Assembly: GCF_003054705.1 (NCBI RefSeq)
Contig: NZ_QAYX01000022.1
Location: 496,001-560,000, forward strand
Source of the DNA: Opitutus sp. ER46
GTDB lineage: Bacteria > Verrucomicrobiota > Verrucomicrobiia > Opitutales > Opitutaceae
Reading direction: 5' to 3'
Length of the DNA: 64,000 bases
The position numbers and the translations under genes were made by a program. The notes beneath the pieces were generated by a model. That model was given only the letters and a program-made list of their open reading frames with translations. It made no database searches and was not told where the DNA came from. Each line of letters starts with the position of its first letter. Within the stretch, counting starts at the first letter, position 1. Shown here one piece after another: positions 1 to 64,000 of this stretch.

Positions 1-167
1 ATGTAGCGGTTCTCGACGAAATAGGTGCCGAACTGCGCTACGATCTCGTGCCAGGACATCCCGGAGACGAGACCCGTGACCACACCGGCGACGAGGACGA
101 CGAGCAGCGTGTTCGCCCGCAATGCGAAGCCCACCGCCACCACCAGGATGCCGATCAACTTGATCAT
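1..167 (-). CDS. DUF969 family membrane protein, N-terminal part (runs off the left edge)
   Basis: Only the first 55 codons are inside the window. The peptide begins MIKLIGILVVAVGFALR and continues with a second hydrophobic stretch rich in Val and Leu, then SGMSWHEI and FVENRY. This matches the start of DUF969 proteins, predicted inner-membrane subunits that usually pair with DUF979. The ATG at 167 overlaps the pxpA stop codon (ATGA), so it is translationally coupled to the 5-oxoprolinase genes. In other genomes the DUF969/DUF979 pair sits beside pxpABC, and a role in uptake of pyroglutamate or a related compound is often supposed. That role is inference. The partner gene would lie just outside the window. 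Confidence 0.75.
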   Translation of the reverse strand, partial: MIKLIGILVVAVGFALRANTLLVVLVAGVVTGLVSGMSWHEIVAQFGTYFVENRY

Positions 168-904
168 CCGGTGCAGGGCCGGATCACCACGCCCGCCGCC
201 TCCAATTCCCGGTTCAGCCGGCGCGCGAAGGCCACCGCGTGCGGACCGTCGCCGTGCAGGCAAATCGTGTCGGCCCGCAGCGGGACGTCGGTGCCGTCGG
301 TCGCGCGCACGACGCCTTCGCGCAGGAGCCGCAGCACTTGGGCCACGGCCGCCGCCTCGTCGTGGATCAGCGCGTCGGGCCGCGCGCGGGGGGTGAGCGT
401 GCCGTCGCGCTGGTAAGTGCGGTCGGCAAAGACTTCGTGCGCCACGCGCAGCCCGCGGGCACGGGCGAGTTGCGCGAGTTCGCTGCCGGCAAGCGCGTAC
501 ACGATCAGGTTTGGCCAGAGCCGCGCGAGATCGGCGACGACGCCCTCGGCGAGGTAGGCGTCGCGGCACACCTGGTTGTAGAGCGCGCCGTGCAGCTTCA
601 CGTGCCGTAACTTCGTCCCCGCAATTTCATGGAGCTGCTCCACCTGGATCAGCACCAGCCGCCCCGCCTCGGCGGGCGTGATGTCGCGCTCGCGCCGGCC
701 AAAATCGTGCAGGTCAAAGTACCCCGGATGCGCTCCGATGCCCACGCGATGATGCAACGCGAGTTCGGTCGTCTCGATCATCGTGGCCAGGTCGCCGGCA
801 TGCGCGCCGCAGGCAATGTTGGCCGACGATATCAGCGGCATGAGCGCCTCGTCCTGGCCCGCGCCCTCCCCGAGATCACAGTTGAGGTCGATGAAGCGTT
901 GCAC
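164..904 (-). CDS. pxpA: 5-oxoprolinase subunit A (LamB/YcsF family)
   Basis: PxpA is one of three subunits that together open 5-oxoproline (pyroglutamate) to glutamate using ATP in the cytoplasm. The signature IDLNCDLGEG lies at the N-terminus, and later HVKLHGALYNQ and CLHGDGPHAV segments fit the YcsF fold. I chose the GTG at 904, which follows the pxpC stop by one base and gives 246 residues, close to the usual 244-255. Longer in-frame starts would run back into pxpC. It is the third gene of pxpB-pxpC-pxpA and is followed by an overlapping DUF969 gene. The operon layout and family identity are both clear. Confidence 0.92.
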   Translation of the reverse strand: MQRFIDLNCDLGEGAGQDEALMPLISSANIACGAHAGDLATMIETTELALHHRVGIGAHPGYFDLHDFGRRERDITPAEAGRLVLIQVEQLHEIAGTKLRHVKLHGALYNQVCRDAYLAEGVVADLARLWPNLIVYALAGSELAQLARARGLRVAHEVFADRTYQRDGTLTPRARPDALIHDEAAAVAQVLRLLREGVVRATDGTDVPLRADTICLHGDGPHAVAFARRLNRELEAAGVVIRPCTG

Positions 905-905
905 G

Positions 906-1829
906 TCAGCCGAGTTTGAGGGCGAGGCCGTGCCGCAACATGGCGAGCGCCTGCTCCCGCGCAAGGGCGAGTTCCCGCGCATCCTCCAGCGCCACCGCGC
1001 GGAACGTCAGCGTGTCCCCCGGCCGTCGCTGCGCGACGAGCGGGAGGTCGACCGTGATCACGTGCGCCACCTGCGGATATCCGCCGAGCGTCTGCGCGTC
1101 CGCCATCAGCACGATCGGCTGGCCGTCCGGCGGCACCTGCACCGTTCCCGGCGCCACGGGACGCGACCGGATCTCCGCGTCTGTCCGCCGGCTGAGCGCC
1201 GGCCCCTTCAGGCGAAAGCCCATGCGATCCGAGTGCGCGAGAACCTGATACGGCTCGTCGTAAAACGCGGGCCCGTAGTCGTCGCCCTCCGCGCCGCGCA
1301 CGACGCGCACGACGGGCGCCTCGTGGTAATCCGGCACCAGCCGCGGATCGACCCGCCAGTGGCCGGCGACGCGGCGCTTCACCTCCGGCGCCTGGAGCAC
1401 GTCCCCGGTCGCCAGCACCCGCCCCTCGAGCCCGCCGAAGCCACCGCGCACATACGTGCTCGCGCTGCCGAGCACGCGCGGCACGGTGAAGCCGCCCGCG
1501 ATGGCCAGGTAGCCGCGGCATCCGGACGCCGCGGAATGAAAGCTCACGCGCTGGCCCGCCGCCACCAGCACCGGCCGGCCCAGCGGCAGCCCGCCGAAAT
1601 CGCCCCCGGTCACCGCGACGAGCGCCTCGTGCGAGAACTCCAGTTCCGGCCCCAGCAGGGTGAACTCGAGCGCCGGCGTGTCCTCGTCGTTGCCCACGAG
1701 GAGATTCGCCACGCGCAGCGCATAGCGGTCCATCGCGCCGCCCAGCGGCACACCCTCGGCCCGGTACCCCGGCCGGCCGAGGTCCTGGACAGTCGTGTGC
1801 ATGCCCGCCCGGCGCAGGATCACTTCCAT
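906..1829 (-). CDS. pxpC: 5-oxoprolinase subunit C (biotin-dependent carboxyltransferase-like, KipA family)
   Basis: This 307-residue protein begins MEVILRRAGMHTTVQDLGR, the characteristic start of the PxpC/KipA family, and continues with GVPLGGAMDRYALRVANLLVGN. PxpC works with PxpB to form the ATP-using part of 5-oxoprolinase, and the same fold occurs in urea amidolyase and allophanate hydrolase. Its start overlaps the pxpB stop by 10 bases and its stop is one base from the pxpA start, so the three are surely one transcript. Length and motifs are normal for the family and nothing is missing. Confidence 0.92.
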   Translation of the reverse strand: MEVILRRAGMHTTVQDLGRPGYRAEGVPLGGAMDRYALRVANLLVGNDEDTPALEFTLLGPELEFSHEALVAVTGGDFGGLPLGRPVLVAAGQRVSFHSAASGCRGYLAIAGGFTVPRVLGSASTYVRGGFGGLEGRVLATGDVLQAPEVKRRVAGHWRVDPRLVPDYHEAPVVRVVRGAEGDDYGPAFYDEPYQVLAHSDRMGFRLKGPALSRRTDAEIRSRPVAPGTVQVPPDGQPIVLMADAQTLGGYPQVAHVITVDLPLVAQRRPGDTLTFRAVALEDARELALAREQALAMLRHGLALKLG

Positions 1830-2500
1830 GCGACAAACTCCTCCGGGGTGATGGCCCGAAATCGCACGCGGTCGCCCGCATGCAGCAGCGCCGGATGCGC
1901 GCGCGTCGGGTCAAACAGCCGCTGAGGCGTCCGCCCGATCAGATTCCACCCGCCCGGCGTCGCCAACGGGTACACGCCGGTCTGGTCCCCACCGATGCCC
2001 ACCGCCCCCGCCGGCACCTTGGGCCGCGGCGTCCGGCGGCGCGGCAGGTGCAGCTTCACTGGCAGTCCGCCAAGATAGGCAAAGCCCGGCACGAACCCGA
2101 TCGCGTTCACCCGGTACGATGCCTCGGTGTGCCACGCGATCACCTGCTCGGGCCGCACCCCCGCACCGTGCGCCACCTCGGAGAGGTCGGGGCCGTATTC
2201 GCCGCCGTAACACACCGCGATCTCGACGGTGCGGCCCCCGCCCGACGCCCGCAGGATCGTTTCCGCCGCGCGCTCGGCCCGCGCGTTCACCTGCTGCACG
2301 AAGCCGTCGTACGCGCCGATCTTGGCGACGTCGAAAAACACCGTGACCGTCGCAAACGCCGGCACCACGTCGACCACGCCCGGCAGGGGCGGCACCTGCA
2401 GCGCGTTGGTCACCGCCCGCACCCGCGCCAGCGTCGCATCGTCCACCGTGGTCCCCAGGGAGAGCACCAGGGCGGAGTCGCCGAGCGGGGACAACGTCAT
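1820..2500 (-). CDS. pxpB: 5-oxoprolinase subunit B (KipI family)
   Basis: The family start MTLSPLGDSALVLSLG is clear, followed by VVPAFATVTVFFD, an AHGAGVRPEQVIAWH stretch and the hallmark GFVPGFAYLGGLP near residue 140. The C-terminus carries GVYPLATPGGWNLIGRTP, also typical. I placed the start at the ATG at 2500 (226 residues). An in-frame reading extends further upstream but its sequence is low-complexity and not family-like. PxpB pairs with PxpC; B. subtilis KipI additionally inhibits the sporulation kinase KinA, but no sporulation context exists here. First gene of the pxpBCA operon, divergent from the lipoprotein at 2674. Confidence 0.9.
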   Translation of the reverse strand: MTLSPLGDSALVLSLGTTVDDATLARVRAVTNALQVPPLPGVVDVVPAFATVTVFFDVAKIGAYDGFVQQVNARAERAAETILRASGGGRTVEIAVCYGGEYGPDLSEVAHGAGVRPEQVIAWHTEASYRVNAIGFVPGFAYLGGLPVKLHLPRRRTPRPKVPAGAVGIGGDQTGVYPLATPGGWNLIGRTPQRLFDPTRAHPALLHAGDRVRFRAITPEEFVAWK

Positions 2501-2673
2501 GCCGGATACATTCACGGGAAGCCCTTCCGCGGCAAAAAGAAAAACGCCGGCGCGCCGCCCTGGGCCCGCCGCCCCCTTCCCAGTTGCAGACCTTCCCAAA
2601 CTGGATTCCGTCCTCCACTCCCCCCGGGGCTTGAACTCCGCGGGTGAATCCACGACAAGCACCGTCCCACCAC

Positions 2674-3333
2674 ATGATTGCTCGTTCCCTGCTCGCCGCG
2701 GCCCTGGCACTGCCGCTCCTGCTCATCGGCTGCCGCAAGGCCACGGTTGAAAACTACCGCATCCCCAAGGAGAAGGACGCCGAGATGCCCCTCGCCTCGA
2801 GTGGCATGTCCACCGATGCCGCACCGAGCGCCACGCCGGGGATGAACGCGCCCGGCATGGGGTCCGGCATGGCGGGCACCCCGGTCGCGACGGCCGACGG
2901 CGCCGGTCTTACCTGGACCGCCCCGGCCGACTGGAAGCCCAAGGCTGGGTCAGCCATGCGCAAGGCCTCCTTCTCCGTCCCAGGGCCCGACGGCACCGAA
3001 GGCGACCTCGCCATCACCGCGTTCCCCGGCGATGTCGGCGGCGAGCTGGCCAACATGAATCGCTGGCGCGGCCAATTGCAGTTGCCTCCGATCAGCGAGG
3101 CTGAACTCGCGCCGCTGCTCGAGCGCGTGGAGTACAACGGGCTCAAGTTCGTGCTCTTCGACATTCGCGGCCAGGGCGAGAAACCCAACCGCATCCTCGG
3201 CGCCTCCATCCCGCTGGGCGATGCGACGTGGTTCGTGAAGCTGACGGCCACCGACGCCGCGGTCACGGCCGCCAAGCCCGCCTTCCTCGCCTTTCTCCAA
3301 ACGATCAAGCGCCCCGCCGCCCCCACCCCATGA
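2674..3333 (+). CDS. Predicted lipoprotein preceding ccsBA
   Basis: The 219-residue product starts MIARSLLAAALALPLLLIGC, a lipoprotein signal with lipobox LIGC, so Cys20 should be lipidated. The next about 45 residues are Ala/Gly/Met/Pro-rich (GMNAPGMGSGMAGTP) and probably unstructured. The remaining part has a folded look: LTWTAPADWKPK, then SFSVPGPDGTEGDLAITAFPG. I do not recognise a named domain. Its stop overlaps the ccsBA start (ATGA), so it is translated with the cytochrome c assembly protein and may act with it in the periplasm. That role is inference. The ATG at 2674 is preferred over the GTG at 2644 because it begins the signal peptide. Confidence 0.8.
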   Translation: MIARSLLAAALALPLLLIGCRKATVENYRIPKEKDAEMPLASSGMSTDAAPSATPGMNAPGMGSGMAGTPVATADGAGLTWTAPADWKPKAGSAMRKASFSVPGPDGTEGDLAITAFPGDVGGELANMNRWRGQLQLPPISEAELAPLLERVEYNGLKFVLFDIRGQGEKPNRILGASIPLGDATWFVKLTATDAAVTAAKPAFLAFLQTIKRPAAPTP

Positions 3334-6300
3334 GCCATCTCCTGCGCGATTTCCGGGACTTCTTTGTTTCGCTCCGCCTGACCGTCGTCCTGCTCATCCT
3401 GGGCATGCTGCTGGTTTTCGCGGCGACGATCGACCAGGTGAACCTCGGCATCTGGGCGGTGCAGGAGAAGTATTTCCGCTCGCTCTTCGTCCTCTGGAAA
3501 GTCGGCGACGTGCCTGTGCCCGTTTTCCCCGGCGGCTACGTCATCGGCGGGATGCTGCTCATCAACCTGATCGCCGCCCACATCTACCGCTTCACCTTCT
3601 CCTGGCGGAAGACGGGACTGCTGCTCGCGCACTTCGGCCTGATCCTGCTCCTCGTCGGCGAGCTCCTCACCGGTCTCTGGCAACAGGAGTACCACATGCG
3701 GATCAACGAGGGGGAAACCAAGAGCTACGCCGAAAGCTTCCAACGCGTCGAACTGGCCATCACCGACGTGACTGCGCCCGACGTGGACGACGTGGTCACC
3801 GTGCCCGAGCGCCTGCTCCAGCGCCACGCGACGGTGCAGCACCCGAAGCTCCCGTTCCGCGTCATCACGCGCGCCTACTACCCGAACTCCGCGCTGACGA
3901 TGCGCGGCCCGGCGCCGGCGGCGCCCAACGCGCCGACGACCCTCGCCACCGCCGGGCTCGGGCTCCGCGTCGACGCGATCCCGCAGCCGATCACGTACAA
4001 GCAGGACGAGCGCAACACGCCCTCCGGCTTCGTCGAGCTCGTCGGCCCGCAGGGCTCGGTCGGCACGTGGCTCGTCTCGACCCAGGCGCCCGCGCCCCAG
4101 CGCTTCGAATTCGGCGGCCGGCAGTGGAAGCTCACGCTGCGCTTCGCCCGCTCGTACCAGCCCTTCTCGCTCACGCTGCTGAAGTTCAGCCACGACGTGT
4201 ACCCGGGCACTGAGATTCCCAAGAACTTCTCCAGCCGCGTGCGCCTGCAGACGCCGGACAAGCACGACGACCGCGAGGTGCTCATCTACATGAACAACCC
4301 GCTGCGGTACGGCGGGCTGACGTTCTACCAGTCCGGCTACGAGGGAGACAAAACGACGATCCTGCAGGTCGTGCGCAACCCCAGCTGGCTGATGCCGTAC
4401 ATCGCCTGCACGCTGATCGCCGTCGGCCTGCTCGCTCAATTTGGGCTGCACCTTTTCGGGTTCATCGCCCGGCGCCGGCAGCGCGGCGTCAAGGGTGCCG
4501 CCGCCGGGAGCGAAGCCGCCACCGGCTCGGCGACGCCCGCGGTGCCGCCGCTCACGCTGGCCGAGAAGCTCTTCTCGCTCGCGGCGCTGGTCCTGGCCAT
4601 CGGCGTGTTCGTTGTCGCACTGATCCCGCGCGCCCATCCCGCCGCGTTTCACCTCGATGATTTCGGCCGGCTGCCGGTCCTGGCCAACGGCCGGATCAAG
4701 CCGCTCGACACCGTGGCGCGCAGTTCGCTGCTCCAGTTGCAGAACCGCCAGGAAGTCCGCTCCGCGCACGTGCGCGAGCCGCTTGTCAGCAATCCGACGG
4801 AATGGCTGCTCGACGTGGCGTTCCGGCCGGAGAAGGCCGACACCTACCCGACGTTCGTCATCGACAACCCCGAGCTGCTCACGCTCATCGGCAAGAACGA
4901 CGACAACCTGCGCATCGAATACCAGGATACCGCGCGCAAGGTCCTCGCGGCCGTCGGCTTCATCCCCGCGCGCTACCGGCGTTTCTCGTTCAACGAGATC
5001 CGCCCGTATCTCGCCGCCATCGAGGAGCAGACGCGCTTGGCCGACCAGGTGGAATCGGCGCTGCGCAACCCCTTCCAGCGCGGCGTGCTCCAGCTCTACA
5101 ACAGCCTGCTGCAGTACCAGCACCTCCGGCACATGTTCGTCATGCCCGGGGCCGAGAACTTCCTCGGCGACCTGCTGCGGCTCCAGGAGAAGATCGCGCC
5201 CGGCGTCGCCGCCGTCCGCGCCAAGCAGGCCGGCCAGCCGCACGACGAGGAGCTCGTGAAGCAGATGGTCGAGTACGGCCGCACGTTCGACATCCTGGCC
5301 TCCGCCTCGACGCTCCTCGTGATTCCGCCGAAGGACGGCGAGACCGACCCGACGAAGTGGCAAACGACCGGCAACGGACTGCTCGACACCTTCGCCACCG
5401 GCCGGGTGAATCCGAGCGCACTCGCCTACGCGGGCCTCGGCCGCGCGTGGCGAGAGAACGACGCCGCGAGCTTCAACGAGCTCCTGCGCGTCTTCCGCGG
5501 TGACCTCGACAAGCGCTTCGCGACCGAGCTGCACAAGTCGGACGTCGAGGCGGACTTCAACCACGTGGAGCCGTTCTACAAGGCGATGATGGTTTACCTG
5601 TGCGCCTTCTTCCTCGCCCTCGCCTCCTGGTTGTTCTGGCCGCAGGGCTTCGGCCGCGCCGCCTTCTGGCTCGTCGCCGTCGCCTGGCTCGCGACCACCA
5701 TCGGCATTGCCACCCGCATGTGGCTGGAGGGACGACCGCCGGTCACGAACCTGTACTCGTCGGCGCTCTTCGTCGGCTGGGGCGCGGTGGCGCTATGCCT
5801 GATGCTCGAGTACACGTTCCGCAACGCGATCGGCAGCGCGGCGGGTGCCGTCATCGGCTTCGCCACGCTGATCATCGCGCACATGCTCTCGTTCAGCGGC
5901 GACACGCTTGAGATGATGCGCGCGGTGCTCGATTCGAACTTCTGGCTGGCGACACACGTCGTCGTGGTGACGCTCGGTTATTCCGCCACGTTCCTCGCGG
6001 GCTTCCTCGCGATCATCTACATCCTGCGCGGCGTGCTCACGAAGTCGCTCGATCGCGCGACCGCCGACGCGCTCGCGCGCATGGTCTATGGCATCGTCTG
6101 CTTCGCTACGCTCTTCAGCTTCGCGGGCACGGTCCTCGGCGGCATTTGGGCCGATCAATCCTGGGGTCGCTTCTGGGGCTGGGATCCAAAGGAGAACGGC
6201 GCGCTGATCATCGTGATCTGGAACGCGATCATCCTCCACGCGCGCTGGGGCGGACTCATCCGCCAACGCGGCCTCATGAACCTCGCGATCTTCGGCAACG

Positions 6301-6512
6301 TGGTCACGGGCTGGAGCTGGTTCGGCACGAACATGCTGGGCGTGGGCCTCCACAGCTACGGTTTCACGGACGCCGCCTTCTGGATCCTGATCACCTTCGT
6401 CGCGAGCCAGCTCGCGCTGATCGCGCTCGCCGCGATCCCGCTCGAGAAGTGGCGCAGCTTCCGCAAGGCGCCGGGGGCGCGCGAGGCGGCACTCGCATCC
6501 GCCGAGGCCTGA
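3330..6512 (+). CDS. ccsBA: Fused cytochrome c biogenesis protein (ResB-CcsA, system II)
   Basis: This 1060-residue membrane protein combines both halves of the system II cytochrome c synthase, which exports haem and attaches it to CxxCH motifs outside the membrane. The N-terminal ResB part has helices near residues 15-32, 68-87 and 92-115, a large periplasmic domain, and a helix near 352-378. A second large soluble region follows. The C-terminal CcsA part carries the haem-binding tryptophan-rich motif WGRFWGWDPKENGAL at about residue 945, between multiple helices. One-piece CcsBA proteins are known from epsilonproteobacteria, Bacteroidetes and Verrucomicrobia. A likely client is the small cytochrome c at 62754-63083. 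The start is fixed by the ATGA overlap with the preceding lipoprotein. Confidence 0.93.
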   Translation: MSHLLRDFRDFFVSLRLTVVLLILGMLLVFAATIDQVNLGIWAVQEKYFRSLFVLWKVGDVPVPVFPGGYVIGGMLLINLIAAHIYRFTFSWRKTGLLLAHFGLILLLVGELLTGLWQQEYHMRINEGETKSYAESFQRVELAITDVTAPDVDDVVTVPERLLQRHATVQHPKLPFRVITRAYYPNSALTMRGPAPAAPNAPTTLATAGLGLRVDAIPQPITYKQDERNTPSGFVELVGPQGSVGTWLVSTQAPAPQRFEFGGRQWKLTLRFARSYQPFSLTLLKFSHDVYPGTEIPKNFSSRVRLQTPDKHDDREVLIYMNNPLRYGGLTFYQSGYEGDKTTILQVVRNPSWLMPYIACTLIAVGLLAQFGLHLFGFIARRRQRGVKGAAAGSEAATGSATPAVPPLTLAEKLFSLAALVLAIGVFVVALIPRAHPAAFHLDDFGRLPVLANGRIKPLDTVARSSLLQLQNRQEVRSAHVREPLVSNPTEWLLDVAFRPEKADTYPTFVIDNPELLTLIGKNDDNLRIEYQDTARKVLAAVGFIPARYRRFSFNEIRPYLAAIEEQTRLADQVESALRNPFQRGVLQLYNSLLQYQHLRHMFVMPGAENFLGDLLRLQEKIAPGVAAVRAKQAGQPHDEELVKQMVEYGRTFDILASASTLLVIPPKDGETDPTKWQTTGNGLLDTFATGRVNPSALAYAGLGRAWRENDAASFNELLRVFRGDLDKRFATELHKSDVEADFNHVEPFYKAMMVYLCAFFLALASWLFWPQGFGRAAFWLVAVAWLATTIGIATRMWLEGRPPVTNLYSSALFVGWGAVALCLMLEYTFRNAIGSAAGAVIGFATLIIAHMLSFSGDTLEMMRAVLDSNFWLATHVVVVTLGYSATFLAGFLAIIYILRGVLTKSLDRATADALARMVYGIVCFATLFSFAGTVLGGIWADQSWGRFWGWDPKENGALIIVIWNAIILHARWGGLIRQRGLMNLAIFGNVVTGWSWFGTNMLGVGLHSYGFTDAAFWILITFVASQLALIALAAIPLEKWRSFRKAPGAREAALASAEA

Positions 6513-6533
6513 TCGCAACCATTTGCCCTCGCC

Positions 6534-6627
6534 GTGTCCATTCGTGGTTACTGCCTGCCCGGGCTGCCCATCTTGATGCGAACCTCGACCGCGAAAGGCG
6601 CTAAGGTGCGCGAAAACTCGGTGCGGT
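6534..6627 (+). repeat. Left copy of a dispersed intergenic repeat
   Basis: Two conserved blocks, GTGTCCATTCGTGGTTA at 6534-6550 and a CCGCGAAAGGCGC...GGTGCGCGAAAAC block at about 6589-6618, recur in the same order and orientation at 7329-7345 and 7370-7399. The sequence between the blocks differs. The copies bracket the 21-bp and 22-23-bp repeats. Confidence 0.75.
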
Positions 6628-6782
6628 TTCTCGCGAGAGTGCAGTGCGGGTGCGGCTTCGACCACCGCGGATTTTCGCGGCTTGGTTCGCGAGCGTTCGC
6701 GGTTCACCGGCCATTGAGCTCCGCGATTTCTGACACAAATCCACACGTCCCTTGCTTTGGTTTTCGCCGCCGGCGGTCACAA

Positions 6783-6845
6783 AGTATCCGGACATTATGC
6801 GCGAGTATCTGGACATTATTCCGGAGTATCTGGACATTATCCCGG
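6783..6845 (+). repeat. Three tandem 21-bp repeats
   Basis: AGTATCYGGACATTAT occurs at 6783, 6804 and 6825 with an exact 21-base step (two helical turns). The five bases between copies are variable (GCGCG, TCCGG, CCCGG). Only position 7 of the 16-base core differs (C in copy 1, T in copies 2 and 3). Several helically phased copies are what one sees at the ends of IS21-family elements or at a protein-binding array. No transposase gene is nearby. Confidence 0.85.
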
Positions 6846-7015
6846 AAGTCACGATCAGCAGGTGTTTTATAATTGTTACCCTCGTTGCCTCGTGATCGTG
6901 GGTTTTCGCGGTCGCGACGACGGATTGGGGCAATTGCCCTTGCGATCAAGGGGTGCGAAAAGGGCGCAACGGGGCTCATCGGGGGCGCTCGATGTGCAGC
7001 GACAGGGCGTCGACT

Positions 7016-7250
7016 GCGCGCCCAATCATGTCAAGCGACGCGCCCAAACTTGACGAAATGGCGCGCCCAATGTGCGCAAACCGCGCGCCCCACTGCGCGG
7101 AAAGCAATGCCCCACCCGGCGCGGATGACGCGCCCCACATGTTGAGAAACGGGCGCCCCAATGCGCCGAAAGCGGGCGCCCGCCATCCGCAGACTGCGCG
7201 CCCCGTTTGGCGGAAGCAGGGCGCGATGGGGGCGAAAGAGGGGCGCCGAA
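7016..7250 (+). repeat. Degenerate tandem array, 22-23-bp unit, about 11 units
   Basis: A CGCGCCC-like core recurs at 7017, 7039, 7062, 7084, 7106 (degenerate), 7129, 7152, 7175, 7197, 7219 (degenerate) and 7242, so steps are always 22 or 23. Each core is followed by CA or AA, then often by TGCGC or TGNNG, then GAAA or GGAA. The unit is G+C-rich and not a multiple of three, and all reading frames are interrupted or unlike known proteins, so it is not coding. Spacing is too short and too degenerate for a CRISPR. Confidence 0.75.
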
Positions 7251-7328
7251 AGGGCACGAAGACACACGAAGATCCTCCGGCAGCCACAGACCACAAAACC
7301 CAAGGCGGCTCCTCATTCGTGTCCATGA

Positions 7329-7410
7329 GTGTCCATTCGTGGTTATCCCATTTTCGTGCTGTCCGTTGAACCGCGAAAGGCGCGAAGGTGCGCGAAAACC
7401 TGGGGCGGTC
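7329..7410 (+). repeat. Right copy of the dispersed intergenic repeat
   Basis: Matches the copy at 6534-6627 in its two blocks (7329-7345 and 7370-7399). Just upstream, at 7250-7345, CACGAAGACACACGAAG and CATTCGTGTCCATGAGTGTCC form an imperfect inverted pair. Confidence 0.75.
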
Positions 7411-7477
7411 ACACGCGTGATTCCCACATGCCTGAGCAGACGCGAACCTTGCTTCGCTGATGCCCAACGCGTAGCCG

Positions 7478-8170
7478 ATGGGTGCGATGAAGACCCGACT
7501 TGTTGTCCTCACGGGTGCCGGCATGAGCGTGGAAAGCGGGATTCCAACGTTTCGTGGCAGCGATGGGCTGTGGGAGGATCACCGCATCGAGGATGTCGCG
7601 ACTCCCGCGGGTTGGGATCGATCGCCCGAAACCGTGCTGCGTTTCTACAACGAACGCCGTCGTCGCCTCCTCGCGAGCGAACCGAATGAAGGCCACCGCG
7701 TCCTCGCCGCGCTCGAGCAGCGTTTCGACGTGCGCATCATCACGCAGAATGTGGACAACCTTCACGAGCGCGCCGGCAGTTCCTTCGTGCTGCATTTGCA
7801 CGGCGAATTGATGAAGGCCCGCAGCACCTGCGACCCCGATCTCGTGTACGATCTCCCGGGCCCCGAGCTGAACCTCGGTGATCTTTGCGAGAAGGGCTCC
7901 CAGCTTCGTCCGCACATCGTGTGGTTCGGCGAAGCGGTGCCGCTGATCGAGGACGCGATGGAAGAAGTGAAGGCGGCCGAGATCTTGGTCGTCGTCGGCA
8001 CGTCGCTGCAGGTCGCGCCGGCCTCGTGGCTCGTCGATCTCGCGCCGCGCGAGGCGCGCTGCTACCTCATCGACCCCGCCCCGCCTGAAGTCGGTGACCG
8101 TTTCACCGTCATCGCCGCCGGCGCGAGCGAAGGTCTCGCCCGTTTGCGCATCGCCCTCTCGCTCTGTTAA
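7478..8170 (+). CDS. cobB: NAD-dependent protein deacylase, class III sirtuin
   Basis: The product removes acyl groups from lysine using NAD+. The NAD-binding GAGMSVESGIPTFRG lies at about residues 13-27, TQNVDNLHERAG at 89-100, the catalytic histidine is in LHGEL (His108), and VVGTSLQVAPAS follows. YNER (Tyr57, Arg60) corresponds to the YxxR pair that favours succinyl and malonyl lysine in class III enzymes such as SIRT5 and E. coli CobB. Only two cysteines remain where the four zinc ligands normally sit (STCDP, GDLCEKG). This shape is known in Bacteroidetes-type sirtuins. ATG 7478 or ATG 7487 (MKTRLVVLTGAG) could be the start; neither has a clear ribosome site. Confidence 0.9.
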   Translation: MGAMKTRLVVLTGAGMSVESGIPTFRGSDGLWEDHRIEDVATPAGWDRSPETVLRFYNERRRRLLASEPNEGHRVLAALEQRFDVRIITQNVDNLHERAGSSFVLHLHGELMKARSTCDPDLVYDLPGPELNLGDLCEKGSQLRPHIVWFGEAVPLIEDAMEEVKAAEILVVVGTSLQVAPASWLVDLAPREARCYLIDPAPPEVGDRFTVIAAGASEGLARLRIALSLC

Positions 8171-8173
8171 TCA

Positions 8174-8368
8174 GATGTCGGATGTCAGACGTCAGAGGTC
8201 AGTACCAAACACGTTTTCTGGCTTCAGACTCCGGCTTCTGGCTCTGCGGACTTCCGACATCTGGCCTCTGATTTCTGGTCGCTGACACCTGACATCCGGC
8301 TTCCGACCCGCCGGGTCCTGGTACGCTGACTTCTGACATCTGACGTCTGACGTCTGACATCTGACTTC
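8174..8368. repeat. Heptamer repeat array A, inverted arms, directly after cobB
   Basis: Beginning three bases after the cobB stop are four GAYGTCR-type heptamers (8174-8201). An irregular middle follows (8216-8305, words such as TGGCTTC, CGACATC, TGGCCTC). Then come six perfect-phase TGACNTC heptamers at 8327-8368. The left arm is the reverse complement of the right, with GTACC and GGTAC at the inner edges, so a transcript could fold into a long imperfect hairpin. The 7-base period resembles the heptameric STRR sequences described in cyanobacteria. Confidence 0.85.
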
Positions 8369-8431
8369 TATCCGCCTAGAAATTCTCGCTCGGCTTCCCT
8401 GATGCAGCGGCTTTCGCTCGGGGCGCTCATC

Positions 8432-10687
8432 ATGCGCTACCTCACCCCGTTACTCCTGGCGGCTGCCGCCCTCGCGAGCTCGTTGTCCGCCGCGCCCGTG
8501 GAACGCGAGTTTCTGCTTCAAACGCGCCACACGACCATGGCCTTCCAGCAGAGCGGCAAGACCTGGCTGCTCGTGCACTACGGTGCGCGCGTCGACCAAT
8601 CCGCCGATGCCAAGGCCCTCGCCTGGCACTCCTTCACCGGCGGCAACACCTTCGGCTACCGGAAACCCGCCACGTACTCGGTGTTCGGCAGCGACAACGA
8701 CCGCGCCAACACGATGAACAAGTATGGCGGTCTCGCCGTGATTCACGCTGACGGGGTCACTTCCACCGAGCTCCAGGCGGTCGCCGCCCGCACCGTCGAC
8801 GAACCCGCCGGCATCACGCACCTCGTCCTCGAACTCAAGGACCCGGCCTACCCGTTCTTCGTCACCCAGCACTTCCGTGCCGTCGAGGCCAGCGACGTGA
8901 TCGAGACCTGGGTCGAGATCCGGCACGACGAGCCCGCTCCGGTGAAGCTCGTGCGGATGGACTCCGCCGCCTTCGTCTTCCCCGCGCTCGCCCGCGAGTT
9001 CTCGGTGCTCTCGCTGACCGGCCAATGGGCTTCCGAAGGCCAGGTCGCCGAGGCGGCGCTCGCGCAGGGGCAGACGATCGTCCTCAACTCCCGCTCCGGC
9101 GTCCGGTCCGCCTTCGGCAACAACGCCTCGTTCATGGTCTCGGTCGGCCCGCGTGCCTCGGAGACCAGCGGCGAGGTCATCGCCGGCGCCCTCGCCTGGA
9201 GCGGCGCCTGGGAAATTTCGTTCTACCGCGACCAGCTCAATGCCCTCTCGATCAACGCCGGACCCGACACCGGCAACGGCGCCTACACGCTCGATGCCGG
9301 CCACCCGCTCGTCACGCCCAAGCTCGCCCTCACCTACTCAGCGGCGGGGAAAGGCCAGGTCTCGCGGAATTTTCACCGCTGGGCGCGCGACGTGCAGCTG
9401 CGCGATGGCCGCACCCTCCGCCCCGTCCTCCTGAACAGCTGGGAAGGCGCCTACTTCAAATTCAACGAGCAGACGCTCACCGACATGATGGACGGCGTGC
9501 GCCAGCTCGGCGGCGAGATGTTCGTCGTCGACGACGGCTGGTTCGCGCGCGGCAAATACGCCCGCGATGACGACAAGCGCGGCCTCGGCGACTGGGTGCT
9601 CAACGAGGCCAAGCTGCCCAAGGGCCTCGCCTACCTCGCCAACGAGGCCAAGGCCCGCGGCCTCCAGTTCGGCATCTGGGTCGAGCCCGAGATGGCCAAC
9701 ACCACGAGCGAGCTCGTCGAGCAGCACCCTGACTGGGTGCTCCGCGAGAAAACCCGCGCGCTCCGCCAGGGCCGCGGCGGCACGCAGGTCGTGCTCGACC
9801 TCACCAACCCCGCCGTGCGCGACAACCTGTTTCAGCAGATGGACGCGATGATCACCAGCATCCCGGGCCTCGCGTACATCAAGTGGGACGCCAATGCCGA
9901 CTTCATGAACGTCGGCTCAACGTACCTTGCCGCCGACCGCCAGCCCAACGTGTGGTTCGACTACACCGTGGGGCTCTACGACCTGCTCGGCCGGCTCCAC
10001 GCCAAGTATCCGAAAATCAATCTCCAGGCCTGCTCCTCCGGCGGCGGGCGCATGGACTACGGCTTCCTCCGCTACGCGGACGAATTCTGGACCTCGGACG
10101 ACACCGACGCCCGCCAGCGCATCTTTCTGCAGTGGGGCGCGGGCCATTTCTACCCGGCCTGCGCGATGGCGGCGCACGTCACCGCGGTGCCGAACCACCA
10201 GACGCACCGCACCACGCCGCTCAAGTACCGCTTCGATGTCGCGATGTCGGGCCGGCTCGGCTTCGAGCTCCACCCGAAGAACATGACGCCCGAGGAGATC
10301 GCGTTCGCCCAGAAGGCGGTCGTCGACTACAAGCGCATCCGCCCAGTGGTCCAGCTCGGCGACCTCTACCGTCTGGTTTCGCCCTGGGAGAACAGCTACG
10401 CGTCGCTCATGTACGTGAGCGAGGACCAGAAGCGCGCGGTCGTCTTCGTGTACGGACTCAACCGGCTGATCCAGTCCGACTACCCCGCCCCGCTTCCGCT
10501 GCAGGGCCTCGCGGCCGACAAGCACTACCGCGTCACCGAGATCAACCGGGAGAACAACGACGCGAAGTCCGAACACTCGCGCGTCAACGGCAAGCAGGTG
10601 AGCGGCGCCGCGCTGCTCGCGATGGGCCTGCCGGTGAAGCTCGGCGCCGAGTACGACTCCGCCGTGTTCGAACTGGTCGCGGAGTAA
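8432..10687 (+). CDS. Alpha-galactosidase, glycoside hydrolase family 36, secreted
   Basis: The 751-residue product starts with a signal peptide, MRYLTPLLLAAAALASSLSA, so it should act in the periplasm or outside. GH36 enzymes remove terminal alpha-galactose from raffinose-type sugars and galactomannan. The N-terminal beta-sandwich is followed by the barrel with FVVDDGWF, IKWDANAD (nucleophile Asp about residue 486), CSSGGGRMDYG and the acid/base motif WTSDDTD near 553-559. The ATG at 8432 was chosen over 8402 because it begins the signal peptide. It stands alone, with no sugar transporter in the same operon, although an AraC regulator follows in the same direction. A substrate other than alpha-galactosides is possible. 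Confidence 0.9.
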   Translation: MRYLTPLLLAAAALASSLSAAPVEREFLLQTRHTTMAFQQSGKTWLLVHYGARVDQSADAKALAWHSFTGGNTFGYRKPATYSVFGSDNDRANTMNKYGGLAVIHADGVTSTELQAVAARTVDEPAGITHLVLELKDPAYPFFVTQHFRAVEASDVIETWVEIRHDEPAPVKLVRMDSAAFVFPALAREFSVLSLTGQWASEGQVAEAALAQGQTIVLNSRSGVRSAFGNNASFMVSVGPRASETSGEVIAGALAWSGAWEISFYRDQLNALSINAGPDTGNGAYTLDAGHPLVTPKLALTYSAAGKGQVSRNFHRWARDVQLRDGRTLRPVLLNSWEGAYFKFNEQTLTDMMDGVRQLGGEMFVVDDGWFARGKYARDDDKRGLGDWVLNEAKLPKGLAYLANEAKARGLQFGIWVEPEMANTTSELVEQHPDWVLREKTRALRQGRGGTQVVLDLTNPAVRDNLFQQMDAMITSIPGLAYIKWDANADFMNVGSTYLAADRQPNVWFDYTVGLYDLLGRLHAKYPKINLQACSSGGGRMDYGFLRYADEFWTSDDTDARQRIFLQWGAGHFYPACAMAAHVTAVPNHQTHRTTPLKYRFDVAMSGRLGFELHPKNMTPEEIAFAQKAVVDYKRIRPVVQLGDLYRLVSPWENSYASLMYVSEDQKRAVVFVYGLNRLIQSDYPAPLPLQGLAADKHYRVTEINRENNDAKSEHSRVNGKQVSGAALLAMGLPVKLGAEYDSAVFELVAE

Positions 10688-10698
10688 CGGGCCGCGCC

Positions 10699-10729
10699 CG
10701 CGCGAACGTCCGCCGTCGGCGTTCGCGCG
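10699..10729. terminator. Hairpin after the alpha-galactosidase gene
   Basis: CGCGCGAACG (10699-10708) and CGTTCGCGCG (10720-10729) form a perfect 10-bp stem with an 11-base loop, 11 bases after the stop codon. No T-run follows, so termination is only a suggestion. Confidence 0.4.
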
Positions 10730-10815
10730 ATCGACGCCGCCCGGCGGTTCGCGCCCGGCAACTCCGCAAGCGCTGCAAAGCAGGCCGCCGGCGCGCCTGC
10801 TAATCTCACCGCGCC

Positions 10816-11685
10816 ATGTCAAACGTCCGTCCGACCACGCAGCACGACTATCATGAGCGGCTGAATCGAGTGTTGCTCTACATCGAGCAGCACCGGGCCG
10901 AGAAGCTCACGCTCGAGCGGCTTGCGACGGTCGCGTGCCTGTCGCCGTTCCATTTCCACCGCATCTTTCGCGCCATGGTCGGGGAGTCGACGGGCCGCTA
11001 TGTGCAGCGCATCCGGCTGGAGACCGCCGCGGTGAACCTACAGACGACGAGCCGCACCGTCCTCGAGATCGCACTGGACGCCGGTTACGAGAGTACCGCG
11101 GCCTTCAGCCGCGCGTTTCAGGAACGTTTTGGCATGGCGCCATCGGCGTGTCGTCACGCGCACCGGCTCGAGCTGAGCGTGCGCAAGGCACGCCAGCGCC
11201 GTTCTATGCCAACCAACATCAAACCTGAGATTCGTCAGCGCCCCGACACCCGGGTCGCTTTTGTCCGCCACACCGGCCGCTATGCCGACGTGGGCCAAGC
11301 CTGGGAGAAAGTCTGCGGGTTCATCGGTTCCCGCGGGCTGTTCCGCTCCGACACCTGCATCATTGGGATTGGGCTCGACGACCCAAAGATCACGCCGGAG
11401 GAGAACATCCGCTACGACGCCTGCGTGACGGTCGGCCCCGACTTCAAGCCGCACGGCGAGGTCGGCGCACAGACCATTCCCGGCGGCCGCTACGCGGTCT
11501 TCCTGCACGCCGGCCCGTACGAGAAGCTGATCGAGACCTACGATCGCATCTTCTGCGACTGGCTGCCCGGCAGCGGCGAGGAGCTCAAGGACCAGCCCGC
11601 GTTCGAGCTGTACCTCAACTCCCCTGACCGCGTGCCACCGGATGCGCTCCGGACCGAGATCTGGGTGCCGCTGAAAGGGAAATGA
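10816..11685 (+). CDS. AraC-family regulator with GyrI-like effector domain
   Basis: Residues about 10-115 hold the AraC double helix-turn-helix (LTLERLATVACLSPFHFHRIFRAM; then VLEIALDAGYESTAAFSRAFQERFG). Residues about 135-288 form a GyrI-like small-molecule-binding domain (VAFVRHTGRYADVGQAWEKV, then the C-terminal PAFELYLNSPDRVPP). This domain order matches the Rob/BmrR-like one-component sensors that bind hydrophobic cations or drugs. Target genes cannot be read from the sequence. Neighbours are a GH36 gene upstream and an MFS transporter downstream in the same direction; control of the transporter is plausible but not shown. Confidence 0.9.
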   Translation: MSNVRPTTQHDYHERLNRVLLYIEQHRAEKLTLERLATVACLSPFHFHRIFRAMVGESTGRYVQRIRLETAAVNLQTTSRTVLEIALDAGYESTAAFSRAFQERFGMAPSACRHAHRLELSVRKARQRRSMPTNIKPEIRQRPDTRVAFVRHTGRYADVGQAWEKVCGFIGSRGLFRSDTCIIGIGLDDPKITPEENIRYDACVTVGPDFKPHGEVGAQTIPGGRYAVFLHAGPYEKLIETYDRIFCDWLPGSGEELKDQPAFELYLNSPDRVPPDALRTEIWVPLKGK

Positions 11686-11787
11686 CGAATTATGAATGCA
11701 GAATGCAGAATAAGGACGGGCGACAGGATGCCCTGAACGCTGCTGGAGTCCGACATTCTACATTCTAAATTCGTCATTCCGCATTAG
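11681..11787. repeat. Heptamer repeat B, hairpin-forming, overlapping the AraC stop codon
   Basis: The left arm has heptamers GAATTAT, GAATGCA, GAATGCA, GAATAAG at 11687-11714. The right arm has ACATTCT, ACATTCT, AAATTCG, TCATTCC, GCATTAG at 11753-11787. The right arm is nearly the reverse complement of the left over about 35 bases, including the AATGACGAATT that contains the AraC stop. A smaller GGGC/GCCC stem lies in the loop. The element begins on the stop codon itself. Confidence 0.85.
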
Positions 11788-11851
11788 CGCAGCGTCAGAC
11801 CGCCTTCAGCCTTCTCTTCCGCCTCCTCTTCGGTGCATCGTCGGGGACACC

Positions 11852-13021
11852 ATGCGGCCAGCGCGCGCTTCGCTTCTCCTCCTGCCTGTCGTCTACCTGG
11901 GCTTTATCAGCCTCGGGCTGCCTGACGGCACGTTTGGGGTGGCGTGGCCGACATTGCACGAGTCGCTGCGGCTCCCCATCGGCCTGGCCGGGCCGTTGAT
12001 GCTGGTCGGGACGTTCTTCTCCGCGATATCGAGCTTCTCGAGCGGCCGGATCATTGCGCGGTTCAAGACCGGCCCGGTCGTGCTCGTCAGCTGCATCCTC
12101 ACCGGCAGTGCGCTCCTCATCATTTCGCGGGCCCAGCACCTCGGATGGCTGGTGCTCGCGACGCTCCCGCTGGGTTTCGGCGCCGGGGCGGTGGATGCCG
12201 GCCTGAACGGGTATGTGGCCCGGCACTACAGCGGCCGGCACATGAACTGGCTGCACGCGTGCTGGGGCATCGGCGCGACCACCGGGCCGCTCCTGATGTC
12301 GGCCGCGATCGCGACCGGCGGCGGATGGCGCGGCGGGTACGCCACGATCGGCTCGATCCAGCTCTGCCTTGCCGTCGTGTTCGTGCTCACACTGCCGCTC
12401 TGGGGCGCGGTGCCGTCGCATGCGCCGCAGCAATCCGGCGGTGGCGCCGGCGGCCCCGAACCTACCCGGGGCGCAGACAGCCTGGAGGGCTGGGCCTCGG
12501 CCGGGATCTTCGCGATCTATGTCGCGGCCGAGATGAACACCGGGCTGTGGGCGAGTTCGGTCATGGTGAACAGCCGCGGCGTCGCCCCCGCGACCGCCGG
12601 CTTCTGCGTCTCCGCCTACTACGGTTCGATCACGGCGGGCCGGGTCCTCTCCGGCTTCGTCATCGAGCGCGTGGGCAACCGCCGGCTCGTGGCCGGCGGG
12701 GCGTTGCTGGCCATCGTGGGCGCCGTCGGTTTCTCCATGCCACTGCCAGCGGTGCTCACGGGCCTCTCGCTCGTGCTGCTCGGCCTCGGTTTCGCTCCCA
12801 TTTATCCCGGCCTGATGCACGAAGTTCCGCGGCGCTTCGCGCCGGAGGCGGTGCAGACGGTGATCGGCCGGCAGTCCGGCGGCGCCTACGTCGGCGGAGC
12901 CGCCGTGCCCGCGCTGGCCGGCTGGATCGCCCAGTACTCGCTCGAGAGCCTCACCTGGGGCGTCCTCGGCGGCGCCGTTCTCCTGCTCGCCGCCATCCGC
13001 TGGCTCGACCACCGGACCTGA
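11852..13021 (+). CDS. Major facilitator superfamily transporter
   Basis: This 389-residue protein has about twelve hydrophobic segments beginning with LLLLPVVYLGFISLGLPDGTFG. Features such as LPLGFGAGAVDAGLNGYVARHYSGRHMNWLHACWGIG in the first half and VNSRGVAPATAGFCVSAYYGSITAGR in the second half resemble the FucP-like sugar and multidrug branches of the MFS. The substrate cannot be named. It follows the AraC-GyrI gene, suggesting a possible drug or sugar link. The start ATG at 11852 is the only sensible one. Confidence 0.85.
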   Translation: MRPARASLLLLPVVYLGFISLGLPDGTFGVAWPTLHESLRLPIGLAGPLMLVGTFFSAISSFSSGRIIARFKTGPVVLVSCILTGSALLIISRAQHLGWLVLATLPLGFGAGAVDAGLNGYVARHYSGRHMNWLHACWGIGATTGPLLMSAAIATGGGWRGGYATIGSIQLCLAVVFVLTLPLWGAVPSHAPQQSGGGAGGPEPTRGADSLEGWASAGIFAIYVAAEMNTGLWASSVMVNSRGVAPATAGFCVSAYYGSITAGRVLSGFVIERVGNRRLVAGGALLAIVGAVGFSMPLPAVLTGLSLVLLGLGFAPIYPGLMHEVPRRFAPEAVQTVIGRQSGGAYVGGAAVPALAGWIAQYSLESLTWGVLGGAVLLLAAIRWLDHRT

Positions 13022-13092
13022 TCGAAAAGACCGGACTGATCCGACCGATCTGGCACCCGGCTTCCTCCTTCGCCAAGGCACCGGAGGACACG

Positions 13093-13296
13093 CCGGCTTC
13101 CGTCCTTGTCCTCCGGCCTCCGTCTTCAGGCTTCAGGCTTCCGGCCTCCGGCCTCAGGCTTCTGGCTTCCGACATCTGACGTCTGGCCTCCGGCTTCCGG
13201 CCTCAGGCTTCAGGCTTCCGGCTTCCGGCTTCAGGCTTCCGGCTTCAGGCTTCCGGCTTCTGGCCTCCGTCCTCAGCCCTTCAGCCCTTTAGTCTT
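13093..13296. repeat. Heptamer repeat array C between two convergent genes
   Basis: About 200 bases are built almost wholly of seven-base words of the type GGCTTCN, GGCCTCN and a few GACATCT or GACGTCT, in register over long runs. On the minus strand the array starts directly after the stop codon of the transglutaminase-TPR gene (words AAGCCGG, AAGCCTG, AGGCCGG). It has the same period and much the same consensus as arrays A and D. Confidence 0.85.
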
Positions 13297-14439
13297 TCAG
13301 TCTTTTACAATGAACGGCGACTCGCGGGCCAGGCGGGCGCGGAGTTTCTCCAAGCGCACCTTCATGCGGGCGGCGTCTTCGGCGCGGCCAAGTTGATCGA
13401 GCACCACGCACAGCTGCTCGTAGAAGGCAGGTTCGTCGTTCTTGAGGCTGAGGGCGCGCCGCAAGCGCTTCTCCGCCGTGGCCCAGTCACGACGCCGTGC
13501 CGCCTCCCCTGCCAGGTACTCCTGAAAATACGGATTGTCCTCACGGACGACCGCCGCGCGCCGCTCCAGCTTCGCCGCCTTCTTCAGGTCCTCGGGCGTG
13601 CCGAGTTCGCGCAGGACGGCGATGTAGCCATCGAGCGCCACGAGCCCTCGGGGTTGCAGCCGCAGCGAGCGTTCGAAGCACGCCTTGGCCTCCGCGGGGC
13701 GGCCCTCGTTGGCCAGGAGGATGGCGCGATTCGACCACGGACCCGCGCTGGTGGGGTCGATCTCGGTCGCCCGCACGAGGAAGCGCATGGCCTCGTCGGC
13801 GCGTCCATGCAGGATGCGGAAAAAGCCGACGTTGCTGTAGAATTCCGACTGCGCACGCTCGTCGCTGATCTCGACCAAGTCCCGCGTGTCGATGCTGCGG
13901 AGCACGTCGCGGCGGAGGTCGACGACATAGAGCGTGTCGAAGATCGGGACGCGCACGTTGATGTGCGTGACCGCCACGACGTATTTCCCATACCGGTCCC
14001 AGCGCGCAGGCATGTCGACCGTCTGGAACGCGGCGGGCAGGCCGAAGTCGCGTGCCACCGCCATGAACAGGAAGGAGAAGCCCACGCAGTTGCCGCGGCG
14101 GCGGCGGAAGGTCTCGCGGGCGTCGTACGTTGCCTCGGCATCGTAGGCGAAGTTCAGCCCACTCGGCAGCAGGATGGCGTCGATGATATCGCGCAGCGTG
14201 CCGACCGACGAGGAGTGCTTCGCCACTCGGGCGGAAAAAAACTGCCGCATCTCATCGTCGACGCGCAGCAGGTCGCGCGGGTCCTCCGGAGGCGTCCACA
14301 GCTCGATGGCAGGCGCGGCCGTCGGGGCGGCCGCCTCTTCGCCCCGAACGGCGGGTGCGACCGCAGCCGCCATGATCAACGCTGCGCCGGCGGCGGCACA
14401 GCGGGCGGTCCATCGAAGTTGGCGGAGGGAAGGAGTCAT
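13297..14439 (-). CDS. Secreted transglutaminase-like protein with TPR repeats
   Basis: A signal peptide (residues about 1-33, ending AVAPAVRG) exports this 380-residue protein. Residues 80-180 form a transglutaminase-like cysteine hydrolase fold: RRGNCVGFSFLFMAVARDFG (Cys118), VAVTHINV (His159) and YVVDLR (Asp174) give the catalytic triad. The C-terminal half (about 195-370) has TPR helices (FRILHGRADEAMRFLVRATEIDP; NRAILLANEGRPAEAKACFERSL). Such proteins are common in Verrucomicrobia, but the substrate is unknown; peptide amide cleavage or a binding role are both possible. Four copies of a 23-bp palindrome lie 76-245 bases upstream of its start, the most obvious regulatory feature in the window. 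Confidence 0.85.
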   Translation of the reverse strand: MTPSLRQLRWTARCAAAGAALIMAAAVAPAVRGEEAAAPTAAPAIELWTPPEDPRDLLRVDDEMRQFFSARVAKHSSSVGTLRDIIDAILLPSGLNFAYDAEATYDARETFRRRRGNCVGFSFLFMAVARDFGLPAAFQTVDMPARWDRYGKYVVAVTHINVRVPIFDTLYVVDLRRDVLRSIDTRDLVEISDERAQSEFYSNVGFFRILHGRADEAMRFLVRATEIDPTSAGPWSNRAILLANEGRPAEAKACFERSLRLQPRGLVALDGYIAVLRELGTPEDLKKAAKLERRAAVVREDNPYFQEYLAGEAARRRDWATAEKRLRRALSLKNDEPAFYEQLCVVLDQLGRAEDAARMKVRLEKLRARLARESPFIVKD

Positions 14440-14514
14440 CGGCGCAGATCTCCAGGCAGAGTCTCTCCAGACGTCATGAATATAAACAACACCGCCCGGA
14501 CCGCCAGCCCGCCA

Positions 14515-14684
14515 CTGTCACGTATTACGTGACACTCTGGCCCCGACGGTCCGGAGGAAAAGTGTCACGTATTACGTGACACTGGCGCAGGGCGCCCGAG
14601 GGAGGAGCGCGGGAAAGTGTCACGCAATACGTGACACTGGCCGGCGGACACAGGGGCGGGAAGTGTCACGTATTGCGTGACACG
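14515..14684. repeat. Four copies of a 23-bp palindrome
   Basis: Copies are centred at 14525, 14572, 14627 and 14673. The consensus half-site is AGTGTCACGYA around a single central base. Copy 2 (14561-14583) is a perfect 11+1+11 palindrome. Copy 1 is perfect over 9+1+9, copy 3 has one mismatch, and copy 4 differs only near the centre and edges. Centre spacings are 47, 55 and 46. Sequence between copies is unrelated. The cluster lies between the 3' end of the exonuclease gene and the start of the transglutaminase gene, both on the minus strand, and could be an operator array or a repeat-element cluster. Confidence 0.9.
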
Positions 14685-14692
14685 CTTCCGGG

Positions 14693-15382
14693 TCAGGCGC
14701 GGTCGATGGGGAGGTCGCTGGTGGTCAGCGGACGGCCGAGTTGGCGGGCGAGGCGCGCGCTGAGGACCATGAGCAGTTCCGCCGTCGTGAACGTGTCGCC
14801 CGCGGCGGTGTGGCGCTCGAGGGGGCTGATGCCGCAGAGGGTGCAGACCTCGTCGAGGGTGGGTGCGCGCTGGCCGGGATAGCCGCTCTTGCGAAAGGCC
14901 TCGATTGCGCGCATCGCGAGCGCGGCGGTGTCGAGCATCGGGTTCTGCAGCCGGATCTTGAAATGGTACTCCAACGCGGCGTCGAGCATCCGCACATCAA
15001 ACGCCAGGTGGTGTCCCACCAGCACCGCACCCGTGATGACCGGCAGGAACTCCTCCAGCACGCGCGCCTGGGCCTCGCCGAGGCGCGTGTCCGACGGCAG
15101 GATACCGTGCACCTGCACCGCCTCGGTGAGGTGCGCGCCGCGCTGATACACCAGCCAGGAGCGCAGCCCGTTGAGCGGGAGCACGCCCGCCTGGAGCGGC
15201 GCGGCGGCGAGGGAGAGGATCGAGTCCTTGAGCGGGTCGAAGCCGGTGGTCTCGGCGTCGATCACCACGAAGCGCACCTGGTCGAGCGGTGTCTTGCGCG
15301 GGAGCCGTTTGGGAGTGCCGTCGCAATACGCCCGGGCGACCGGGGGCAGCGGCGAGCGGGAGATCCAGGGGAACGAGATCAC
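14693..15382 (-). CDS. DnaQ-like 3'-5' exonuclease (DEDDh)
   Basis: The 229-residue protein holds the three exonuclease motifs: VVIDAETTGFDP (Asp42, Glu44), LVGHHLAFDVRML and RHTAAGDTFTTAEL. These coordinate two metal ions for 3'-5' removal of nucleotides from DNA or RNA. The GTG start at 15382 overlaps the stop of the upstream CBS/DUF294 gene (GTGA), giving a two-gene operon. The same pairing of a CBS-DUF294 protein with an epsilon-like exonuclease occurs widely, suggesting a joint but undefined function. It is not the main polymerase III epsilon subunit on this evidence alone. Confidence 0.85.
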   Translation of the reverse strand: MISFPWISRSPLPPVARAYCDGTPKRLPRKTPLDQVRFVVIDAETTGFDPLKDSILSLAAAPLQAGVLPLNGLRSWLVYQRGAHLTEAVQVHGILPSDTRLGEAQARVLEEFLPVITGAVLVGHHLAFDVRMLDAALEYHFKIRLQNPMLDTAALAMRAIEAFRKSGYPGQRAPTLDEVCTLCGISPLERHTAAGDTFTTAELLMVLSARLARQLGRPLTTSDLPIDRA

Positions 15383-17337
15383 GGGCGTGCGTTGAGGTCG
15401 AATTCGTGGCGGATGGTGTCCTGCACCATGCGCACGACGTCGAAGATGCTGGCCAGCTGCGCCCGCTCGATCTTCGAGAGCTGGACGGTGTTGATGAACC
15501 GCCCCGAGTCGCCGCGTTGCAGCCCGTTGAGGGTGCGGAGGCGCAGCAGGAAATCGTAGGCGTCGCGCGCGGAGCTCGCGAGTTCGGCAAACTGCGGCAG
15601 GTTGCGGCGTACCTCCTCCCACCGACCGCCAGTGGAATAGCGGCGGCTGAGGCGGTGCTTGAGGCAGAGCACGCGGGCGGCGTCGCGCAGCGGGGCCATG
15701 CCGCGGGATTTCAGGTCGAGCCCCTCCTCGCCCACCCCCAACTTCTCCATCACGAAGCGGCCGATGAAATTCAGCGGCAGGGCGGTGTTGACGACGAGTT
15801 CGGCAAACTGTCGCTGCAGCCGGCGGCTGCTCGTGGCGGTGTCGAAGGCGGTCTTGCGCAGCGCGTCGCAGAGCGCCTTGTCGCCGGCGACGAACCGCAG
15901 GTCAAAGAGCACGGTGGCGCGCAGCAGCCGCTCCCCGTCGAGATCGTCGTCGAACGAGGTCAGCTCGGTCTGCCACTCGGTCGTGGTGCGGCACCAGCGC
16001 GGGTTGAGCGCCATCACCCCGCCCTGACAGCGCGCAAAACCGGCGGCGGCCATGCGGTCGATCACGCGGGCGCCGAGCTGCAGGAACACGCCGCGCGCCT
16101 CCTCGTCGGCCGTCGGCGAGCCGAGCGAGTCGAAGACGAGGGCGTTGTCCATGTCGGTGCGGAGAATCTGCTCGCGGCGGCCGTCGCTGCCGACGGACAT
16201 CCACGCCCAGGCGGTGGGCGGGAGGGCGGTGCCCGCGTCGGCAAGTTCGGCCGCGCTCAGCTCCACGAGCCGCTGCACGAGCTCGTCATAAAGTTCGGCG
16301 CACATCTGGCCCAGGTACACGGCGGACACGCCGGCCTCGAGGTAGCTGCGGGCGATGGATTCGATCTCGTCGCAGAGTTCCCGAAAGCGGGCGTTGGAGC
16401 GGGCCAGCCGGATCTCGCGCAAGAGCCCGGCCGGGTGATGGCCGCTCTGGGCCAGCAGGTCCTTCTGCGTACAGACATCGAGCGCGGGTGTCTGCGGCGT
16501 GCCATCCTCGGTCACGCAGACCTGCCCGATGCGTTCGCGCAGCATGAGGAGAATCGCGGCCGTGGCGCTCGAGCGGGGCGAGACGGTGACGACGGGCTTC
16601 GCCATCGCCTGGGCCACGGGGGCGGACTTGTCGAGGCCCTCGACGATCACCTGCTTCACGAGGTTGTTCGCGGTGACGATGCCCAGCGGACGCCGCTCGG
16701 GATCGACGACGAGGATGGATGGCACGCGCTTGGCGGCCATGAGGGCGGCGGCCTCGCTGATCGGCGCCTCGGGGGCGCAGGTGAGGAGCCGGTCGATCGG
16801 ACGCGGCTGCACGAGCTGGGCGCCATCGAGGTGGGCCTGGAGGATGTTCTTGGCGCGGCCGGTGATGGCGGAGTCACTCGGCTCGGCCAGGGACACCGAG
16901 CGGCCGACACGAGCCACCCAGTAGGAGTGGCGGCGGACGTAGTTGCGCGCCTCATCGTAGCGCGTGAGCAGGGCGCGGATGCGGGCGGCCGGGAGGCCGT
17001 AGAACAGTGAGTCCTCGGCCGCCTGCGCGGAGACGCTGTGCTGCGACTCATTGTGCATCACGGCAGTGAAGCCCAGGACGTCGCCCACGTCGCGGATGTC
17101 GACGCGCTCGCGGCGGCCCTCGACCTCCCAGATGTACTCCACGCGGCCGCGGGCGAGGAACAGCACCTCGGCTTTCGGCGCGTCGCCCTGCTTCCAGGCG
17201 TACTCACCCGCGGCGATGGCCCGCACATACGCGTCGCCGGCGAGGGCTTGCACCTCCTCGGCGGGGAGCATGGAGAACGGCGGGAAGCGACGCAGGGCGG
17301 TCGCGATGCGATCGGGAATGACGTTGTTGGGCTGCAT
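15379..17337 (-). CDS. Cyclic-nucleotide-binding, CBS-pair and DUF294 nucleotidyltransferase protein
   Basis: This 652-residue protein has four parts. An N-terminal cNMP-binding domain (about 15-140) begins FPPFSMLPAEEVQALA. A CBS pair (about 180-310) contains RVPSILVVDPERRPLGIVT. A DUF294 nucleotidyltransferase domain contains MSVGSDGRREQILRTDMDNAL, with GS and DxD-like acidic residues as in GlnD. A DUF294 C-terminal helical domain ends the chain. Such proteins are thought to be nucleotide-responsive uridylyl- or adenylyl-transferases, but no target is established. It forms an operon with the downstream DnaQ-like exonuclease (four-base overlap). Confidence 0.88.
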   Translation of the reverse strand: MQPNNVIPDRIATALRRFPPFSMLPAEEVQALAGDAYVRAIAAGEYAWKQGDAPKAEVLFLARGRVEYIWEVEGRRERVDIRDVGDVLGFTAVMHNESQHSVSAQAAEDSLFYGLPAARIRALLTRYDEARNYVRRHSYWVARVGRSVSLAEPSDSAITGRAKNILQAHLDGAQLVQPRPIDRLLTCAPEAPISEAAALMAAKRVPSILVVDPERRPLGIVTANNLVKQVIVEGLDKSAPVAQAMAKPVVTVSPRSSATAAILLMLRERIGQVCVTEDGTPQTPALDVCTQKDLLAQSGHHPAGLLREIRLARSNARFRELCDEIESIARSYLEAGVSAVYLGQMCAELYDELVQRLVELSAAELADAGTALPPTAWAWMSVGSDGRREQILRTDMDNALVFDSLGSPTADEEARGVFLQLGARVIDRMAAAGFARCQGGVMALNPRWCRTTTEWQTELTSFDDDLDGERLLRATVLFDLRFVAGDKALCDALRKTAFDTATSSRRLQRQFAELVVNTALPLNFIGRFVMEKLGVGEEGLDLKSRGMAPLRDAARVLCLKHRLSRRYSTGGRWEEVRRNLPQFAELASSARDAYDFLLRLRTLNGLQRGDSGRFINTVQLSKIERAQLASIFDVVRMVQDTIRHEFDLNARP

Positions 17338-17504
17338 GATCGCGCTGCGGGCCAGCGCAGCGCGGAAGGGAAACGCCGGCGGTCGCGCCCGGCAAGAGGC
17401 GAAATGACCACGTCCCCGCCCGGGCCGGCACAGCGCCCCGTCATCTTGACGGTGCAGCGCACAACGGGCTGGCGCCGCGGCGCGGCGCGGCGTTTGCTGG
17501 CGGC

Positions 17505-18686
17505 ATGGATTCCTCCCCCGCCTTCGCCAACCGCATGCGTCAGATGCGGCCGTCGACCATTCGCGAGATCCTGAAGGTCACGGTGCAGCCGAACATCATC
17601 TCCTTTGCCGGCGGGCTCCCGGCGCCCGAGCTGTTTCCAGTGGCGGAAGTGCAGGCGGCGGCGAACCAGGTGCTGCGGACGGCCGGCGCGAGCGCGCTCC
17701 AGTACAGCCAGAGCGAGGGCCTGCGGCCGCTGCGCGAGTGGATCGCCGCAGAAATGCAGGACCGCGGCGTGAAGACCGCGGCGGACGACGTGCTGATCGC
17801 CACCGGCTCGCAGCAGATCCTCGACCTGGTGGGCAAGCTGTTCCTCAACCGCGACGACGTGGTTCTGACAGAGAACCCGACCTACCTCGCGGCCATCCAG
17901 TCGTTCCAAACGATGGAGGCGCGGTTTGTGCCGGTGCCGACCGACAGCGAGGGCCTGATTCCGGAGGCGCTCCCCGATCTCATCCGGCAGCACAAGCCCA
18001 AGCTCCTTTACACCATCCCGAATTTCCAGAACCCGACGGGCGTGACGCTGCCCGAGCGTCGTCGCGTGGCCCTGGCGGAAATCGCGGCGCGGCACGGTCT
18101 GACCGTGATGGAGGACGACCCGTACGGGAAACTCCGTTACCGCGGCACGAACATCCCGCCGGTGAAACACTGGGACGAGGCGGGCCGCGTGCTGTACGCG
18201 AGCACGTTCTCAAAGACGATCGCGCCGGGGCTGCGCACCGGCTGGGTGGTGGCGCCACCGGAGGTCTTCTCGCGCCTCCTGATCCTGAAGCAGGCGTCGG
18301 ACCTGCACACCTCGAGCTTCGACCAGCACGTCGAGTACACCTATCTCACGACGAACGACCAGGCCGGGCACCTCGGGAAGATCCGCCAGGCGTATGGCGA
18401 GCGCTTCGAGTACATGGACCGGATGCTGCGGGAGATGATGCCGGCGGGCTACACCTGGACGAAGCCCGAGGGCGGCATGTTCCTGTGGATCACCGGGCCG
18501 GCGGGGCTCGACAGCCTTGAACTGCTGCAGCGGGCGATCGCGCACGACGTGGCCTTTGTGCCTGGGCGCGACTTCTTCCCGGGCGAAGGCGGCCGGAATC
18601 ACATGCGGCTGAATTTCTCCAACTCGACGCCGGATCGCATCCGCGAGGGGGTGCGGCGTCTGAGCGAGCTCTGCCGGGCGGGTTGA
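17505..18686 (+). CDS. PLP-dependent class I/II aminotransferase (2-aminoadipate/valine type)
   Basis: The 393-residue protein carries IISFAGGLPAPELFP near the start, YTIPNFQNPTGVTLPERRR, the cofactor aspartate segment MEDDPYGKLRY, the PLP lysine in STFSKTIAPGLRTGW, and the carboxylate arginine in MRLNFSN. These fit the LysN/KAT-II branch related to MocR C-terminal domains, enzymes that move amino groups between 2-aminoadipate or branched/aromatic amino acids and 2-oxoacids. The real substrate cannot be read. It is a lone gene, facing the HtrA-like gene's 3' end. Confidence 0.88.
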   Translation: MDSSPAFANRMRQMRPSTIREILKVTVQPNIISFAGGLPAPELFPVAEVQAAANQVLRTAGASALQYSQSEGLRPLREWIAAEMQDRGVKTAADDVLIATGSQQILDLVGKLFLNRDDVVLTENPTYLAAIQSFQTMEARFVPVPTDSEGLIPEALPDLIRQHKPKLLYTIPNFQNPTGVTLPERRRVALAEIAARHGLTVMEDDPYGKLRYRGTNIPPVKHWDEAGRVLYASTFSKTIAPGLRTGWVVAPPEVFSRLLILKQASDLHTSSFDQHVEYTYLTTNDQAGHLGKIRQAYGERFEYMDRMLREMMPAGYTWTKPEGGMFLWITGPAGLDSLELLQRAIAHDVAFVPGRDFFPGEGGRNHMRLNFSNSTPDRIREGVRRLSELCRAG

Positions 18687-18745
18687 CCGGACACGGCCGA
18701 CGCGGCGCCGCCGCTGACGACGGCGCCCGCGCGAACCGCCGTCGG

Positions 18746-20194
18746 TCACTTCAGCTTCACGCGCAGGACGGCGGTCTCATTGCCGCGGCTCACGAGCAGA
18801 ACGAACTCGGGTCGCGTCAGATCACGCTCGATTTCCCCGAGCTTCTGGACGGCGGCTGCGAAGTCCTTGACCTCGGCGCCGTCGATTTCGCGGATCCAGT
18901 CGTCCTCGCGCAGACCCGCGGTCGCGGCGGCGCTGCTGGACTTGACGTAGTGCACGATGACGCCGGTCTGCTCGGAGGCCTTGACGCGCCGGACCACGGC
19001 GTCGCCGTAAACGAATTCGCGGGCGGTGACGCCGAGCCGGTCGAAGTACTTCCGCTCGGCCTCGCGCAGGAGCTTGGGTTCCTCGCCGAGCACGACGCTG
19101 ACGGTGACGCGTTCCGCGCCACGCAGGACGGCCAAGACCATGGTGTCCCCCGGCCGGCGCCGCTCGATCTCGCGCTCGAGATACGCGGGGATCACGGCGT
19201 TGGGCTTGAGCTGGGGCACCGCGGCGCCATCGATGGCCAGGATGATGTCGCGGGCCCGGAGACCGGCCTTCTCGGCGGGGCTCCCCTCGAGGACCTCGCT
19301 GACGACGACCCCGGATTGTCCGCCGAGGTTGAGGAACTTGGCGACATCGCGGTCCATCGCCTCGAGCCCGAACGTCCCCAGCCAGGCGAGCGGACGGCCT
19401 GTGATGGATTTCGGGATACGCTGGAGGTACGGCAGGACCTCGCTGGCGAGATAGAAGGCACTGCTCTCCTCGATGTTGATGAGGGTGACCGGCTGCGCGC
19501 GGCCGCCGCGGCCGAACTGCAGGTAACTCTGGCCGAAGGAACTCGCGGCGAGGCCGACGAACGTGCCCTCGCGGTCGAACACCGGCAACCCCGGGGCGGC
19601 GACCTCCTGCTGGGCGATGCCGGTGCGCTGGGGCAGCGCGGCGACCATCGCGAGATGACTCTGCATCACGTAGGCGAGGAAGTCCTCGTCCTTATTGCGC
19701 AGCCCGATGCCCCAGAGGAAATCGGCGAGGCCCGGCGCCGGCGCAGCGGGTTTGGCAAAGGCGGTGACGGGGGTGAGCCGCGAGCGCAGGCCCGCGCCCA
19801 CGCGGACGAAATGCCAGCCGGTGAACGCATCCTGCCCGAGGTACTCGGCGGGCGTGCTCGTGCCCTCACCGGCCGGGTACACCCGAAAATCCTTCAGCTG
19901 CCAGATGGCCGCGCGGGAATCGATTGCGCCCGACTGCAGGATGATCGTGCCCTCGGTGTCGATCACCGTGCCCATGGTGATCGTGGGCCGGCGCTCGACC
20001 TCCGTCTCGGTCACATACTCCACCGCGACGACGCACTTCGCACGCTCGGCGAAAAGAGCCGGGATGTCCGCGGCGCGGGCCAGCGGCGCGAGCCCCAGGA
20101 CAACGGCCACCCAGAGGAGGCCCGGCCGCAGGCCGGGGAAGCGGCGCGGCGAGGCGGACGAGGAGCGGAGCGACAAGCGAAGCGGACGGGTCAT
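18746..20194 (-). CDS. HtrA-like PDZ protein with dead protease domain
   Basis: After a signal peptide (to about residue 42, ARA), the 482-residue chain has a degenerate trypsin-like domain followed by two PDZ domains (about 265-370, with SGVVVSEVLEGSPAEKAGLRARDIIL; and 395-480, with GVIVHYVKSSSAAATAGLREDDWI). Where active HtrA has TNAHV this protein has QSGAID, and where GNSGGPL is expected it has APGLPVF (about residues 200-206), so both His and Ser are lost. It overlaps the stop of the active HtrA gene upstream (ATGA) and is probably its co-translated partner, perhaps as an adaptor or regulator. That role is inference. Confidence 0.85.
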   Translation of the reverse strand: MTRPLRLSLRSSSASPRRFPGLRPGLLWVAVVLGLAPLARAADIPALFAERAKCVVAVEYVTETEVERRPTITMGTVIDTEGTIILQSGAIDSRAAIWQLKDFRVYPAGEGTSTPAEYLGQDAFTGWHFVRVGAGLRSRLTPVTAFAKPAAPAPGLADFLWGIGLRNKDEDFLAYVMQSHLAMVAALPQRTGIAQQEVAAPGLPVFDREGTFVGLAASSFGQSYLQFGRGGRAQPVTLINIEESSAFYLASEVLPYLQRIPKSITGRPLAWLGTFGLEAMDRDVAKFLNLGGQSGVVVSEVLEGSPAEKAGLRARDIILAIDGAAVPQLKPNAVIPAYLEREIERRRPGDTMVLAVLRGAERVTVSVVLGEEPKLLREAERKYFDRLGVTAREFVYGDAVVRRVKASEQTGVIVHYVKSSSAAATAGLREDDWIREIDGAEVKDFAAAVQKLGEIERDLTRPEFVLLVSRGNETAVLRVKLK

Positions 20195-21564
20195 GGTTTG
20201 ACGACAAAGAGCGAGACGCGGCGGTCGCGTTGGACCTCGAAAAGCGTGGGCGCGGGCGCCGCCTCGTAGCTGGCGTGCACGGCCTTCAGCTGCGCGAGCG
20301 ACGTGATCGGCTGGTGATTGACCTTGGTGATGATGTCACCGCGGGAAATGGTCGCGACGTCAGCCGGGAAGCCGGACTGCACGCCGATCACCACGACGCC
20401 GGTGTCGTCCTCGAGCTGGTTGGCGCGGGCGTAGGCGCGCGAGACCTTGCGCACGCTCAGGCCCCAGCGCTCGAACGCCCACTCCTCGCCGACGCGGCTC
20501 TCGAGTTTTTCGGTGACGACCGCAACCTCGCGGGTGTCCGCGCCGCGCTTGATGACGAGCGTCACGGTCGAGCCGACGGGCTGCCGGGCGATCAGGTACT
20601 GGATGCCGGGGAGCTGTTCGGGGAAGCGGCCATCGACCTTGTTGCCGTTGACGGTGAGCACGATGTCGCCGGCGCGGATGCCGGCACGGGCGGCGGGCGA
20701 GCCCGGGTCGACGCTGTTGACGAGCATGCCGGTGTTGGTGTCGAGCGCGTAGAAGTTCTCGAGGTCCTGCAGGGCGCCCGGGATGAGCCCGATGTAGCTG
20801 CGGGTGATCGTGCCGTCGCGGGCGAGCAGGTGAAGGACCTCCTCGGCGGTGCTGGCCGGGATGGCGAAGCCGAGGTTGTTGGCGCCCAGATATCCGCGGG
20901 AAGTGATGCCGACGACACGGCCGTCCTCGGTGACGAGCGGGCCGCCGGAGTTGCCGGGGTTGATGGCGGCATCGGTCTGCAGCCAGGTGTTGAAGGCGCC
21001 GGTCTCGTACCCGTTCACGCCGGCGGAGTCCTCGAAGTAGCGCGCGTGGTTGGAGATGATGCCGCGCGTGACGGTGCGGGTGAGACCGTGCGGGGTGCCG
21101 ACGGCGAACACCTCCTGGCCCGGGTAGAGCCGGTCGCTGCGGCCGAAGCGCGCGTGGGCGAAGGTGAGGTTGCGCTTCCTCACGTCGGCGAGGTCGAGGC
21201 GCAGCACCGCCAGGTCGGTCCAGTGGTCCCAGCCCACGAGAGTGGCGTTGACGCGTTCGAGGTTGGCGAGGGTCACGCTCAGGTCGACCGCGCGGGGGCT
21301 CGCGACGTGGGCGTTGGTGAGAATGAGGCCGTCCTCGGTGAGGATGACGCCGGAGCCGATGCTGGCGCTGTAGCGGCGGACGCCGGCCTCGAACGCGACC
21401 TCGCGCACATCGATACGCACGACGGCCCCGAGCAGGCGGTTGAAGCCCCGCGACATGCTGGCAGCCTGCGCAACGGCGGGAGCGAAAAGCGTGACGGCGA
21501 GCAGCAGGAACCCCAGGGCCGCCCGAGGGGCGGAACGCCGCGGCTGATCGCCGTTGAGCGGCAA
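20191..21564 (-). CDS. Periplasmic serine protease, HtrA/DegP family
   Basis: The protein has a signal peptide ending AVAQA and a trypsin-like domain with the full triad: LTNAHV (His86), DLAVLRLD (Asp117) and PGNSGGPL (Ser206). Two PDZ domains follow (SPAARAGIRAGDIVLTVNG and GFPADVATISRGDIITKVNH). DegP-type enzymes degrade or refold damaged envelope proteins. The start is uncertain: no ATG lies before the signal peptide. I chose TTG 21564, which gives a normal-length n-region; a GTG at 21621 is the alternative and would nearly touch the divergent leuS start. It forms a two-gene unit with the downstream inactive paralogue. Confidence 0.9.
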   Translation of the reverse strand: MPLNGDQPRRSAPRAALGFLLLAVTLFAPAVAQAASMSRGFNRLLGAVVRIDVREVAFEAGVRRYSASIGSGVILTEDGLILTNAHVASPRAVDLSVTLANLERVNATLVGWDHWTDLAVLRLDLADVRKRNLTFAHARFGRSDRLYPGQEVFAVGTPHGLTRTVTRGIISNHARYFEDSAGVNGYETGAFNTWLQTDAAINPGNSGGPLVTEDGRVVGITSRGYLGANNLGFAIPASTAEEVLHLLARDGTITRSYIGLIPGALQDLENFYALDTNTGMLVNSVDPGSPAARAGIRAGDIVLTVNGNKVDGRFPEQLPGIQYLIARQPVGSTVTLVIKRGADTREVAVVTEKLESRVGEEWAFERWGLSVRKVSRAYARANQLEDDTGVVVIGVQSGFPADVATISRGDIITKVNHQPITSLAQLKAVHASYEAAPAPTLFEVQRDRRVSLFVVKP

Positions 21565-21639
21565 GAACGGGAGGACGGTGCGGACTCGCGCGATGATTGA
21601 CCGGGCGGGGAAAGGTTTCACAGTGGCGGGTTCACACGA

Positions 21640-24204
21640 ATGGCTACCAAGTGCACTGACTACAACTTCCATGAGATCGAGCCGCACTGGCAAGGCTTCT
21701 GGGAGCAGACGCAAACGTTCCGCGCGACCAACGACACGTCGAAGCCGAAGTACTACGTGCTCGATATGTTCCCGTATCCCTCCGGCGCGGGGCTGCACAT
21801 TGGCCATCCGGAAGGCTACACCGGCACGGACATCATGGCGCGGTACAAGCGCGCGAAGGGCTTCAACGTCCTCCACCCGATCGGCTGGGACGCGTTTGGC
21901 CTGCCGGCCGAGCAGCACGCGGTGAAGACCGGGACGCATCCGGCTTCGAACACGCAGAACAACATAAAGAATTTCCGCCGGCAGATCAAAGCGCTCGGCT
22001 TCTCGTACGACTGGGACCGCGAAGTCGACACGACCGACCCGAAGTACTTCCGCTGGACGCAGTGGATATTCCTGCAGCTCTTCAAGCGCGGGCTGGCCTA
22101 CGTGGACGAGCGTCCCGTGTGGTGGTGCCCGGAGCTGCGCACGGTGCTGGCGAACGAGGAAGTCGTCGACGGCAAGAGCGAGGTCGGACACTTCCCGGTT
22201 GAGCGCCGCAACCTGCGGCAGTGGGTGCTGCGCATCACCGCGTATGCCGACCGCCTGCTGAGCGACCTCAAGGACGTCGACTGGCCGGATTCGACGAAGC
22301 GCATGCAGGAGGCATGGATCGGCCGCAGCGATGGCGCGGAGATCCTGTTTGACCTGGAGAACAAGGCACTCGGCCAACTGAAAATCTTCACCACGCGGCC
22401 CGACACGCTTTTCGGCTGCACGTACATGGTGCTCGCGCCCGAGCACCCACTGGTCGACGCGCTGACGACACCGGAGCAGAAACCGGCGGTGGAGGCGTAC
22501 CGCAAGAAGGCCGCGGGCAAGAGCGACCTCGAGCGTACCGACCTCGCGAAGGACAAGTCCGGCGTATTCAGCGGCGCGTACGCGATCAATCCGGTCAACG
22601 GCCAGCGCGTGCCCATCTGGATCGCGGACTACGTGCTGATGGGCTACGGCACCGGCGCGATCATGGCCGTGCCGGCGCACGACGAGCGCGACTTCGAATT
22701 CGCCCAGCAGTACTCGCTGCCGATTATCCAGGTGATCGACAGCGCCGGCGCGCCCCTGCCCTTCGTCGGCGACGGCAAGGTCATCAATTCACCCGGTTAT
22801 GACGGCCTGCCCTGGCCGGAGGCGAAGGCGCGGATCACCGCCGCCCTCGGCGAGCGGGGCGTCGGCAAGGCCACAGTCAACTACAAGCTGCGCGACTGGC
22901 TGTTCTCGCGGCAGCGGTACTGGGGCGAGCCGTTCCCAATCGTGTGGGTGAGCGAGGCGGACTACGCGACCGCCCGCGCGGCGCGGCCGGCGGACTTCCC
23001 GTCGACGCCGGTGACGTACACCGAAGGCGGCGTGAAGCACTTTGCGCTGCCGTTGCCGTCCGTCGCGCTGCCGCTCGAGCTGCCGAACGTGAAATCCTAC
23101 CTGCCGAGCGGCACCGGCGAGAGCCCGCTGGCGAACGAGACCCCGTGGCTCGAGATCTGGCTGAACGTCCAGACCGGCGCGGCCGTGCCTGCCTCCGAGC
23201 CGAAGCCGGCCGGCGGCGAGTGGGTGCGCGGTCGCCGCGAGACCAACACCATGCCACAGTGGGCCGGATCGTGCTGGTATTACCTGCGCTTCCTCGATCC
23301 GAAGAATGATGCGGCCCTCGCCTCACCCGAGGCGCTGAAGTACTGGGGCACGCCGGACCTGTACGTCGGCGGTGCCGAGCACGCCGTGCTGCACCTGCTG
23401 TATGCGCGGTTCTGGCACAAGGTCCTGTTCGATCTTGGCGTCGTGCCGACGCACGAGCCGTTCAAGAAGCTGTTCCACCAGGGCATCATCCTTGGGGAGG
23501 ACGGCGAGAAGATGTCCAAGAGCCGCGGCAACGTGGTGAATCCGGACACGATCATCCAGTCGCACGGCACGGACACGCTGCGCCTGTACCTGATGTTCCT
23601 CGGGCCGCTGGAGGCGATGAAGCCATGGAATCCCCGCGGCATCGAAGGGGTGCATCGCTTCCTCCAAAAGGTGTGGCGCGAGCTCATCGGTGCGGACGGC
23701 GCGGTGAACGCCAAGATCGCGGCGGGCGCCCAGGAGCCGGCCGAACTCACGAAGGCACTGCACGAGACCATCAAGAAGGTCGGCGACGACATCGAGGCAC
23801 TGCGGTTCAACACGGCGATCTCGCAGATGATGATCTTCGTGAACGCGCTGCAGAAGGCCCCGGCCGTGTCGCTGGACACCGCCTCGGCGTTCGTCCGGGT
23901 GCTCGCGCCGTTTGCGCCCCACATCGCGGAAGAACTGTGGGCCCGCCTGGGGCAGACCCCGTCCGTCCAGCACGCCCCGTGGCCCGTTTTCGATCCGGCC
24001 CGGCTCGCCTCCCAGGAGGTCAAGCTCGTGTTCCAGGTGAACGGCAAATTCAGGGGCGACCAGCTTGTGCCGGTGGGCCTCACCCAGGAGCAGGCCGTAG
24101 AAATTGCTAAGGCTAACCAGCGAATAATCCCTCACTTGCAAGACAAGAGCATCAAGCGCGTCATCTACGTCCAGAACAAGATTCTGAACATCGTCGTCGC
24201 CTGA
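21640..24204 (+). CDS. leuS: Leucyl-tRNA synthetase
   Basis: LeuRS charges tRNA-Leu with leucine in the cytoplasm. The 854-residue length is normal for the bacterial type. The class I HIGH motif reads [10 protein letters not shown] (residues 53-62) and the KMSKS motif [11 protein letters not shown] lies near 620-630. The editing domain is present between them ([15 protein letters not shown]; then [17 protein letters not shown]). The C-terminal anticodon-binding part ends with [15 protein letters not shown], typical of the family. It starts at ATG 21640, divergent from the HtrA gene with only a very short gap, so its promoter must overlap the HtrA 5' end. Confidence 0.97.
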
Positions 24205-24296
24205 TCCGGGGAACTACGGGCTTGCGTTATCTAGGGGTTATACCCCAGTTTCGGCCAATCCAGCCGCTGGGGCCGCCGCCCCTGGGTAACGCCGCC

Positions 24297-25280
24297 ATGA
24301 ATCCGCCTTTCCGCCATCTCGCCTGCCGCCTCTTGATCGGGGTGACGTTGGCTTTGGCCTGCCTTGCCGCGACCGGACAGGCGCAGGTGAAGAAGAAGAA
24401 CCCGGCGAGCAAGGTGTTCGTGTCGGACGTCTCGGGCGAGGCTGAGATCGACACTGGCGACTCGGTCGAGGACCTGAGCAAGCGTTCCGTGTACACCGCG
24501 CAGGGCTCGGTCATCGACACGAAGCGGCCCAAGAACAACGAGGACCGCAGCAAGTATTACTCGACCATGGTGTACTCGAACGGCACGGGCGCGTTCTTCG
24601 ACGCCGACACGCGCGTCGAGATTCGCCGGTTCATCCAGGAGCCGTTTGTCCCGACCCGCACCGACAACGAAGTCGAGCCCTCCATTTCGCAGACGCACGC
24701 CCACGTCGCGCGCGGCGTCGTCGGCCTTTGCGCCAGCAAGCTCGTGGCGGGCAGCACGATGACCTACACCACCCCGCACGCCGCGGTGAACATCCACGGG
24801 CGGAAGCTGGTGATCGACGTGCGGCCGGACCAGACGCGCATTGCGGTCCTTGAAGGCGAGAGCACGGTTCGCGCGGGTTCAATGGACATGGGCGGCCACA
24901 CGATTCGCGCCGGCCAGGAGGCCATCATTCGGCCCGGAGCGCCCGGACAGCCCAACCAGATTGAGATCATCAAGATCCCGCCGGCGGAAGCGGGCGGCTT
25001 CGACGACAAGGTGTCCATGGCCTGCATGGCCAAGCGCACGGTGTACTTCGAAGTGCGCGGCCGGCAGCAGAACCAGGGCTCGAGCGACGGGACGATCGAC
25101 GCGTTCAACAGTGAGATCAACACGCCGCGCGTGCCCGGCGGACCGTTTGTCGGCGCCGACGGCGAGATCATCGCGATTCCGATCGTGCCTCCGAATCTCC
25201 CCGTGCAGCACACGGTCAGCCCCTCCAGCCTTATCACGCCGACCGGCCAGGTTGTGACCCCCGGAAATCCCAAAGGCTGA
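24297..25280 (+). CDS. Secreted FecR-domain protein, first gene of the exopolysaccharide operon
   Basis: The 327-residue protein begins with a signal peptide (MNPPFRHLACRLLIGV, cleavage near QAQ). The middle part has a FecR-like pattern: a surface-exposed beta-rich segment with YTTPHAAVNIHGRKLVIDV, then TRIAVLEGESTVRAGSMDMGGHTIRAGQEAII. FecR domains bind periplasmic or cell-wall partners. The C-terminus is Pro/Gly-rich and probably disordered. It is followed at once by the outer-membrane barrel and the Wza/Wzc pair, all in the same direction, so a role in polysaccharide export is inferred. ATG 24297 starts the signal peptide; an upstream in-frame start at 24222 is less likely. Confidence 0.75.
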   Translation: MNPPFRHLACRLLIGVTLALACLAATGQAQVKKKNPASKVFVSDVSGEAEIDTGDSVEDLSKRSVYTAQGSVIDTKRPKNNEDRSKYYSTMVYSNGTGAFFDADTRVEIRRFIQEPFVPTRTDNEVEPSISQTHAHVARGVVGLCASKLVAGSTMTYTTPHAAVNIHGRKLVIDVRPDQTRIAVLEGESTVRAGSMDMGGHTIRAGQEAIIRPGAPGQPNQIEIIKIPPAEAGGFDDKVSMACMAKRTVYFEVRGRQQNQGSSDGTIDAFNSEINTPRVPGGPFVGADGEIIAIPIVPPNLPVQHTVSPSSLITPTGQVVTPGNPKG

Positions 25281-25307
25281 GCCGAGGCTCAGCGCGACAC
25301 GGACGTG

Positions 25308-26495
25308 ATGATTTCCCGGTCACAATTGCGCGGCACCCTTGCCCTGCTCCTGGCTGTCACCATCGCCTGCCCCCCGGCCCAGGCACTCGTGAGCCTCAAC
25401 GACGGGCACGATCATATCTACGTCAACACGTCGGTCGGCTTCGGGTGGGACTCGAACGTATATGCCAACAGCGAGGCCAAGGGTGACTACGCGATGAACA
25501 CCAGCGTCTCCGCCGAGTACAGTCGGCGGGCGGGGTGGATCGGCGTGAATGTGGGAACGACCTTGGTCTCGAGCCGCTTCCAGGACCTCAAGGACGAGAA
25601 CTTCGACAATCCGAACATCAACGTCGAACTGACCAAGCAGACGGGCCGCACCACCGGTTCGCTGACGATGAGCGCGGTGCGTTCGAGCCGGGCCGACGCG
25701 GCGGTCAACCTGCGCAGCACCTCGTGGAACTACTCCACCGGCCTGAACTTCCGCTACCCGGTCATCACGATCTACACCCTCACGGGGCAAGTGGGGTATT
25801 CGCTCGTGAAGTACAGCGGCAACTCGCTCTTCCCCGACCTGGCAACGTACACGGCGAGCGCGGACCTGATCCGCCTCTTCTCCACCGAGCGCGACATCAT
25901 GCTGGGCTATCGCTACCGGCACTCCGAGACCTCCGTGGACACCTCGAATGATGACCACGCCGCGACCATCGGGCTGAGCGGCAAGCTGATCCGGGGGCTC
26001 AACGGCAGCCTGCGCGTCGGCTACCAGTTCCGCCAGCCGCGCGGGCAGTATTCCGCCGGGCACTCGCCCTCGACCTACAGCGCGTGGACGGCCAGCGGCT
26101 CGACCACGTATGCGCTAAACAAGCGGATGAACTTCACCGGCACGCTGGGGAAGGACTTCTCGACGACGGCGACCGACACCTCGGTGGACACGACCACGGC
26201 GGCATTGGACTTCCAGTACGCCTATAGCTCGCACTGGTCGCTCTCGGCCACGATCAGCGGTGGCGATACGCGGTTCCTCGGCGAGACCGGCCGCCTGGTG
26301 CTGAACACCAATCCCCTGGTGCTGGGGCCCAACCGCCACGACAACTTTGTCGCCGCGTCGGTCTCGATCAACTACTCGCTCAACGAACACCTGAAGGTCG
26401 CCGCCAGCTACGCCTGGTTCAAGAACTGGTCGACGACCCCGTATGCGGACTTCATCCGCAGTTCGTACAACCTCAACCTTTCGTCCCGCTGGTAA
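25308..26495 (+). CDS. Outer-membrane beta-barrel protein of the exopolysaccharide operon
   Basis: A signal peptide (ends PPAQA) is followed by about 370 residues of alternating polar and aromatic/hydrophobic strands, ending in NLNLSSRW with the C-terminal aromatic residue used by the BAM machinery. Repeating short strands such as HIYVNTSVGFGWDSNVY and LNGSLRVGYQFRQP fit the OMB/VpsM-like barrels found in exopolysaccharide loci. It may be the outer-membrane exit or an accessory barrel. No close family name can be given. It sits between the FecR-like gene and the Wza-type exporter gene, 8 bases from the latter. Confidence 0.8.
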   Translation: MISRSQLRGTLALLLAVTIACPPAQALVSLNDGHDHIYVNTSVGFGWDSNVYANSEAKGDYAMNTSVSAEYSRRAGWIGVNVGTTLVSSRFQDLKDENFDNPNINVELTKQTGRTTGSLTMSAVRSSRADAAVNLRSTSWNYSTGLNFRYPVITIYTLTGQVGYSLVKYSGNSLFPDLATYTASADLIRLFSTERDIMLGYRYRHSETSVDTSNDDHAATIGLSGKLIRGLNGSLRVGYQFRQPRGQYSAGHSPSTYSAWTASGSTTYALNKRMNFTGTLGKDFSTTATDTSVDTTTAALDFQYAYSSHWSLSATISGGDTRFLGETGRLVLNTNPLVLGPNRHDNFVAASVSINYSLNEHLKVAASYAWFKNWSTTPYADFIRSSYNLNLSSRW

Positions 26496-26503
26496 GCCTC
26501 CGC

Positions 26504-27160
26504 ATGTTCCTCCGTTCCCGAGTTTTCTCCTGCCTTCTGATGGCCCTGGTCGCGCTCAACGCCGCCGCCATGGGCCAGGCCGCCTCCGCGCCTGAAACGG
26601 CGCCGGCGCCCCGCCTCGACGACAAGAAGGTCATCCCCTATCGCATCACCCGCGGTGATCGCCTCGCCGTTTCCATCTTCGGCGAGCCGGACCTGACCGC
26701 CGGCAACAAGCGCGTGGAAGGCAACGGCACCATCAATCTCACGCTCGTCGGCTATGTGCGCGTCTACGGCCTGACGCTCGCCGAGGCGGCGGACGCCATC
26801 GAGGCGGCCTATCGCGACGGGCGCATCCTCCGCAACCCGGAGGTCACCGTGATGGTCGAGGAGTACTCGCCGCGCGTGGTCACCGTGTCCGGCAAGGTCA
26901 AGTTCCCGGGGCGCGTGGATCTGCCGCCCGAGCAGCAGTGGACGATCAAGGACGTGATCACCAAGGTCGGCGGTTTCGACGACACCGCCCGCGGCACCGC
27001 GGTGCGGCTCATTCGCAAGCAGCCCGACGGCTCGAGCAAGGTGTACACGCTGGACGTGCAGAGCACGCTGCTGGGCAAGGACCGCGCCTCGACCTCCACC
27101 GACGCCTCGTTCCCGGTTGAGCCGGACGACACCATCTACGTGCCCGAGAAGATCATTTAA
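26504..27160 (+). CDS. Polysaccharide export protein, Wza/GumB type with SLBB domain
   Basis: The 218-residue product has a signal peptide (ends MGQA) and the poly_export domain (YRITRGDRLAVSIFGEPDLT, then EGNGTINLTLVGYVRVYGLTLAEAADAIEAAY), followed by one SLBB domain (VVTVSGKVKFPGRVDLPPEQQ, TIKDVITKVGGFDDTA). Such proteins form the periplasmic and outer-membrane channel for capsule or exopolysaccharide. It lacks a lipobox cysteine and is short, with one SLBB domain rather than two or more, so the barrel protein encoded just upstream may supply the outer-membrane portion. It is 12 bases from the tyrosine kinase gene. Confidence 0.9.
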   Translation: MFLRSRVFSCLLMALVALNAAAMGQAASAPETAPAPRLDDKKVIPYRITRGDRLAVSIFGEPDLTAGNKRVEGNGTINLTLVGYVRVYGLTLAEAADAIEAAYRDGRILRNPEVTVMVEEYSPRVVTVSGKVKFPGRVDLPPEQQWTIKDVITKVGGFDDTARGTAVRLIRKQPDGSSKVYTLDVQSTLLGKDRASTSTDASFPVEPDDTIYVPEKII

Positions 27161-27172
27161 ACCGCCTTTTTG

Positions 27173-29335
27173 ATGGCCGACGCCAACGCCAAGCCTCCTC
27201 CCCCGCCCCCCGTCGATCACGACGACGAGACCGTGTCCGAACGCCGGACGCTGCGGGACTACTACATCATGCTGCGCGAACGCCTGTGGATCGCGCTGCC
27301 GCTCGCGCTGCTGGTGGCCGTAGGCTACGCGTACAAGAACCTGCAGGAGACGCCGCGCTACGCCGCGACCGCCCGCATGCAGTTTGAGAAGCCGGATCGC
27401 ATCGTGATGGCCGAAGGGGTGGTCGACACGGCGGTCCGCAGCGAGGTCGACATGAACACCCACACCGAGGTGCTGAAGAGCAGCTCGCTGCGGGAGGAAG
27501 TGGTGGCGTCGTTCTCCGCCGACGAGATCAAGGTGCTGCAACGCGCGGCCCTCAAGCGGCTGCCGCCCGGCTCGCCCCCGACCAACGTCGGCATCCCCAT
27601 GGGCGAGCTCAGTGTGTTTCCGATCCGCAACACCTACCTGATCGCCGTGACGGTGACGCACGACGATCCCGACGCCGCGGCCCTGGTCGCGAACCGCTTT
27701 GTCGAGGTGTTCATGAAGCGCCTGTACGACACCGCGGGCGGCCGGACGGCCGATGCGGTGAAGTTCCTGCGCGAGCAGGCGTCGCGCCTGGAGCGCGAGG
27801 CGCAGGAGAAGGAGCAGGCGCTGCAGCAGTACATGACAAAACACCAGCTCACCTCGCTGGACACCTCGCAAAGCATGAGCGACGAGGCGCTGAAGAAGGC
27901 GCACACGATGCGGGATGACGCCCGGCTCCGGCTGATGGCGGTCGACGAGAAGATCACGCAGGTGGAGGCTTACCAGAAGGAGAAGCGGAACCTCTTTGAG
28001 GTTGTCGAAATCGCGAACTACGGGGCGGTGCCCTCGCTGCGGGCCCAGCTCAGCACGCTGCAGCAGGAGCAGAACATCCTTTCCGAGCGCTACTACGAGC
28101 GTCACCCCCGGATGATCGACGTCGCGAACCGGATCGATGTCACCGAGAAGGAGCTCGCGAAGGCGGTGCAGCTCGCGATCGACGACCTGCGCGCGCGGCA
28201 GGCCGAGGCCCGGCAGGCCTACGAATCATTCTCGGCGGAGTTTGCCCAGCGGGAGAAGGACGCGATGCGGCTCGGCGAACTGCGCGTCGAGTTCAACAGC
28301 CTCGTGCAGCAGTCCCAGGTCGCGCGCGAGAACTACCAGAACATCTTCAAACGGCTGACCGACACCACGACGGTCAAGAACCTGGACAAGATTCCGCTGC
28401 ACCCGCTCGACCACGCGGTGGCGAACCGTTGGCCGGTGTCGCCCAACCGCCAGAAGATCACGCGGACCGCCATCGGCCTCGGCCTGATGGTCTTCCTCGG
28501 CGTGGCCCTCGGATTGAGTTTCATCGACGACCGCATCAAGAGCGCCTGGGACGTCGAGTCGTTCGTGGGGGCCAACCTCCTCGGCATCGTCCCGGATCTC
28601 GGAAACCTGAAGGATGAGGAGAAGTACACGCTGATGCTGACTGAGAAACAGGTCCAGGGGGCCGAGTCGTTCCTCAGCGTCTACAGCTCGATCAAGATTC
28701 ACTCGAAGCTCGATTTTCCGAAGTCGGTGCTCGTCACGAGCACGATCCCCGGCGAGGGCAAGACGCTCATCTCGTGCAACGTCGCGGGGTGCTTTGCCCG
28801 CCACGGGAAGAAGACGCTGCTCATCGACTGCGACCTGCGGCGGCCGATGCTCCACCGCCATTTCAAGCAGGAGAACAAGAACGGGCTCATCACGTGGTTC
28901 GAGTCCGGCGCCATGCTGGACAGCAACCTGACAACCCACCCCTCCCTCGGGATCGTGCCGGTGGCCGAGAACCTCTGGCTCCTCTGCTCCGGCGGCCGCT
29001 CGAAGAGCCCCACCGAGCTGCTCGAGAACCCGGTCTTCGGGCAACTGCTCGAGCGCCTCAAGAAGGAGTTTGATCTCGTGATCGTCGACTCGCCGCCGCT
29101 CGGCGCGGTCACCGATTCCGTGCTCATCGCGGAGCGCGTGGACGAGATCGTCTACGTCTGCCGGTTCAACCGCGCGTATCGAAAGCACATCCGGCTCTAC
29201 ATGCGCACGCTGCGGCAAGGGAAGAACGAGGTGCTCGGCATCGTGCTGAACGGCCTGTCGCCGCGCCGGATCGAGTACTACTCCAACTACCGGTACTACC
29301 GGAGCTACAAGAAATACTACGGCGCGCAGACGTAG
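27173..29335 (+). CDS. Polysaccharide co-polymerase/tyrosine autokinase, Wzc/GumC type
   Basis: This 720-residue inner-membrane protein has a Wzz domain with helices near residues 37-54 and 425-445 that flank a long coiled-coil periplasmic region (REQASRLEREAQEKEQ). A cytoplasmic BY-kinase follows: Walker A TSTIPGEGKTLIS (about 523-535), Walker A' LLIDCDLRRP (about 548) and Walker B LVIVDSPPLG (about 635). The C-terminus carries the tyrosine cluster (RIEYYSNYRYYRSYKKYY) that is autophosphorylated to control chain length and export. It closes the operon; a hairpin terminator follows. No glycosyltransferase or polymerase genes are adjacent. ATG 27173 was chosen over the TTG three bases earlier. 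Confidence 0.92.
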   Translation: MADANAKPPPPPPVDHDDETVSERRTLRDYYIMLRERLWIALPLALLVAVGYAYKNLQETPRYAATARMQFEKPDRIVMAEGVVDTAVRSEVDMNTHTEVLKSSSLREEVVASFSADEIKVLQRAALKRLPPGSPPTNVGIPMGELSVFPIRNTYLIAVTVTHDDPDAAALVANRFVEVFMKRLYDTAGGRTADAVKFLREQASRLEREAQEKEQALQQYMTKHQLTSLDTSQSMSDEALKKAHTMRDDARLRLMAVDEKITQVEAYQKEKRNLFEVVEIANYGAVPSLRAQLSTLQQEQNILSERYYERHPRMIDVANRIDVTEKELAKAVQLAIDDLRARQAEARQAYESFSAEFAQREKDAMRLGELRVEFNSLVQQSQVARENYQNIFKRLTDTTTVKNLDKIPLHPLDHAVANRWPVSPNRQKITRTAIGLGLMVFLGVALGLSFIDDRIKSAWDVESFVGANLLGIVPDLGNLKDEEKYTLMLTEKQVQGAESFLSVYSSIKIHSKLDFPKSVLVTSTIPGEGKTLISCNVAGCFARHGKKTLLIDCDLRRPMLHRHFKQENKNGLITWFESGAMLDSNLTTHPSLGIVPVAENLWLLCSGGRSKSPTELLENPVFGQLLERLKKEFDLVIVDSPPLGAVTDSVLIAERVDEIVYVCRFNRAYRKHIRLYMRTLRQGKNEVLGIVLNGLSPRRIEYYSNYRYYRSYKKYYGAQT

Positions 29336-29346
29336 GCTCGGACGGG

Positions 29347-29387
29347 CGCCGGCGGCGCGGATTCGCCGCGGCGTCCCGGTTGTTTTT
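29347..29387 (+). terminator. Rho-independent terminator of the exopolysaccharide operon
   Basis: A GC-rich stem of 10 pairs with one bulged base (29347-29357 with 29364-29373, loop CGGATT) is followed after seven bases by TTGTTTTT. It lies 12 bases past the stop of the Wzc-type gene. Confidence 0.6.
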
Positions 29388-29434
29388 CTGCCTTTCCGCC
29401 CCCGGGAGGTTTCGCCATTCCTTCCGGGCCTCCC

Positions 29435-30277
29435 GTGCTCTCCTCCTTCCTCCCCGCCAGCTTCGACCCGAAACGCCCGCTTGTTCTCATCGCGGGCCAG
29501 GGCATCTATCCGGTCCTGATCGCGCAGGCGGTGCGCGCCGCCGGGGTGCCGCTGCGGCTCGTCGGCTTCGACGAGGAGACGCGCCCGGACCTGGTCAACT
29601 CGTTCCCCGCCGACGAACGCCGGATCCTCAAGGTCGGGCAACTCGGCGCGATGCTGAAGGCGTTGGAAACCTTCGGGGCCGGTTACGCCCTCATGGCGGG
29701 CCAGATCACACCCCGCCGGCTTTTCAAGGGACTGCACCCCGACCTCAAGGCCACGCGCATCCTGCTGTCGCTGCGGCGCCGCAATGCGGAGACCATTTTC
29801 GGCGCCATTGCCGCCGAGATCGAGAAGCTCAACGTCACCCTGCTCGACGCCCGTTCGTTCCTCGACGGCCACATGGCACAGGCGGGTTGCATGACCGGGC
29901 GGCGCTTTCCGATCGAGGACGACTACGTGGCGCACGGCGTTCACATCGCGCGGGAATGTGCCCGGCTGGACATCGGCCAGGGCTGCGTGGTCCGCAAGGG
30001 CACGGTGCTGGCCGTCGAGGCGTTTGAAGGCACCGACGAGATGCTGCGCCGTGCCGGCGGGTTCAAAACCGACGGCGCGCTGTTCGTGAAGACGGTCAAG
30101 GCCCGCCAGGACTGGCGTTTCGACGTGCCGTGCTTCGGCCTCCGCACCCTCGAGACGATGCACGAAGCGGGACTCGCCGCCGCCGCCCTGGAGTCTGGCA
30201 AGGTCATCATGCTCGACCGCGCCGCGGTCATCGAACAGGCGCGGACCTGGGGCATCAGCCTGCTGGGTTTCGAATAG
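29435..30277 (+). CDS. lpxI: UDP-2,3-diacylglucosamine pyrophosphatase LpxI
   Basis: LpxI hydrolyses UDP-2,3-diacylglucosamine to lipid X in lipid A synthesis and replaces LpxH in many Gram-negatives. The sequence has LVLIAGQGIYPVLIAQAVRAAG at the start, ALMAGQITPRRLF, RRNAETIFGAIAAEIEKLN, and the C-terminal domain KVKARQDWRFDVPCFGLRT-like segment with AGLAAAALESGKVIMLDR. The 280-residue length is normal. Its presence shows that the cell makes lipid A by the LpxI route. GTG 29435 is the start. Confidence 0.93.
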   Translation: MLSSFLPASFDPKRPLVLIAGQGIYPVLIAQAVRAAGVPLRLVGFDEETRPDLVNSFPADERRILKVGQLGAMLKALETFGAGYALMAGQITPRRLFKGLHPDLKATRILLSLRRRNAETIFGAIAAEIEKLNVTLLDARSFLDGHMAQAGCMTGRRFPIEDDYVAHGVHIARECARLDIGQGCVVRKGTVLAVEAFEGTDEMLRRAGGFKTDGALFVKTVKARQDWRFDVPCFGLRTLETMHEAGLAAAALESGKVIMLDRAAVIEQARTWGISLLGFE

Positions 30278-30343
30278 GATGCCGCCGTCTTCCGCCTGCT
30301 CCCCGCTTGCGCGATCAGGTCGATGCCTCCACTGTGCTGGCGC

Positions 30344-30814
30344 ATGAATAACGACGTCGTTGCCGTCAGCATCAAAGGGGTGATGCCCACCGCCAACGGC
30401 TGCGCCGTGTTCCTCGGCAACGACGAGAAAACCTTCGTCATCTACGTCGACCACTCGGTGGGAAACGCGATCCAGATGACCCTCAGCGGCGTGAAGCGGG
30501 AGCGTCCCCTCACCCACGACCTGATCGGCAGCATCCTGCTCGGGCTCGGCGCGCAACTGGACCACATCGTCGTCAACGACGCCCGCGAAGGCACCTTTTT
30601 TGCCCGCATCCTCCTGCGCATGGAGAACGAGTTGGGAAAGAAGATCGTCGAGATCGATGCCCGGCCCAGCGACTCTATCGTCCTGGCGCTGCAGCAGAAG
30701 CGCATGATCTTCGTCGCCCGGCCCGTCTTCGAGGCCGTGGAGGACATGACCGAAATCCTCGAGCGCGTGCTCAAGCAGCAGGCCGAGGAGGGCGAGTCCG
30801 AGGAAGAGCCCTGA
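30344..30814 (+). CDS. Bifunctional nuclease family protein (DUF151)
   Basis: The 156-residue protein begins MNNDVVAVSIKGVMPTANGCAVFLG and contains the DUF151 core: FVIYVDHSVGNAIQMTLSG, RPLTHDLIGSILLGLGAQL, then FFARILLRMENE and EIDARPSDSIVLAL. Members bind or cleave nucleic acid in plants and bacteria, but function in bacteria is poorly defined. The last 12 residues are acidic. It lies eight bases before dus, so the two are probably co-transcribed. Confidence 0.88.
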   Translation: MNNDVVAVSIKGVMPTANGCAVFLGNDEKTFVIYVDHSVGNAIQMTLSGVKRERPLTHDLIGSILLGLGAQLDHIVVNDAREGTFFARILLRMENELGKKIVEIDARPSDSIVLALQQKRMIFVARPVFEAVEDMTEILERVLKQQAEEGESEEEP

Positions 30815-30821
30815 CCGCGGC

Positions 30822-31922
30822 ATGACGTCTGTTTCCAACGCCGCGCGCCTCCCCGAAGGTCAGGCGCCGGGGCAACCGCTGACTGCGCTCGCTCCGATGC
30901 AGGACGTCACCGACCTGGCGTTCATGCGAGTCATCGCGCACTACGGTGCGCCCGACTACTTTTTCACGGAGTTCTTCCGGGTCCATGCGCAGTCACGACC
31001 GGAAAAGCACATCCTGCGGTCGATCGACGAGAACGAGACCGGCCGCCCCGTGTTTGCCCAGCTGATCGGCGAGGATCTCCACCATCTCGAGCGTACCACG
31101 GTGGAGCTCTTGCGGCACCCCGTGGCGGGCATCGACCTGAACCTCGGCTGCCCGGCCCCCAAGGTTTACAAGAAGAACGTCGGCGGCGGGCTGCTGCGCG
31201 AGCCGGAGAAGATCGGGTCCATCCTGAAGATGCTGCGGGCGGCGGTGCCTGGCCTGCTCACGGTCAAGATGCGGATCGGCTTCGATAACACCGCGGCGTA
31301 CGACCAGATCCTCGACCTGATCAACGAGCACCGCGTCGACCTGCTCACCGTGCACGGCCGCACCGTGAAGGAGATGTACCGGAGCGAGGTGCACTACGAC
31401 TTCATCGCCCACGCCGTGCAACGGGTGCATTGCCCCGTGCTGGCCAACGGCAACGTGACGTCCGCGCCCCGGGCCGTGAGCGTGATCAGCCAGACCCGTG
31501 CCGCCGGGGTGATGGTGGGGCGCCACGCCATCCGCAACCCCTGGGTCTTCAGGCAGTGCCGGGAACAGTTCGCCGGCCGCCCGCCCTCGGTCGTGACGCT
31601 GGCCCACGTCCGCGACTACGTGGAGCACCTGTTCCAGGCGACGCAGGTCGAGGGCCTGCTCGAGCGGTACCACGTGAACAAGATGAAGAAGTACCTGAAC
31701 TTTGTCGGCCAGAGTGTGGATCCGACCGGGGCGTTTCTTCACGCCATGCGCCGCGCGGAAACGGCCGCCCAGCTCTTCGCTGTCTGCGACGAACACCTGC
31801 TCGCCGAACCTACCCGCGAATTCGCCGCCGAACCCTACCCCGGCGTCATCGCCCGGCCGAATTGCGAAACCCCGGCCGACGTCGGCCAAGGCCGCGACGG
31901 TTGCGGCGCCGAGGCGATGTAG
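30822..31922 (+). CDS. dus: tRNA-dihydrouridine synthase
   Basis: Dus enzymes reduce uridines in the tRNA D-loop using FMN and NADPH. The TIM barrel begins LTALAPMQDVTDLAFMRVIA; the FMN-binding and catalytic segment is GIDLNLGCPAPKVYKKNVGGGLL with the catalytic cysteine, followed by LLTVHGRTVKEMY and VLANGNVTS. The 366-residue length includes a C-terminal tail beyond the helical domain. It is not possible to decide between the DusA, B and C subtypes with certainty; DusB-like is my best guess. Confidence 0.9.
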   Translation: MTSVSNAARLPEGQAPGQPLTALAPMQDVTDLAFMRVIAHYGAPDYFFTEFFRVHAQSRPEKHILRSIDENETGRPVFAQLIGEDLHHLERTTVELLRHPVAGIDLNLGCPAPKVYKKNVGGGLLREPEKIGSILKMLRAAVPGLLTVKMRIGFDNTAAYDQILDLINEHRVDLLTVHGRTVKEMYRSEVHYDFIAHAVQRVHCPVLANGNVTSAPRAVSVISQTRAAGVMVGRHAIRNPWVFRQCREQFAGRPPSVVTLAHVRDYVEHLFQATQVEGLLERYHVNKMKKYLNFVGQSVDPTGAFLHAMRRAETAAQLFAVCDEHLLAEPTREFAAEPYPGVIARPNCETPADVGQGRDGCGAEAM

Positions 31923-31935
31923 GCTCGGTGACGCC

Positions 31936-32481
31936 TTACTCCAGCCCGAGGACCTTGCGTCCCTCGGCCGAGATCATCTGGGGCGTCCATTGCGGATCCC
32001 AGACAATGTGCACGCGGGCGGATGAGACTCCCGGCAGGGCGGCGATCTTCTGGCGGGCATCTTCCGCGATAACGGGCCCCATGCCACACCCCGGGGCGGT
32101 CAGCGTCATCTTCACCTCCACCTCATGGCGACCGTCGGAGGCGGGCGCGGTCGCCAGGTCATAGATGAGGCCGAGATCGACGATGTTGACGGGGATCTCC
32201 GGGTCGAAGCAGGTCTTCAACGCGTCCCACACGGCCTGTTCGCTGAAGCCGTCGGCGCTCGACGCCACGGCGTCGGAACGCGCGGCTGGCACGTAGCCCG
32301 CCAGTGCCGACGCCTCCGCCTCCGCGATGCGGAAGAGCCCGTCGTCCGTGCGAACGGTGACATGGCCGCCGAGCGTCTGGACCACATGCACCCCGAGTCC
32401 GGAGGGCAGCGTCACAACCTGGCCCGACGGAATGGCGGTGGCAGCGCACTCGCGCGCGAGGGTGAAGGCGGCGGGGGACAT
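31936..32481 (-). CDS. sufT: Putative Fe-S cluster assembly protein SufT (MIP18/DUF59)
   Basis: The 181-residue product has an N-terminal about 80-residue part (SGLGVHVVQTLGGHVTVRTDDGLFRIA) and the DUF59 domain (CFDPEIPVNIVDLGLIYDLA; then KMTLTAPGCGMGPVIAEDA, with the conserved cysteine). SufT-type proteins help mature Fe-S proteins, especially at high demand. No other suf genes are adjacent; it follows sppA with the two codons sharing one base (TGATG). A possible client is IlvD (53310-55010). Confidence 0.88.
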   Translation of the reverse strand: MSPAAFTLARECAATAIPSGQVVTLPSGLGVHVVQTLGGHVTVRTDDGLFRIAEAEASALAGYVPAARSDAVASSADGFSEQAVWDALKTCFDPEIPVNIVDLGLIYDLATAPASDGRHEVEVKMTLTAPGCGMGPVIAEDARQKIAALPGVSSARVHIVWDPQWTPQMISAEGRKVLGLE

Positions 32482-34301
32482 CAGTTGACGGTGAGGTTCA
32501 GGGGCATGCGGGCATAGACGCCCTGGGGATCGTTAAGGGACTGCAGCACCTTCAACTCGGACTCGAGCCGGTGCACCACCTTGCCCGCGAGCGTGGAGGC
32601 GTCGGCCCGATTCGGATGGCGGCCCGCCAGCATCTCCTGCAACGCCTCCATCAGCGGTTTCTCGCGCGGAAATTCGACGAGCCGGTACGAGTCCTGAATC
32701 TTGGCCTTCTTGGCCGCGTAGGCGATGGCGGCATCGAGACCGCCGATCTCGTCGACCAGCCCGAGCTCCTTCGCCGCGGTGCCCGACCAGACGCGCCCCT
32801 GGGCGATCTCCTCCACGCGGGCCCGCGGCAGCTTGCGCGATTCGGCGACCTTGCCGACGAACTGCGCATAGATCCAGTCCACCATCCGCTGCACGATCGC
32901 GAGTTCCTCGGGCGTCTTCGGCCGCGCGATCGTCATCGCATCGGCGTATTTGCCGGTCTTCACCCGGTCGAAGGTGACGCCAAAATCGCCGGCGAGCTTC
33001 TGGACATCGAACTGGATGCCGAACACGCCGATTGACCCGGTGATGGTGGTCGGCTCCGCGAAGATGCGGTCGCCGTACGTGGAAATCCAATACCCGCCCG
33101 ACGCGGCGTAGCTGCCCATGGACACGACGATCGGCTTCACCTGCTTGATCAGCCGCACCTCGCGCTGGATCACTTCGGAAGCGGAGGCGCTGCCACCGGG
33201 GCTGTTCACGCGCAGGACAACGGCCTTGACGCTCGGGTCACGGCGCAGCCGTCGCAGCTCGCGCGAAAACTCCGTGGCGCCGATCTCGCCGTTCCGGCCC
33301 TCGCCATCGACGATCTCGCCCTCGGCGTAGACAATCGCGATGCGGTCACCGCTGCCGCTGGTGCCGTCGGCGCCGACGGTATCGACGATGTCCTTGGCCG
33401 ATTTGGCATAGTCGCTGAGCGCAACCTGCTTGAACGCCCGCTTGGAGTCTGCGCCGCGGCCGGTCTTCTCCTTCAGGTCGTCGAAGATCTCGTCCCGGTA
33501 CGCGACGCGATCAACGAGCCGGTTCGCCTTCGCGGTCTCGGCGCGGATGATGCCCTCGCGATCCACCGTGGCCTGCAACTGCGCCACCTTCACGCCACGA
33601 CTCGGCGCGATATCGGCGAGGACCCCACCCCAGATGTCGTTCAGCAAAGATTGGATCTCTTCCCGGTTCTCCGGGCTCATGTCGCGGCGGATGAACGGCT
33701 CGACCGCGGACTTGTACTTGCCGACGCGCGTGACCTGGACGTTGACGCCGTACTTTTCGAAGGCGCCGGCGTAAAACATCGGCTCCGTCGCGAGACCCGG
33801 CATGAGGATCACGCCGTAGGGATCGATGACGAGTTCGCTGGCGGCCGAGGCCAGATAGTAGCTGCGGGTGGTCGCGTAGGTCAGGTAGGCCACGACCGGT
33901 TTCCCCGCCGCCTTCACCTCGAGCAGGGCGTTGCGGACTTCGCGCAGCTGCGCGTACCCGGCGCCAAACGCCGCGGAGGACAAGTCGCCGCTGATGTAGA
34001 CGCCCGCGATGCGGTCGTCCTTGGCGGCCGCCCGGAGCGCATGGGTGACGTTGCGCAGCTGCAGGGTCTCATCACCGCCACCGAGGACGCCGAGATCGAT
34101 CGGCGGCGGGGCATCCGTGATGTTGGTCGACAGATCCACCACCAGGTAGGAACCACGCTCAAACTCGGCGGTGGAGTAGTCCTTCTTGCCGCCCATGGAG
34201 GCGACCGTCGCGACCAAGCCGACGAAGAGCAGGAAGCAGCCGCCAAAGAAGACGATAAGGGCGACGAGCGATCCCAGGAGCGACGTAAAGAAGTTCTTCA
34301 T
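32481..34301 (-). CDS. sppA: Signal peptide peptidase SppA, 67-kDa type
   Basis: SppA clears cleaved signal peptides at the inner membrane. The 606-residue protein is the long, duplicated form: an N-terminal anchor (residues about 8-35), a first half with the general-base lysine in VGKYKSAVEPF (Lys197), and a second half with the serine in MGSYAASGGYW (Ser401). This matches the Lys/Ser dyad of E. coli SppA. It is the upstream gene of the pair with sufT. Confidence 0.93.
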   Translation of the reverse strand: MKNFFTSLLGSLVALIVFFGGCFLLFVGLVATVASMGGKKDYSTAEFERGSYLVVDLSTNITDAPPPIDLGVLGGGDETLQLRNVTHALRAAAKDDRIAGVYISGDLSSAAFGAGYAQLREVRNALLEVKAAGKPVVAYLTYATTRSYYLASAASELVIDPYGVILMPGLATEPMFYAGAFEKYGVNVQVTRVGKYKSAVEPFIRRDMSPENREEIQSLLNDIWGGVLADIAPSRGVKVAQLQATVDREGIIRAETAKANRLVDRVAYRDEIFDDLKEKTGRGADSKRAFKQVALSDYAKSAKDIVDTVGADGTSGSGDRIAIVYAEGEIVDGEGRNGEIGATEFSRELRRLRRDPSVKAVVLRVNSPGGSASASEVIQREVRLIKQVKPIVVSMGSYAASGGYWISTYGDRIFAEPTTITGSIGVFGIQFDVQKLAGDFGVTFDRVKTGKYADAMTIARPKTPEELAIVQRMVDWIYAQFVGKVAESRKLPRARVEEIAQGRVWSGTAAKELGLVDEIGGLDAAIAYAAKKAKIQDSYRLVEFPREKPLMEALQEMLAGRHPNRADASTLAGKVVHRLESELKVLQSLNDPQGVYARMPLNLTVN

Positions 34302-34354
34302 GCGCGATTTGCGCGCAACCGTAGCGCGAAATTCACGATCCTCCAGTCGAATAT

Positions 34355-34385
34355 GGAAAAGGCGCCGGCGAGATGCCGGCGCCTT
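34355..34385 (-). terminator. Terminator of the antiporter gene transcribed leftward
   Basis: On the minus strand the stem GGCGCCGGC/GCCGGCGCC with loop ATCTC is followed by TTTT. It lies 28 bases beyond the stop of the gene at 34413-35759. Confidence 0.7.
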
Positions 34386-34412
34386 GGCCTGAAACGGGGA
34401 TGGACGAAGCTC

Positions 34413-35759
34413 CTAGAGGAACAGGAACCCGCTGAGCGCGAGAATGGGGAGCAGAATGGGGAGACTATAGCGCAGTATATAGCCGATGAACGTCGGGCAG
34501 TGGACGCCGGCGTCCTGGGCGATCGACTTCACCATGAAGTTCGGCCCGTTGCCGATGTACGTCATTGCCCCGAAGAACACGGCACCGAGGCTCACCGCGA
34601 TCACGTAAAGCGGGCGCGCCCCCAAGAGGGCCGTAACCGCAGCGCTCTCCGTGGCGGGCAGGTTCTGGAAGGCGTCCGGCACCTCCGCCTTCGCGGTGGT
34701 CTCGGCCAGCTGGAGGAAATTCACGTACGTCGGGGCGTTATCAAGCACCGACGACAGCGAGCCCGCGGCAAAGTAGTACTGGGTGGGACGATGGAACCCA
34801 AACTCCTGGCCGTGCTGCTCGAGATACCCCAGCGCCGGCATCATCGTGGCAAAGATGCCCACGAAGAGGAAGGCAACCTCCTTGATGGGCCCGAAGGTGA
34901 ACGCGTTTTCCGCGTGCACCGCCTTGGGCGTGAGGAAGTAGCTGGCGGCTGCGGCGCCGAGCATGACGATCTCGCGCAGGAAGAAGCGCTCCGGCAGGAA
35001 CACGGCGAGAATCACGACGAGCAGGAAGATCAGGTTAACCAGACCTTCGAACTGCCAGGTGTCCTTCTCCGCCACTTCCGCCTGCAGCGGCTTGGGCATG
35101 CGCTTGTAGCTGCGAAGATCGAACACGTAGAACGCCGCCAGGATCAGGACGACCGTGAACGCCCACTGGACCAGCACCTGTTCGACGAGCCAGAAGAAGG
35201 GCACGCCGCGCAGATAGCCGAGGAACAGCGGCGGATCGCCGATCGGGGTCAGCGCGCCCCCGACATTCGAGACGATGAAGATGAAGAACACGACGTGGTA
35301 CGGGCTGATGCGGACCTTGTTCATCCGAATCCAGGGGCGAATCAGCACCATGGACGCGCCGGTCGTGCCGATCACGTTCGCCACCAGGGCGCCCACCGCG
35401 AGGAACATCACATTCTGCATTGGGGTGGCTTCGCCGCGGAACTTGATGTGCACGCCGCCGGCGATGACGAACAGCGATCCGATCAGGCAGATAAACGAAA
35501 AATACTCATGCGCAGTACCGAGGGCCACATGACCACCCCCTGGAATCCGCCACAGGTAATAGCCGACCACGATCGCGCCCAGGCCGATGGCGATGAGCGG
35601 ATAGTAGTGATCCCATATGTGCTTGAGCTTCGGGGGAGAAAGCGGGGCCAGCGCGATCAGGAGAAGCAGCAGGCCAAATGGGAGAATAAGCCAGAGGGGG
35701 ATTTCTGTTCCGGCCACAGTGGCAAGACTAAGCGCGGCGTTCATAAGCTGTTTATGCAA
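34413..35759 (-). CDS. Sodium:proton antiporter, NhaD/ArsB-like superfamily
   Basis: The 448-residue polytopic protein has about eleven hydrophobic segments. Markers include FICLIGSLFVIAGGVHIKF, GALVANVIGTTGASMVLIRPWI, FIVSNVGGALTPIGDPPLFLGYLRG and SSVLDNAPTYVNF, all typical of the ion-transporter superfamily with paired TIGTTG and DNAPT motifs in re-entrant regions. NhaD-like sodium export is the usual annotation for this branch. It lies next to a second, unrelated antiporter on the same strand, 50 bases away. ATG 35744 is another possible start. Confidence 0.8.
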   Translation of the reverse strand: MHKQLMNAALSLATVAGTEIPLWLILPFGLLLLLIALAPLSPPKLKHIWDHYYPLIAIGLGAIVVGYYLWRIPGGGHVALGTAHEYFSFICLIGSLFVIAGGVHIKFRGEATPMQNVMFLAVGALVANVIGTTGASMVLIRPWIRMNKVRISPYHVVFFIFIVSNVGGALTPIGDPPLFLGYLRGVPFFWLVEQVLVQWAFTVVLILAAFYVFDLRSYKRMPKPLQAEVAEKDTWQFEGLVNLIFLLVVILAVFLPERFFLREIVMLGAAAASYFLTPKAVHAENAFTFGPIKEVAFLFVGIFATMMPALGYLEQHGQEFGFHRPTQYYFAAGSLSSVLDNAPTYVNFLQLAETTAKAEVPDAFQNLPATESAAVTALLGARPLYVIAVSLGAVFFGAMTYIGNGPNFMVKSIAQDAGVHCPTFIGYILRYSLPILLPILALSGFLFL

Positions 35760-35809
35760 GCGTCAGACTCCGCTCAGAGCAAGGACCGCGCCGAACGCAA
35801 AAACGCCTA

Positions 35810-37354
35810 TTAGAGCCGGAACGAGAGCGCCATAAGCAGCGTGGGGAGCAGGGCGCCGGCCACCAGTCCGAGAGGCGAAACTCCACCCGGGAAGTAGCGT
35901 TGCAGGATGCTCTGGCCAGCGGGGTTGGGCGCGTTGGCGATCACGGTCAGGCCACCGCCCGTCACCGCCCCCGCCACGACTGCCTGCTTCATGGGTTCGG
36001 TGAAATCCGGCACCAAGGTGGCAAGATACGTGATCGCCGCATTGTCGTTGAACGCCGTCAGGACCGTCGCCCCGGCAAACAGCGGCAACTCGCCCAACCG
36101 CGTCAGCAGCGGCTCGATCCACCACCCTTGCACCCCTCCGTGAACGACCAGGCCCGCGAGGAAAAAACCGACGAGCAACGGGGGACGCAGGTCGAGCCGC
36201 CCCTGGTGGTGCGCCGTCGCCTGGGCGAAGGCCAGGAAGAACAAAAAGCCCCCGATGAACAGCGGCGGATAGTGCGCCACCAGCACGGTGAACGCCATGA
36301 ACGCCAGTTGCACGCCTGTGATCCACGCCGGGACCGACTCGTGCGGTCGCGCCCCGGAATCGAGTCCCGCCCGCACCTCGTCCAGCCGCGCGAACTCCCG
36401 CCGAAACACCAGGTAGTAGAGGCCCGTCGCCGCCACGATGCCAATCACCGCGCGCCAGCCGAAGTGCTGCAGCATGTACAGCGTGTCCCATCGCCACGGC
36501 GCGGCCACCATCAGCACCGGCGGCGCCGCAAAGTGCGTCAGCGTGCCCCCCACGGAGACATTGACGAACAGGAGTCCCAGCGTCGCGTAACAGAAACGTG
36601 GTGACGGCTTCAGCGCATAGAACTGCCGCGCCAGCAGCAGCGCCGCGATCGTCATTGCCGCCGGCTCCGTGATGAATGACCCCAGCAGGGGCGCCACGAC
36701 GAGGATCGCCAGCCACCAGGCCGCCGTGGACTCCCGCCCGAGCCGGGCCACGGCGCGCAGGGACTGCTCCGCGAATCGGAGCACCGGACGGGTGGACGCG
36801 ATCGCCATGATCACGACCACGAACATCGGCTCGGTGAAATTGACCGTGTGCCCAATGTAATCACGCACCGTGAGCCAACCTTTGAAATACGCGATCGCGC
36901 CGGCGAGGGCCAGGGCCCAGATACCGAAGACGGCCTCCACTTCACCCAGGAAGTGCAGCACCTGACCTTTGAAACTCACCTCCTCGGGCTCACCGTCGCC
37001 GTCCGCATCCATCGGCGGCGCCGCCGTCACCATCCGCCGCTTCAATTCCGCGGCGTGACGCTCTTCCACGGCATGCGCCAGATGCCGGATGCGCGCCGCC
37101 AGGAACGTGTGCACGATCGCCAGCAGGAAGATGACGCTCGCGGCCACGTTGAACGGCTCGAGCCGCGCACGCTCGAGCAAGGTGGCCCCCAAACCCGGTG
37201 CATCCACCGTGGCATACTCGCCCAGCGCGCGCGGAAACGGCGCGCCCGCCGGTTCCGCGGCCGGTACCGCCACGGCGAAAACACCGAGGCACAGCAGGGC
37301 CAAGCCGAGTCGTCCAAAGGTGTGGGGAGACAACATGCCGGCCAGCAAACGCAT
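35810..37354 (-). CDS. Putative Na+/H+ antiporter (Na_H_antiport_2 type)
   Basis: This 514-residue membrane protein starts with a cleavable-looking hydrophobic segment, then has about twelve helices with a 25-residue polar insert near residue 115 (PPMDADGDGEPEEVSFKG). Segments such as HTVNFTEPMFVVVIMAIAST, SFITEPAAMTIAALLLA and AFNDNAAITYLATLVPDF are repeated-motif re-entrant regions of the putative antiporter family. Function is by similarity only. Being next to an NhaD-like gene, it probably also handles sodium or pH homeostasis. Confidence 0.78.
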   Translation of the reverse strand: MRLLAGMLSPHTFGRLGLALLCLGVFAVAVPAAEPAGAPFPRALGEYATVDAPGLGATLLERARLEPFNVAASVIFLLAIVHTFLAARIRHLAHAVEERHAAELKRRMVTAAPPMDADGDGEPEEVSFKGQVLHFLGEVEAVFGIWALALAGAIAYFKGWLTVRDYIGHTVNFTEPMFVVVIMAIASTRPVLRFAEQSLRAVARLGRESTAAWWLAILVVAPLLGSFITEPAAMTIAALLLARQFYALKPSPRFCYATLGLLFVNVSVGGTLTHFAAPPVLMVAAPWRWDTLYMLQHFGWRAVIGIVAATGLYYLVFRREFARLDEVRAGLDSGARPHESVPAWITGVQLAFMAFTVLVAHYPPLFIGGFLFFLAFAQATAHHQGRLDLRPPLLVGFFLAGLVVHGGVQGWWIEPLLTRLGELPLFAGATVLTAFNDNAAITYLATLVPDFTEPMKQAVVAGAVTGGGLTVIANAPNPAGQSILQRYFPGGVSPLGLVAGALLPTLLMALSFRL

Positions 37355-37423
37355 ACGCGTCTGTTCGGCAAGTCCCCCCGCCTGACAAAATCGGCCGGAT
37401 CAAGCACCCCGACCGGAACCGGC

Positions 37424-38638
37424 CTAGAACGTATGAACGAAGAGACCCGACCGCAGCTTCGGCTCAAACCACGTGCTCTTCGGCGGCATGATCTGTCCGG
37501 CGTCGGCGATGTCCATCAACTGGTCGAGCGTCACGGGGAACATCGAGAAGGCCACACCTCCGTCGGCATCAACGCGCTTCACCAACTCACCGGTGCCGCG
37601 AATGCCGCCGACAAAGTCGACGCGCTTGCTCGTCCGCGGATCGGCGATGCCGAGCAGCGGGGCCAGCAGCTTGTCCTGCAGCACGCTCACGTCGAGTCGC
37701 TCGACCGGACCGGCGGCAGGATCCACCGGCATGCGCAACCCATACCATTTCCCGGCGAAATACATGCTCACCTGCCCCGTGGCCTGCGGACTCGCGGAGG
37801 CATTCTCGTCCAGGCCGAACGTCGCCCGCACGCGGGCCAGGAAGTCCGTCGGCGAGAGCCCGTTGAGGTCAGCCACGATGCGGTTGTACGGGAGAATCTT
37901 CAGTTCCTTCGCGGGGAACAGCACACAGAGGAACCAGTTGTAATCCTCGTTGCCCGTGTGGCGCAGATTACGTTCCCGCCGCAGGCGCGCCACGCGCGCG
38001 GCACTCGCCGCCCGGTGGTGGCCGTCGGCGATGTAGGTCACCGGTACCGCTCCGAACGCCTGCACCCAGTCCGCTCCACCCGGCACCCGCCACACCGTGT
38101 GGCGAATCCCGTCGGGCGCGATGAAGTCGTGCAACGGCTTTTCGCGCGTCTTCGCCTCCACCAGCGCCGTCACGGCCGCGTTGTCCCGATAGGTCAGGAA
38201 CACCGGCCCGGTGTCGGCGCTGATCGTGTCGATCAGCCGCGTGCGATCGTCCTCCTTGTCCTTGCGGGTCTTCTCGTGGCGCTTGATCAGGCCGGTGTCG
38301 TAGTCCTCGACGTGACACCCGGCCACGATGCCGCGCTGCACATGCGCGCCCATCTGCTGCTGATAGATGTAGAGGCAGGGTTCGCTCTCCCGGACCAGCA
38401 CGCCCGCCTGCTGCAGCGCCTGGAAGTTCTCCCGCGCCTTGCGGTAAACGGCCTCGCTGTACGGGTCGGTGCCGGGGGGAAGATCGATCTCCGCCCGATC
38501 CACATGCAGCAGGCTGTGCGGCCGGCCGGCGGCCAGGGCGGCGGCCTCTTCGGCGTTCACCACATCATAGGGCACACACGCGACATTGGATGCCTGGGCT
38601 GGAGTCGGAACGAGACCACGAAACGGATGGATACGCAT
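37424..38638 (-). CDS. DUF1015 family protein
   Basis: The 404-residue product begins MRIHPFRGLVPTPAQASNVACVPYDVVNAEEA, the diagnostic DUF1015 start. It continues with PHSLLHVDRAEIDLP, YTGLIK-like DYDTGLIKRHEKTRKDKEDDR and VTYIADGHHRAASAAR, where the histidine pair suggests a catalytic or nucleotide-binding site. The family is cytosolic and of unknown function, with a ParB/sulfiredoxin-like relationship proposed. The start at 38638 was chosen because the family signature begins there. Confidence 0.88.
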   Translation of the reverse strand: MRIHPFRGLVPTPAQASNVACVPYDVVNAEEAAALAAGRPHSLLHVDRAEIDLPPGTDPYSEAVYRKARENFQALQQAGVLVRESEPCLYIYQQQMGAHVQRGIVAGCHVEDYDTGLIKRHEKTRKDKEDDRTRLIDTISADTGPVFLTYRDNAAVTALVEAKTREKPLHDFIAPDGIRHTVWRVPGGADWVQAFGAVPVTYIADGHHRAASAARVARLRRERNLRHTGNEDYNWFLCVLFPAKELKILPYNRIVADLNGLSPTDFLARVRATFGLDENASASPQATGQVSMYFAGKWYGLRMPVDPAAGPVERLDVSVLQDKLLAPLLGIADPRTSKRVDFVGGIRGTGELVKRVDADGGVAFSMFPVTLDQLMDIADAGQIMPPKSTWFEPKLRSGLFVHTF

Positions 38639-38707
38639 GGACGAGAAGAGCCGGAACTGTGGTGGGCGAGGCGGACCGATGACACGGAAAAAGTGCGTCA
38701 CGGAGAC

Positions 38708-38740
38708 AAAAAAAGACCCTCCGTTGCGGGAGGGTCTTTT
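38708..38740 (-). terminator. Strong terminator after the L31/L36 operon
   Basis: A stem AAAAGACCCTCC/GGAGGGTCTTTT lies at 38711-38740, with further A or T bases on both flanks. On the minus strand it is followed by a run of seven T. It lies 22 bases past the rpmE stop and may work in both directions. Confidence 0.85.
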
Positions 38741-38762
38741 GAAAGGGGGGAGCGAGGGACGC

Positions 38763-39014
38763 TTACTTCTTCGCGCCGCGCTTGAACTTCGAGGTGAACT
38801 TCTCGACGCGGCCCGCGGTGTCGACCAGGCGCTTTTCGCCGGTGTACGCAGGATGCGAGTCCATCGTGACGTCCCGGAGGACGACAAAGTACTCCTCACC
38901 ATCGATCTGCTCCTTGCGGGCCGACTTCATCGTCGACTTCGTCAGGAAACGGCGACCGGTAGCGACGTCGAGGAAGCAGACGTTGTTCAGGTTCGGGTGG
39001 CCTTCGGCTTTCAT
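38763..39014 (-). CDS. rpmE2: 50S ribosomal protein L31, type B (zinc-free)
   Basis: The 83-residue protein starts MKAEGHPNLNNVCFLDVATG and contains FLTKSTMKSARKE and VTMDSHPAYTGEKRLVDTAGRVEKF, the type B L31 pattern. The CxxC zinc pairs of type A L31 are absent; a single Cys remains. Type B copies are often used under zinc shortage, but in some lineages they are the only copy. It follows rpmJ by 12 bases. Confidence 0.95.
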   Translation of the reverse strand: MKAEGHPNLNNVCFLDVATGRRFLTKSTMKSARKEQIDGEEYFVVLRDVTMDSHPAYTGEKRLVDTAGRVEKFTSKFKRGAKK

Positions 39015-39026
39015 GGCAGTAAGTTG

Positions 39027-39152
39027 TTAACCTTGGCGGGCCTTGTACCGCGGCTCGACCTTGTTGATGACGTAAATCTTGCCCTTGCGGCGAACCACCT
39101 GGCAGGCCGGGTGACGCTTCTTGGCCGATTTGATGGAGGAGACAACTTTCAT
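39027..39152 (-). CDS. rpmJ: 50S ribosomal protein L36, type B
   Basis: This 41-residue reading frame, [20 protein letters not shown] and onward ending PRYKARQG, is L36 of the zinc-independent type: only one of the four zinc ligands of type A L36 is kept. The start at 39152 is exact. A longer in-frame extension upstream has no similarity. It is the first gene of the rpmJ-rpmE pair. Confidence 0.93.
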
Positions 39153-39246
39153 AAAAGTGGTGAAAGCATAGGGGGCTCCGACCCCTGTCAACTGAAATGT
39201 CCGGCGCGAACGGAATCTATCGTCGCCCGCCGCCCGCCGGGGCGCC

Positions 39247-39804
39247 TCAGTTAAGCTCCGGATGGTCAGGCTCGTTGGCGAGCAGCTGCCACTCCACTCC
39301 CTCGCGGCTGAGCACTGTCCGCCAAAGGGCCTCTTCGGAGAAATTGAGGAGGTCCTCGGGCACGTTCGCGACGATCCAGGTCCGCAGTTGCATCTCGTTT
39401 TCCAGCTGCCCGGCCGACCATCCCGAATAGCCGAGAAAGCCACGGATATGCGCGGAGCCGTTCTCGACCAACTGCTGGGCCATCGCCGGGTCGACCCCGA
39501 AATGCAGCCGAAAGCCCTCCGGATGGCTCTCCCACGCGACCAGCACCAGTTGATCGGTCTGCACCGGACCGCCTTGGTAAAGCGGCACGTCCGCCAGCGG
39601 GCCGAGGGCAAAATCACCGCTCAGTTCGCCCAACCGCTTCCGCAGCGGACGATTCAACACGACGCCCATTGCACCGTCGGCGTTGTGAACCGACATCAGC
39701 ACGACACTGCGCCGAAAATTCGGATCACGCATCGCCGGGTGGGCGAGCAGGAGTGAGCCGGCCAGCGTCTCCTTGGTGGTGCCTCGCTCGCGCATGCGAT
39801 TCAC
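39247..39804 (-). CDS. YqgE/AlgH family protein
   Basis: The 185-residue sequence shows the family markers [35 protein letters not shown], the [17 protein letters not shown] stretch and [18 protein letters not shown]. The structure of relatives is known but function is not. AlgH is linked to alginate regulation in Pseudomonas, which cannot be transferred here. It is 16 bases after the dCMP deaminase gene on the same strand. ATG 39795 is an alternative start. Confidence 0.93.
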
Positions 39805-39820
39805 GGACCTTCCGGGTGGT

Positions 39821-40336
39821 TCAAAGTTTCAGGACCTTCACGCCGGCGTCCGCCAGGAGCGGTGCCACCAGCGGATCGTTGGCGTAATCGAGACGGTACC
39901 TCACCTCGGCAATGCCGGAGGCGGCCAGAATCTTCGCGCAGTTGATGCACGGGTAGTGGGTGACGTAGGCGACGCAGCCTTCGACCGAACTGCCGCGGCG
40001 GGCGGCGTCCGCGATCGCGTTCTGCTCGGCATGCACCGTGGCCTGCTCGTGTCCGTCGCGCACCCGGGAGACATGCGGCGTCCCCGGGAGAAAGCCGTTG
40101 TAGCCGGCCGCGACGAGGCGGTTCTTGCGCTCGCCGCCCGTGACGATCACGCACCCGACGTGCAGCCGCTCGCAATTGGAGCGGGACGACATCAGCACGG
40201 CCGTGGCCATGAAGTACTCGTCCCACGAGGGACGATGCGGAAAGTTCTCGGCCGCCTCGGCAATGAGGTCCACCGGCATGACAGGAACGGCGGGCACCGT
40301 CGGTGAATCGGGAACGGGAGCGGAAGCGGGATTCAT
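39821..40336 (-). CDS. Deoxycytidylate (dCMP) deaminase family
   Basis: The 171-residue enzyme has the zinc-dependent deaminase signatures HAEQNAIADAARRG (zinc His and general-base Glu) and YPCINCAKILAASG (two zinc cysteines), plus SWDEYFMATAVLMSSRS near the N-terminus and CVIVTGGERKNRLVAAGYNGFLPG. dCMP deaminase makes dUMP for thymidylate synthesis; ComEB is related. The start at 40336 is preferred over longer frames that are Pro/Arg-rich. It is divergent from the methyltransferase gene. Confidence 0.92.
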   Translation of the reverse strand: MNPASAPVPDSPTVPAVPVMPVDLIAEAAENFPHRPSWDEYFMATAVLMSSRSNCERLHVGCVIVTGGERKNRLVAAGYNGFLPGTPHVSRVRDGHEQATVHAEQNAIADAARRGSSVEGCVAYVTHYPCINCAKILAASGIAEVRYRLDYANDPLVAPLLADAGVKVLKL

Positions 40337-40434
40337 GGAATCGGGCTGGGACTCTGGACAGCTTGGTGGAGCCCGGCAACCTTCTCCTGCCGTTTCTCCG
40401 GCAGGTGCCGGCGGAGCGGCTCTCCCCCACCCAC

Positions 40435-41079
40435 ATGGATCGCTCGCTCGAGCCCGAGTTGTTGGATTCCCTGCCACCCGATCATCCGGACGCCCTCCAC
40501 AACCGTCGCGACATCCGGCTCACGAACCGGGCCATGGGCAACCACGCCTGGTTCGCACGGGTCCTGCCCACCGTGGTTCGTCCCGGGGAGCGCATCCTCG
40601 AGATCGGCGCCGGCACGGGGGAACTGATCCGGCGGCTGGCCGAGAACGGCCTCGCGGCCGATGGCCTGGACCTGTGGCCTCCACCTCCCGGCTGGCCGGC
40701 CGACCGCGTGTGGCACCAAGCCGACCTGCGCACGTTTTCGCGCTGGGCGGAGTACCCGGTGGTGGTGGCGAACCTCATCCTGCACCAGTTTGCCGACGCC
40801 GAGCTGCGTGCGCTGGGCAGCGCCCTGCGCCACGCCCGCGTGATCGCCGCGCGCGAACCCGCCCGCAGCCGCGTCTCGCAGGTTGCCTATCGCTGCTTCG
40901 CTCCGATCATCGGCGCCAACCACGTCAGCCTGCACGACGCCCATGTCAGCATCGCGGCGGGTTTCGTCGGCGATGAACTGCCCCGCGTCCTTGGGCTCGA
41001 CGCCGCGGCCTGGGACATCCAGAGCGGCCCCGCCTTCCTCGGGGCGTATGTGCTCCTGGCCGTTCGCCGAACGCCATGA
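40435..41079 (+). CDS. Class I SAM-dependent methyltransferase of the type III PKS cluster
   Basis: The 214-residue protein has the SAM-binding motif ILEIGAGTGELIRRL and, later, VVVANLILHQFADAEL, as in UbiE/small-molecule methyltransferases. The N-terminus (LDSLPPDHPDALHNRRDIRLTNRAMGNHAWF) matches the methyltransferase usually found with bacterial type III polyketide synthases. It overlaps the FAD oxidoreductase gene by four bases (ATGA). It probably methylates a polyketide phenol or acid; the actual substrate is unknown. Confidence 0.85.
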   Translation: MDRSLEPELLDSLPPDHPDALHNRRDIRLTNRAMGNHAWFARVLPTVVRPGERILEIGAGTGELIRRLAENGLAADGLDLWPPPPGWPADRVWHQADLRTFSRWAEYPVVVANLILHQFADAELRALGSALRHARVIAAREPARSRVSQVAYRCFAPIIGANHVSLHDAHVSIAAGFVGDELPRVLGLDAAAWDIQSGPAFLGAYVLLAVRRTP

Positions 41080-42134
41080 TCGGCCGGCGCCCCATCGAGA
41101 TCGTCGGCGGCGGGCTCGCCGGCCTCTCGCTCGGGCTCGCGCTCCAACGGCAGGGTACGCCGACCACGATTCACGATGCCGGCACATACCCGCGGCACCG
41201 CGTCTGCGGAGAGTTCATTGCCGGGCTCGACGACGCCACGATCGAGTCGCTGGGTCTGGCCCCCCTGCTTGCCGACGCGCTGCGGCATCATGAGGTTGCC
41301 TGGTACTTCGGCTCGGGCTCGGCCCATCGCCACCACCTTCCGGCGCCGGCGTACGGCGTCAGCCGCCACGTCCTCGACGCACGGCTCGCGGACGCGTTTG
41401 TGGCGCAGGGTGGCACGCTGCGTACGAGTTCACGCGTGGCGGAGCACGACGTGCCCGAGGCGCGCGTATGGGCCAACGGGCGGAGGCCGGGCGGCTCCCA
41501 CTGGCTGGGGCTCAAGGTGCATGCCCGCGGGTTGCGACTGGAAACCGGGCTGGAGGTTCACCTCGGCGACCATGCCTACGTCGGTCTCGCCCGGCTGCCC
41601 GGAGACGAGGTCAACGTCTGCGGCCTGTTCCGCCGCCTACCGCCGCTGGAGCCGCGTCCGGGCACACCGCTCACGACGCCCGCCCCGCTCCGGCGCACCG
41701 TCCTGTTCGAATACCTCCAACGGACCGGGCTGGGGGCCCTCACCCGCCACCTCGCCGATGCGACGCTCGAGCCGGCCAGCTTTTGCGCCGTTGCAGCCCT
41801 GGATTTCCAACGCCTCGCGTGCGCCGATGACACCATCCGCCTCGGGGACGCGCTGACGATGATTCCCCCGTTCACCGGCCATGGCATGGCCATGGCATTC
41901 CAGAGTGCGGCGCTGGCGCTGCGGCCCCTCCTCGCTTACTCGCGCGGGCAAAGCACCTGGCCCGAGGCCGTCCGTGCAACCAACTCGGTCCTGAGGGGTC
42001 GGTTCCGTCTGCGGCATGCGTCGGCGAACACCCTGCATCGGTTCGTCCTCGAGCCCCGTCGGCAGCGTTGGTTCGCGGTGCTCAGCCGCGCGCGGCTGCT
42101 GCCCTTCCGCCGGCTCTACGCCCTGCTCCACTAG
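41076..42134 (+). CDS. FAD-dependent oxidoreductase of the type III PKS cluster
   Basis: The N-terminal dinucleotide motif is IEIVGGGLAGLSLGLALQRQG, followed by YPRHRVCGEFIAGLDD, and the FAD-pyrophosphate region is IRLGDALTMIPPFTGHGMAMAFQSA. This is the aromatic-ring-hydroxylase/geranylgeranyl-reductase fold. It sits between the methyltransferase gene (ATGA overlap) and the type III PKS gene (50-base gap), and likely hydroxylates or oxidises the polyketide. The 352-residue length is compact. Confidence 0.87.
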   Translation: MIGRRPIEIVGGGLAGLSLGLALQRQGTPTTIHDAGTYPRHRVCGEFIAGLDDATIESLGLAPLLADALRHHEVAWYFGSGSAHRHHLPAPAYGVSRHVLDARLADAFVAQGGTLRTSSRVAEHDVPEARVWANGRRPGGSHWLGLKVHARGLRLETGLEVHLGDHAYVGLARLPGDEVNVCGLFRRLPPLEPRPGTPLTTPAPLRRTVLFEYLQRTGLGALTRHLADATLEPASFCAVAALDFQRLACADDTIRLGDALTMIPPFTGHGMAMAFQSAALALRPLLAYSRGQSTWPEAVRATNSVLRGRFRLRHASANTLHRFVLEPRRQRWFAVLSRARLLPFRRLYALLH

Positions 42135-42184
42135 CCGTGCGCGGCCGGTGCGTGGCTCCGCACCCACTCCATTCCCACCCAACC

Positions 42185-43225
42185 ATGTTCCTGCACGCCC
42201 TCGCCACCGCGGTCCCTGACACCGCCTACACCCAGGAGGAGTGCTGGCAACTGGCCCAGCAATCCCGGCTGCGCGAGCGGCTCAGCCGACGTTCGCTGCT
42301 GATCCTGCAATCGATCCTGCGTCGGGAGCCCAGCGTGGAACGCCGCCATTTTGCCATGCCCGAAATTGCCGGCGTGTTCGAGCGCAGCGCGGACGAACTC
42401 AACGCCGTGTTTCGAACCGCCGCGCCGCGCCTGGCCGGTGACGCGCTGCAGCGCGCCTTGGCGGCGGCCGACCTCAAGCCCGACCAGATCGATGCCCTGC
42501 TCGTCTGCACCTGCACCGGCTATCTCTGCCCAGGCGTGTCCAGCTATGTCGCCGAACAACTCGGGCTCCGCCCCAATGCCTTCCTCCAGGACCTGGTCGG
42601 CCTCGGCTGCGGCGCGGCCATCCCGACGCTCCGCGCCGCCAACGCGCTGACGGCCGCGAACCCCGACGCCGTGGTGGCCTGTATCGCGGTCGAGGTGTGT
42701 TCCGCCGCGTTCTACCTGGACGACGATCCCGGCGTGATCATCAGCGCCTGCCTTTTCGGCGACGGCGCCGCCGCCTCGCTCTGGTGCGGCCGCCCGCCGT
42801 TGCACCGCCCACGGCTGCGCGCGTTCGACTTCAACACCGTCCATCGCCCCGAGCACCGCGACCAACTGCGTTTCGAGCAGCGCGACGGCAAGCTGCGCAA
42901 CCTCCTCGCTCCCGCCGTGCCATCGCTCGCCGCCGCCGCCGTCGGCGAACTCTGGCGCCATCGCGGCGACCGCCCGGTCGCGCGCGTGGTTTCCCACGGC
43001 GGCGGCCGCGATGTCCTCGAGGCGCTGGCGCCCGTGCTCGCGCCGCACGATCTCGCCGTCAGCGCCCACGTGCTCCGCACGCATGGCAACATGAGCAGCC
43101 CCTCGGTCCTCTTTGCCCTCGCGGAAACGCTCGAGTCGGGTCCGCCCAACGGCGCGGGAGATTTCTGGCTGGTCAGTTTCGGTGCCGGCTTTGCCGCGCA
43201 CAGCTGTCGGCTCGGGGCCGCGTGA
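42185..43225 (+). CDS. Type III polyketide synthase (chalcone/stilbene synthase-like)
   Basis: The 346-residue protein contains the complete type III PKS triad: Cys142 in LVGLGCGAAIPTL, His271 in VVSHGGGRDVLEAL and Asn302 in RTHGNMSSPSVLF. The thiolase fold is otherwise normal, with the N-terminal MFLHALATAVPDTAYTQEE. Such enzymes extend an acyl-CoA starter with malonyl-CoA to give pyrones or resorcinols. The order methyltransferase, FAD oxidoreductase, PKS recurs in many bacteria, including Verrucomicrobia, and its product is often an alkylresorcinol-like lipid or pigment. Product prediction here is inference. Confidence 0.92.
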   Translation: MFLHALATAVPDTAYTQEECWQLAQQSRLRERLSRRSLLILQSILRREPSVERRHFAMPEIAGVFERSADELNAVFRTAAPRLAGDALQRALAAADLKPDQIDALLVCTCTGYLCPGVSSYVAEQLGLRPNAFLQDLVGLGCGAAIPTLRAANALTAANPDAVVACIAVEVCSAAFYLDDDPGVIISACLFGDGAAASLWCGRPPLHRPRLRAFDFNTVHRPEHRDQLRFEQRDGKLRNLLAPAVPSLAAAAVGELWRHRGDRPVARVVSHGGGRDVLEALAPVLAPHDLAVSAHVLRTHGNMSSPSVLFALAETLESGPPNGAGDFWLVSFGAGFAAHSCRLGAA

Positions 43226-43288
43226 CGGCGCGCGGCGATGGCGGCGCGCGGGTTGACCCCGCCACCCATCACTGGCCGAATCGGCGCC

Positions 43289-44041
43289 ATGGCGAAGCTC
43301 TCCGATCTCGTGACATACTGTGACCAGCGCACCCGCCGCACCTTGTTCAAGGACGCGCCGGGCGCGTTTAACGGCCTGCAGGTGGCGAACAGCGGCCGCG
43401 TCACCCGCATCGGCGCCGCGGTGGATGCCGGCGTCGCGCCGTTCCGCGAAGCCGTCGCCCGCGGCATCGACTTCCTCCTCGTGCATCACGGGCTCTACTG
43501 GGACATGCCGCGCCCGCTCACCGGCCCGGTGTACGAGCGCTTCGCCGTGCTGATGAAGGGCGACTGCGCGCTCTACTCGAATCACCTGCCGCTCGACGGG
43601 CACCCGGAGATCGGCAACAACGCGCTGCTCGCCCGCCAGATGGGGCTCCAGCCGAAGCGTCCGTTCCTGGTCCGCGACGGTCAGCCGATCGGCTGGATCG
43701 CCCCGCATCGCGGCCCGCGCAGCCAACTGCGGGCGAAGCTGGAAAAGGAATACGCGCGCGTCGTCGCGATCGAATACGGCTCCGCCTCGCCCAAGGCGGT
43801 CGCGTTCTGCAGCGGCTCGGGCAACAGCGCCATTCCTGAACTGGCGGCGGCCGGCGTCGACACCCTCGTGACCGGCGAACTCCGCGAGGAATGGTTCAAC
43901 CGCGCACAGGAGGAGAAGCTCAACCTGTATCTGTGCGGGCATTATGCCACCGAGGTTCACGCCGTGCGGGCGCTCGCGGCCGAACTCGCGGCGAAGTTCC
44001 GGCTCCCCTGGGAGTTCATCGCCACCGACAATCCCCTCTAG
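43289..44041 (+). CDS. Nif3-like dinuclear metal centre protein
   Basis: The 250-residue chain starts MAKLSDLVTYCDQ and contains metal-ligand motifs FLLVHHGLYWDM, LYSNHLPLDGHPEIGNN and the C-terminal LCGHYATEVHAVRALA. Hexameric Nif3/YbgI-family proteins bind two metals; GTP cyclohydrolase annotations for them are mostly transferred and doubtful. The start at 43289 fits the family; a longer start at 43238 adds 17 atypical residues. It lies between the PKS cluster and aroQ. Confidence 0.92.
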   Translation: MAKLSDLVTYCDQRTRRTLFKDAPGAFNGLQVANSGRVTRIGAAVDAGVAPFREAVARGIDFLLVHHGLYWDMPRPLTGPVYERFAVLMKGDCALYSNHLPLDGHPEIGNNALLARQMGLQPKRPFLVRDGQPIGWIAPHRGPRSQLRAKLEKEYARVVAIEYGSASPKAVAFCSGSGNSAIPELAAAGVDTLVTGELREEWFNRAQEEKLNLYLCGHYATEVHAVRALAAELAAKFRLPWEFIATDNPL

Positions 44042-44146
44042 GCCCGCCGCTCGCACCCGCCCGCCCGGGATGCGTTTGCCGCTCCGCCGCGCCAAAAAGA
44101 GTCTTCCCCTTTGGGGCGATTTCGTCTGTTTCGTGACCACTGTTCC

Positions 44147-44575
44147 ATGAAGAAGATCGCCATCCTCAACGGCCCGAATCTGGACCGGCTCGGCAAACGC
44201 GAACCGGAGATCTACGGCCACACCACGCTCGCCGACCTGGAACAGGCCCTGCGCGCGGAGTTCGGCGCCGTCGCCCAGCTCGAGTTCTTCCAGTCCAACC
44301 ACGAGGGCGCGCTCATCGACAAGGTCGCCGCCCTGGCCGACGCGAAGTTCGACGGTCTGGTCCTCAACGCCGGAGCACTCACACACACGAGCGTGGCCCT
44401 GCGCGATGCCCTGCTCGGCGCCCATCTGCCCGCCGTCGAGGTGCACATCTCGAACATCTACAAGCGCGAGGAATTCCGGCACACGTCGCTCACCGCCCCC
44501 GCCTGCATCGCGGTGATCACCGGCCTCGGCCTCGAGGGCTACCACGCGGCCATCCGTTTCCTGCTCAAGCGCTGA
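44147..44575 (+). CDS. aroQ: 3-dehydroquinate dehydratase, type II
   Basis: AroQ makes 3-dehydroshikimate in the shikimate pathway. The 142-residue sequence begins KIAILNGPNLDRLGKREPEIYG, including the family signature. It continues with FFQSNHEGALIDKV, LNAGALTHTSVALRDAL, PAVEVHISNIYKREEFRHTS and ACIAVITGLGLEGY. The flexible-loop arginine and catalytic tyrosine region is present. It supplies chorismate for PheA (51039-52118). A NusG-like gene starts 4 bases later. Confidence 0.96.
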   Translation: MKKIAILNGPNLDRLGKREPEIYGHTTLADLEQALRAEFGAVAQLEFFQSNHEGALIDKVAALADAKFDGLVLNAGALTHTSVALRDALLGAHLPAVEVHISNIYKREEFRHTSLTAPACIAVITGLGLEGYHAAIRFLLKR

Positions 44576-44579
44576 CCGG

Positions 44580-45071
44580 ATGACCGACTGTCTCTGGCTC
44601 GTCTGCCACACCAAGCCGAGGTGTGAGAAGAAGTTCGCCGCGCTGATGAAGGCGGAGAAGTTCGAACACTACCTTCCGCTCATCGACAGCCGCCGCGAGT
44701 ACGCGCAGCAGACCAAGGTCTTCACCAAGCCGCTTTTCCCGGGCTACGTGTTCGCCCGCGTCCCCGTCGAGCTGAAGGCCCGCATCTACCAGCAGGACCT
44801 GCTCGCCCGCGCCATCGTCGTCGAGGACGAGGCGAAGTTTCTGCGCCAGCTCGCCGACGTGAAGGCGATCGTCGAGTCCGGCCTCGAGCTCAGCGTGATG
44901 CCGCTCCTGACGAAGGGCCGGCGCGTGAAGATCACCGGCGGACCGCTGCATGGCGTCGAGGGCTACGTCGACGATCCGGCCAAGCCGCAGGGCGTCGTTG
45001 TTTCGATCGACGTGCTCCGGCAGGGCCTGCTCGTCAAGGTGCCGGCCGAGTTTCTCCTCGCCCTGCCCTGA
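44580..45071 (+). CDS. NusG-type transcription factor paralogue (RfaH/UpxY-like)
   Basis: The 163-residue protein has the NGN domain (WLVCHTKPRCEKKFAALMKAEKFEHYLP; then TKPLFPGYVFARV) followed by a KOW-containing C-terminus (KGRRVKITGGPLHGVEGYVDD). It lacks the usual bacterial NusG length and N-terminal extension, and resembles specialised paralogues that promote read-through of long polysaccharide operons. It could act on the export operon at 24297-29335, but no ops-like site was identified. It could also be the main NusG if no other copy exists. Confidence 0.85.
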   Translation: MTDCLWLVCHTKPRCEKKFAALMKAEKFEHYLPLIDSRREYAQQTKVFTKPLFPGYVFARVPVELKARIYQQDLLARAIVVEDEAKFLRQLADVKAIVESGLELSVMPLLTKGRRVKITGGPLHGVEGYVDDPAKPQGVVVSIDVLRQGLLVKVPAEFLLALP

Positions 45072-45088
45072 CGTCCCGAACCACCCGC

Positions 45089-45595
45089 TCAGCGGACGGC
45101 CAGCAGTCGCACCGCCAGATGCAGCGAGGCGCACGCGACCAGCGCCGCCGCAGTGTCATCGATCGCCACGCCCCAGCCGCCCCGCACTGCCTGCAGCCGA
45201 CGGATTCCGAACGGCTTCACAATGTCGAAGAGTCGAAACAGCGCAAAGCCGCCGAGCAGCACCGCCCAAACGGGCCAGCGCTGCACGAGCATCGGCCAGC
45301 CGAGAAAACAAAGCGGCATCGCCACAAACTCATCGAGGATCACTTCGCCGGGATCCGTGCGCCCCATGCGCACCTCGGCCAGGCCGCAGACCAGGGCCGC
45401 GACCACGAAGCCCACCGCGCTCGCGACGAGGTTCTCAAACACCGTCATCCGCGAGAAGAAGACCGTGAAATAGAGCAGCCCCGCGAGCGATCCCCAGGTG
45501 CCGGGCGCCGGCAGCTTTCGCCCCACCGGCCCCAGGGTGGCCAGCGCCACGATCCAGCCTCCCCGGCCGGCGCGCCCCTGCGAGGATGGCGGCAT
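45089..45595 (-). CDS. pgpA: Phosphatidylglycerophosphatase A
   Basis: PgpA removes phosphate from phosphatidylglycerophosphate. The 168-residue membrane protein has GTWGSLAGLLYF, the acidic active-site DPGEVILDEFVAMP, and FRLFDIVKPFGIRRLQ followed by GGWGVAIDDTAAAL. It shares one base with the pgsA stop codon (TAATG), so synthesis and dephosphorylation of the intermediate are encoded together. Confidence 0.94.
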   Translation of the reverse strand: MPPSSQGRAGRGGWIVALATLGPVGRKLPAPGTWGSLAGLLYFTVFFSRMTVFENLVASAVGFVVAALVCGLAEVRMGRTDPGEVILDEFVAMPLCFLGWPMLVQRWPVWAVLLGGFALFRLFDIVKPFGIRRLQAVRGGWGVAIDDTAAALVACASLHLAVRLLAVR

Positions 45596-46194
45596 TATTT
45601 CGAGAACAACACGTGACCGTGGCGTCGGAAATACGAGTAGCCCGACGTCACCGTTAGCACCGCCGAAAGGGCATAGAGCGAGATGCCCACGATCTGGATC
45701 ACGTGAATCCAGATCTGCTCATCGCCGCCGAACACCTCCCGGTGATCCTTCGCGAACATCTTCGCGCCCATCAGCCAGCCAATCGCGTTGAGCTGGACGA
45801 ACGTCTTGATCTTCCCGCCCGTGTCCGCCTCCACGACCAAGCCCTTCGAGGCCGTCGCCATGCGCAGGCCGGAAATCGCAAATTCCCGGCAGAGGATGCA
45901 CAGCAGCAGCAGCATGGCCGTGATGTTGTGGCCCATGAAATAGTCGCCATTTACGAGCGCGATCAGCAGCCCGATGACCAGCACCTTGTCGATGACCGCG
46001 TCCATGAACCGGCCAAACGCGGAAACCTCGCCCCATTGCCGGGCCAGCTTGCCGTCGAGCCAGTCCGTCAGTCCCGCCACGATGAAGAGCCAGAAAGCGA
46101 GCGTCGGCGCCCACTGAAAGTCAGCGTACATCAGCGCGACCACGGCAAACATGAGGGGCACGCGCGAAATGGTGAGCAGGTTCGGAAGTGACAT
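45595..46194 (-). CDS. pgsA: CDP-diacylglycerol-glycerol-3-phosphate 3-phosphatidyltransferase
   Basis: The 199-residue inner-membrane enzyme begins MSLPNLLTISRVPLMF and has the CDP-alcohol phosphotransferase signature DGKLARQWGEVSAFGRFMDAVIDK with the DG..AR, G...D...D pattern intact. It makes phosphatidylglycerophosphate, the substrate of PgpA encoded downstream with a one-base overlap. Start 46194 is fixed by family similarity; the longer frame is spurious. Confidence 0.95.
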   Translation of the reverse strand: MSLPNLLTISRVPLMFAVVALMYADFQWAPTLAFWLFIVAGLTDWLDGKLARQWGEVSAFGRFMDAVIDKVLVIGLLIALVNGDYFMGHNITAMLLLLCILCREFAISGLRMATASKGLVVEADTGGKIKTFVQLNAIGWLMGAKMFAKDHREVFGGDEQIWIHVIQIVGISLYALSAVLTVTSGYSYFRRHGHVLFSK

Positions 46195-46365
46195 CGACTT
46201 AGCGGGAAAGACAGCCCGGCCCCCGGGGAGAGGCAAGCGCGGAGACAGCCAAATTGCAGTTCCTTCCACCTCCGCGACGCCCTCCGCCTCCGCTGCGGCC
46301 GAAACCCTCCGGCCAAAAACGCATCGCCTCCCGCGGAATTGTGGGTTTTCTGACCCGAACCGCTC

Positions 46366-46854
46366 ATGCGACACTGCATCTATCCGGGAACCTTCGACCC
46401 GATCACCTACGGCCACATGGACGTGCTCCAGCGCGCCGCCAAGTTGTTCGACCGGGTCACCGTCGCCGTGGCCCAGAATGCCGGCAAGCATCCGCTCTTC
46501 AGCGCGGAAGAACGCATGGAGATGGTGCTGCCCAACGTAGCCCGCTTCCCCAACGTGAGCGTCACGATCTTCACCGGCCTGCTGGTCGAGTTCGCCATGC
46601 AGCAGAACGCCGATGCGATCATCCGTGGTCTCCGCGCCCTGTCCGACTTCGAATTCGAATTCAACATGGCCCTGATGAACCGGCATCTGCAGCCGAAGAT
46701 CGAAACGATCTTCGTAATGCCGAACGAGCAGTTCAGCTACACCAGCTCGACGCTGGTGAAGCAGGTCGCGGCCTACGGCGGCGACGTGAAGCACTTCGTG
46801 CCGCCGAACGTTCGCGAGGCCCTACACCGCACGTACAGCGCGCAGCGGGAGTAG
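46366..46854 (+). CDS. coaD: Phosphopantetheine adenylyltransferase
   Basis: CoaD makes dephospho-CoA from phosphopantetheine and ATP. The 162-residue sequence has the nucleotidyltransferase motif CIYPGTFDPITYGHMDVL, then AIIRGLRALSDFEFEFNMALMNRHL and the C-terminal FSYTSSTLVKQVAAYGG. All key residues are visible. It is divergent from pgsA, with a 171-base gap that holds no other obvious feature. Confidence 0.97.
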   Translation: MRHCIYPGTFDPITYGHMDVLQRAAKLFDRVTVAVAQNAGKHPLFSAEERMEMVLPNVARFPNVSVTIFTGLLVEFAMQQNADAIIRGLRALSDFEFEFNMALMNRHLQPKIETIFVMPNEQFSYTSSTLVKQVAAYGGDVKHFVPPNVREALHRTYSAQRE

Positions 46855-47046
46855 CCTCGACGACTTCCCCGGGGGGAGCCCCGGGGACCGGGCCTCCCGC
46901 GCAGGAGAGCAGTCTCCCGTTCGCAGTGAACGTCCGCAAACTGCGTCACCTTTTACCCCTCGCAACGTCTTTGCCCACCTCACCGCGGTTGTGCTCCTGA
47001 CGGGCTGACGGAACGCGGTGCCAACATTTTCCGCAATCTTCCCCCC

Positions 47047-48510
47047 ATGGCCAAATCCAGAAACTACGGTGGTCTTATCGTGATCGCGGCGCTGCTCGTC
47101 GCCGCCGCCGGTGGCGCCTGGTACTACCTCGCCGGCAAGAACGACAAGCAGCCGGAGTTCAGCACCACCAAGGTCGGCCGCGGCGACATCACCCAAGCCG
47201 TTACCGCCACCGGTGACCTCCAGCCGGTCGTCACCGTCGACGTCGGCGCCCAGGTCTCCGGCCAGGTCAAGGAGGTGCTCGTCGACTTCAACTCCCGCGT
47301 GAAGGCCGGCGATGTCCTCGCTCGCATCGACCCCGCCATGGCCGAGCAGAAGCTCCGCCAGGCCCAGGCCGACCTCGAGTCCGCCAAGGCCAACAACCAA
47401 CTCCTCCAAATCAACGCCCGGCGAACCCGCGACCTCGCGGCCAAGAACCTGGTTTCCCAATCCGAGCTCGACACCGCCGAGGCCCAGCTCGCGCAGTCCA
47501 ACGCCACGCTCATGACGCGCACCGCCGCCGTCGAGAACGCCAAGCTCGACCTGCTGCACTGCACCATCACCGCCCCCATCGACGGCATGGTGCTCAACCG
47601 CAACACCGACCGCGGCCGCACCGTGAACTCGAGCATGAACGCGCCCACGCTCTTCACCCTCGTGAACGACCTCACGCGCATGCAGATCCAGGCCGCCGTC
47701 GCCGAGGCCGACGTCGGCGCGATCACCGAGGGGATGGACGTCACCTTTACCGTCGACGCCTTCCCAAATCGCACGTTCCGCGGCACGGTTCGCCAGGTGC
47801 GCAACGCCGCCACCACCACGTCCAGCGTCGTCTCGTACGCCACCATCATCGACGTGAACAATGACGATCTCCGGCTGAAGCCCGGCATGACCGCCAACGT
47901 CTCGATCATCATCGCCCAAAAGACGAACGCCCTGCGCATCAGCAACTCGGCCCTCCGCGCCCGCATCCCGCAGGAGCTGCTGCCGAAGGCTCCGGAGCCG
48001 GCCAAGACCGCCAAAGCAGGCGCCGCTCCCGCCGCCGCCCCGGCGATGAACGACCAGGAACGCTTCGCCATCGTCCGCGCGATCTGGACCGAACTCGGCA
48101 TCCAGCGTGGCACGCCCCCCAGCGCCGAACAGATTGCCGCGTTCCGCGCCAAGGCCGCCGAGAAGGGGCTCGACGCCGAGACGATCGACCGCGTGCTCAC
48201 CCGCTTCTCCGGCGGCGGCCCCGGTGGTCGGCGTAGCCGCGAGGGCGGCGCTCCCGGCGCCCCCAATCCCGTCGTCACGCGCACCGTCTACAAGCTCGTC
48301 GATCCGGTCGCGCAGAAGCTTGAACCCGTCAACGCGAAGCTCGGGATCTCCGACGGCATGTACACCGAGGTGCTCGACGGGCTCGCCGAGGACGACACGC
48401 TGGTCACGGCCGTCACCCTGCCCGGCACCACCGCCGCCACGCAGCCCGCCCAGAACCCCTTCCAGCAGAACCGCGGCTTCGGTCCCGGCATGGGCGGCGG
48501 CCGCCGCTGA
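47047..48510 (+). CDS. MacA-type efflux adaptor (membrane fusion protein) with long C-terminal insert
   Basis: The 487-residue protein has an N-terminal membrane anchor (residues about 8-29), lipoyl-like halves (VDVGAQVSGQVKEVLVDFNSRV; then CTITAPIDGMVLNRNTDRG), a coiled-coil hairpin (QKLRQAQADLESAKANNQ) and a beta-barrel domain. An unusual Ala/Gly-rich insert with predicted helices (about residues 318-410, including NDQERFAIVRAIWTELG) interrupts the membrane-proximal part. It is followed by ATPase and permease genes, forming a tripartite ABC exporter with an unlinked outer-membrane channel. The substrate is unknown. Confidence 0.9.
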   Translation: MAKSRNYGGLIVIAALLVAAAGGAWYYLAGKNDKQPEFSTTKVGRGDITQAVTATGDLQPVVTVDVGAQVSGQVKEVLVDFNSRVKAGDVLARIDPAMAEQKLRQAQADLESAKANNQLLQINARRTRDLAAKNLVSQSELDTAEAQLAQSNATLMTRTAAVENAKLDLLHCTITAPIDGMVLNRNTDRGRTVNSSMNAPTLFTLVNDLTRMQIQAAVAEADVGAITEGMDVTFTVDAFPNRTFRGTVRQVRNAATTTSSVVSYATIIDVNNDDLRLKPGMTANVSIIIAQKTNALRISNSALRARIPQELLPKAPEPAKTAKAGAAPAAAPAMNDQERFAIVRAIWTELGIQRGTPPSAEQIAAFRAKAAEKGLDAETIDRVLTRFSGGGPGGRRSREGGAPGAPNPVVTRTVYKLVDPVAQKLEPVNAKLGISDGMYTEVLDGLAEDDTLVTAVTLPGTTAATQPAQNPFQQNRGFGPGMGGGRR

Positions 48511-48543
48511 GTGGCCCGCCTCGCCTCGGTCACCCGCGCCACC

Positions 48544-49320
48544 ATGCCTCCCGTCGTTCAGATCAAGGATCTGCACAAGATCTACGAGTCCGGTGAAGTC
48601 CCGGTCCACGCCGTGCGCGGCGTGTCCCTGGAGATTCACCGCGGCGAATTCGTCGCGCTCATGGGCGCCAGCGGCTCCGGCAAGTCCACGCTGATGAACA
48701 TGCTGGGCTGCCTCGATCGCCCGACCCGCGGCACCTACCTGCTCGACGGCACCAACGTCAGCCAGCTCGACCGCAACGAGCTCGCCGACCTCCGGAATCA
48801 GAAGCTCGGGTTCGTCTTCCAGGGCTTCAATCTCCTGTCCCGCACCACCGCCCTGGAGAACGTGGAGCTGCCGATGCTCTACGGCCGCAACCAGCACCTC
48901 AGCTCCACTGAGATCCGCGACCGCGCGCTGCGCTGCCTCGACATCGTCGGCCTGTCGAAGCGCGCCGATCACTTCCCCAACCAGCTTTCCGGCGGCCAGC
49001 AGCAGCGCGTCGCCATCGCCCGCGCCCTGGTGAACGAGCCGCAGGTGCTCCTCGCCGACGAGCCCACCGGCAATCTCGATTCGAAGACCTCCGTCGAGGT
49101 CATGGGCGTCTTCCAGCAGCTCAACGCCCAGGGCATCACCATCGTGATGGTCACCCACGAGCTCGACATCGCCCACTTCACCAAGCGCAACCTGATCCTC
49201 CGCGACGGCCTGGTCGTGCGCGATGAGATCATCGCCCAACCCAGCGTCCCCGAAGTGGAGCTCGCCAAACTCGCGGAAGCCGAGGCCGCCGCCAAGCTCA
49301 CCGGCGGCGCTTCCGCCTAA
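48544..49320 (+). CDS. MacB/LolD-type ABC transporter ATP-binding protein
   Basis: The 258-residue ATPase carries Walker A GASGSGKSTLMN, Q-loop VFQGFNLLS, signature LSGGQQQRVAIARAL, Walker B VLLADEPTGNLD and the H-loop VTHELDI. ATG 48544 is preferred to the GTG at 48511, since the domain begins at PPVVQIKDLHKIYESG. The gene lies between the adaptor gene and a separate permease gene, so MacB is split here into two polypeptides. Confidence 0.93.
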   Translation: MPPVVQIKDLHKIYESGEVPVHAVRGVSLEIHRGEFVALMGASGSGKSTLMNMLGCLDRPTRGTYLLDGTNVSQLDRNELADLRNQKLGFVFQGFNLLSRTTALENVELPMLYGRNQHLSSTEIRDRALRCLDIVGLSKRADHFPNQLSGGQQQRVAIARALVNEPQVLLADEPTGNLDSKTSVEVMGVFQQLNAQGITIVMVTHELDIAHFTKRNLILRDGLVVRDEIIAQPSVPEVELAKLAEAEAAAKLTGGASA

Positions 49321-49332
49321 CCCGGCCCACCG

Positions 49333-50541
49333 ATGCGCTTCACCAACATCATCCGCGTCGCCCTGCGCGCCCTCCGCCGCAACCTCATGCGGTCCATCCT
49401 GACCGCGCTCGGCATCATCATCGGTATCGCCGCCGTCATTACGACCGTCAGCATGGGCACCGGCGCCAAGGCCCAGATCGAGGCCCAGGTCGCCGCCCTC
49501 GGCCAGAACATCATCACGGTCTTCCCCAACTTCTTCAGCGCCGGTGGCGTGCGCAGCGGGTTCGGCGGCGCGATCACCCTCACCCCCGAGGACGCCGAGG
49601 CGATCCAGAGCGAGGTCGCCGAGGTCGATGGCGTCAGCCCCGAGATCCGCGACCGCGCCCAGGTCCTCGCCAACGGTCTCAACTGGAACACCCAGGTGCT
49701 CGGCGAATCGCCCGACTACGTCTTCATCCGCAGCTGGCCGATCGCCGAGGGCGTCATGTTCAGCGACCAGGACGTGAAGTCCGTCGCCAAGGTCTGCGTC
49801 GTCGGTCGCACCATCGTCGACCAGCTCTTCCCCGACGGCACCGCCATCGGCCAGACCCTCCGCATCCGCAACCTGCCCTTCCGCATCGTCGGCGTGCTCA
49901 GCCCCAAGGGCTACAACATCAACGGCTCCGACCAGGACGATGTCGTCATCATCCCGTACACCTCGCACATGAAGCGGGTGTCCCGCCGCGCAAACATCAA
50001 CACCATCCTCGTCCAGGCCAGCCGGCCGGATCGGCTCGACAAGGTGAAGCAGGACATCGAGGACGTCCTCACCCAGCGCCGCAAGGGCCGCGATCCCGAC
50101 TTCATCGTCCGCACCCAGGAGGAGATTGCGCAAACCGCCACGCAGACCTCCCGCACCCTCACCCTGCTGCTCGGCGGCGTCGCCCTGGTGTCACTCATCG
50201 TCGGCGGCATCGGCGTGATGAACATCATGCTGGTGTCCGTCACCGAGCGCACGCGCGAGATCGGCATCCGCCTCGCCATCGGCGCCCACGGTCGCGACGT
50301 GCTCGCGCAGTTCCTCATCGAGGCCACGATGCTCAGCGTCCTTGGCGGCGTGCTCGGCATCCTGACCGGCGTCGCCGCCTCCAAGGTGATCACCATCTAC
50401 TGGGGCCTCCCCACGCTGGTCTCACCGGCCTCGATCTTCGTGGCCGTCGGCGTGAGCACCGCCATCGGCGTCTTCTTCGGCTTCTACCCCGCCCGCAAAG
50501 CCGCCCAGCTCGATCCCATCGAAGCCCTCCGCTACGAATAG
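49333..50541 (+). CDS. MacB-type ABC transporter permease (FtsX domain)
   Basis: The 402-residue protein has an N-terminal helix (LTALGIIIGIAAVITTVSMG), a large periplasmic MacB_PCD domain (about residues 45-260) and the C-terminal FtsX domain with three helices (LLGGVALVSLIVGGIGVMNIML; SVTERTREIGIRLAIGA; ATMLSVLGGVLGILTG). It is the third gene of the exporter operon. It ends close to heptamer array D. Confidence 0.92.
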   Translation: MRFTNIIRVALRALRRNLMRSILTALGIIIGIAAVITTVSMGTGAKAQIEAQVAALGQNIITVFPNFFSAGGVRSGFGGAITLTPEDAEAIQSEVAEVDGVSPEIRDRAQVLANGLNWNTQVLGESPDYVFIRSWPIAEGVMFSDQDVKSVAKVCVVGRTIVDQLFPDGTAIGQTLRIRNLPFRIVGVLSPKGYNINGSDQDDVVIIPYTSHMKRVSRRANINTILVQASRPDRLDKVKQDIEDVLTQRRKGRDPDFIVRTQEEIAQTATQTSRTLTLLLGGVALVSLIVGGIGVMNIMLVSVTERTREIGIRLAIGAHGRDVLAQFLIEATMLSVLGGVLGILTGVAASKVITIYWGLPTLVSPASIFVAVGVSTAIGVFFGFYPARKAAQLDPIEALRYE

Positions 50542-50572
50542 CTGCTGGCCGGAGGCCGAAAGCAGCCTGAGG

Positions 50573-50628
50573 CCGGAAGCCAGAAGTCAGAGGCCAGAAG
50601 CCGGAGGCCGGAAGCCGGAAGCCAGACG
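50573..50628. repeat. Heptamer repeat array D
   Basis: Eight in-phase heptamers (CCGGAAG, CCAGAAG, TCAGAGG, CCAGAAG, CCGGAGG, CCGGAAG, CCGGAAG, CCAGACG) start 32 bases after the permease stop. Looser copies fill the gap back to the stop. The words are the reverse complement of the CTTCCGG-type words of array C. Confidence 0.85.
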
Positions 50629-50744
50629 GCACTGTCCACCGTCATGTCCACCGGAGCATTAGCAGAGGCGGAAGCTTCGCGGAGGAACGATCGGCGGCGG
50701 CGGAAGGCATGAGAACCTAGGTCGGTCGCCCGCGCGGCAAACGG

Positions 50745-50805
50745 AGATAACACGCCAAATCTGGCGTGTTATCTGAGTTAACGCGCCAGATTTGGCGTGT
50801 TATCT
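50745..50805. repeat. 61-bp nested palindrome
   Basis: Two hairpins lie side by side. The first (50745-50774) has perfect 13-bp arms AGATAACACGCCA/TGGCGTGTTATCT around AATC. The second (50776-50805) has the same right arm but two mismatches in its left arm, loop GATT. The whole is also an inverted repeat, as the right hairpin is nearly the reverse complement of the left. A bidirectional terminator or protein-binding site is possible. Confidence 0.85.
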
Positions 50806-50993
50806 CGGACTCGGGCCAAGCAAACGGACCCCGCCAGAGGCAGGTCGGACGTCGCATAATGGACGCCGGAACGCAGGTCAGAGGGCCGGGCGCCAGAAGC
50901 CGGTTCCCGTCCACCGCAGACCAGCGGGGCGCTGTCACGCCGCGACGTCAGCGGTTCGGCCAAAGGATGAGCAACCCAACCGTCAGCCAGCCT

Positions 50994-51038
50994 CTTCGTC
51001 TTCAGCCTTCAGCGTTCAGCTTTCAGCTTTCAGCCTTT
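50994..51038. repeat. Heptamer repeat array E
   Basis: Five perfect-phase TTCAGCN heptamers (51001-51035) preceded by CTTCGTC. Read on the minus strand, the array begins directly after the pheA stop codon. Its consensus differs from arrays A to D but the period is the same. Confidence 0.85.
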
Positions 51039-52118
51039 TCAGCTGACGGCCGGATAACTGCCGAGCCACTTCACCATGGGGCAGAACCGCTTTAGCTCGG
51101 AGAGCGCAGCCTTCATTCCCGGGTCGTCGTAGTGGCCGGTGATATCGAGGAAGAAGTAGTAGTCCCACGGGCGCTTCTTGCTCGGGCGTGACTCGATCTT
51201 CGACAGGTTGATCCCGCGCTCGGCGAGCGGCATCAGCATCTTGAGCAGCGCGCCGGAATGCGCCGCGGCCTCGTCGCCCAGCGAGACCAGCAGGCTGGTG
51301 AGGTCCTTGCCGTTGCCCACAGGACCCGAGGGTTTGCGGCCGAGCACAAAGAAACGCGTGGTGTTGTCCGCCTTGTCCTGGATCGCCCGCTCAAGGATCG
51401 GCACACCGTAATGCTCCGCCGCCAGCTCACCTGCGATCGCCGCGGTGCCAGGCTCTTCCTTGGCCATCTGCACCGCGCGCGAGGTACTGGTCGCCTCGAC
51501 GAGCTGCGCATGCGGCAGGTGACGCTGCAGCCAGTGACGGCATTGCGCGAGCGCCTGGTCCTTCGAGTACACGCGCTCGATGTCCTCCAGCGGCGAGTTC
51601 GAGATCAGCGCATGGGTGATCTCGAGGTAGATCTGGGCCACGATTTTTAGCTCGCTCTCCACGAAACTATCGAGCGCCTCGCGCACCGATCCCTCAGTCG
51701 AATTCTCAATCGGGATGACGGCGTAGTCCGTCTCCCCCTTCTCCACCGCGGTGAAGATGTCGCTCACCGTCGCCATCGCGTGGTAGTCCACGCTGGCGCC
51801 GAACTTCTTGAGCGCCGCGGCGTGCGTGTTGCTCGCCTCGGGCCCGAGGTACGCGATCAGCAGCGGCTTCTCCAGCGCGATGGCCGCCGACATGATCTCC
51901 CGGTAAATCGCCTGCAGGGCCTCGTTCTTGATCGGGCCGACGTTCTGCGCGGTCACCTTGCGGAGGACCGCGTCCTCCCGCTCGGCCACGTAAATCTGGC
52001 CGCCCAAGCTGCGCTTCACTTTCCCAATCTCCGCGGCCAGGGCCAGCCGCTCGTTCAGCAACTGGACCAACTGACTGTCGAGCTGGTCGATCTTCTGGCG
52101 AATGGGCTCGAGATCCAT
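51039..52118 (-). CDS. pheA: Bifunctional chorismate mutase/prephenate dehydratase
   Basis: PheA converts chorismate to prephenate and then phenylpyruvate for phenylalanine synthesis. Domains in order: an AroQ-type chorismate mutase (residues 1-85, IRQKIDQLDSQLVQLLNERLAL), prephenate dehydratase (about 90-265, IAYLGPEASNTHAAA; IPIENSTEGSV; DNTTRFFVLG) and a regulatory ACT domain (about 275-355, GALLKMLMPLAERGINLSKIESRP). The ESRP motif suggests phenylalanine feedback. It starts 3 bases after the scpB stop, so scpB-pheA are one transcript. Confidence 0.96.
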   Translation of the reverse strand: MDLEPIRQKIDQLDSQLVQLLNERLALAAEIGKVKRSLGGQIYVAEREDAVLRKVTAQNVGPIKNEALQAIYREIMSAAIALEKPLLIAYLGPEASNTHAAALKKFGASVDYHAMATVSDIFTAVEKGETDYAVIPIENSTEGSVREALDSFVESELKIVAQIYLEITHALISNSPLEDIERVYSKDQALAQCRHWLQRHLPHAQLVEATSTSRAVQMAKEEPGTAAIAGELAAEHYGVPILERAIQDKADNTTRFFVLGRKPSGPVGNGKDLTSLLVSLGDEAAAHSGALLKMLMPLAERGINLSKIESRPSKKRPWDYYFFLDITGHYDDPGMKAALSELKRFCPMVKWLGSYPAVS

Positions 52119-52121
52119 GAT

Positions 52122-53168
52122 TTAGGAGGGAGGTGGACTGCTTTGATCCTTTTCGGCCGGCTCCTCCGTCGGAGGTGCCGCTTCGGCGGCTTCCGATGCT
52201 TCGCTCACCGGCGACTCCGCCGAGGAGGACGCGTCGATCGCCTCCTCCACCGCCGCGTCGCCGTCGGCCGCAGCCGCGTCGAGCGGAAGCTGCTCCTCCG
52301 GCAGACCCATGTCGGTGTCGTTCGGGGGGCGGGCGTTCTCGTTGGTCTTGAGCCACTCGTCGATCTGGCGGGACGACAGGACGTCCGACGCCGGGAGCTC
52401 TTCGAGCGACTTGATGCCCACGAATTCGAGGAACTGGTCGGTCGTGCCGTACTGGATCGGTCGTCCGGGCGCGTCGGCGCGGCCGACAACGTAAATGAGC
52501 TCGCGCTCGAGCAACTTGTTCACACCGGCCTCCGCCGACACGCCGCGGATGGTCTCGATCTCGCCGCGCGTCACCGGCTGCCGGTAGGCGATCACCGCGA
52601 GCGTCTCGATCGCGGACTGGCTCAGCTTCACCGGCGGCGGCTCCTGGCGGAGAATGCGCACCCAGCGGGCGAAGCGCGGGTTCGTCACAATCCGGTAACC
52701 GTTGTTGCCCTCGATGAGCAGAATGCCTTCGTCGGCGGCCTTCAGCTCCGCTGCGATCACGTCCATCGCCTCGCGGATCTGCGCGGCCGTCACGAGCGAC
52801 GGCACTTCACTGTAAAGCTCCGGGTCCTGCGGCGTCTCCTCGACCAGGATCTCGGCCGGCTCAGCCGCCGGCGCTGACGCGGTGGCGACTTCAGCCGATG
52901 CCACCGGCTCAGCCGGGCTCTCGGCGCTGACCTCGCCGTTGGCAACGGGCTCGCTGACGACGCTCGCCTCGGACTCAGCCGCCACGGCTTCTGTGGCAGC
53001 GGGCGCGACGTCCGGCGCAGCTGCCGGCGCTTCCTCGCCCTCTGCTTCCGGCAGGCTCGCGGCCTGGTCGTGATAGCGCGTGAAAGCCGCCTGGATATCC
53101 TTGATGCCCAGAGGTTGGTTCGTGGAAAGCAGCAGTGCCTTCAGCACTTTTTTCAGATTGAACGCCAT
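52122..53168 (-). CDS. scpB: Segregation and condensation protein B, with long low-complexity insert
   Basis: ScpB binds ScpA and Smc for chromosome segregation. The 348-residue protein has its first winged helix split: residues 1-38 ([27 protein letters not shown]) then an Ala/Glu/Pro-rich insert of about 80 residues (40-120) before [24 protein letters not shown] and [15 protein letters not shown]. The second winged helix follows ([29 protein letters not shown]). Another acidic, Ala/Ser-rich tail covers the last 65 residues. Ordinary ScpB is about 190-200 residues. scpA is not next to it. First gene of the unit with pheA. Confidence 0.92.
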
Positions 53169-53309
53169 GCCCGTGAAAACCGAGGAGTGATGGGCAGCGC
53201 CCCCACCCCATGCAACCTGAATTTCCGCCCCGGCCGCCCTGCTGACACGCCTCGCCGGGAATCAGCCTTGCCGGGGTTTTCCGCCTCTGGTGGTGTGCGG
53301 CCTTTCGCC

Positions 53310-55010
53310 ATGAGCACTGTCCCCAACTCTCAGCGTCCGTTCTCCTCCATTGTCCACGACGGCCCCGACCGGGCTCCCAACCGCTCCATGCTTCGTGCCG
53401 TCGGTTTCCAGGATGAAGATTTCAAGAAGCCAGTCGTCGGCATCGCCTCCACCTGGAGCATGGTGACGCCGTGTAACATGCACATTGACCAACTGGCGCG
53501 GGATGCCGAAGCCGGCGCCAATTCGGCCGGTGGCAAGGCGATCATCTTTGGCACGATCACGGTGTCGGACGGCATTAGCATGGGCACTCCCGGCATGCGC
53601 TACTCGCTCGTGTCGCGCGAAGTGATCGCCGACTCCATCGAGACGGTCACGGGCGGCGAAGGCTTCGACGCGCTGGTCGCGATCGGCGGTTGCGACAAGA
53701 ACATGCCCGGCTGCCTCATGGCCATGGCGCGCCTGAACCGGCCCTCTGTCTTCGTCTATGGCGGCACGATTCTCCCGGGCATCCATCCCGACTCGAAGAA
53801 GGAATGCGATATCGTCTCGGTGTTCGAAGCCGTGGGCCAGCACGCCGCCGGCAAGCTCAGCGACGACGAGTTGAAGAAGGTCGAGAGCTGCTCGATTCCC
53901 GGCCCGGGCTCCTGCGGCGGCATGTACACCGCCAACACCATGGCGTCCGCCATCGAGGCGCTCGGCATGAGTCTTCCCAACAGCTCCGCGCAGGTCGCGA
54001 TCAGCAAGGAGAAGAAGGCCGACTGTGAGCGCGCCGGCGAAGCCGCCCTCGCCCTCCTCAAGGCCGGCATCCGTCCGCGCGATATCATGACGAAGAAGGC
54101 GTTCGAGAACGCCATCACCGTCGTCATCGCCCTCGGCGGCTCCACGAACGCCGTGCTGCACCTGCTCGCGATCGCCCACACCGCCGGCGTGAAGCTGACG
54201 ATCGATGATTTCACCCGCGTCGGTAAGCGCGTCCCCGTCCTCGCCGACCTCAAGCCGTCCGGCCGCTATGGCATGGCCCATCTCTCCCGCGTCGGCGGCC
54301 TGCCGCCGCTGATGAAGATGCTGCTCGATCACGGCCTCATCCACGGCGACTGCCTCACCGTCACCGGCAAGACCGTCGCCGAGAACCTGCGCGACGTGCA
54401 GCCTTACCCGACCAACCAGGACGTCGTCCGTCCGTGGTCGAACCCGATCAAGCCCGACAGCCACCTCCGCATTCTCTACGGCAACCTGGCCGTCGGCGGC
54501 GCCGTCGCGAAGATCTCGGGCAAGGAAGGTCTCCAGTTCTCCGGCAAGGCGATCGTCTTCGAAGGCGAGGAGGCCGCGCTGGCCGCGATTCTCAACGGCC
54601 GCGTCAAATCCGGCCACGTCGTCGTCATCCGCAACGAAGGCCCCGTCGGCGGTCCCGGCATGCGCGAGATGCTCTCCCCGACCAGCGCCATCATGGGCAA
54701 GGGCCTCGGCAAGGAGGTCGCGCTCATCACCGACGGTCGTTTCTCCGGCGGCAGCCACGGTTTCGTCGTCGGCCACATCACGCCGGAAGCCGCCCGCGGC
54801 GGCGCCATCGGCGTCGTGAAGAACGGCGACCCCATCACCATCGATGCGGTGAAGAACGAGATCACCCTCGACATCTCACCGAAGGAGCTGAAGGCGCGCC
54901 TCGCCGCCTGGAAACCGCGCAAGCAGAAGGAAACCCGCGGCGCCCTCGCCAAGTACGCCAAACTGGTCTCCACTGCCTCTGAAGGCGCCGTGACCGACAA
55001 ATACCTCTGA
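53310..55010 (+). CDS. ilvD: Dihydroxy-acid dehydratase
   Basis: IlvD converts dihydroxy acids to 2-oxo acids in valine, leucine and isoleucine synthesis. Fe-S ligand cysteines appear in [24 protein letters not shown] and [14 protein letters not shown]. The C-terminal active-site region has [20 protein letters not shown] and [20 protein letters not shown]. The 566-residue length is normal. Which cluster type (2Fe-2S or 4Fe-4S) it uses cannot be stated for certain. It is divergent from scpB. ATG 53310 is the natural start. Confidence 0.96.
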
Positions 55011-55051
55011 GCTCCAGCGCCCGCGCGACTCGCGCGCCGTGATGCTACACC

Positions 55052-55081
55052 GGCCGGCTCCTCCTGGGCGCCGGCCATTTT
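55052..55081 (+). terminator. Terminator of ilvD
   Basis: GGCCGGC (55052-55058) pairs with GCCGGCC (55070-55076), followed by ATTTTC. It lies 41 bases after the ilvD stop. The loop is 11 bases and the T-run short. Confidence 0.5.
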
Positions 55082-55257
55082 CCTGCCCACCGCTCCCGAC
55101 GTGGCCGGTCGGCGCGCGCCATGGTGGCATGGCGCTTCGCCCCAGTTCGCGGAGCCGCCGCGGATCACCGGATTTTTGCCACTCGTGTTCCGGGGATTGT
55201 ACCCGCGGTTTTTGGCTTCGTGCGACCCCGCCCGGCTGTTAACACAGGCACCTCGCC

Positions 55258-56841
55258 ATGAGCTGGAACCGTTTCAAAACCCACTTCTATCACCACGCCG
55301 ACCTCGGCGTCTCCCTCGATATCTCCCGGATCCCCTTCCCCGACGACTTCCTCGCCGCGATGGAGCCGCGCATGCAGCAGGCGTTCCAGGCGATGAAGGA
55401 CCTCGAGGGCGGCGCGATTGCCAACCCCGACGAGAAGCGCATGGTCGGCCATTACTGGCTGCGCGCCCCGCAGCTCGCGCCCCGCGCCGAGCTCACCCAG
55501 GAGATCACGTCCACCCTTGCCCAGATCAAGGAGTTCACCGCCCGCGTGCACGCCGGCGACGTCAGCGGCCCCAAGGGCAAATTCAAGAACCTCCTCGTCA
55601 TCGGCATCGGCGGCTCCGCGCTCGGACCCCAGCTCGTGAACCACGCGCTCGGACAGCCGCGCAAGGACAAGCTCGCCGTCACGTTCTTCGACAACACCGA
55701 TCCCGACGGCATCGACTACGTCCTCGCCACCCTCCGGGGCCAGCTCGCCCGCACCCTCGTCGTCGTCATCTCCAAGTCCGGCGGCACCGCCGAGACGCGC
55801 AACGGCATGCTCGAGGCCATTGCCGCCTTTAAGGCCGCCGGCCTCGATTACGCGAAGCAGTTCGTCGCCGTCACCGGCGCCGGTTCCAAGCTCGACCAGA
55901 CCGCGGCCAGCGAGGGCTGGCTCGCCCGCTTCGCCATGTGGGACTGGGTCGGCGGCCGCACCAGCGAGCTCTCCGCCGTGGGCCTCCTGCCCGCCGCGCT
56001 GCAGGGCATCGACATCCAGGCCATGCTCGACGGGGCGGCCGCCATGGACGCCGTCACCCGTCAGTCCATCACCGCCCAGAATCCCGCCGCGCTCCTCGCG
56101 CTGATGTGGCATTACGCGACCGACGGCCGCGGCGCGAAGGACATGGTCGTGCTTCCCTACAAGGACCGCCTCCTCCTCTTCTCCCGCTACCTGCAGCAGC
56201 TCGTCATGGAGTCGCTCGGCAAGGAGCGTGACCTGCAGGGCAACCTCGTGAACCAGGGCGTCGCCGTTTACGGCAACAAGGGTTCCACCGATCAGCACGC
56301 CTACGTGCAGCAGCTGCGCGAGGGCGTGAACAACTTCTTCGTGACGTTCATCGAGGTCCTCAAGGACCGGGACGCCAAGACCGCGATGGACGTCGAGCCG
56401 GGCGTGACCTCCGGCGACTTCCTCCAGGGGTTCTACCTCGGCACCCGCGACGCCCTCACCGAGAAAGACCGCCACTCGATCACCATCACCGTGCCGGACG
56501 TCTCGCCGCGCACGCTGGGCATGCTCATCGCGCTGTACGAGCGCGTCGTCGGCTTCTACGCCACGCTCATCGGCATCAACGCGTATCACCAGCCCGGCGT
56601 CGAAGCCGGCAAGAAGGCCGCGGGTGCCGTCATCGCCCTCAAGCTTAAGCTGGTCGAAACGCTCAAGGGTTCCGCCGGCAAGGCCTTCACCGCCGAAGAA
56701 TTGGCTGCCGCGGCGGGCGTCTCCGAGCAGACCGAGCTCGTGTTCAAGATTCTCGAGCACCTCGCCGCCAACAAGGGCTCCGGTTTGAAGAAGCGCGCCA
56801 AGTCGCCCTGGTACGAATCGCAGTACAAGCTCAACGCCTGA
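55258..56841 (+). CDS. pgi: Glucose-6-phosphate isomerase
   Basis: Pgi interconverts glucose-6-phosphate and fructose-6-phosphate. The 527-residue protein shows [35 protein letters not shown], the [32 protein letters not shown] segment and [10 protein letters not shown]. The final about 65 residues ([31 protein letters not shown]) look like a winged-helix extension, as in the cyanobacterial/chlamydial long type. It is monocistronic, with its own gap and a terminator after it. Confidence 0.95.
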
Positions 56842-56864
56842 GCGCGTCTCCAACGTTCAATGAC

Positions 56865-56900
56865 AAAGCGGGCGGACCCTCGGGTCCGCCCGTTTGCTTT
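56865..56900. terminator. Bidirectional terminator between pgi and the RlmI-like gene
   Basis: CGGGCGGACCC (56869-56879) and GGGTCCGCCCG (56882-56892) form a perfect 11-bp stem with a two-base loop. T-rich sequence (TTTGCTTT) follows on the plus strand and the A-containing flank gives TTTGTCA on the minus strand. Confidence 0.75.
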
Positions 56901-56931
56901 GGCGCCGCGCCACCCGTCGGGCCGCGGCCGC

Positions 56932-58098
56932 TCAATCGAGCTGCAGCAGGTAGCCGCGCAGGTACTCGCTCTCGGACATCGTCGCGAGCACCGGGTGATC
57001 CGGCGGCTGGTGCGCCCATTCGAGCACCCGCACCTTGCGCTTCGCGTCCGCCGCCGCCTCGGCCAGCACACCGCGCAGTTCGGCATCCTGCATGTGGTGC
57101 GAGCAGGTATAGGTCGCCAGCACGCCCCCGGCCGCGAGCCGCTGCATGGCGCGGAGATTGATTTCCTTGTAGCCGCGGAGCGCCCCCTCGAGCGCGCTCC
57201 TGGACTTCGCGAAGGGCGGCGGATCGAGGATGATCAGGTCCCACATCGGCTCCACCGCCCGCGCCGGGTCGTTGAACCAGTCGAACACGTTCGCCACCTG
57301 AAACTCGGCCTTCACGCCATTGCGCTCGGCGTTGCGCCGCGCCGCCGCCACGGCGTCCTCGGCGCTATCGAGGCCAAGCACCTCGTTGGCGCCGGCGCGC
57401 GCCGCATGCAGCGCGAAGGCACCCTGGTTGCAGAACGCGTCCAGGACCCGCCGGCCGGCCGCATGCTTCGCGACCACGCCGTGCTGCACCCGTTGATCGA
57501 GGTAGAATCCGGTCTTCTGCCCATGCTGCAGATCGAGCCAATACTCGAAGCCGCCGATGCGCATCCAGCGCGGTTCCCACTCGCCGCCGCTCCGGGTGTG
57601 CACCTCCTGGGGCAAGCCCTCCAGCCGGCGGATCGGCGCGTCGTTGCGGAAGATGATCTCGGCTGGTTTCAGCAACTCCGCCAGGACATCGCTCACGATC
57701 CCCGCGCGCTTCTCCAGCGCGAGCGTCTGGATCTGCACCACGAGCGTGTCGCCAAACTGATCCACCACCAGGCCCGGCAGGTCGTCGGATTCCGACCAGA
57801 TGAGCCGGCGGGCCGGTTCCTCAGCCCGCCGCGCCACCGCCCGCTCAACCGCCGTGCGGATGTAGGCCGCGTCGAGCGCGACGCGTTCCCGGCTCAGCCG
57901 CCGCCACACGATCTGCGATCGCGAATTGTAGATGCCGACGCCCAGGAAGCGGCCATTCCGGTCGCGCGCCTCCACCAGCTCGCCGTCATGCTCCGCCGGC
58001 AATAGCGCCTCGACTTCGTTGGCGAAAATCCACGGGTGCCCATGCGCGGCGCGGGCACGAATATTCGGTTTGAGTTTGAGCGACGACGGAGGAACCAC
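56932..58098 (-). CDS. Class I rRNA cytosine methyltransferase, RlmI-like with PUA domain
   Basis: The 388-residue protein has an N-terminal PUA domain (residues about 1-70, LKPNIRARAAHGHPWIFANEVEAL) and a central linker domain. The C-terminal methyltransferase contains VLDAFCNQGAFALHAARAGA, then LGLDSAEDAV and the catalytic DLIILDPPPFAKS. In E. coli RlmI methylates 23S rRNA C1962. The family often has a Cys in TYTCSHHM, visible here. GTG 58098 is the only suitable start. Confidence 0.9.
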   Translation of the reverse strand: MVPPSSLKLKPNIRARAAHGHPWIFANEVEALLPAEHDGELVEARDRNGRFLGVGIYNSRSQIVWRRLSRERVALDAAYIRTAVERAVARRAEEPARRLIWSESDDLPGLVVDQFGDTLVVQIQTLALEKRAGIVSDVLAELLKPAEIIFRNDAPIRRLEGLPQEVHTRSGGEWEPRWMRIGGFEYWLDLQHGQKTGFYLDQRVQHGVVAKHAAGRRVLDAFCNQGAFALHAARAGANEVLGLDSAEDAVAAARRNAERNGVKAEFQVANVFDWFNDPARAVEPMWDLIILDPPPFAKSRSALEGALRGYKEINLRAMQRLAAGGVLATYTCSHHMQDAELRGVLAEAAADAKRKVRVLEWAHQPPDHPVLATMSESEYLRGYLLQLD

Positions 58099-58135
58099 GG
58101 CGCAACGTTTGCGCGTTCACCCCGCGTCGCGACAC

Positions 58136-58163
58136 AAAAAAGGACGTGCCGCGAGGCACGTCC
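58136..58163 (-). terminator. Terminator downstream of the small membrane protein gene
   Basis: Read leftward, the stem GGACGTGCC/GGCACGTCC with loop TCGC is followed by TTTTTTGTG. It lies between the 37-residue gene (58282-58395) and the RlmI-like gene start, so it should end a transcript from the right. Confidence 0.8.
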
Positions 58164-58281
58164 CATAATTGTCGTCTACCGCCATCCTGACCAGGGCGTG
58201 AATCCCGACGAGAGGATGCACGCACCCGTGTACGCGACGCAGTGGCGTCTCGAACGCGGGCCTATCTGACGCCAGAGTGCG

Positions 58282-58395
58282 TCAGAGTTCCTCGTCCGTG
58301 ACTTCGCTCGGCTCCGGGCGGCGCGTGTAGGCGCTGATGGCCGCCAAGGCGAAGACAAAGCTGAGGTAGATGGCGATGGTGAGAAGGATCTTCAC
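58282..58395 (-). CDS. Small single-helix membrane protein (37 residues)
   Basis: GTG at 58395 opens a frame with the peptide VKILLTIAIYLSFVFALAAI then SAYTRRPEPSEVTDEEL and a TGA at 58282. One hydrophobic helix is followed by an Arg-Arg pair and an acidic, Ser/Thr-containing tail, the layout expected for a small inner-membrane peptide with N-out or N-in orientation by positive-inside rule. A strong terminator lies about 120 bases downstream on the same strand. No family is recognised, and it is too short for statistical proof of coding; similarity search in relatives would decide. Confidence 0.5.
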   Translation of the reverse strand: MKILLTIAIYLSFVFALAAISAYTRRPEPSEVTDEEL

Positions 58396-58559
58396 GCCCT
58401 GTCTATCGGCACGGGGCTGAAGAATTTAAGCATTTTGGAGAAACACCCTAGAGAGGACGATCAGCGTCCGCCGCGAACTCCTAGGGCCTACCCCCTACGC
58501 AATGAATGCACCGCCAATCGCTAAACCCGGTGCGGCGTGATGGTTTTGCGCGCCAAAAT

Positions 58560-58928
58560 TCACTGCGCCGCGGCGGGCGCAGGCGGCGGCTGCGCCGCAA
58601 AATCGCCCACGATTTTTCCATGCTGCACGAGAATGATGCGATCCGCGCCGGTCGCCCCGCGCGTGCGCGTGGCCAGCGTCGAGCTGTACACCAGGAAGAG
58701 GGCCGCGCCACCGTCGATCAGGCTTTCAGCCCGGCTGCGTTCCGCCACGGCGAGCACGTCCAGCTCCTTCTTGCCGCCCTTGTAGAAGGGCCCGACCGTG
58801 CCGACGTCGGATCCCAGATACTGCAGCACCACCCCGCGCATGGCCTCCGAACCCATCGACGAGGTTCCACACGCCGACAGCAGCGGGAGGAGGACAAGCA
58901 CCGAGGCCAGACGGAATTTCGTAATCAT
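58560..58928 (-). CDS. Predicted small lipoprotein, unknown function
   Basis: The 122-residue product starts MITKFRLASVLVLLPLLSAC with lipobox LSAC, so it should be lipid-anchored at Cys20. The mature part has GSEAMRGVVLQYLGSDVGTVG, then ELDVLAVAERSRAESLIDGGAALFLVYSSTLATRTRG and a Pro/Ala tail (AAQPPPAPAAAQ). I recognise no domain. It is divergent from the glycosyltransferase gene (121-base gap). The ATG at 58928 was chosen because it begins the lipoprotein signal. Confidence 0.75.
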   Translation of the reverse strand: MITKFRLASVLVLLPLLSACGTSSMGSEAMRGVVLQYLGSDVGTVGPFYKGGKKELDVLAVAERSRAESLIDGGAALFLVYSSTLATRTRGATGADRIILVQHGKIVGDFAAQPPPAPAAAQ

Positions 58929-59049
58929 TGAAAAGGGCCTGCCTAAAAAGCCCATCTTCGGGCGGACTGCAAGGTCCCACCGGGCGCGAAGAATTTACTT
59001 CCCCACCGCCGGAACGGCCCGCAAGTTGTTCCATTTTACCGCCGTAGAA

Positions 59050-59835
59050 ATGCACCTGGGGAAAAAGATCGTCGTCGTCATGCCAGCTTACAACGCGGCC
59101 AAGACACTTCGTCGCACCTACGACGAGGTCATGGCCCAAGGCGTGGTCGACCGCGTGATCGTCGTCGACGACGCGAGTCGGGATGACACCGTGGGCCTCG
59201 CCCGCGAGCTGCCGCACACCGACGTGCACGTGCACGAAAAAAACCTCGGCTACGGCGGCAACCAGAAGTCCTGCTACCGCCTCGCCCTCGCCGCCGGCGC
59301 GGACGTCGTGATCATGGTCCACCCGGACTACCAGTACACGCCACAGCTGATCCCCGCGATTTCGTCGATGATCGCGAACGGGCTTTACCCGTGCGTCATC
59401 GCCAGCCGCATCCTGGGCAACTACGCACGCCGCGGCGGCATGCCGCTCTGGAAATACGTCGCCAACCGCGCGCTGACCCTCTCCGAAAATCTCATCCTCG
59501 ATGAGAAGCTCTCTGAGTACCACACGGGCTACCGCGCTTTCTCGCGCGAGCTGCTCGAGCGGGTGCCCTGGCAGCGCAATTCCGACGACTTCGTCTTCGA
59601 CAACCAGATGCTCGCGCAGATTTTCTGGTGCGGCTACACGGTCGCCGAAGTGAGCTGCCCGACGAAGTACTTCCCCGAGGCGTCCTCGATCAATTTTCGG
59701 CGCAGCACCCGTTACGGGTTTGGCTGCCTCGGCACCGCCCTGTCCTACCGCCTCGCGGCCATGGGCCTGGCCCGCTCCGAACTCTTCCCGCCCGAGATCC
59801 GGAATGTCGGCCGTCGGCCCGACGCCGACATCTGA
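59050..59835 (+). CDS. Glycosyltransferase family 2 (dolichyl-phosphate mannosyltransferase-like)
   Basis: The 261-residue enzyme has the GT-A fold start IVVVMPAYNAAKTLRRTYDEV, VDDASRDDTV, then a DxD-like HPDYQYTPQLIP and HTGYRAFSRELLERVPW. It lacks membrane helices. Such enzymes move a sugar from a nucleotide sugar to a lipid or glycan. It is a single gene, converging on the helicase gene 45 bases away, and not part of the export operon at 24297-29335. Confidence 0.88.
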   Translation: MHLGKKIVVVMPAYNAAKTLRRTYDEVMAQGVVDRVIVVDDASRDDTVGLARELPHTDVHVHEKNLGYGGNQKSCYRLALAAGADVVIMVHPDYQYTPQLIPAISSMIANGLYPCVIASRILGNYARRGGMPLWKYVANRALTLSENLILDEKLSEYHTGYRAFSRELLERVPWQRNSDDFVFDNQMLAQIFWCGYTVAEVSCPTKYFPEASSINFRRSTRYGFGCLGTALSYRLAAMGLARSELFPPEIRNVGRRPDADI

Positions 59836-59880
59836 TCTCCGGATCCCGCCACGCCGCGGCTCTGGCGTCCGCGCTGCAAC

Positions 59881-62448
59881 TCAGGTCCCGATCGGAGCCA
59901 GGCCGTCGAACGTGACCACGGCCCGGTTCTCGTCACGTGAGCGGGCAAGCGAGACCGTGAAGCGCACCTCCCAATCGTTCTGCGCCTCGGCGTCGATGAG
60001 GACCTGCGCCACCCGCCAGGTTCCGGCGGCCGCATCCGTTTCCCAGTGGGTGTGTTTCCCCGCGCGGCCCTCCGGATCCAGTCGAAACCGGCCACGCGCC
60101 TCGAAGTAGGTCTTGAACCCCTGCTCGAGCGCCCGCGCCTCGGGCGAGAGCACGTCGCTCCCCACTTCGGCCACCGTGCCATGGACCAACCGGCTGTTTG
60201 CGCTCTCCCACTCGCGGGCAGCAACATCCTGCAGGAAACCAAGGATCGCGGTCCGCACGAGCCGGCGGAACGCCTGCGTGTCGCGCGTCACGTCGAACGT
60301 CGTCGGCCGCGCCGGTTTGTCCGCCGTCTCCGCCGCCACGAACTCCGGGTTCCGCAAGCGCTCCCATTCCTCGAGGAGACTCGAGTCCACCCCGCGAATC
60401 AGTTCGCGGAAATAGTCCTCCATCTCCGCGACTTCGTCGGTCTTCACGCCCGCCGGCACGGTCTGCGCGAGGACCTTCCAGACCTGCGACAAATGCCGCA
60501 GCAGCAGTCCCTCCGAGCGCTGCAGCCCGTACTCCTTCACGTAGTCCGAAAACGAGAGGTAGCGCTCGTACATCTCCCGGGCGATCGACTTGGGCCGCAC
60601 GTTCTCCTGCTCGACCCACGGGTGAACCGCGGCGAAGGCGTTGAAGGTGTCGTACAGGAACTCCCGCAACGGCTTCGGGTGCTCCATCTGGTCGAGCTTC
60701 TCCATCCGCTCCTGATACTCGATCCCCGCCGCCCGCATCTCCTCCAGCTTCTCGGTCTTCAGCTTGTCCAACTGCCGGCGCAGGATCGTGTCGGGGTCCT
60801 CCACGATCGCCTCGCAGAGCGTCAGCACGTCGAAGGCGTAGTCGGGGGACGCGGCATCGAGCCGCGGCAGCGTGTCGATCAGGTACAGGGACAACGCCTG
60901 GTGCAGCGAGAAGTCGTCCTGCAGCTCCACGTTGACCTGCAGCTTCCGGCCCGAGGCCTGCCGCGGGATCCACTCCACGATCTTGCGCTCCAGCAGCGCG
61001 CGAAACAGTTGCCAGCCCCGGCGGCGAAGCGCCCACTTGCGATGCGGCGTTTCGTGCGAGTCGCGGATGATCCGCTGCATCGCCCGACAGCCATCTGCGT
61101 CCCGGCTTAGCACCAGCAACAGCATGCCGTGGCTCACCTCGAACTTCGACGACAGCTCCTCCGGCGGGGCCGTCCGCAGCCGCTCGAAGGTCTTCACATC
61201 CCAACCGACCGCCCCCTCCGGAGCCTTCTGCCGCACGGCCTTCTTCTTGCGCGGATCGGCGGCCGCCTTCTCGTCGAGCCGCTTGTTCTCGATCACGTGC
61301 TCCGGCGCCTGCGCGACGACGAAACCGCGGTCATCGAACCCCCGGCGCCCGGCTCGCCCCGAGATCTGCCGAAAGTCGCGCACGCTGAGAATGGCCGCCT
61401 TCGTCCCGTCGTACTTCCAGAGCTGCGTGAACACGACGGTGCGAATCGGCACGTTGATGCCCACGCCCAGCGTGTCCGTGCCGCAGATCAGCTTGAGCAG
61501 CCCGCGCTGCGCCAGCTGTTCCACCAGCACGCGGTACTTGGGCAACAGACCGGCATGGTGCACGCCGATGCCGTGGCGCAGGAACCGGCGGAGTTCCTTA
61601 CCGTAGGGGCTGTTGAACCGCACGCCCTCCAGCTCCGCCTGCAACGCCGCCTTCTCCTCCTTCGTGCAGACGTTCAGGCTCGTGAAGTTCTGCGCCCCCT
61701 CCGACGCCGCCCGCTGCGTGAAGTACACCAGATAGATCGGGGCCCGCTTCGTCATCAGCAGTTCCGCCACCTTTTCCGCCAGGGGCGTCTCCGAATACTC
61801 GTACTCCAGCGGTACCGGCCGCCGATCGCTGCGGACCGTCACGCTCTCGGCTCCCGTGAGCCCCGCCAGGGCCCGCTCGAACTTCTCGGTCGCGCCCAGC
61901 GTGGCCGACATCAACAGGAACCGCGCCCGCGGCATGGTGAGCAGCGGCACCTGCCATGCCGTGCCGCGCTCGGCGTCGGCGTAGTAGTGGAACTCGTCCA
62001 TGATCACGGCCCGCACGTCGCTCTCCGCCCCGCGATGCAGCGCCATGTTGGCTAGGATCTCCGCCGTGCAGCACAACACCTTCGCGCCGGGATTCACGCT
62101 CGCGTCACCCGTCATCATGCCGACGTTCTCGGGCCCGAAGTCACGGCACAACGAAAGGAACTTCTCGTTCACCAGCGCCTTGATCGGGCACGTGTACACC
62201 GAGCGCTCGCCCGCGCAGAGCGCCTTGAAATGGAACGCCGCCGCGACCAGCGACTTTCCCGAGCCGGTCGGCGTATTCAGGACCACATTGCGCCCGGCGA
62301 ACAGTTCAAGAATCGCCTCCTCCTGCTCCGGATACAGCGTCAGCCCGCGCTCCCCCGCCACCGTCAGGAACCGGTCCAGCACCGCATCGGCGTCGGCCCC
62401 CGCAGGCAGCGGGGCAAGAGGTGGAGGTGGCGGCGAAACGGTCGACAT
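59881..62448 (-). CDS. DEAD/DEAH-box helicase with DUF3516
   Basis: The 855-residue protein has helicase motifs: [17 protein letters not shown] (Walker B) [17 protein letters not shown], then [24 protein letters not shown] and [14 protein letters not shown]. It resembles Ski2/Mtr4-like enzymes. The C-terminal about 400 residues match DUF3516 ([34 protein letters not shown]). Such proteins are found across actinobacteria and Verrucomicrobia, and a role in RNA turnover or DNA repair is uncertain. ATG 62448 is preferred; a longer frame begins at 62484. Confidence 0.9.
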
Positions 62449-62753
62449 GCGCCTCACAACGACGCGACCTCGCGCCCGAGACAAGCAAGGAGGGCGTCCG
62501 CGCCACGTCGCCGCGCGCCGGCCCCGCCGCCTATGTTCCCGCTCCTCCCGCGCGCGCCGCGCATCGCACCGCGCCCGACCACTACCGCCGCCTCCCGTTC
62601 CGTCGCCGGCTCGGGCTACCGCAACCTACCTTGGGGCCGTCGCCGACCCGCCGAAGCCTCCGCCGGTGGACACAAAGACGCCCGCGGGCCGGATGGCCGC
62701 GCGGGCGGAAAGCGATCGGTTGCTGAACTCCGGACGAAAGCGTTCGCGTCCGC
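62449..62753. other. Gene-free gap upstream of the helicase gene
   Basis: This 305-base, very GC-rich stretch separates two minus-strand genes. I see no likely gene. It contains a hairpin at its right side, listed separately. Confidence 0.5.
62671..62707 (-). terminator. Possible terminator of the cytochrome c gene
   Basis: On the minus strand a long GC stem (62679-62690 with 62695-62707, one bulge) is followed by TCTTTGTG. The hairpin ends 46 bases past the gene's stop. Confidence 0.4.
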
Positions 62754-63083
62754 TCAGGACTTGAAGCTGCGGATGAGCTTCACGAGCTCCTTGCCCTCGT
62801 CCGCGCTCAATTTGTCCGCGTAGCCCTTCATCTTCTCTTTTCCGTCCACGATCACGCCCTTCATTGTCGCCTCGAGCAGCTGCTCGTCGGTGAAGGCAGC
62901 CTGCACCTTCGGGTCAGAGTAGTCCCGCAGTTTCAGCTTCTGGCCCATCTTGGAGTCAGCCTTGCCCGTGGCGCCATGGCACCGCGCGCAATGGTCTTCC
63001 CAGTTCGTCTTGGCATCGGCAGCGAAAGCGGCGGGCACGGCCGCCGCGAGGAGTCCAGCAAGCACAACCATTTTGGTCTTCAT
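62754..63083 (-). CDS. Small class I cytochrome c
   Basis: The 109-residue product has a signal peptide (MKTKMVVLAGLLAAAVPAAFA) and a single haem motif CARCH, with a likely distal Met in KMKGY and a C-terminal helix (DEGKELVKLIRSFKS). It is a periplasmic electron carrier for unspecified respiratory enzymes. It would be matured by CcsBA (3330-6512). The ATG at 63083 starts the signal peptide. Confidence 0.92.
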   Translation of the reverse strand: MKTKMVVLAGLLAAAVPAAFAADAKTNWEDHCARCHGATGKADSKMGQKLKLRDYSDPKVQAAFTDEQLLEATMKGVIVDGKEKMKGYADKLSADEGKELVKLIRSFKS

Positions 63084-63349
63084 GCCGGGAGAGGGTAACA
63101 CAGGCCCTCCGGCACCGCCGCGCGTTTTTTGTCCAGCACGCGCTTTAGCCTGCCTTCGGCATCACGCACCTTTTGTCGTCCTCCACTTTTGCGGAACTAC
63201 CGACGAGCCGGCGCACTCTGCTGGTCCCCATGTTCGCCGTCCGCCGGTTTTACCCTCCCCACCGCGCCGCTTTTCACCGTCACTCACCCGGTTCCGGGAC
63301 CCGCCAGCTGAGGCTTGCTTGCCCGTTTGGCCGCCCCTTTGCTGCGCCC

Positions 63350-64000
63350 GTGATTCGTCGCCTAATCCTTTGCTGCTGCCTGGTTGGTCTCTTGCACGCG
63401 GAGCAGCCCGCCGGCACCCAGCTCAGTGCCGACCGTACCGATTATCTCCTCGCCACCGACGAGACCGCGCTCATCGGGCACGCCGAGTTGCGCGAAGGCG
63501 ATCTCCTGGTCACCGCCGACGAGTTTCGTTTCAAGGGCCAGCAGGGCACCAACCCCGAGACCATCACGGCTTCTGGCCACGTGGTCTACACCCGCGGCCC
63601 CCTCCGTATCCTGGCCGACCGCGTGGTCTTCCATCGGGTCGAGCGTACCTTCACCGCCGAGAACATTCGGTTGGGCAGCTTCCCGTACTACATCGAGGGC
63701 GCTTCGGCCAGCGGTGCCCGCGACACGGTCACCGTCCACCAGGCGCGCATCTCCTACGGAGAGCCCGGCCCCTGGCAGCCCACCGCCCGGGCGGAGCAGA
63801 TCACCCTCAACCCCGAGACCCGGCAGGTCCGCTCGGCACGCACTCAACTCGGCATCGGCGGCGTCCAGCCCGTCCCGTTCCCCAAATTCGAACAGAATCT
63901 GTCCGACCCGCTGTGGTCCCTCCTGACTTTCAGCGGCGGCTATCGCGGCTCGCTCGGCGCGTTCGTTGACCTGGGGCTGCACCTGCCAGTGACGCCCGGG
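63350..64000 (+). CDS. LptD/OstA-like outer-membrane LPS assembly protein, N-terminal part (runs off the right edge)
   Basis: The open frame starts at GTG 63350 with a signal peptide (VIRRLILCCCLVGLLHA, cleavage before EQP) and is uninterrupted to the window end (217 codons). The mature part is beta-jellyroll of OstA type: LIGHAELREGDLLVTADEFRF, TASGHVVYTRGPLRILADRVVFH, then FTAENIRLGSFPYYIEG and PVPFPKFEQ. LptD proteins insert LPS in the outer leaflet with LptE. Only the N-terminal domain and the beginning of the barrel are seen, so full-length identity needs the next sequence. Confidence 0.7.
   Translation, partial: MIRRLILCCCLVGLLHAEQPAGTQLSADRTDYLLATDETALIGHAELREGDLLVTADEFRFKGQQGTNPETITASGHVVYTRGPLRILADRVVFHRVERTFTAENIRLGSFPYYIEGASASGARDTVTVHQARISYGEPGPWQPTARAEQITLNPETRQVRSARTQLGIGGVQPVPFPKFEQNLSDPLWSLLTFSGGYRGSLGAFVDLGLHLPVTPG

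Follow-up and report, generated by a model that had tools for sequence, protein, structure and literature searches.

Why should four copies of one 23-bp palindrome stand in a row in the gap between the 3′ end of an exonuclease gene and the 5′ end of a transglutaminase-TPR gene? The original prediction, made from the 64-kb stretch of DNA analyzed here (the window), offered three explanations: an operator for a dimeric repressor, a site for a nucleoid protein, or a REP/REPIN cluster. Our analysis suggests, with a probability of about 0.8, that the palindromes of the array are clustered recognition sites for a dedicated Cro/C1-like helix-turn-helix (HTH) protein of ~120 to 150 amino acids, whose gene and dispersed palindromes would together form a REP-like system.

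The array in the window and its dispersed copies

A search of the window at up to 3 mismatches returned exactly four copies of AGTGTCACGYANTRCGTGACACT, compared with a chance expectation of 0 (100 dinucleotide shuffles), in agreement with the number first reported. The start-to-start spacings of 47, 55, and 46 were likewise reproduced, as was the single perfect palindrome (copy 2). The position of the array also held, except that it begins one base earlier, at 14514 instead of 14515. The features of the locus, in window coordinates, are as follows.

13297-14439, minus strand: transglutaminase-like and TPR gene (longest ORF), flanking the array
14514-14684: four-copy array, P-47-P-55-P-46-P
14514-14536: palindrome copy 1, ACTGTCACGTA-T-TACGTGACACT, 1 mismatch to the degenerate consensus
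14561-14583: palindrome copy 2, perfect 11-1-11 palindrome, 0 mismatches
14584-14615, plus strand: central spacer of 32 nt, containing CGAGGGA, of the partly conserved spacer class of four-copy arrays
14616-14638: palindrome copy 3, 1 unpaired position near the center, 0 mismatches to the degenerate consensus
14662-14684: palindrome copy 4, 1 mismatch
14693-15382, minus strand: RNase T/DnaQ-like exonuclease gene (start by gene caller), flanking the array

The exonuclease gene, whose product matches PF00929 (E = 7.5e-21, on the longer ORF 14693-15622), has its stop at 14693, 8 bp from copy 4. The protein encoded on the other side matches PF01841 (E = 3.3e-6) and TPR_2 (E = 2.7e-12), and the 5′ end of its gene lies 74 bp from copy 1 if the longest ORF is taken (14439) or 140 bp if the gene-caller start is used (14373). 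No Rfam match was obtained within 13000-16000. At the strict limit of E ≤ 1e-30, the exonuclease had no match in any of 26 congeners.

The 23-mer search of the complete genome and its relatives that the original prediction had proposed located the palindrome 74 times in the window's genome (G000; 5.71 Mb in 25 contigs), counting both strands and allowing ≤3 mismatches, whereas a reversed control gave none; a stricter core pattern gave 71. At ≤2 mismatches, the palindrome was present in 69 of 252 Opitutaceae genomes, with 1 to 81 copies in each and wide differences among congeners. A wider contig scan recovered at least 120 stretches, and those listed carried the titles Opitutaceae, Opitutae, Opitutus, Opitutia, or Verrucomicrobia. 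The exact palindrome was not found in viral contigs.

Flanked fetches around the 71 strict places contained 77 copies (≤5 mismatches) in 26 clusters, a set from which clusters of degenerate copies alone may be missing. Ten clusters, the window array among them, fall in the P-46-P-55-P-46-P spacing class; in one of the ten, 36 replaces the final 46. The remainder are three four-copy clusters with a longer middle gap, six pairs at 54-55, three pairs at 112, one pair at 46, one triple, and two singles. The spacers had originally been described as unrelated, which was nearly right: same-class spacers are somewhat more alike than letter-shuffled ones (0.44 versus 0.36 for 16 spacers of the 46 type; 0.52 versus 0.33 for 15 of the 55 type) and far less alike than the palindromes (0.91 across all 77 copies). 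The 55-type spacers share a conserved CGAGGGA-like center, and among 15 spacers of exactly 32 nt, G occupies column 18 in 15 and column 19 in 14. Because the palindromes are 91% alike and the spacers 44% and 52%, the arrays look related by descent, with the palindromes as the part that was kept. The spacing suggests that the P-55-P pair could be the basic dispersed unit and the four-copy arrays such pairs flanked by further sites; arrays may have arisen by copying of palindrome pairs, after which the spacers drifted and the sites were retained. At four loci of this genome, a second motif, TGTCGCC-N8-GATAC, was observed 35 to 39 bp from palindromes (L177:3175, L179:3139, L180:3061 on the minus strand, and L198:3148).

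According to our own simple gene caller, 23 of the 26 clusters are clear of called genes and three overlap one. Of the adjoining gene ends, 8 of 26 3′ ends and 1 of 26 5′ ends lie within 15 bp; six clusters are situated between convergent genes, and in one of these the stop codons on both sides are 11 bp away. Proximity to stop codons would suit RNA hairpins or bidirectional terminators, as would the strong hairpin into which the palindrome folds (10 pairs and −13.5 kcal/mol for the RNA of copy 2 alone). However, a search of the array region returned no terminator-like site, and co-variation of the palindrome with a recognition helix (see below) indicates contact between protein and DNA, which renders a function at the RNA level very improbable indeed.

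Dispersed, mostly intergenic, palindromic, within the 20- to 40-bp range, and often arranged as inverted doublets, the repeats have the general characteristics of REPs. Scatter over hundreds of intergenic sites together with an adjacent RAYT gene had been named at the outset as the mark of a repeat element. The scatter was confirmed, on a scale of dozens rather than hundreds, while no RAYT gene was found in 168 palindrome loci and no palindrome at the 13 Y1 loci of this genome. A classical REP/REPIN family mobilized by a RAYT (Y1 transposase) and carrying the HTH gene along as a passenger would account for the inverted doublets, the fixed spacing, and the location near gene ends. Y1 genes are also at hand, with 13 matches (PF01797) in the window's genome and 12 to 23 in the four copy-richest of 57 relatives. 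Nevertheless, the palindrome is absent at ≤5 mismatches from all 13 Y1 loci of this genome, and ~14 kb separate the nearest Y1 gene from the closest of the 71 strict copies. The 168 palindrome loci, some of them overlapping, contained no Y1 ORF according to a home-made profile; this profile recovers 32 of 42 Y1 loci, although many of the 42 had served as its seeds. Furthermore, two relatives are rich in Y1 matches and have 0 copies of the palindrome (G056 with 49 matches, G044 with 17), and, of 154 six-base palindrome edges, none contained GTAG and one contained CGTC. G044 and G056 are of the same order and belong to other families. Overall, mobilization by a RAYT is improbable.

A small HTH protein encoded between palindromes

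The 549 genes beside palindromes at 144 loci were clustered into families. The largest recurrent family by rows was a small HTH protein of 118 to 133 residues (11 rows, 6 loci), encoded between two palindromes 386 to 456 bp apart in five of the six loci. Sulfatases ranked second by rows (10) and first by loci (10 versus 6), and a sulfatase was the nearest gene in six loci compared with five for the HTH gene. The loci concerned are listed here.

Sulfatase within two genes of a palindrome: L027, L036, L037, L046, L053, L054, L060, L076, L101, L116

Sulfatases form a large paralogous family in these bacteria. They were set aside as the partner because their genes do not form a bracketed unit and at least 5 of the 10 are near-identical orthologues in two groups; they were presumably met by chance as members of a large family.

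The association was also assessed from the side of the protein, using 91 HTH loci: 30 best-match loci (one per genome), the copy of the window's genome, and 60 further loci picked by their place in the search listing, irrespective of palindrome (later loci, L303 to L332, mostly duplicated earlier matches and were left unscanned). A near-perfect 23-bp palindrome (at least 10/11 pairs) occurred within 400 bp of the HTH gene in 71 of these loci, on both sides in 47 and on one side in 24. The same loci contained 156 such palindromes in the ~72.8 kb near HTH genes versus 7 in the other 164 kb. Among the 20 loci with none, 11 hold pairs of similar, less perfect palindromes detected by a looser test; the remaining 9 of 91 were free of palindromes even in that test, as was L394, one of five loci fetched later.

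The HTH protein family was identified, by protein search alone, in 130 of 252 Opitutaceae genomes. In an even draw of 387 genomes across the phylum, it was found in 18, of which 17 were Opitutaceae, including the window's genome, and one was a weak match outside the family (1.3e-7). Viral contigs, plasmids, and phages yielded no HTH protein. Thus, in the genomes searched, the repeat system appears almost restricted to the Opitutaceae. Gene and palindrome occur together: the HTH gene was present in all 23 genomes with at least 10 palindrome copies and in 37 of 40 genomes with at least 5 copies, compared with 93 of the 212 others (Fisher p = 2.6e-9), and was not detected in three genomes with 5 to 7 copies.

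A single gene of this family is present in the window's genome.

C24:708627-709073, plus strand: sole HTH gene of the window's genome, 148-aa ORF

The linked regulator that the original prediction had advised looking for therefore exists beside an array, on a different contig from the window. Its start is preceded, at a distance of 46 bp, by the final palindrome of the array at C24:708384-708580, and downstream of it lies a gene for a RarA/MgsA family ATPase (MgsA_C, E = 5.6e-61). The palindrome assigned to the HTH protein as a putative site is AGTGTCACGTATTACGTGACACT. Five of the 26 clusters, including the adjacent one, lie within ~50 kb of the HTH gene (G000:C24:660000-708600; binomial probability of 1.9e-5, calculated post hoc).

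Six HTH proteins gave no Pfam or NCBIfam match above the curated cut-offs. The best Pfam score was 21.1 bits for YdaS_toxin (cut-off, 30), the weak Pfam matches were mostly to HTH families, and the best NCBIfam score of 13.7 bits was far under the cut-offs. PHROGs, which has no cut-offs, gave a best E value of 5e-4, reached with three shorter versions. In the predicted model (pLDDT of 73), a long helix at the N terminus is followed by an HTH domain of four helices (53-65, 71-79, 83-92, and 99-115). Its fold matches were weak (Foldseek best E value of 0.48; VIA-align Z of at most 8.0), and the best of them were to repressor-type, restriction-controller, and POU-type domains; a sequence search of solved structures gave one unconvincing match (E = 0.16). 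No nuclease, transposase, or other catalytic motif was recognized in the protein, and its Pfam scan contained no ParB-type domain. Judging from these weak matches, the C-terminal half may share its HTH fold with Cro/C1-type repressors, YdaS, HipB/HigA-type regulators, and restriction-modification controllers. Cro/C1-type and related regulators are dimeric and bind palindromic operators at one or a few sites, mostly beside their own gene. In contrast, the palindromes described here occupy dozens of dispersed sites, and the HTH gene is often bracketed on both sides.

The upstream palindromes suggest autoregulation, and through such a copy the HTH protein would repress its own gene. This lends some weight to a conventional operator array serving repression of the transglutaminase-TPR gene or of a regulon: the array is upstream of that gene, the HTH protein is a likely binder, and sulfatases accompany palindromes in 10 of 144 loci. 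Yet the clusters are not confined to promoters, six of the 26 being convergent, and no gene family stands beside more than 10 of the 144 loci. An operator of the transglutaminase gene only is untenable because of the 74 dispersed copies and the 6/26 convergent clusters, and a conventional operator array in general is hardly to be expected. Of the three explanations offered originally, a mix of operator and REP is best supported: co-variation argues for an HTH reader, and the 74 copies for a dispersed repeat.

Co-variation of the palindrome with the recognition helix

For the analysis of co-variation, 70 of the 71 palindrome-bearing loci were used, with palindromes within 260 bp of the gene (all four at the locus of the window's genome). 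These loci contained 37 different half-sites (for example, AGTGTCACGTA, TTTGTAACGTA, TTTGTCATCTA, AGTGTCACCTA, and CAAAGTCCGTA), which end at the center in A in 70 of 70 loci, and the palindrome varies symmetrically between subfamilies. Mutual information was highest between residue 69 and base 2 (36 loci combine R with T, and 20 combine Y with G), and residue 69 was also coupled to base 1. Further couplings linked residue 88 to base 8, residue 87 to base 6, and residue 83 to base 4, with residues 82 to 89 (helix 3) co-varying with bases 4 to 8. The maximum mutual information was 0.43 versus at most 0.17 in 60 shuffles, and 6 of the 10 best residue-base pairs fell within residues 81 to 91 (mean of 0.67 and maximum of 5 in shuffles). 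The co-varying residues thus map to helix 83-92 and position 69 of the model.

Shared ancestry was addressed with branch-disjoint pairs on a tree built without the tested columns, in which branches were used whether supported or not. When base 2 differed, residue 69 differed in 13 of 15 pairs (background, 5/20); the corresponding values were 6/7 for base 6 and residue 87 (background, 2/22) and 7/7 for base 8 and residue 88 (background, 9/22). Base 9 had no clear partner residue in the HTH by this test. With supported branches, an independent-pairs test left one to four pairs for the four visible traits, too few to reach 0.05. In leave-out prediction, for which loci sharing the half-site were excluded, residue 69 gave base 2 correctly in 62 of 69 cases compared with 40 by the commonest base; the results were 65 of 67 versus 61 for base 4, 59 of 67 versus 52 for base 6, and 59 of 67 versus 53 for base 8. 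The HTH protein of the window's genome (F69, R83, Q84, N87, E88, F89) fits its own palindrome if F is counted as aromatic like Y; N87 allows no clear assignment, as it goes with C in 3 loci and with A in 4.

Co-variation with the recognition helix indicates contact between protein and DNA, and the palindrome is very probably read by the HTH protein. Their co-evolution suggests that an HTH dimer would bind each palindrome, with one HTH per half-site. A cognate gene that is flanked by the same repeat and varies together with it is thus observed here, the gene being that of the HTH protein and not a RAYT.

Searches for cognate palindromes were made in 400-kb samples of three genomes with other half-sites, at ≤3 mismatches. 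The samples contained 12 copies in G232; 7 in G194, of which 3 bracket its HTH gene and the other 4 are spread over three of 20 regions; and 1 in G058. Twenty letter-shuffled palindromes per genome gave 0 copies in each sample. Other palindrome types were also present in the samples, and two of them recurred beside further HTH genes of these genomes: the G194 locus L393 is flanked by the GTCAACTA type, to which most other palindromes of that sample belong, and the G058 locus L395 by a GTTCGTA type seen once in its sample. The locus without a palindrome, L394, is likewise from G058. Of two HTH loci in G161, one has the palindrome on both sides and the other on one side. In all, G161 and G157 carry 8 and 7 HTH genes, respectively, those of G161 with different palindromes. 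The presence of many HTH genes in one genome suggests orthogonal protein-palindrome pairs.

HTH genes occur at many unrelated places. Among 236 neighbor genes, the largest cluster had six members, all from one genus, and a conserved gene neighborhood was not found. One syntenic HTH locus was observed in a single genus (L215, L217, L224, L228, L229, and L230), with flanks ~78 to 86% alike between palindrome types. At this locus, gene and palindrome diverge more than the flanks, which reads as a rapid joint change of specificity.

Spread of the repeat and comparison with known systems

In other species, the palindromes occur as pairs spaced 54-55, as tandems with steps of 57 or 66, or singly. 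In one case (L088:2035-2228), four palindromes follow each other in exact 57-bp steps with two spacers alike, in a BIME-like tandem. A ~118-bp MITE-like element, bounded by the terminal inverted repeats GTATTACTCTGTTA/TAACAGAGTAATAC and with the palindrome in its middle, occurs in lake Opitutae MAGs.

MITE-like element: L034, L060, L064, L075, L094, L105, L028, L069, and others

Ten candidate empty-site cases were identified, few and imperfect. In one clear insertion, the MITE-like element of L115 is missing at the matching place of L089; the L088/L083 case is less clear because its second site has a degenerate palindrome, and other candidates are mostly extra tandem units or divergence at an HTH locus. 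Because the palindrome of the lake Opitutae sits inside this element, more than one vehicle may carry it. That the palindromes are merely hitch-hikers in ordinary MITEs of DDE transposons, as the element and its presence in L115 and absence from L089 could be taken to mean, is nonetheless scarcely probable. Such ends were not visible in the inspected flanks of the copies in the window's genome and several other species, and hitch-hiking leaves the palindromes that bracket the HTH gene unexplained.

The main rival is a lineage-specific nucleoid-associated or insulating HTH protein, for which the arrays would be selected sites useful to the host. This agrees with the strict spacing of arrays whose spacers have diverged, with the far better conservation of palindromes than of spacers, with the post hoc concentration of clusters near the HTH gene, and with the location of clusters near 3′ rather than 5′ gene ends. 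Dispersed palindromes read by one protein are familiar from ParB/parS, Noc, MatP/matS, and SlmA, the sites of which differ in sequence from the present palindrome. In contrast to those systems, the HTH protein is small and lineage restricted, and its specificity changes fast. Moreover, the palindrome is patchily distributed (69/252), species of a single genus can carry different types of it at a shared locus, and HTH genes are found at many unrelated loci. Patchiness, type switching, and scattered HTH genes look selfish and fast-turning rather than housekeeping, and a nucleoid function is therefore unlikely, though a serious contender.

The best reading of the array would instead be a REP-like dispersed repeat with a small HTH protein as its partner in the stead of a RAYT. 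The bracketing of the gene and the patchiness of the dispersed copies favor an element whose spread is aided by the HTH protein. As an ordinary autoregulated repressor needs no downstream palindrome, it could be guessed that the protein serves a recombinase, of the host or of foreign origin, in trans in a targeting or protective role. RAYTs are thought to act in trans in this way for REPINs. A more far-reaching version, which we consider tentative and somewhat doubtful, is a self-propagating system without a recognizable transposase, in which the HTH protein would be a mobility factor recruiting host replication or recombination enzymes, and several orthogonal pairs per genome (e.g., in G194, G058, and G161) would diversify jointly and quickly.

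REPINs were defined previously (PMC3116915), and the pairing described here shares several properties with REP/REPIN-RAYT systems as presented in PMC3116915 and PMC3733652: short intergenic palindromes, often in inverted doublets and patchy across species, and a cognate gene flanked by its own palindrome, with repeat and protein thought to co-evolve. In contrast, the partner here is an HTH protein of 120 to 150 aa and not a Y1 HUH transposase, and the palindromes are perfect or near-perfect 11-1-11 structures with an A-N-T center and without the GTAG tag. Judged by these sequence features, the system resembles a REP/RAYT pair in its apparent working, yet is not a member of that class, as neither the tag nor the transposase was found at the palindromes examined. 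Opitutus terrae was reported to be rich in GTAG repeats, which are a different class (PMC3733652). The same paper ties dispersed palindromes with a known partner gene to tyrosine transposases and lists some classes without one. Among the latter, CGTC-tagged REPs, RPE, and dRS3 are likewise dispersed palindromes reported there without a dedicated transposase; unlike them, the present repeat has an HTH partner, and CGTC was seen at 1 of 154 edges. A search of the open-access literature by title and abstract, which is no proof of absence, returned nothing describing this palindrome-HTH pair.

The finding raises the question of how repeats spread when a DNA-binding protein alone is in evidence. 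In addition, the 37 half-sites in 70 loci constitute a set of naturally varied protein-site pairs that would be useful for deriving a recognition code.
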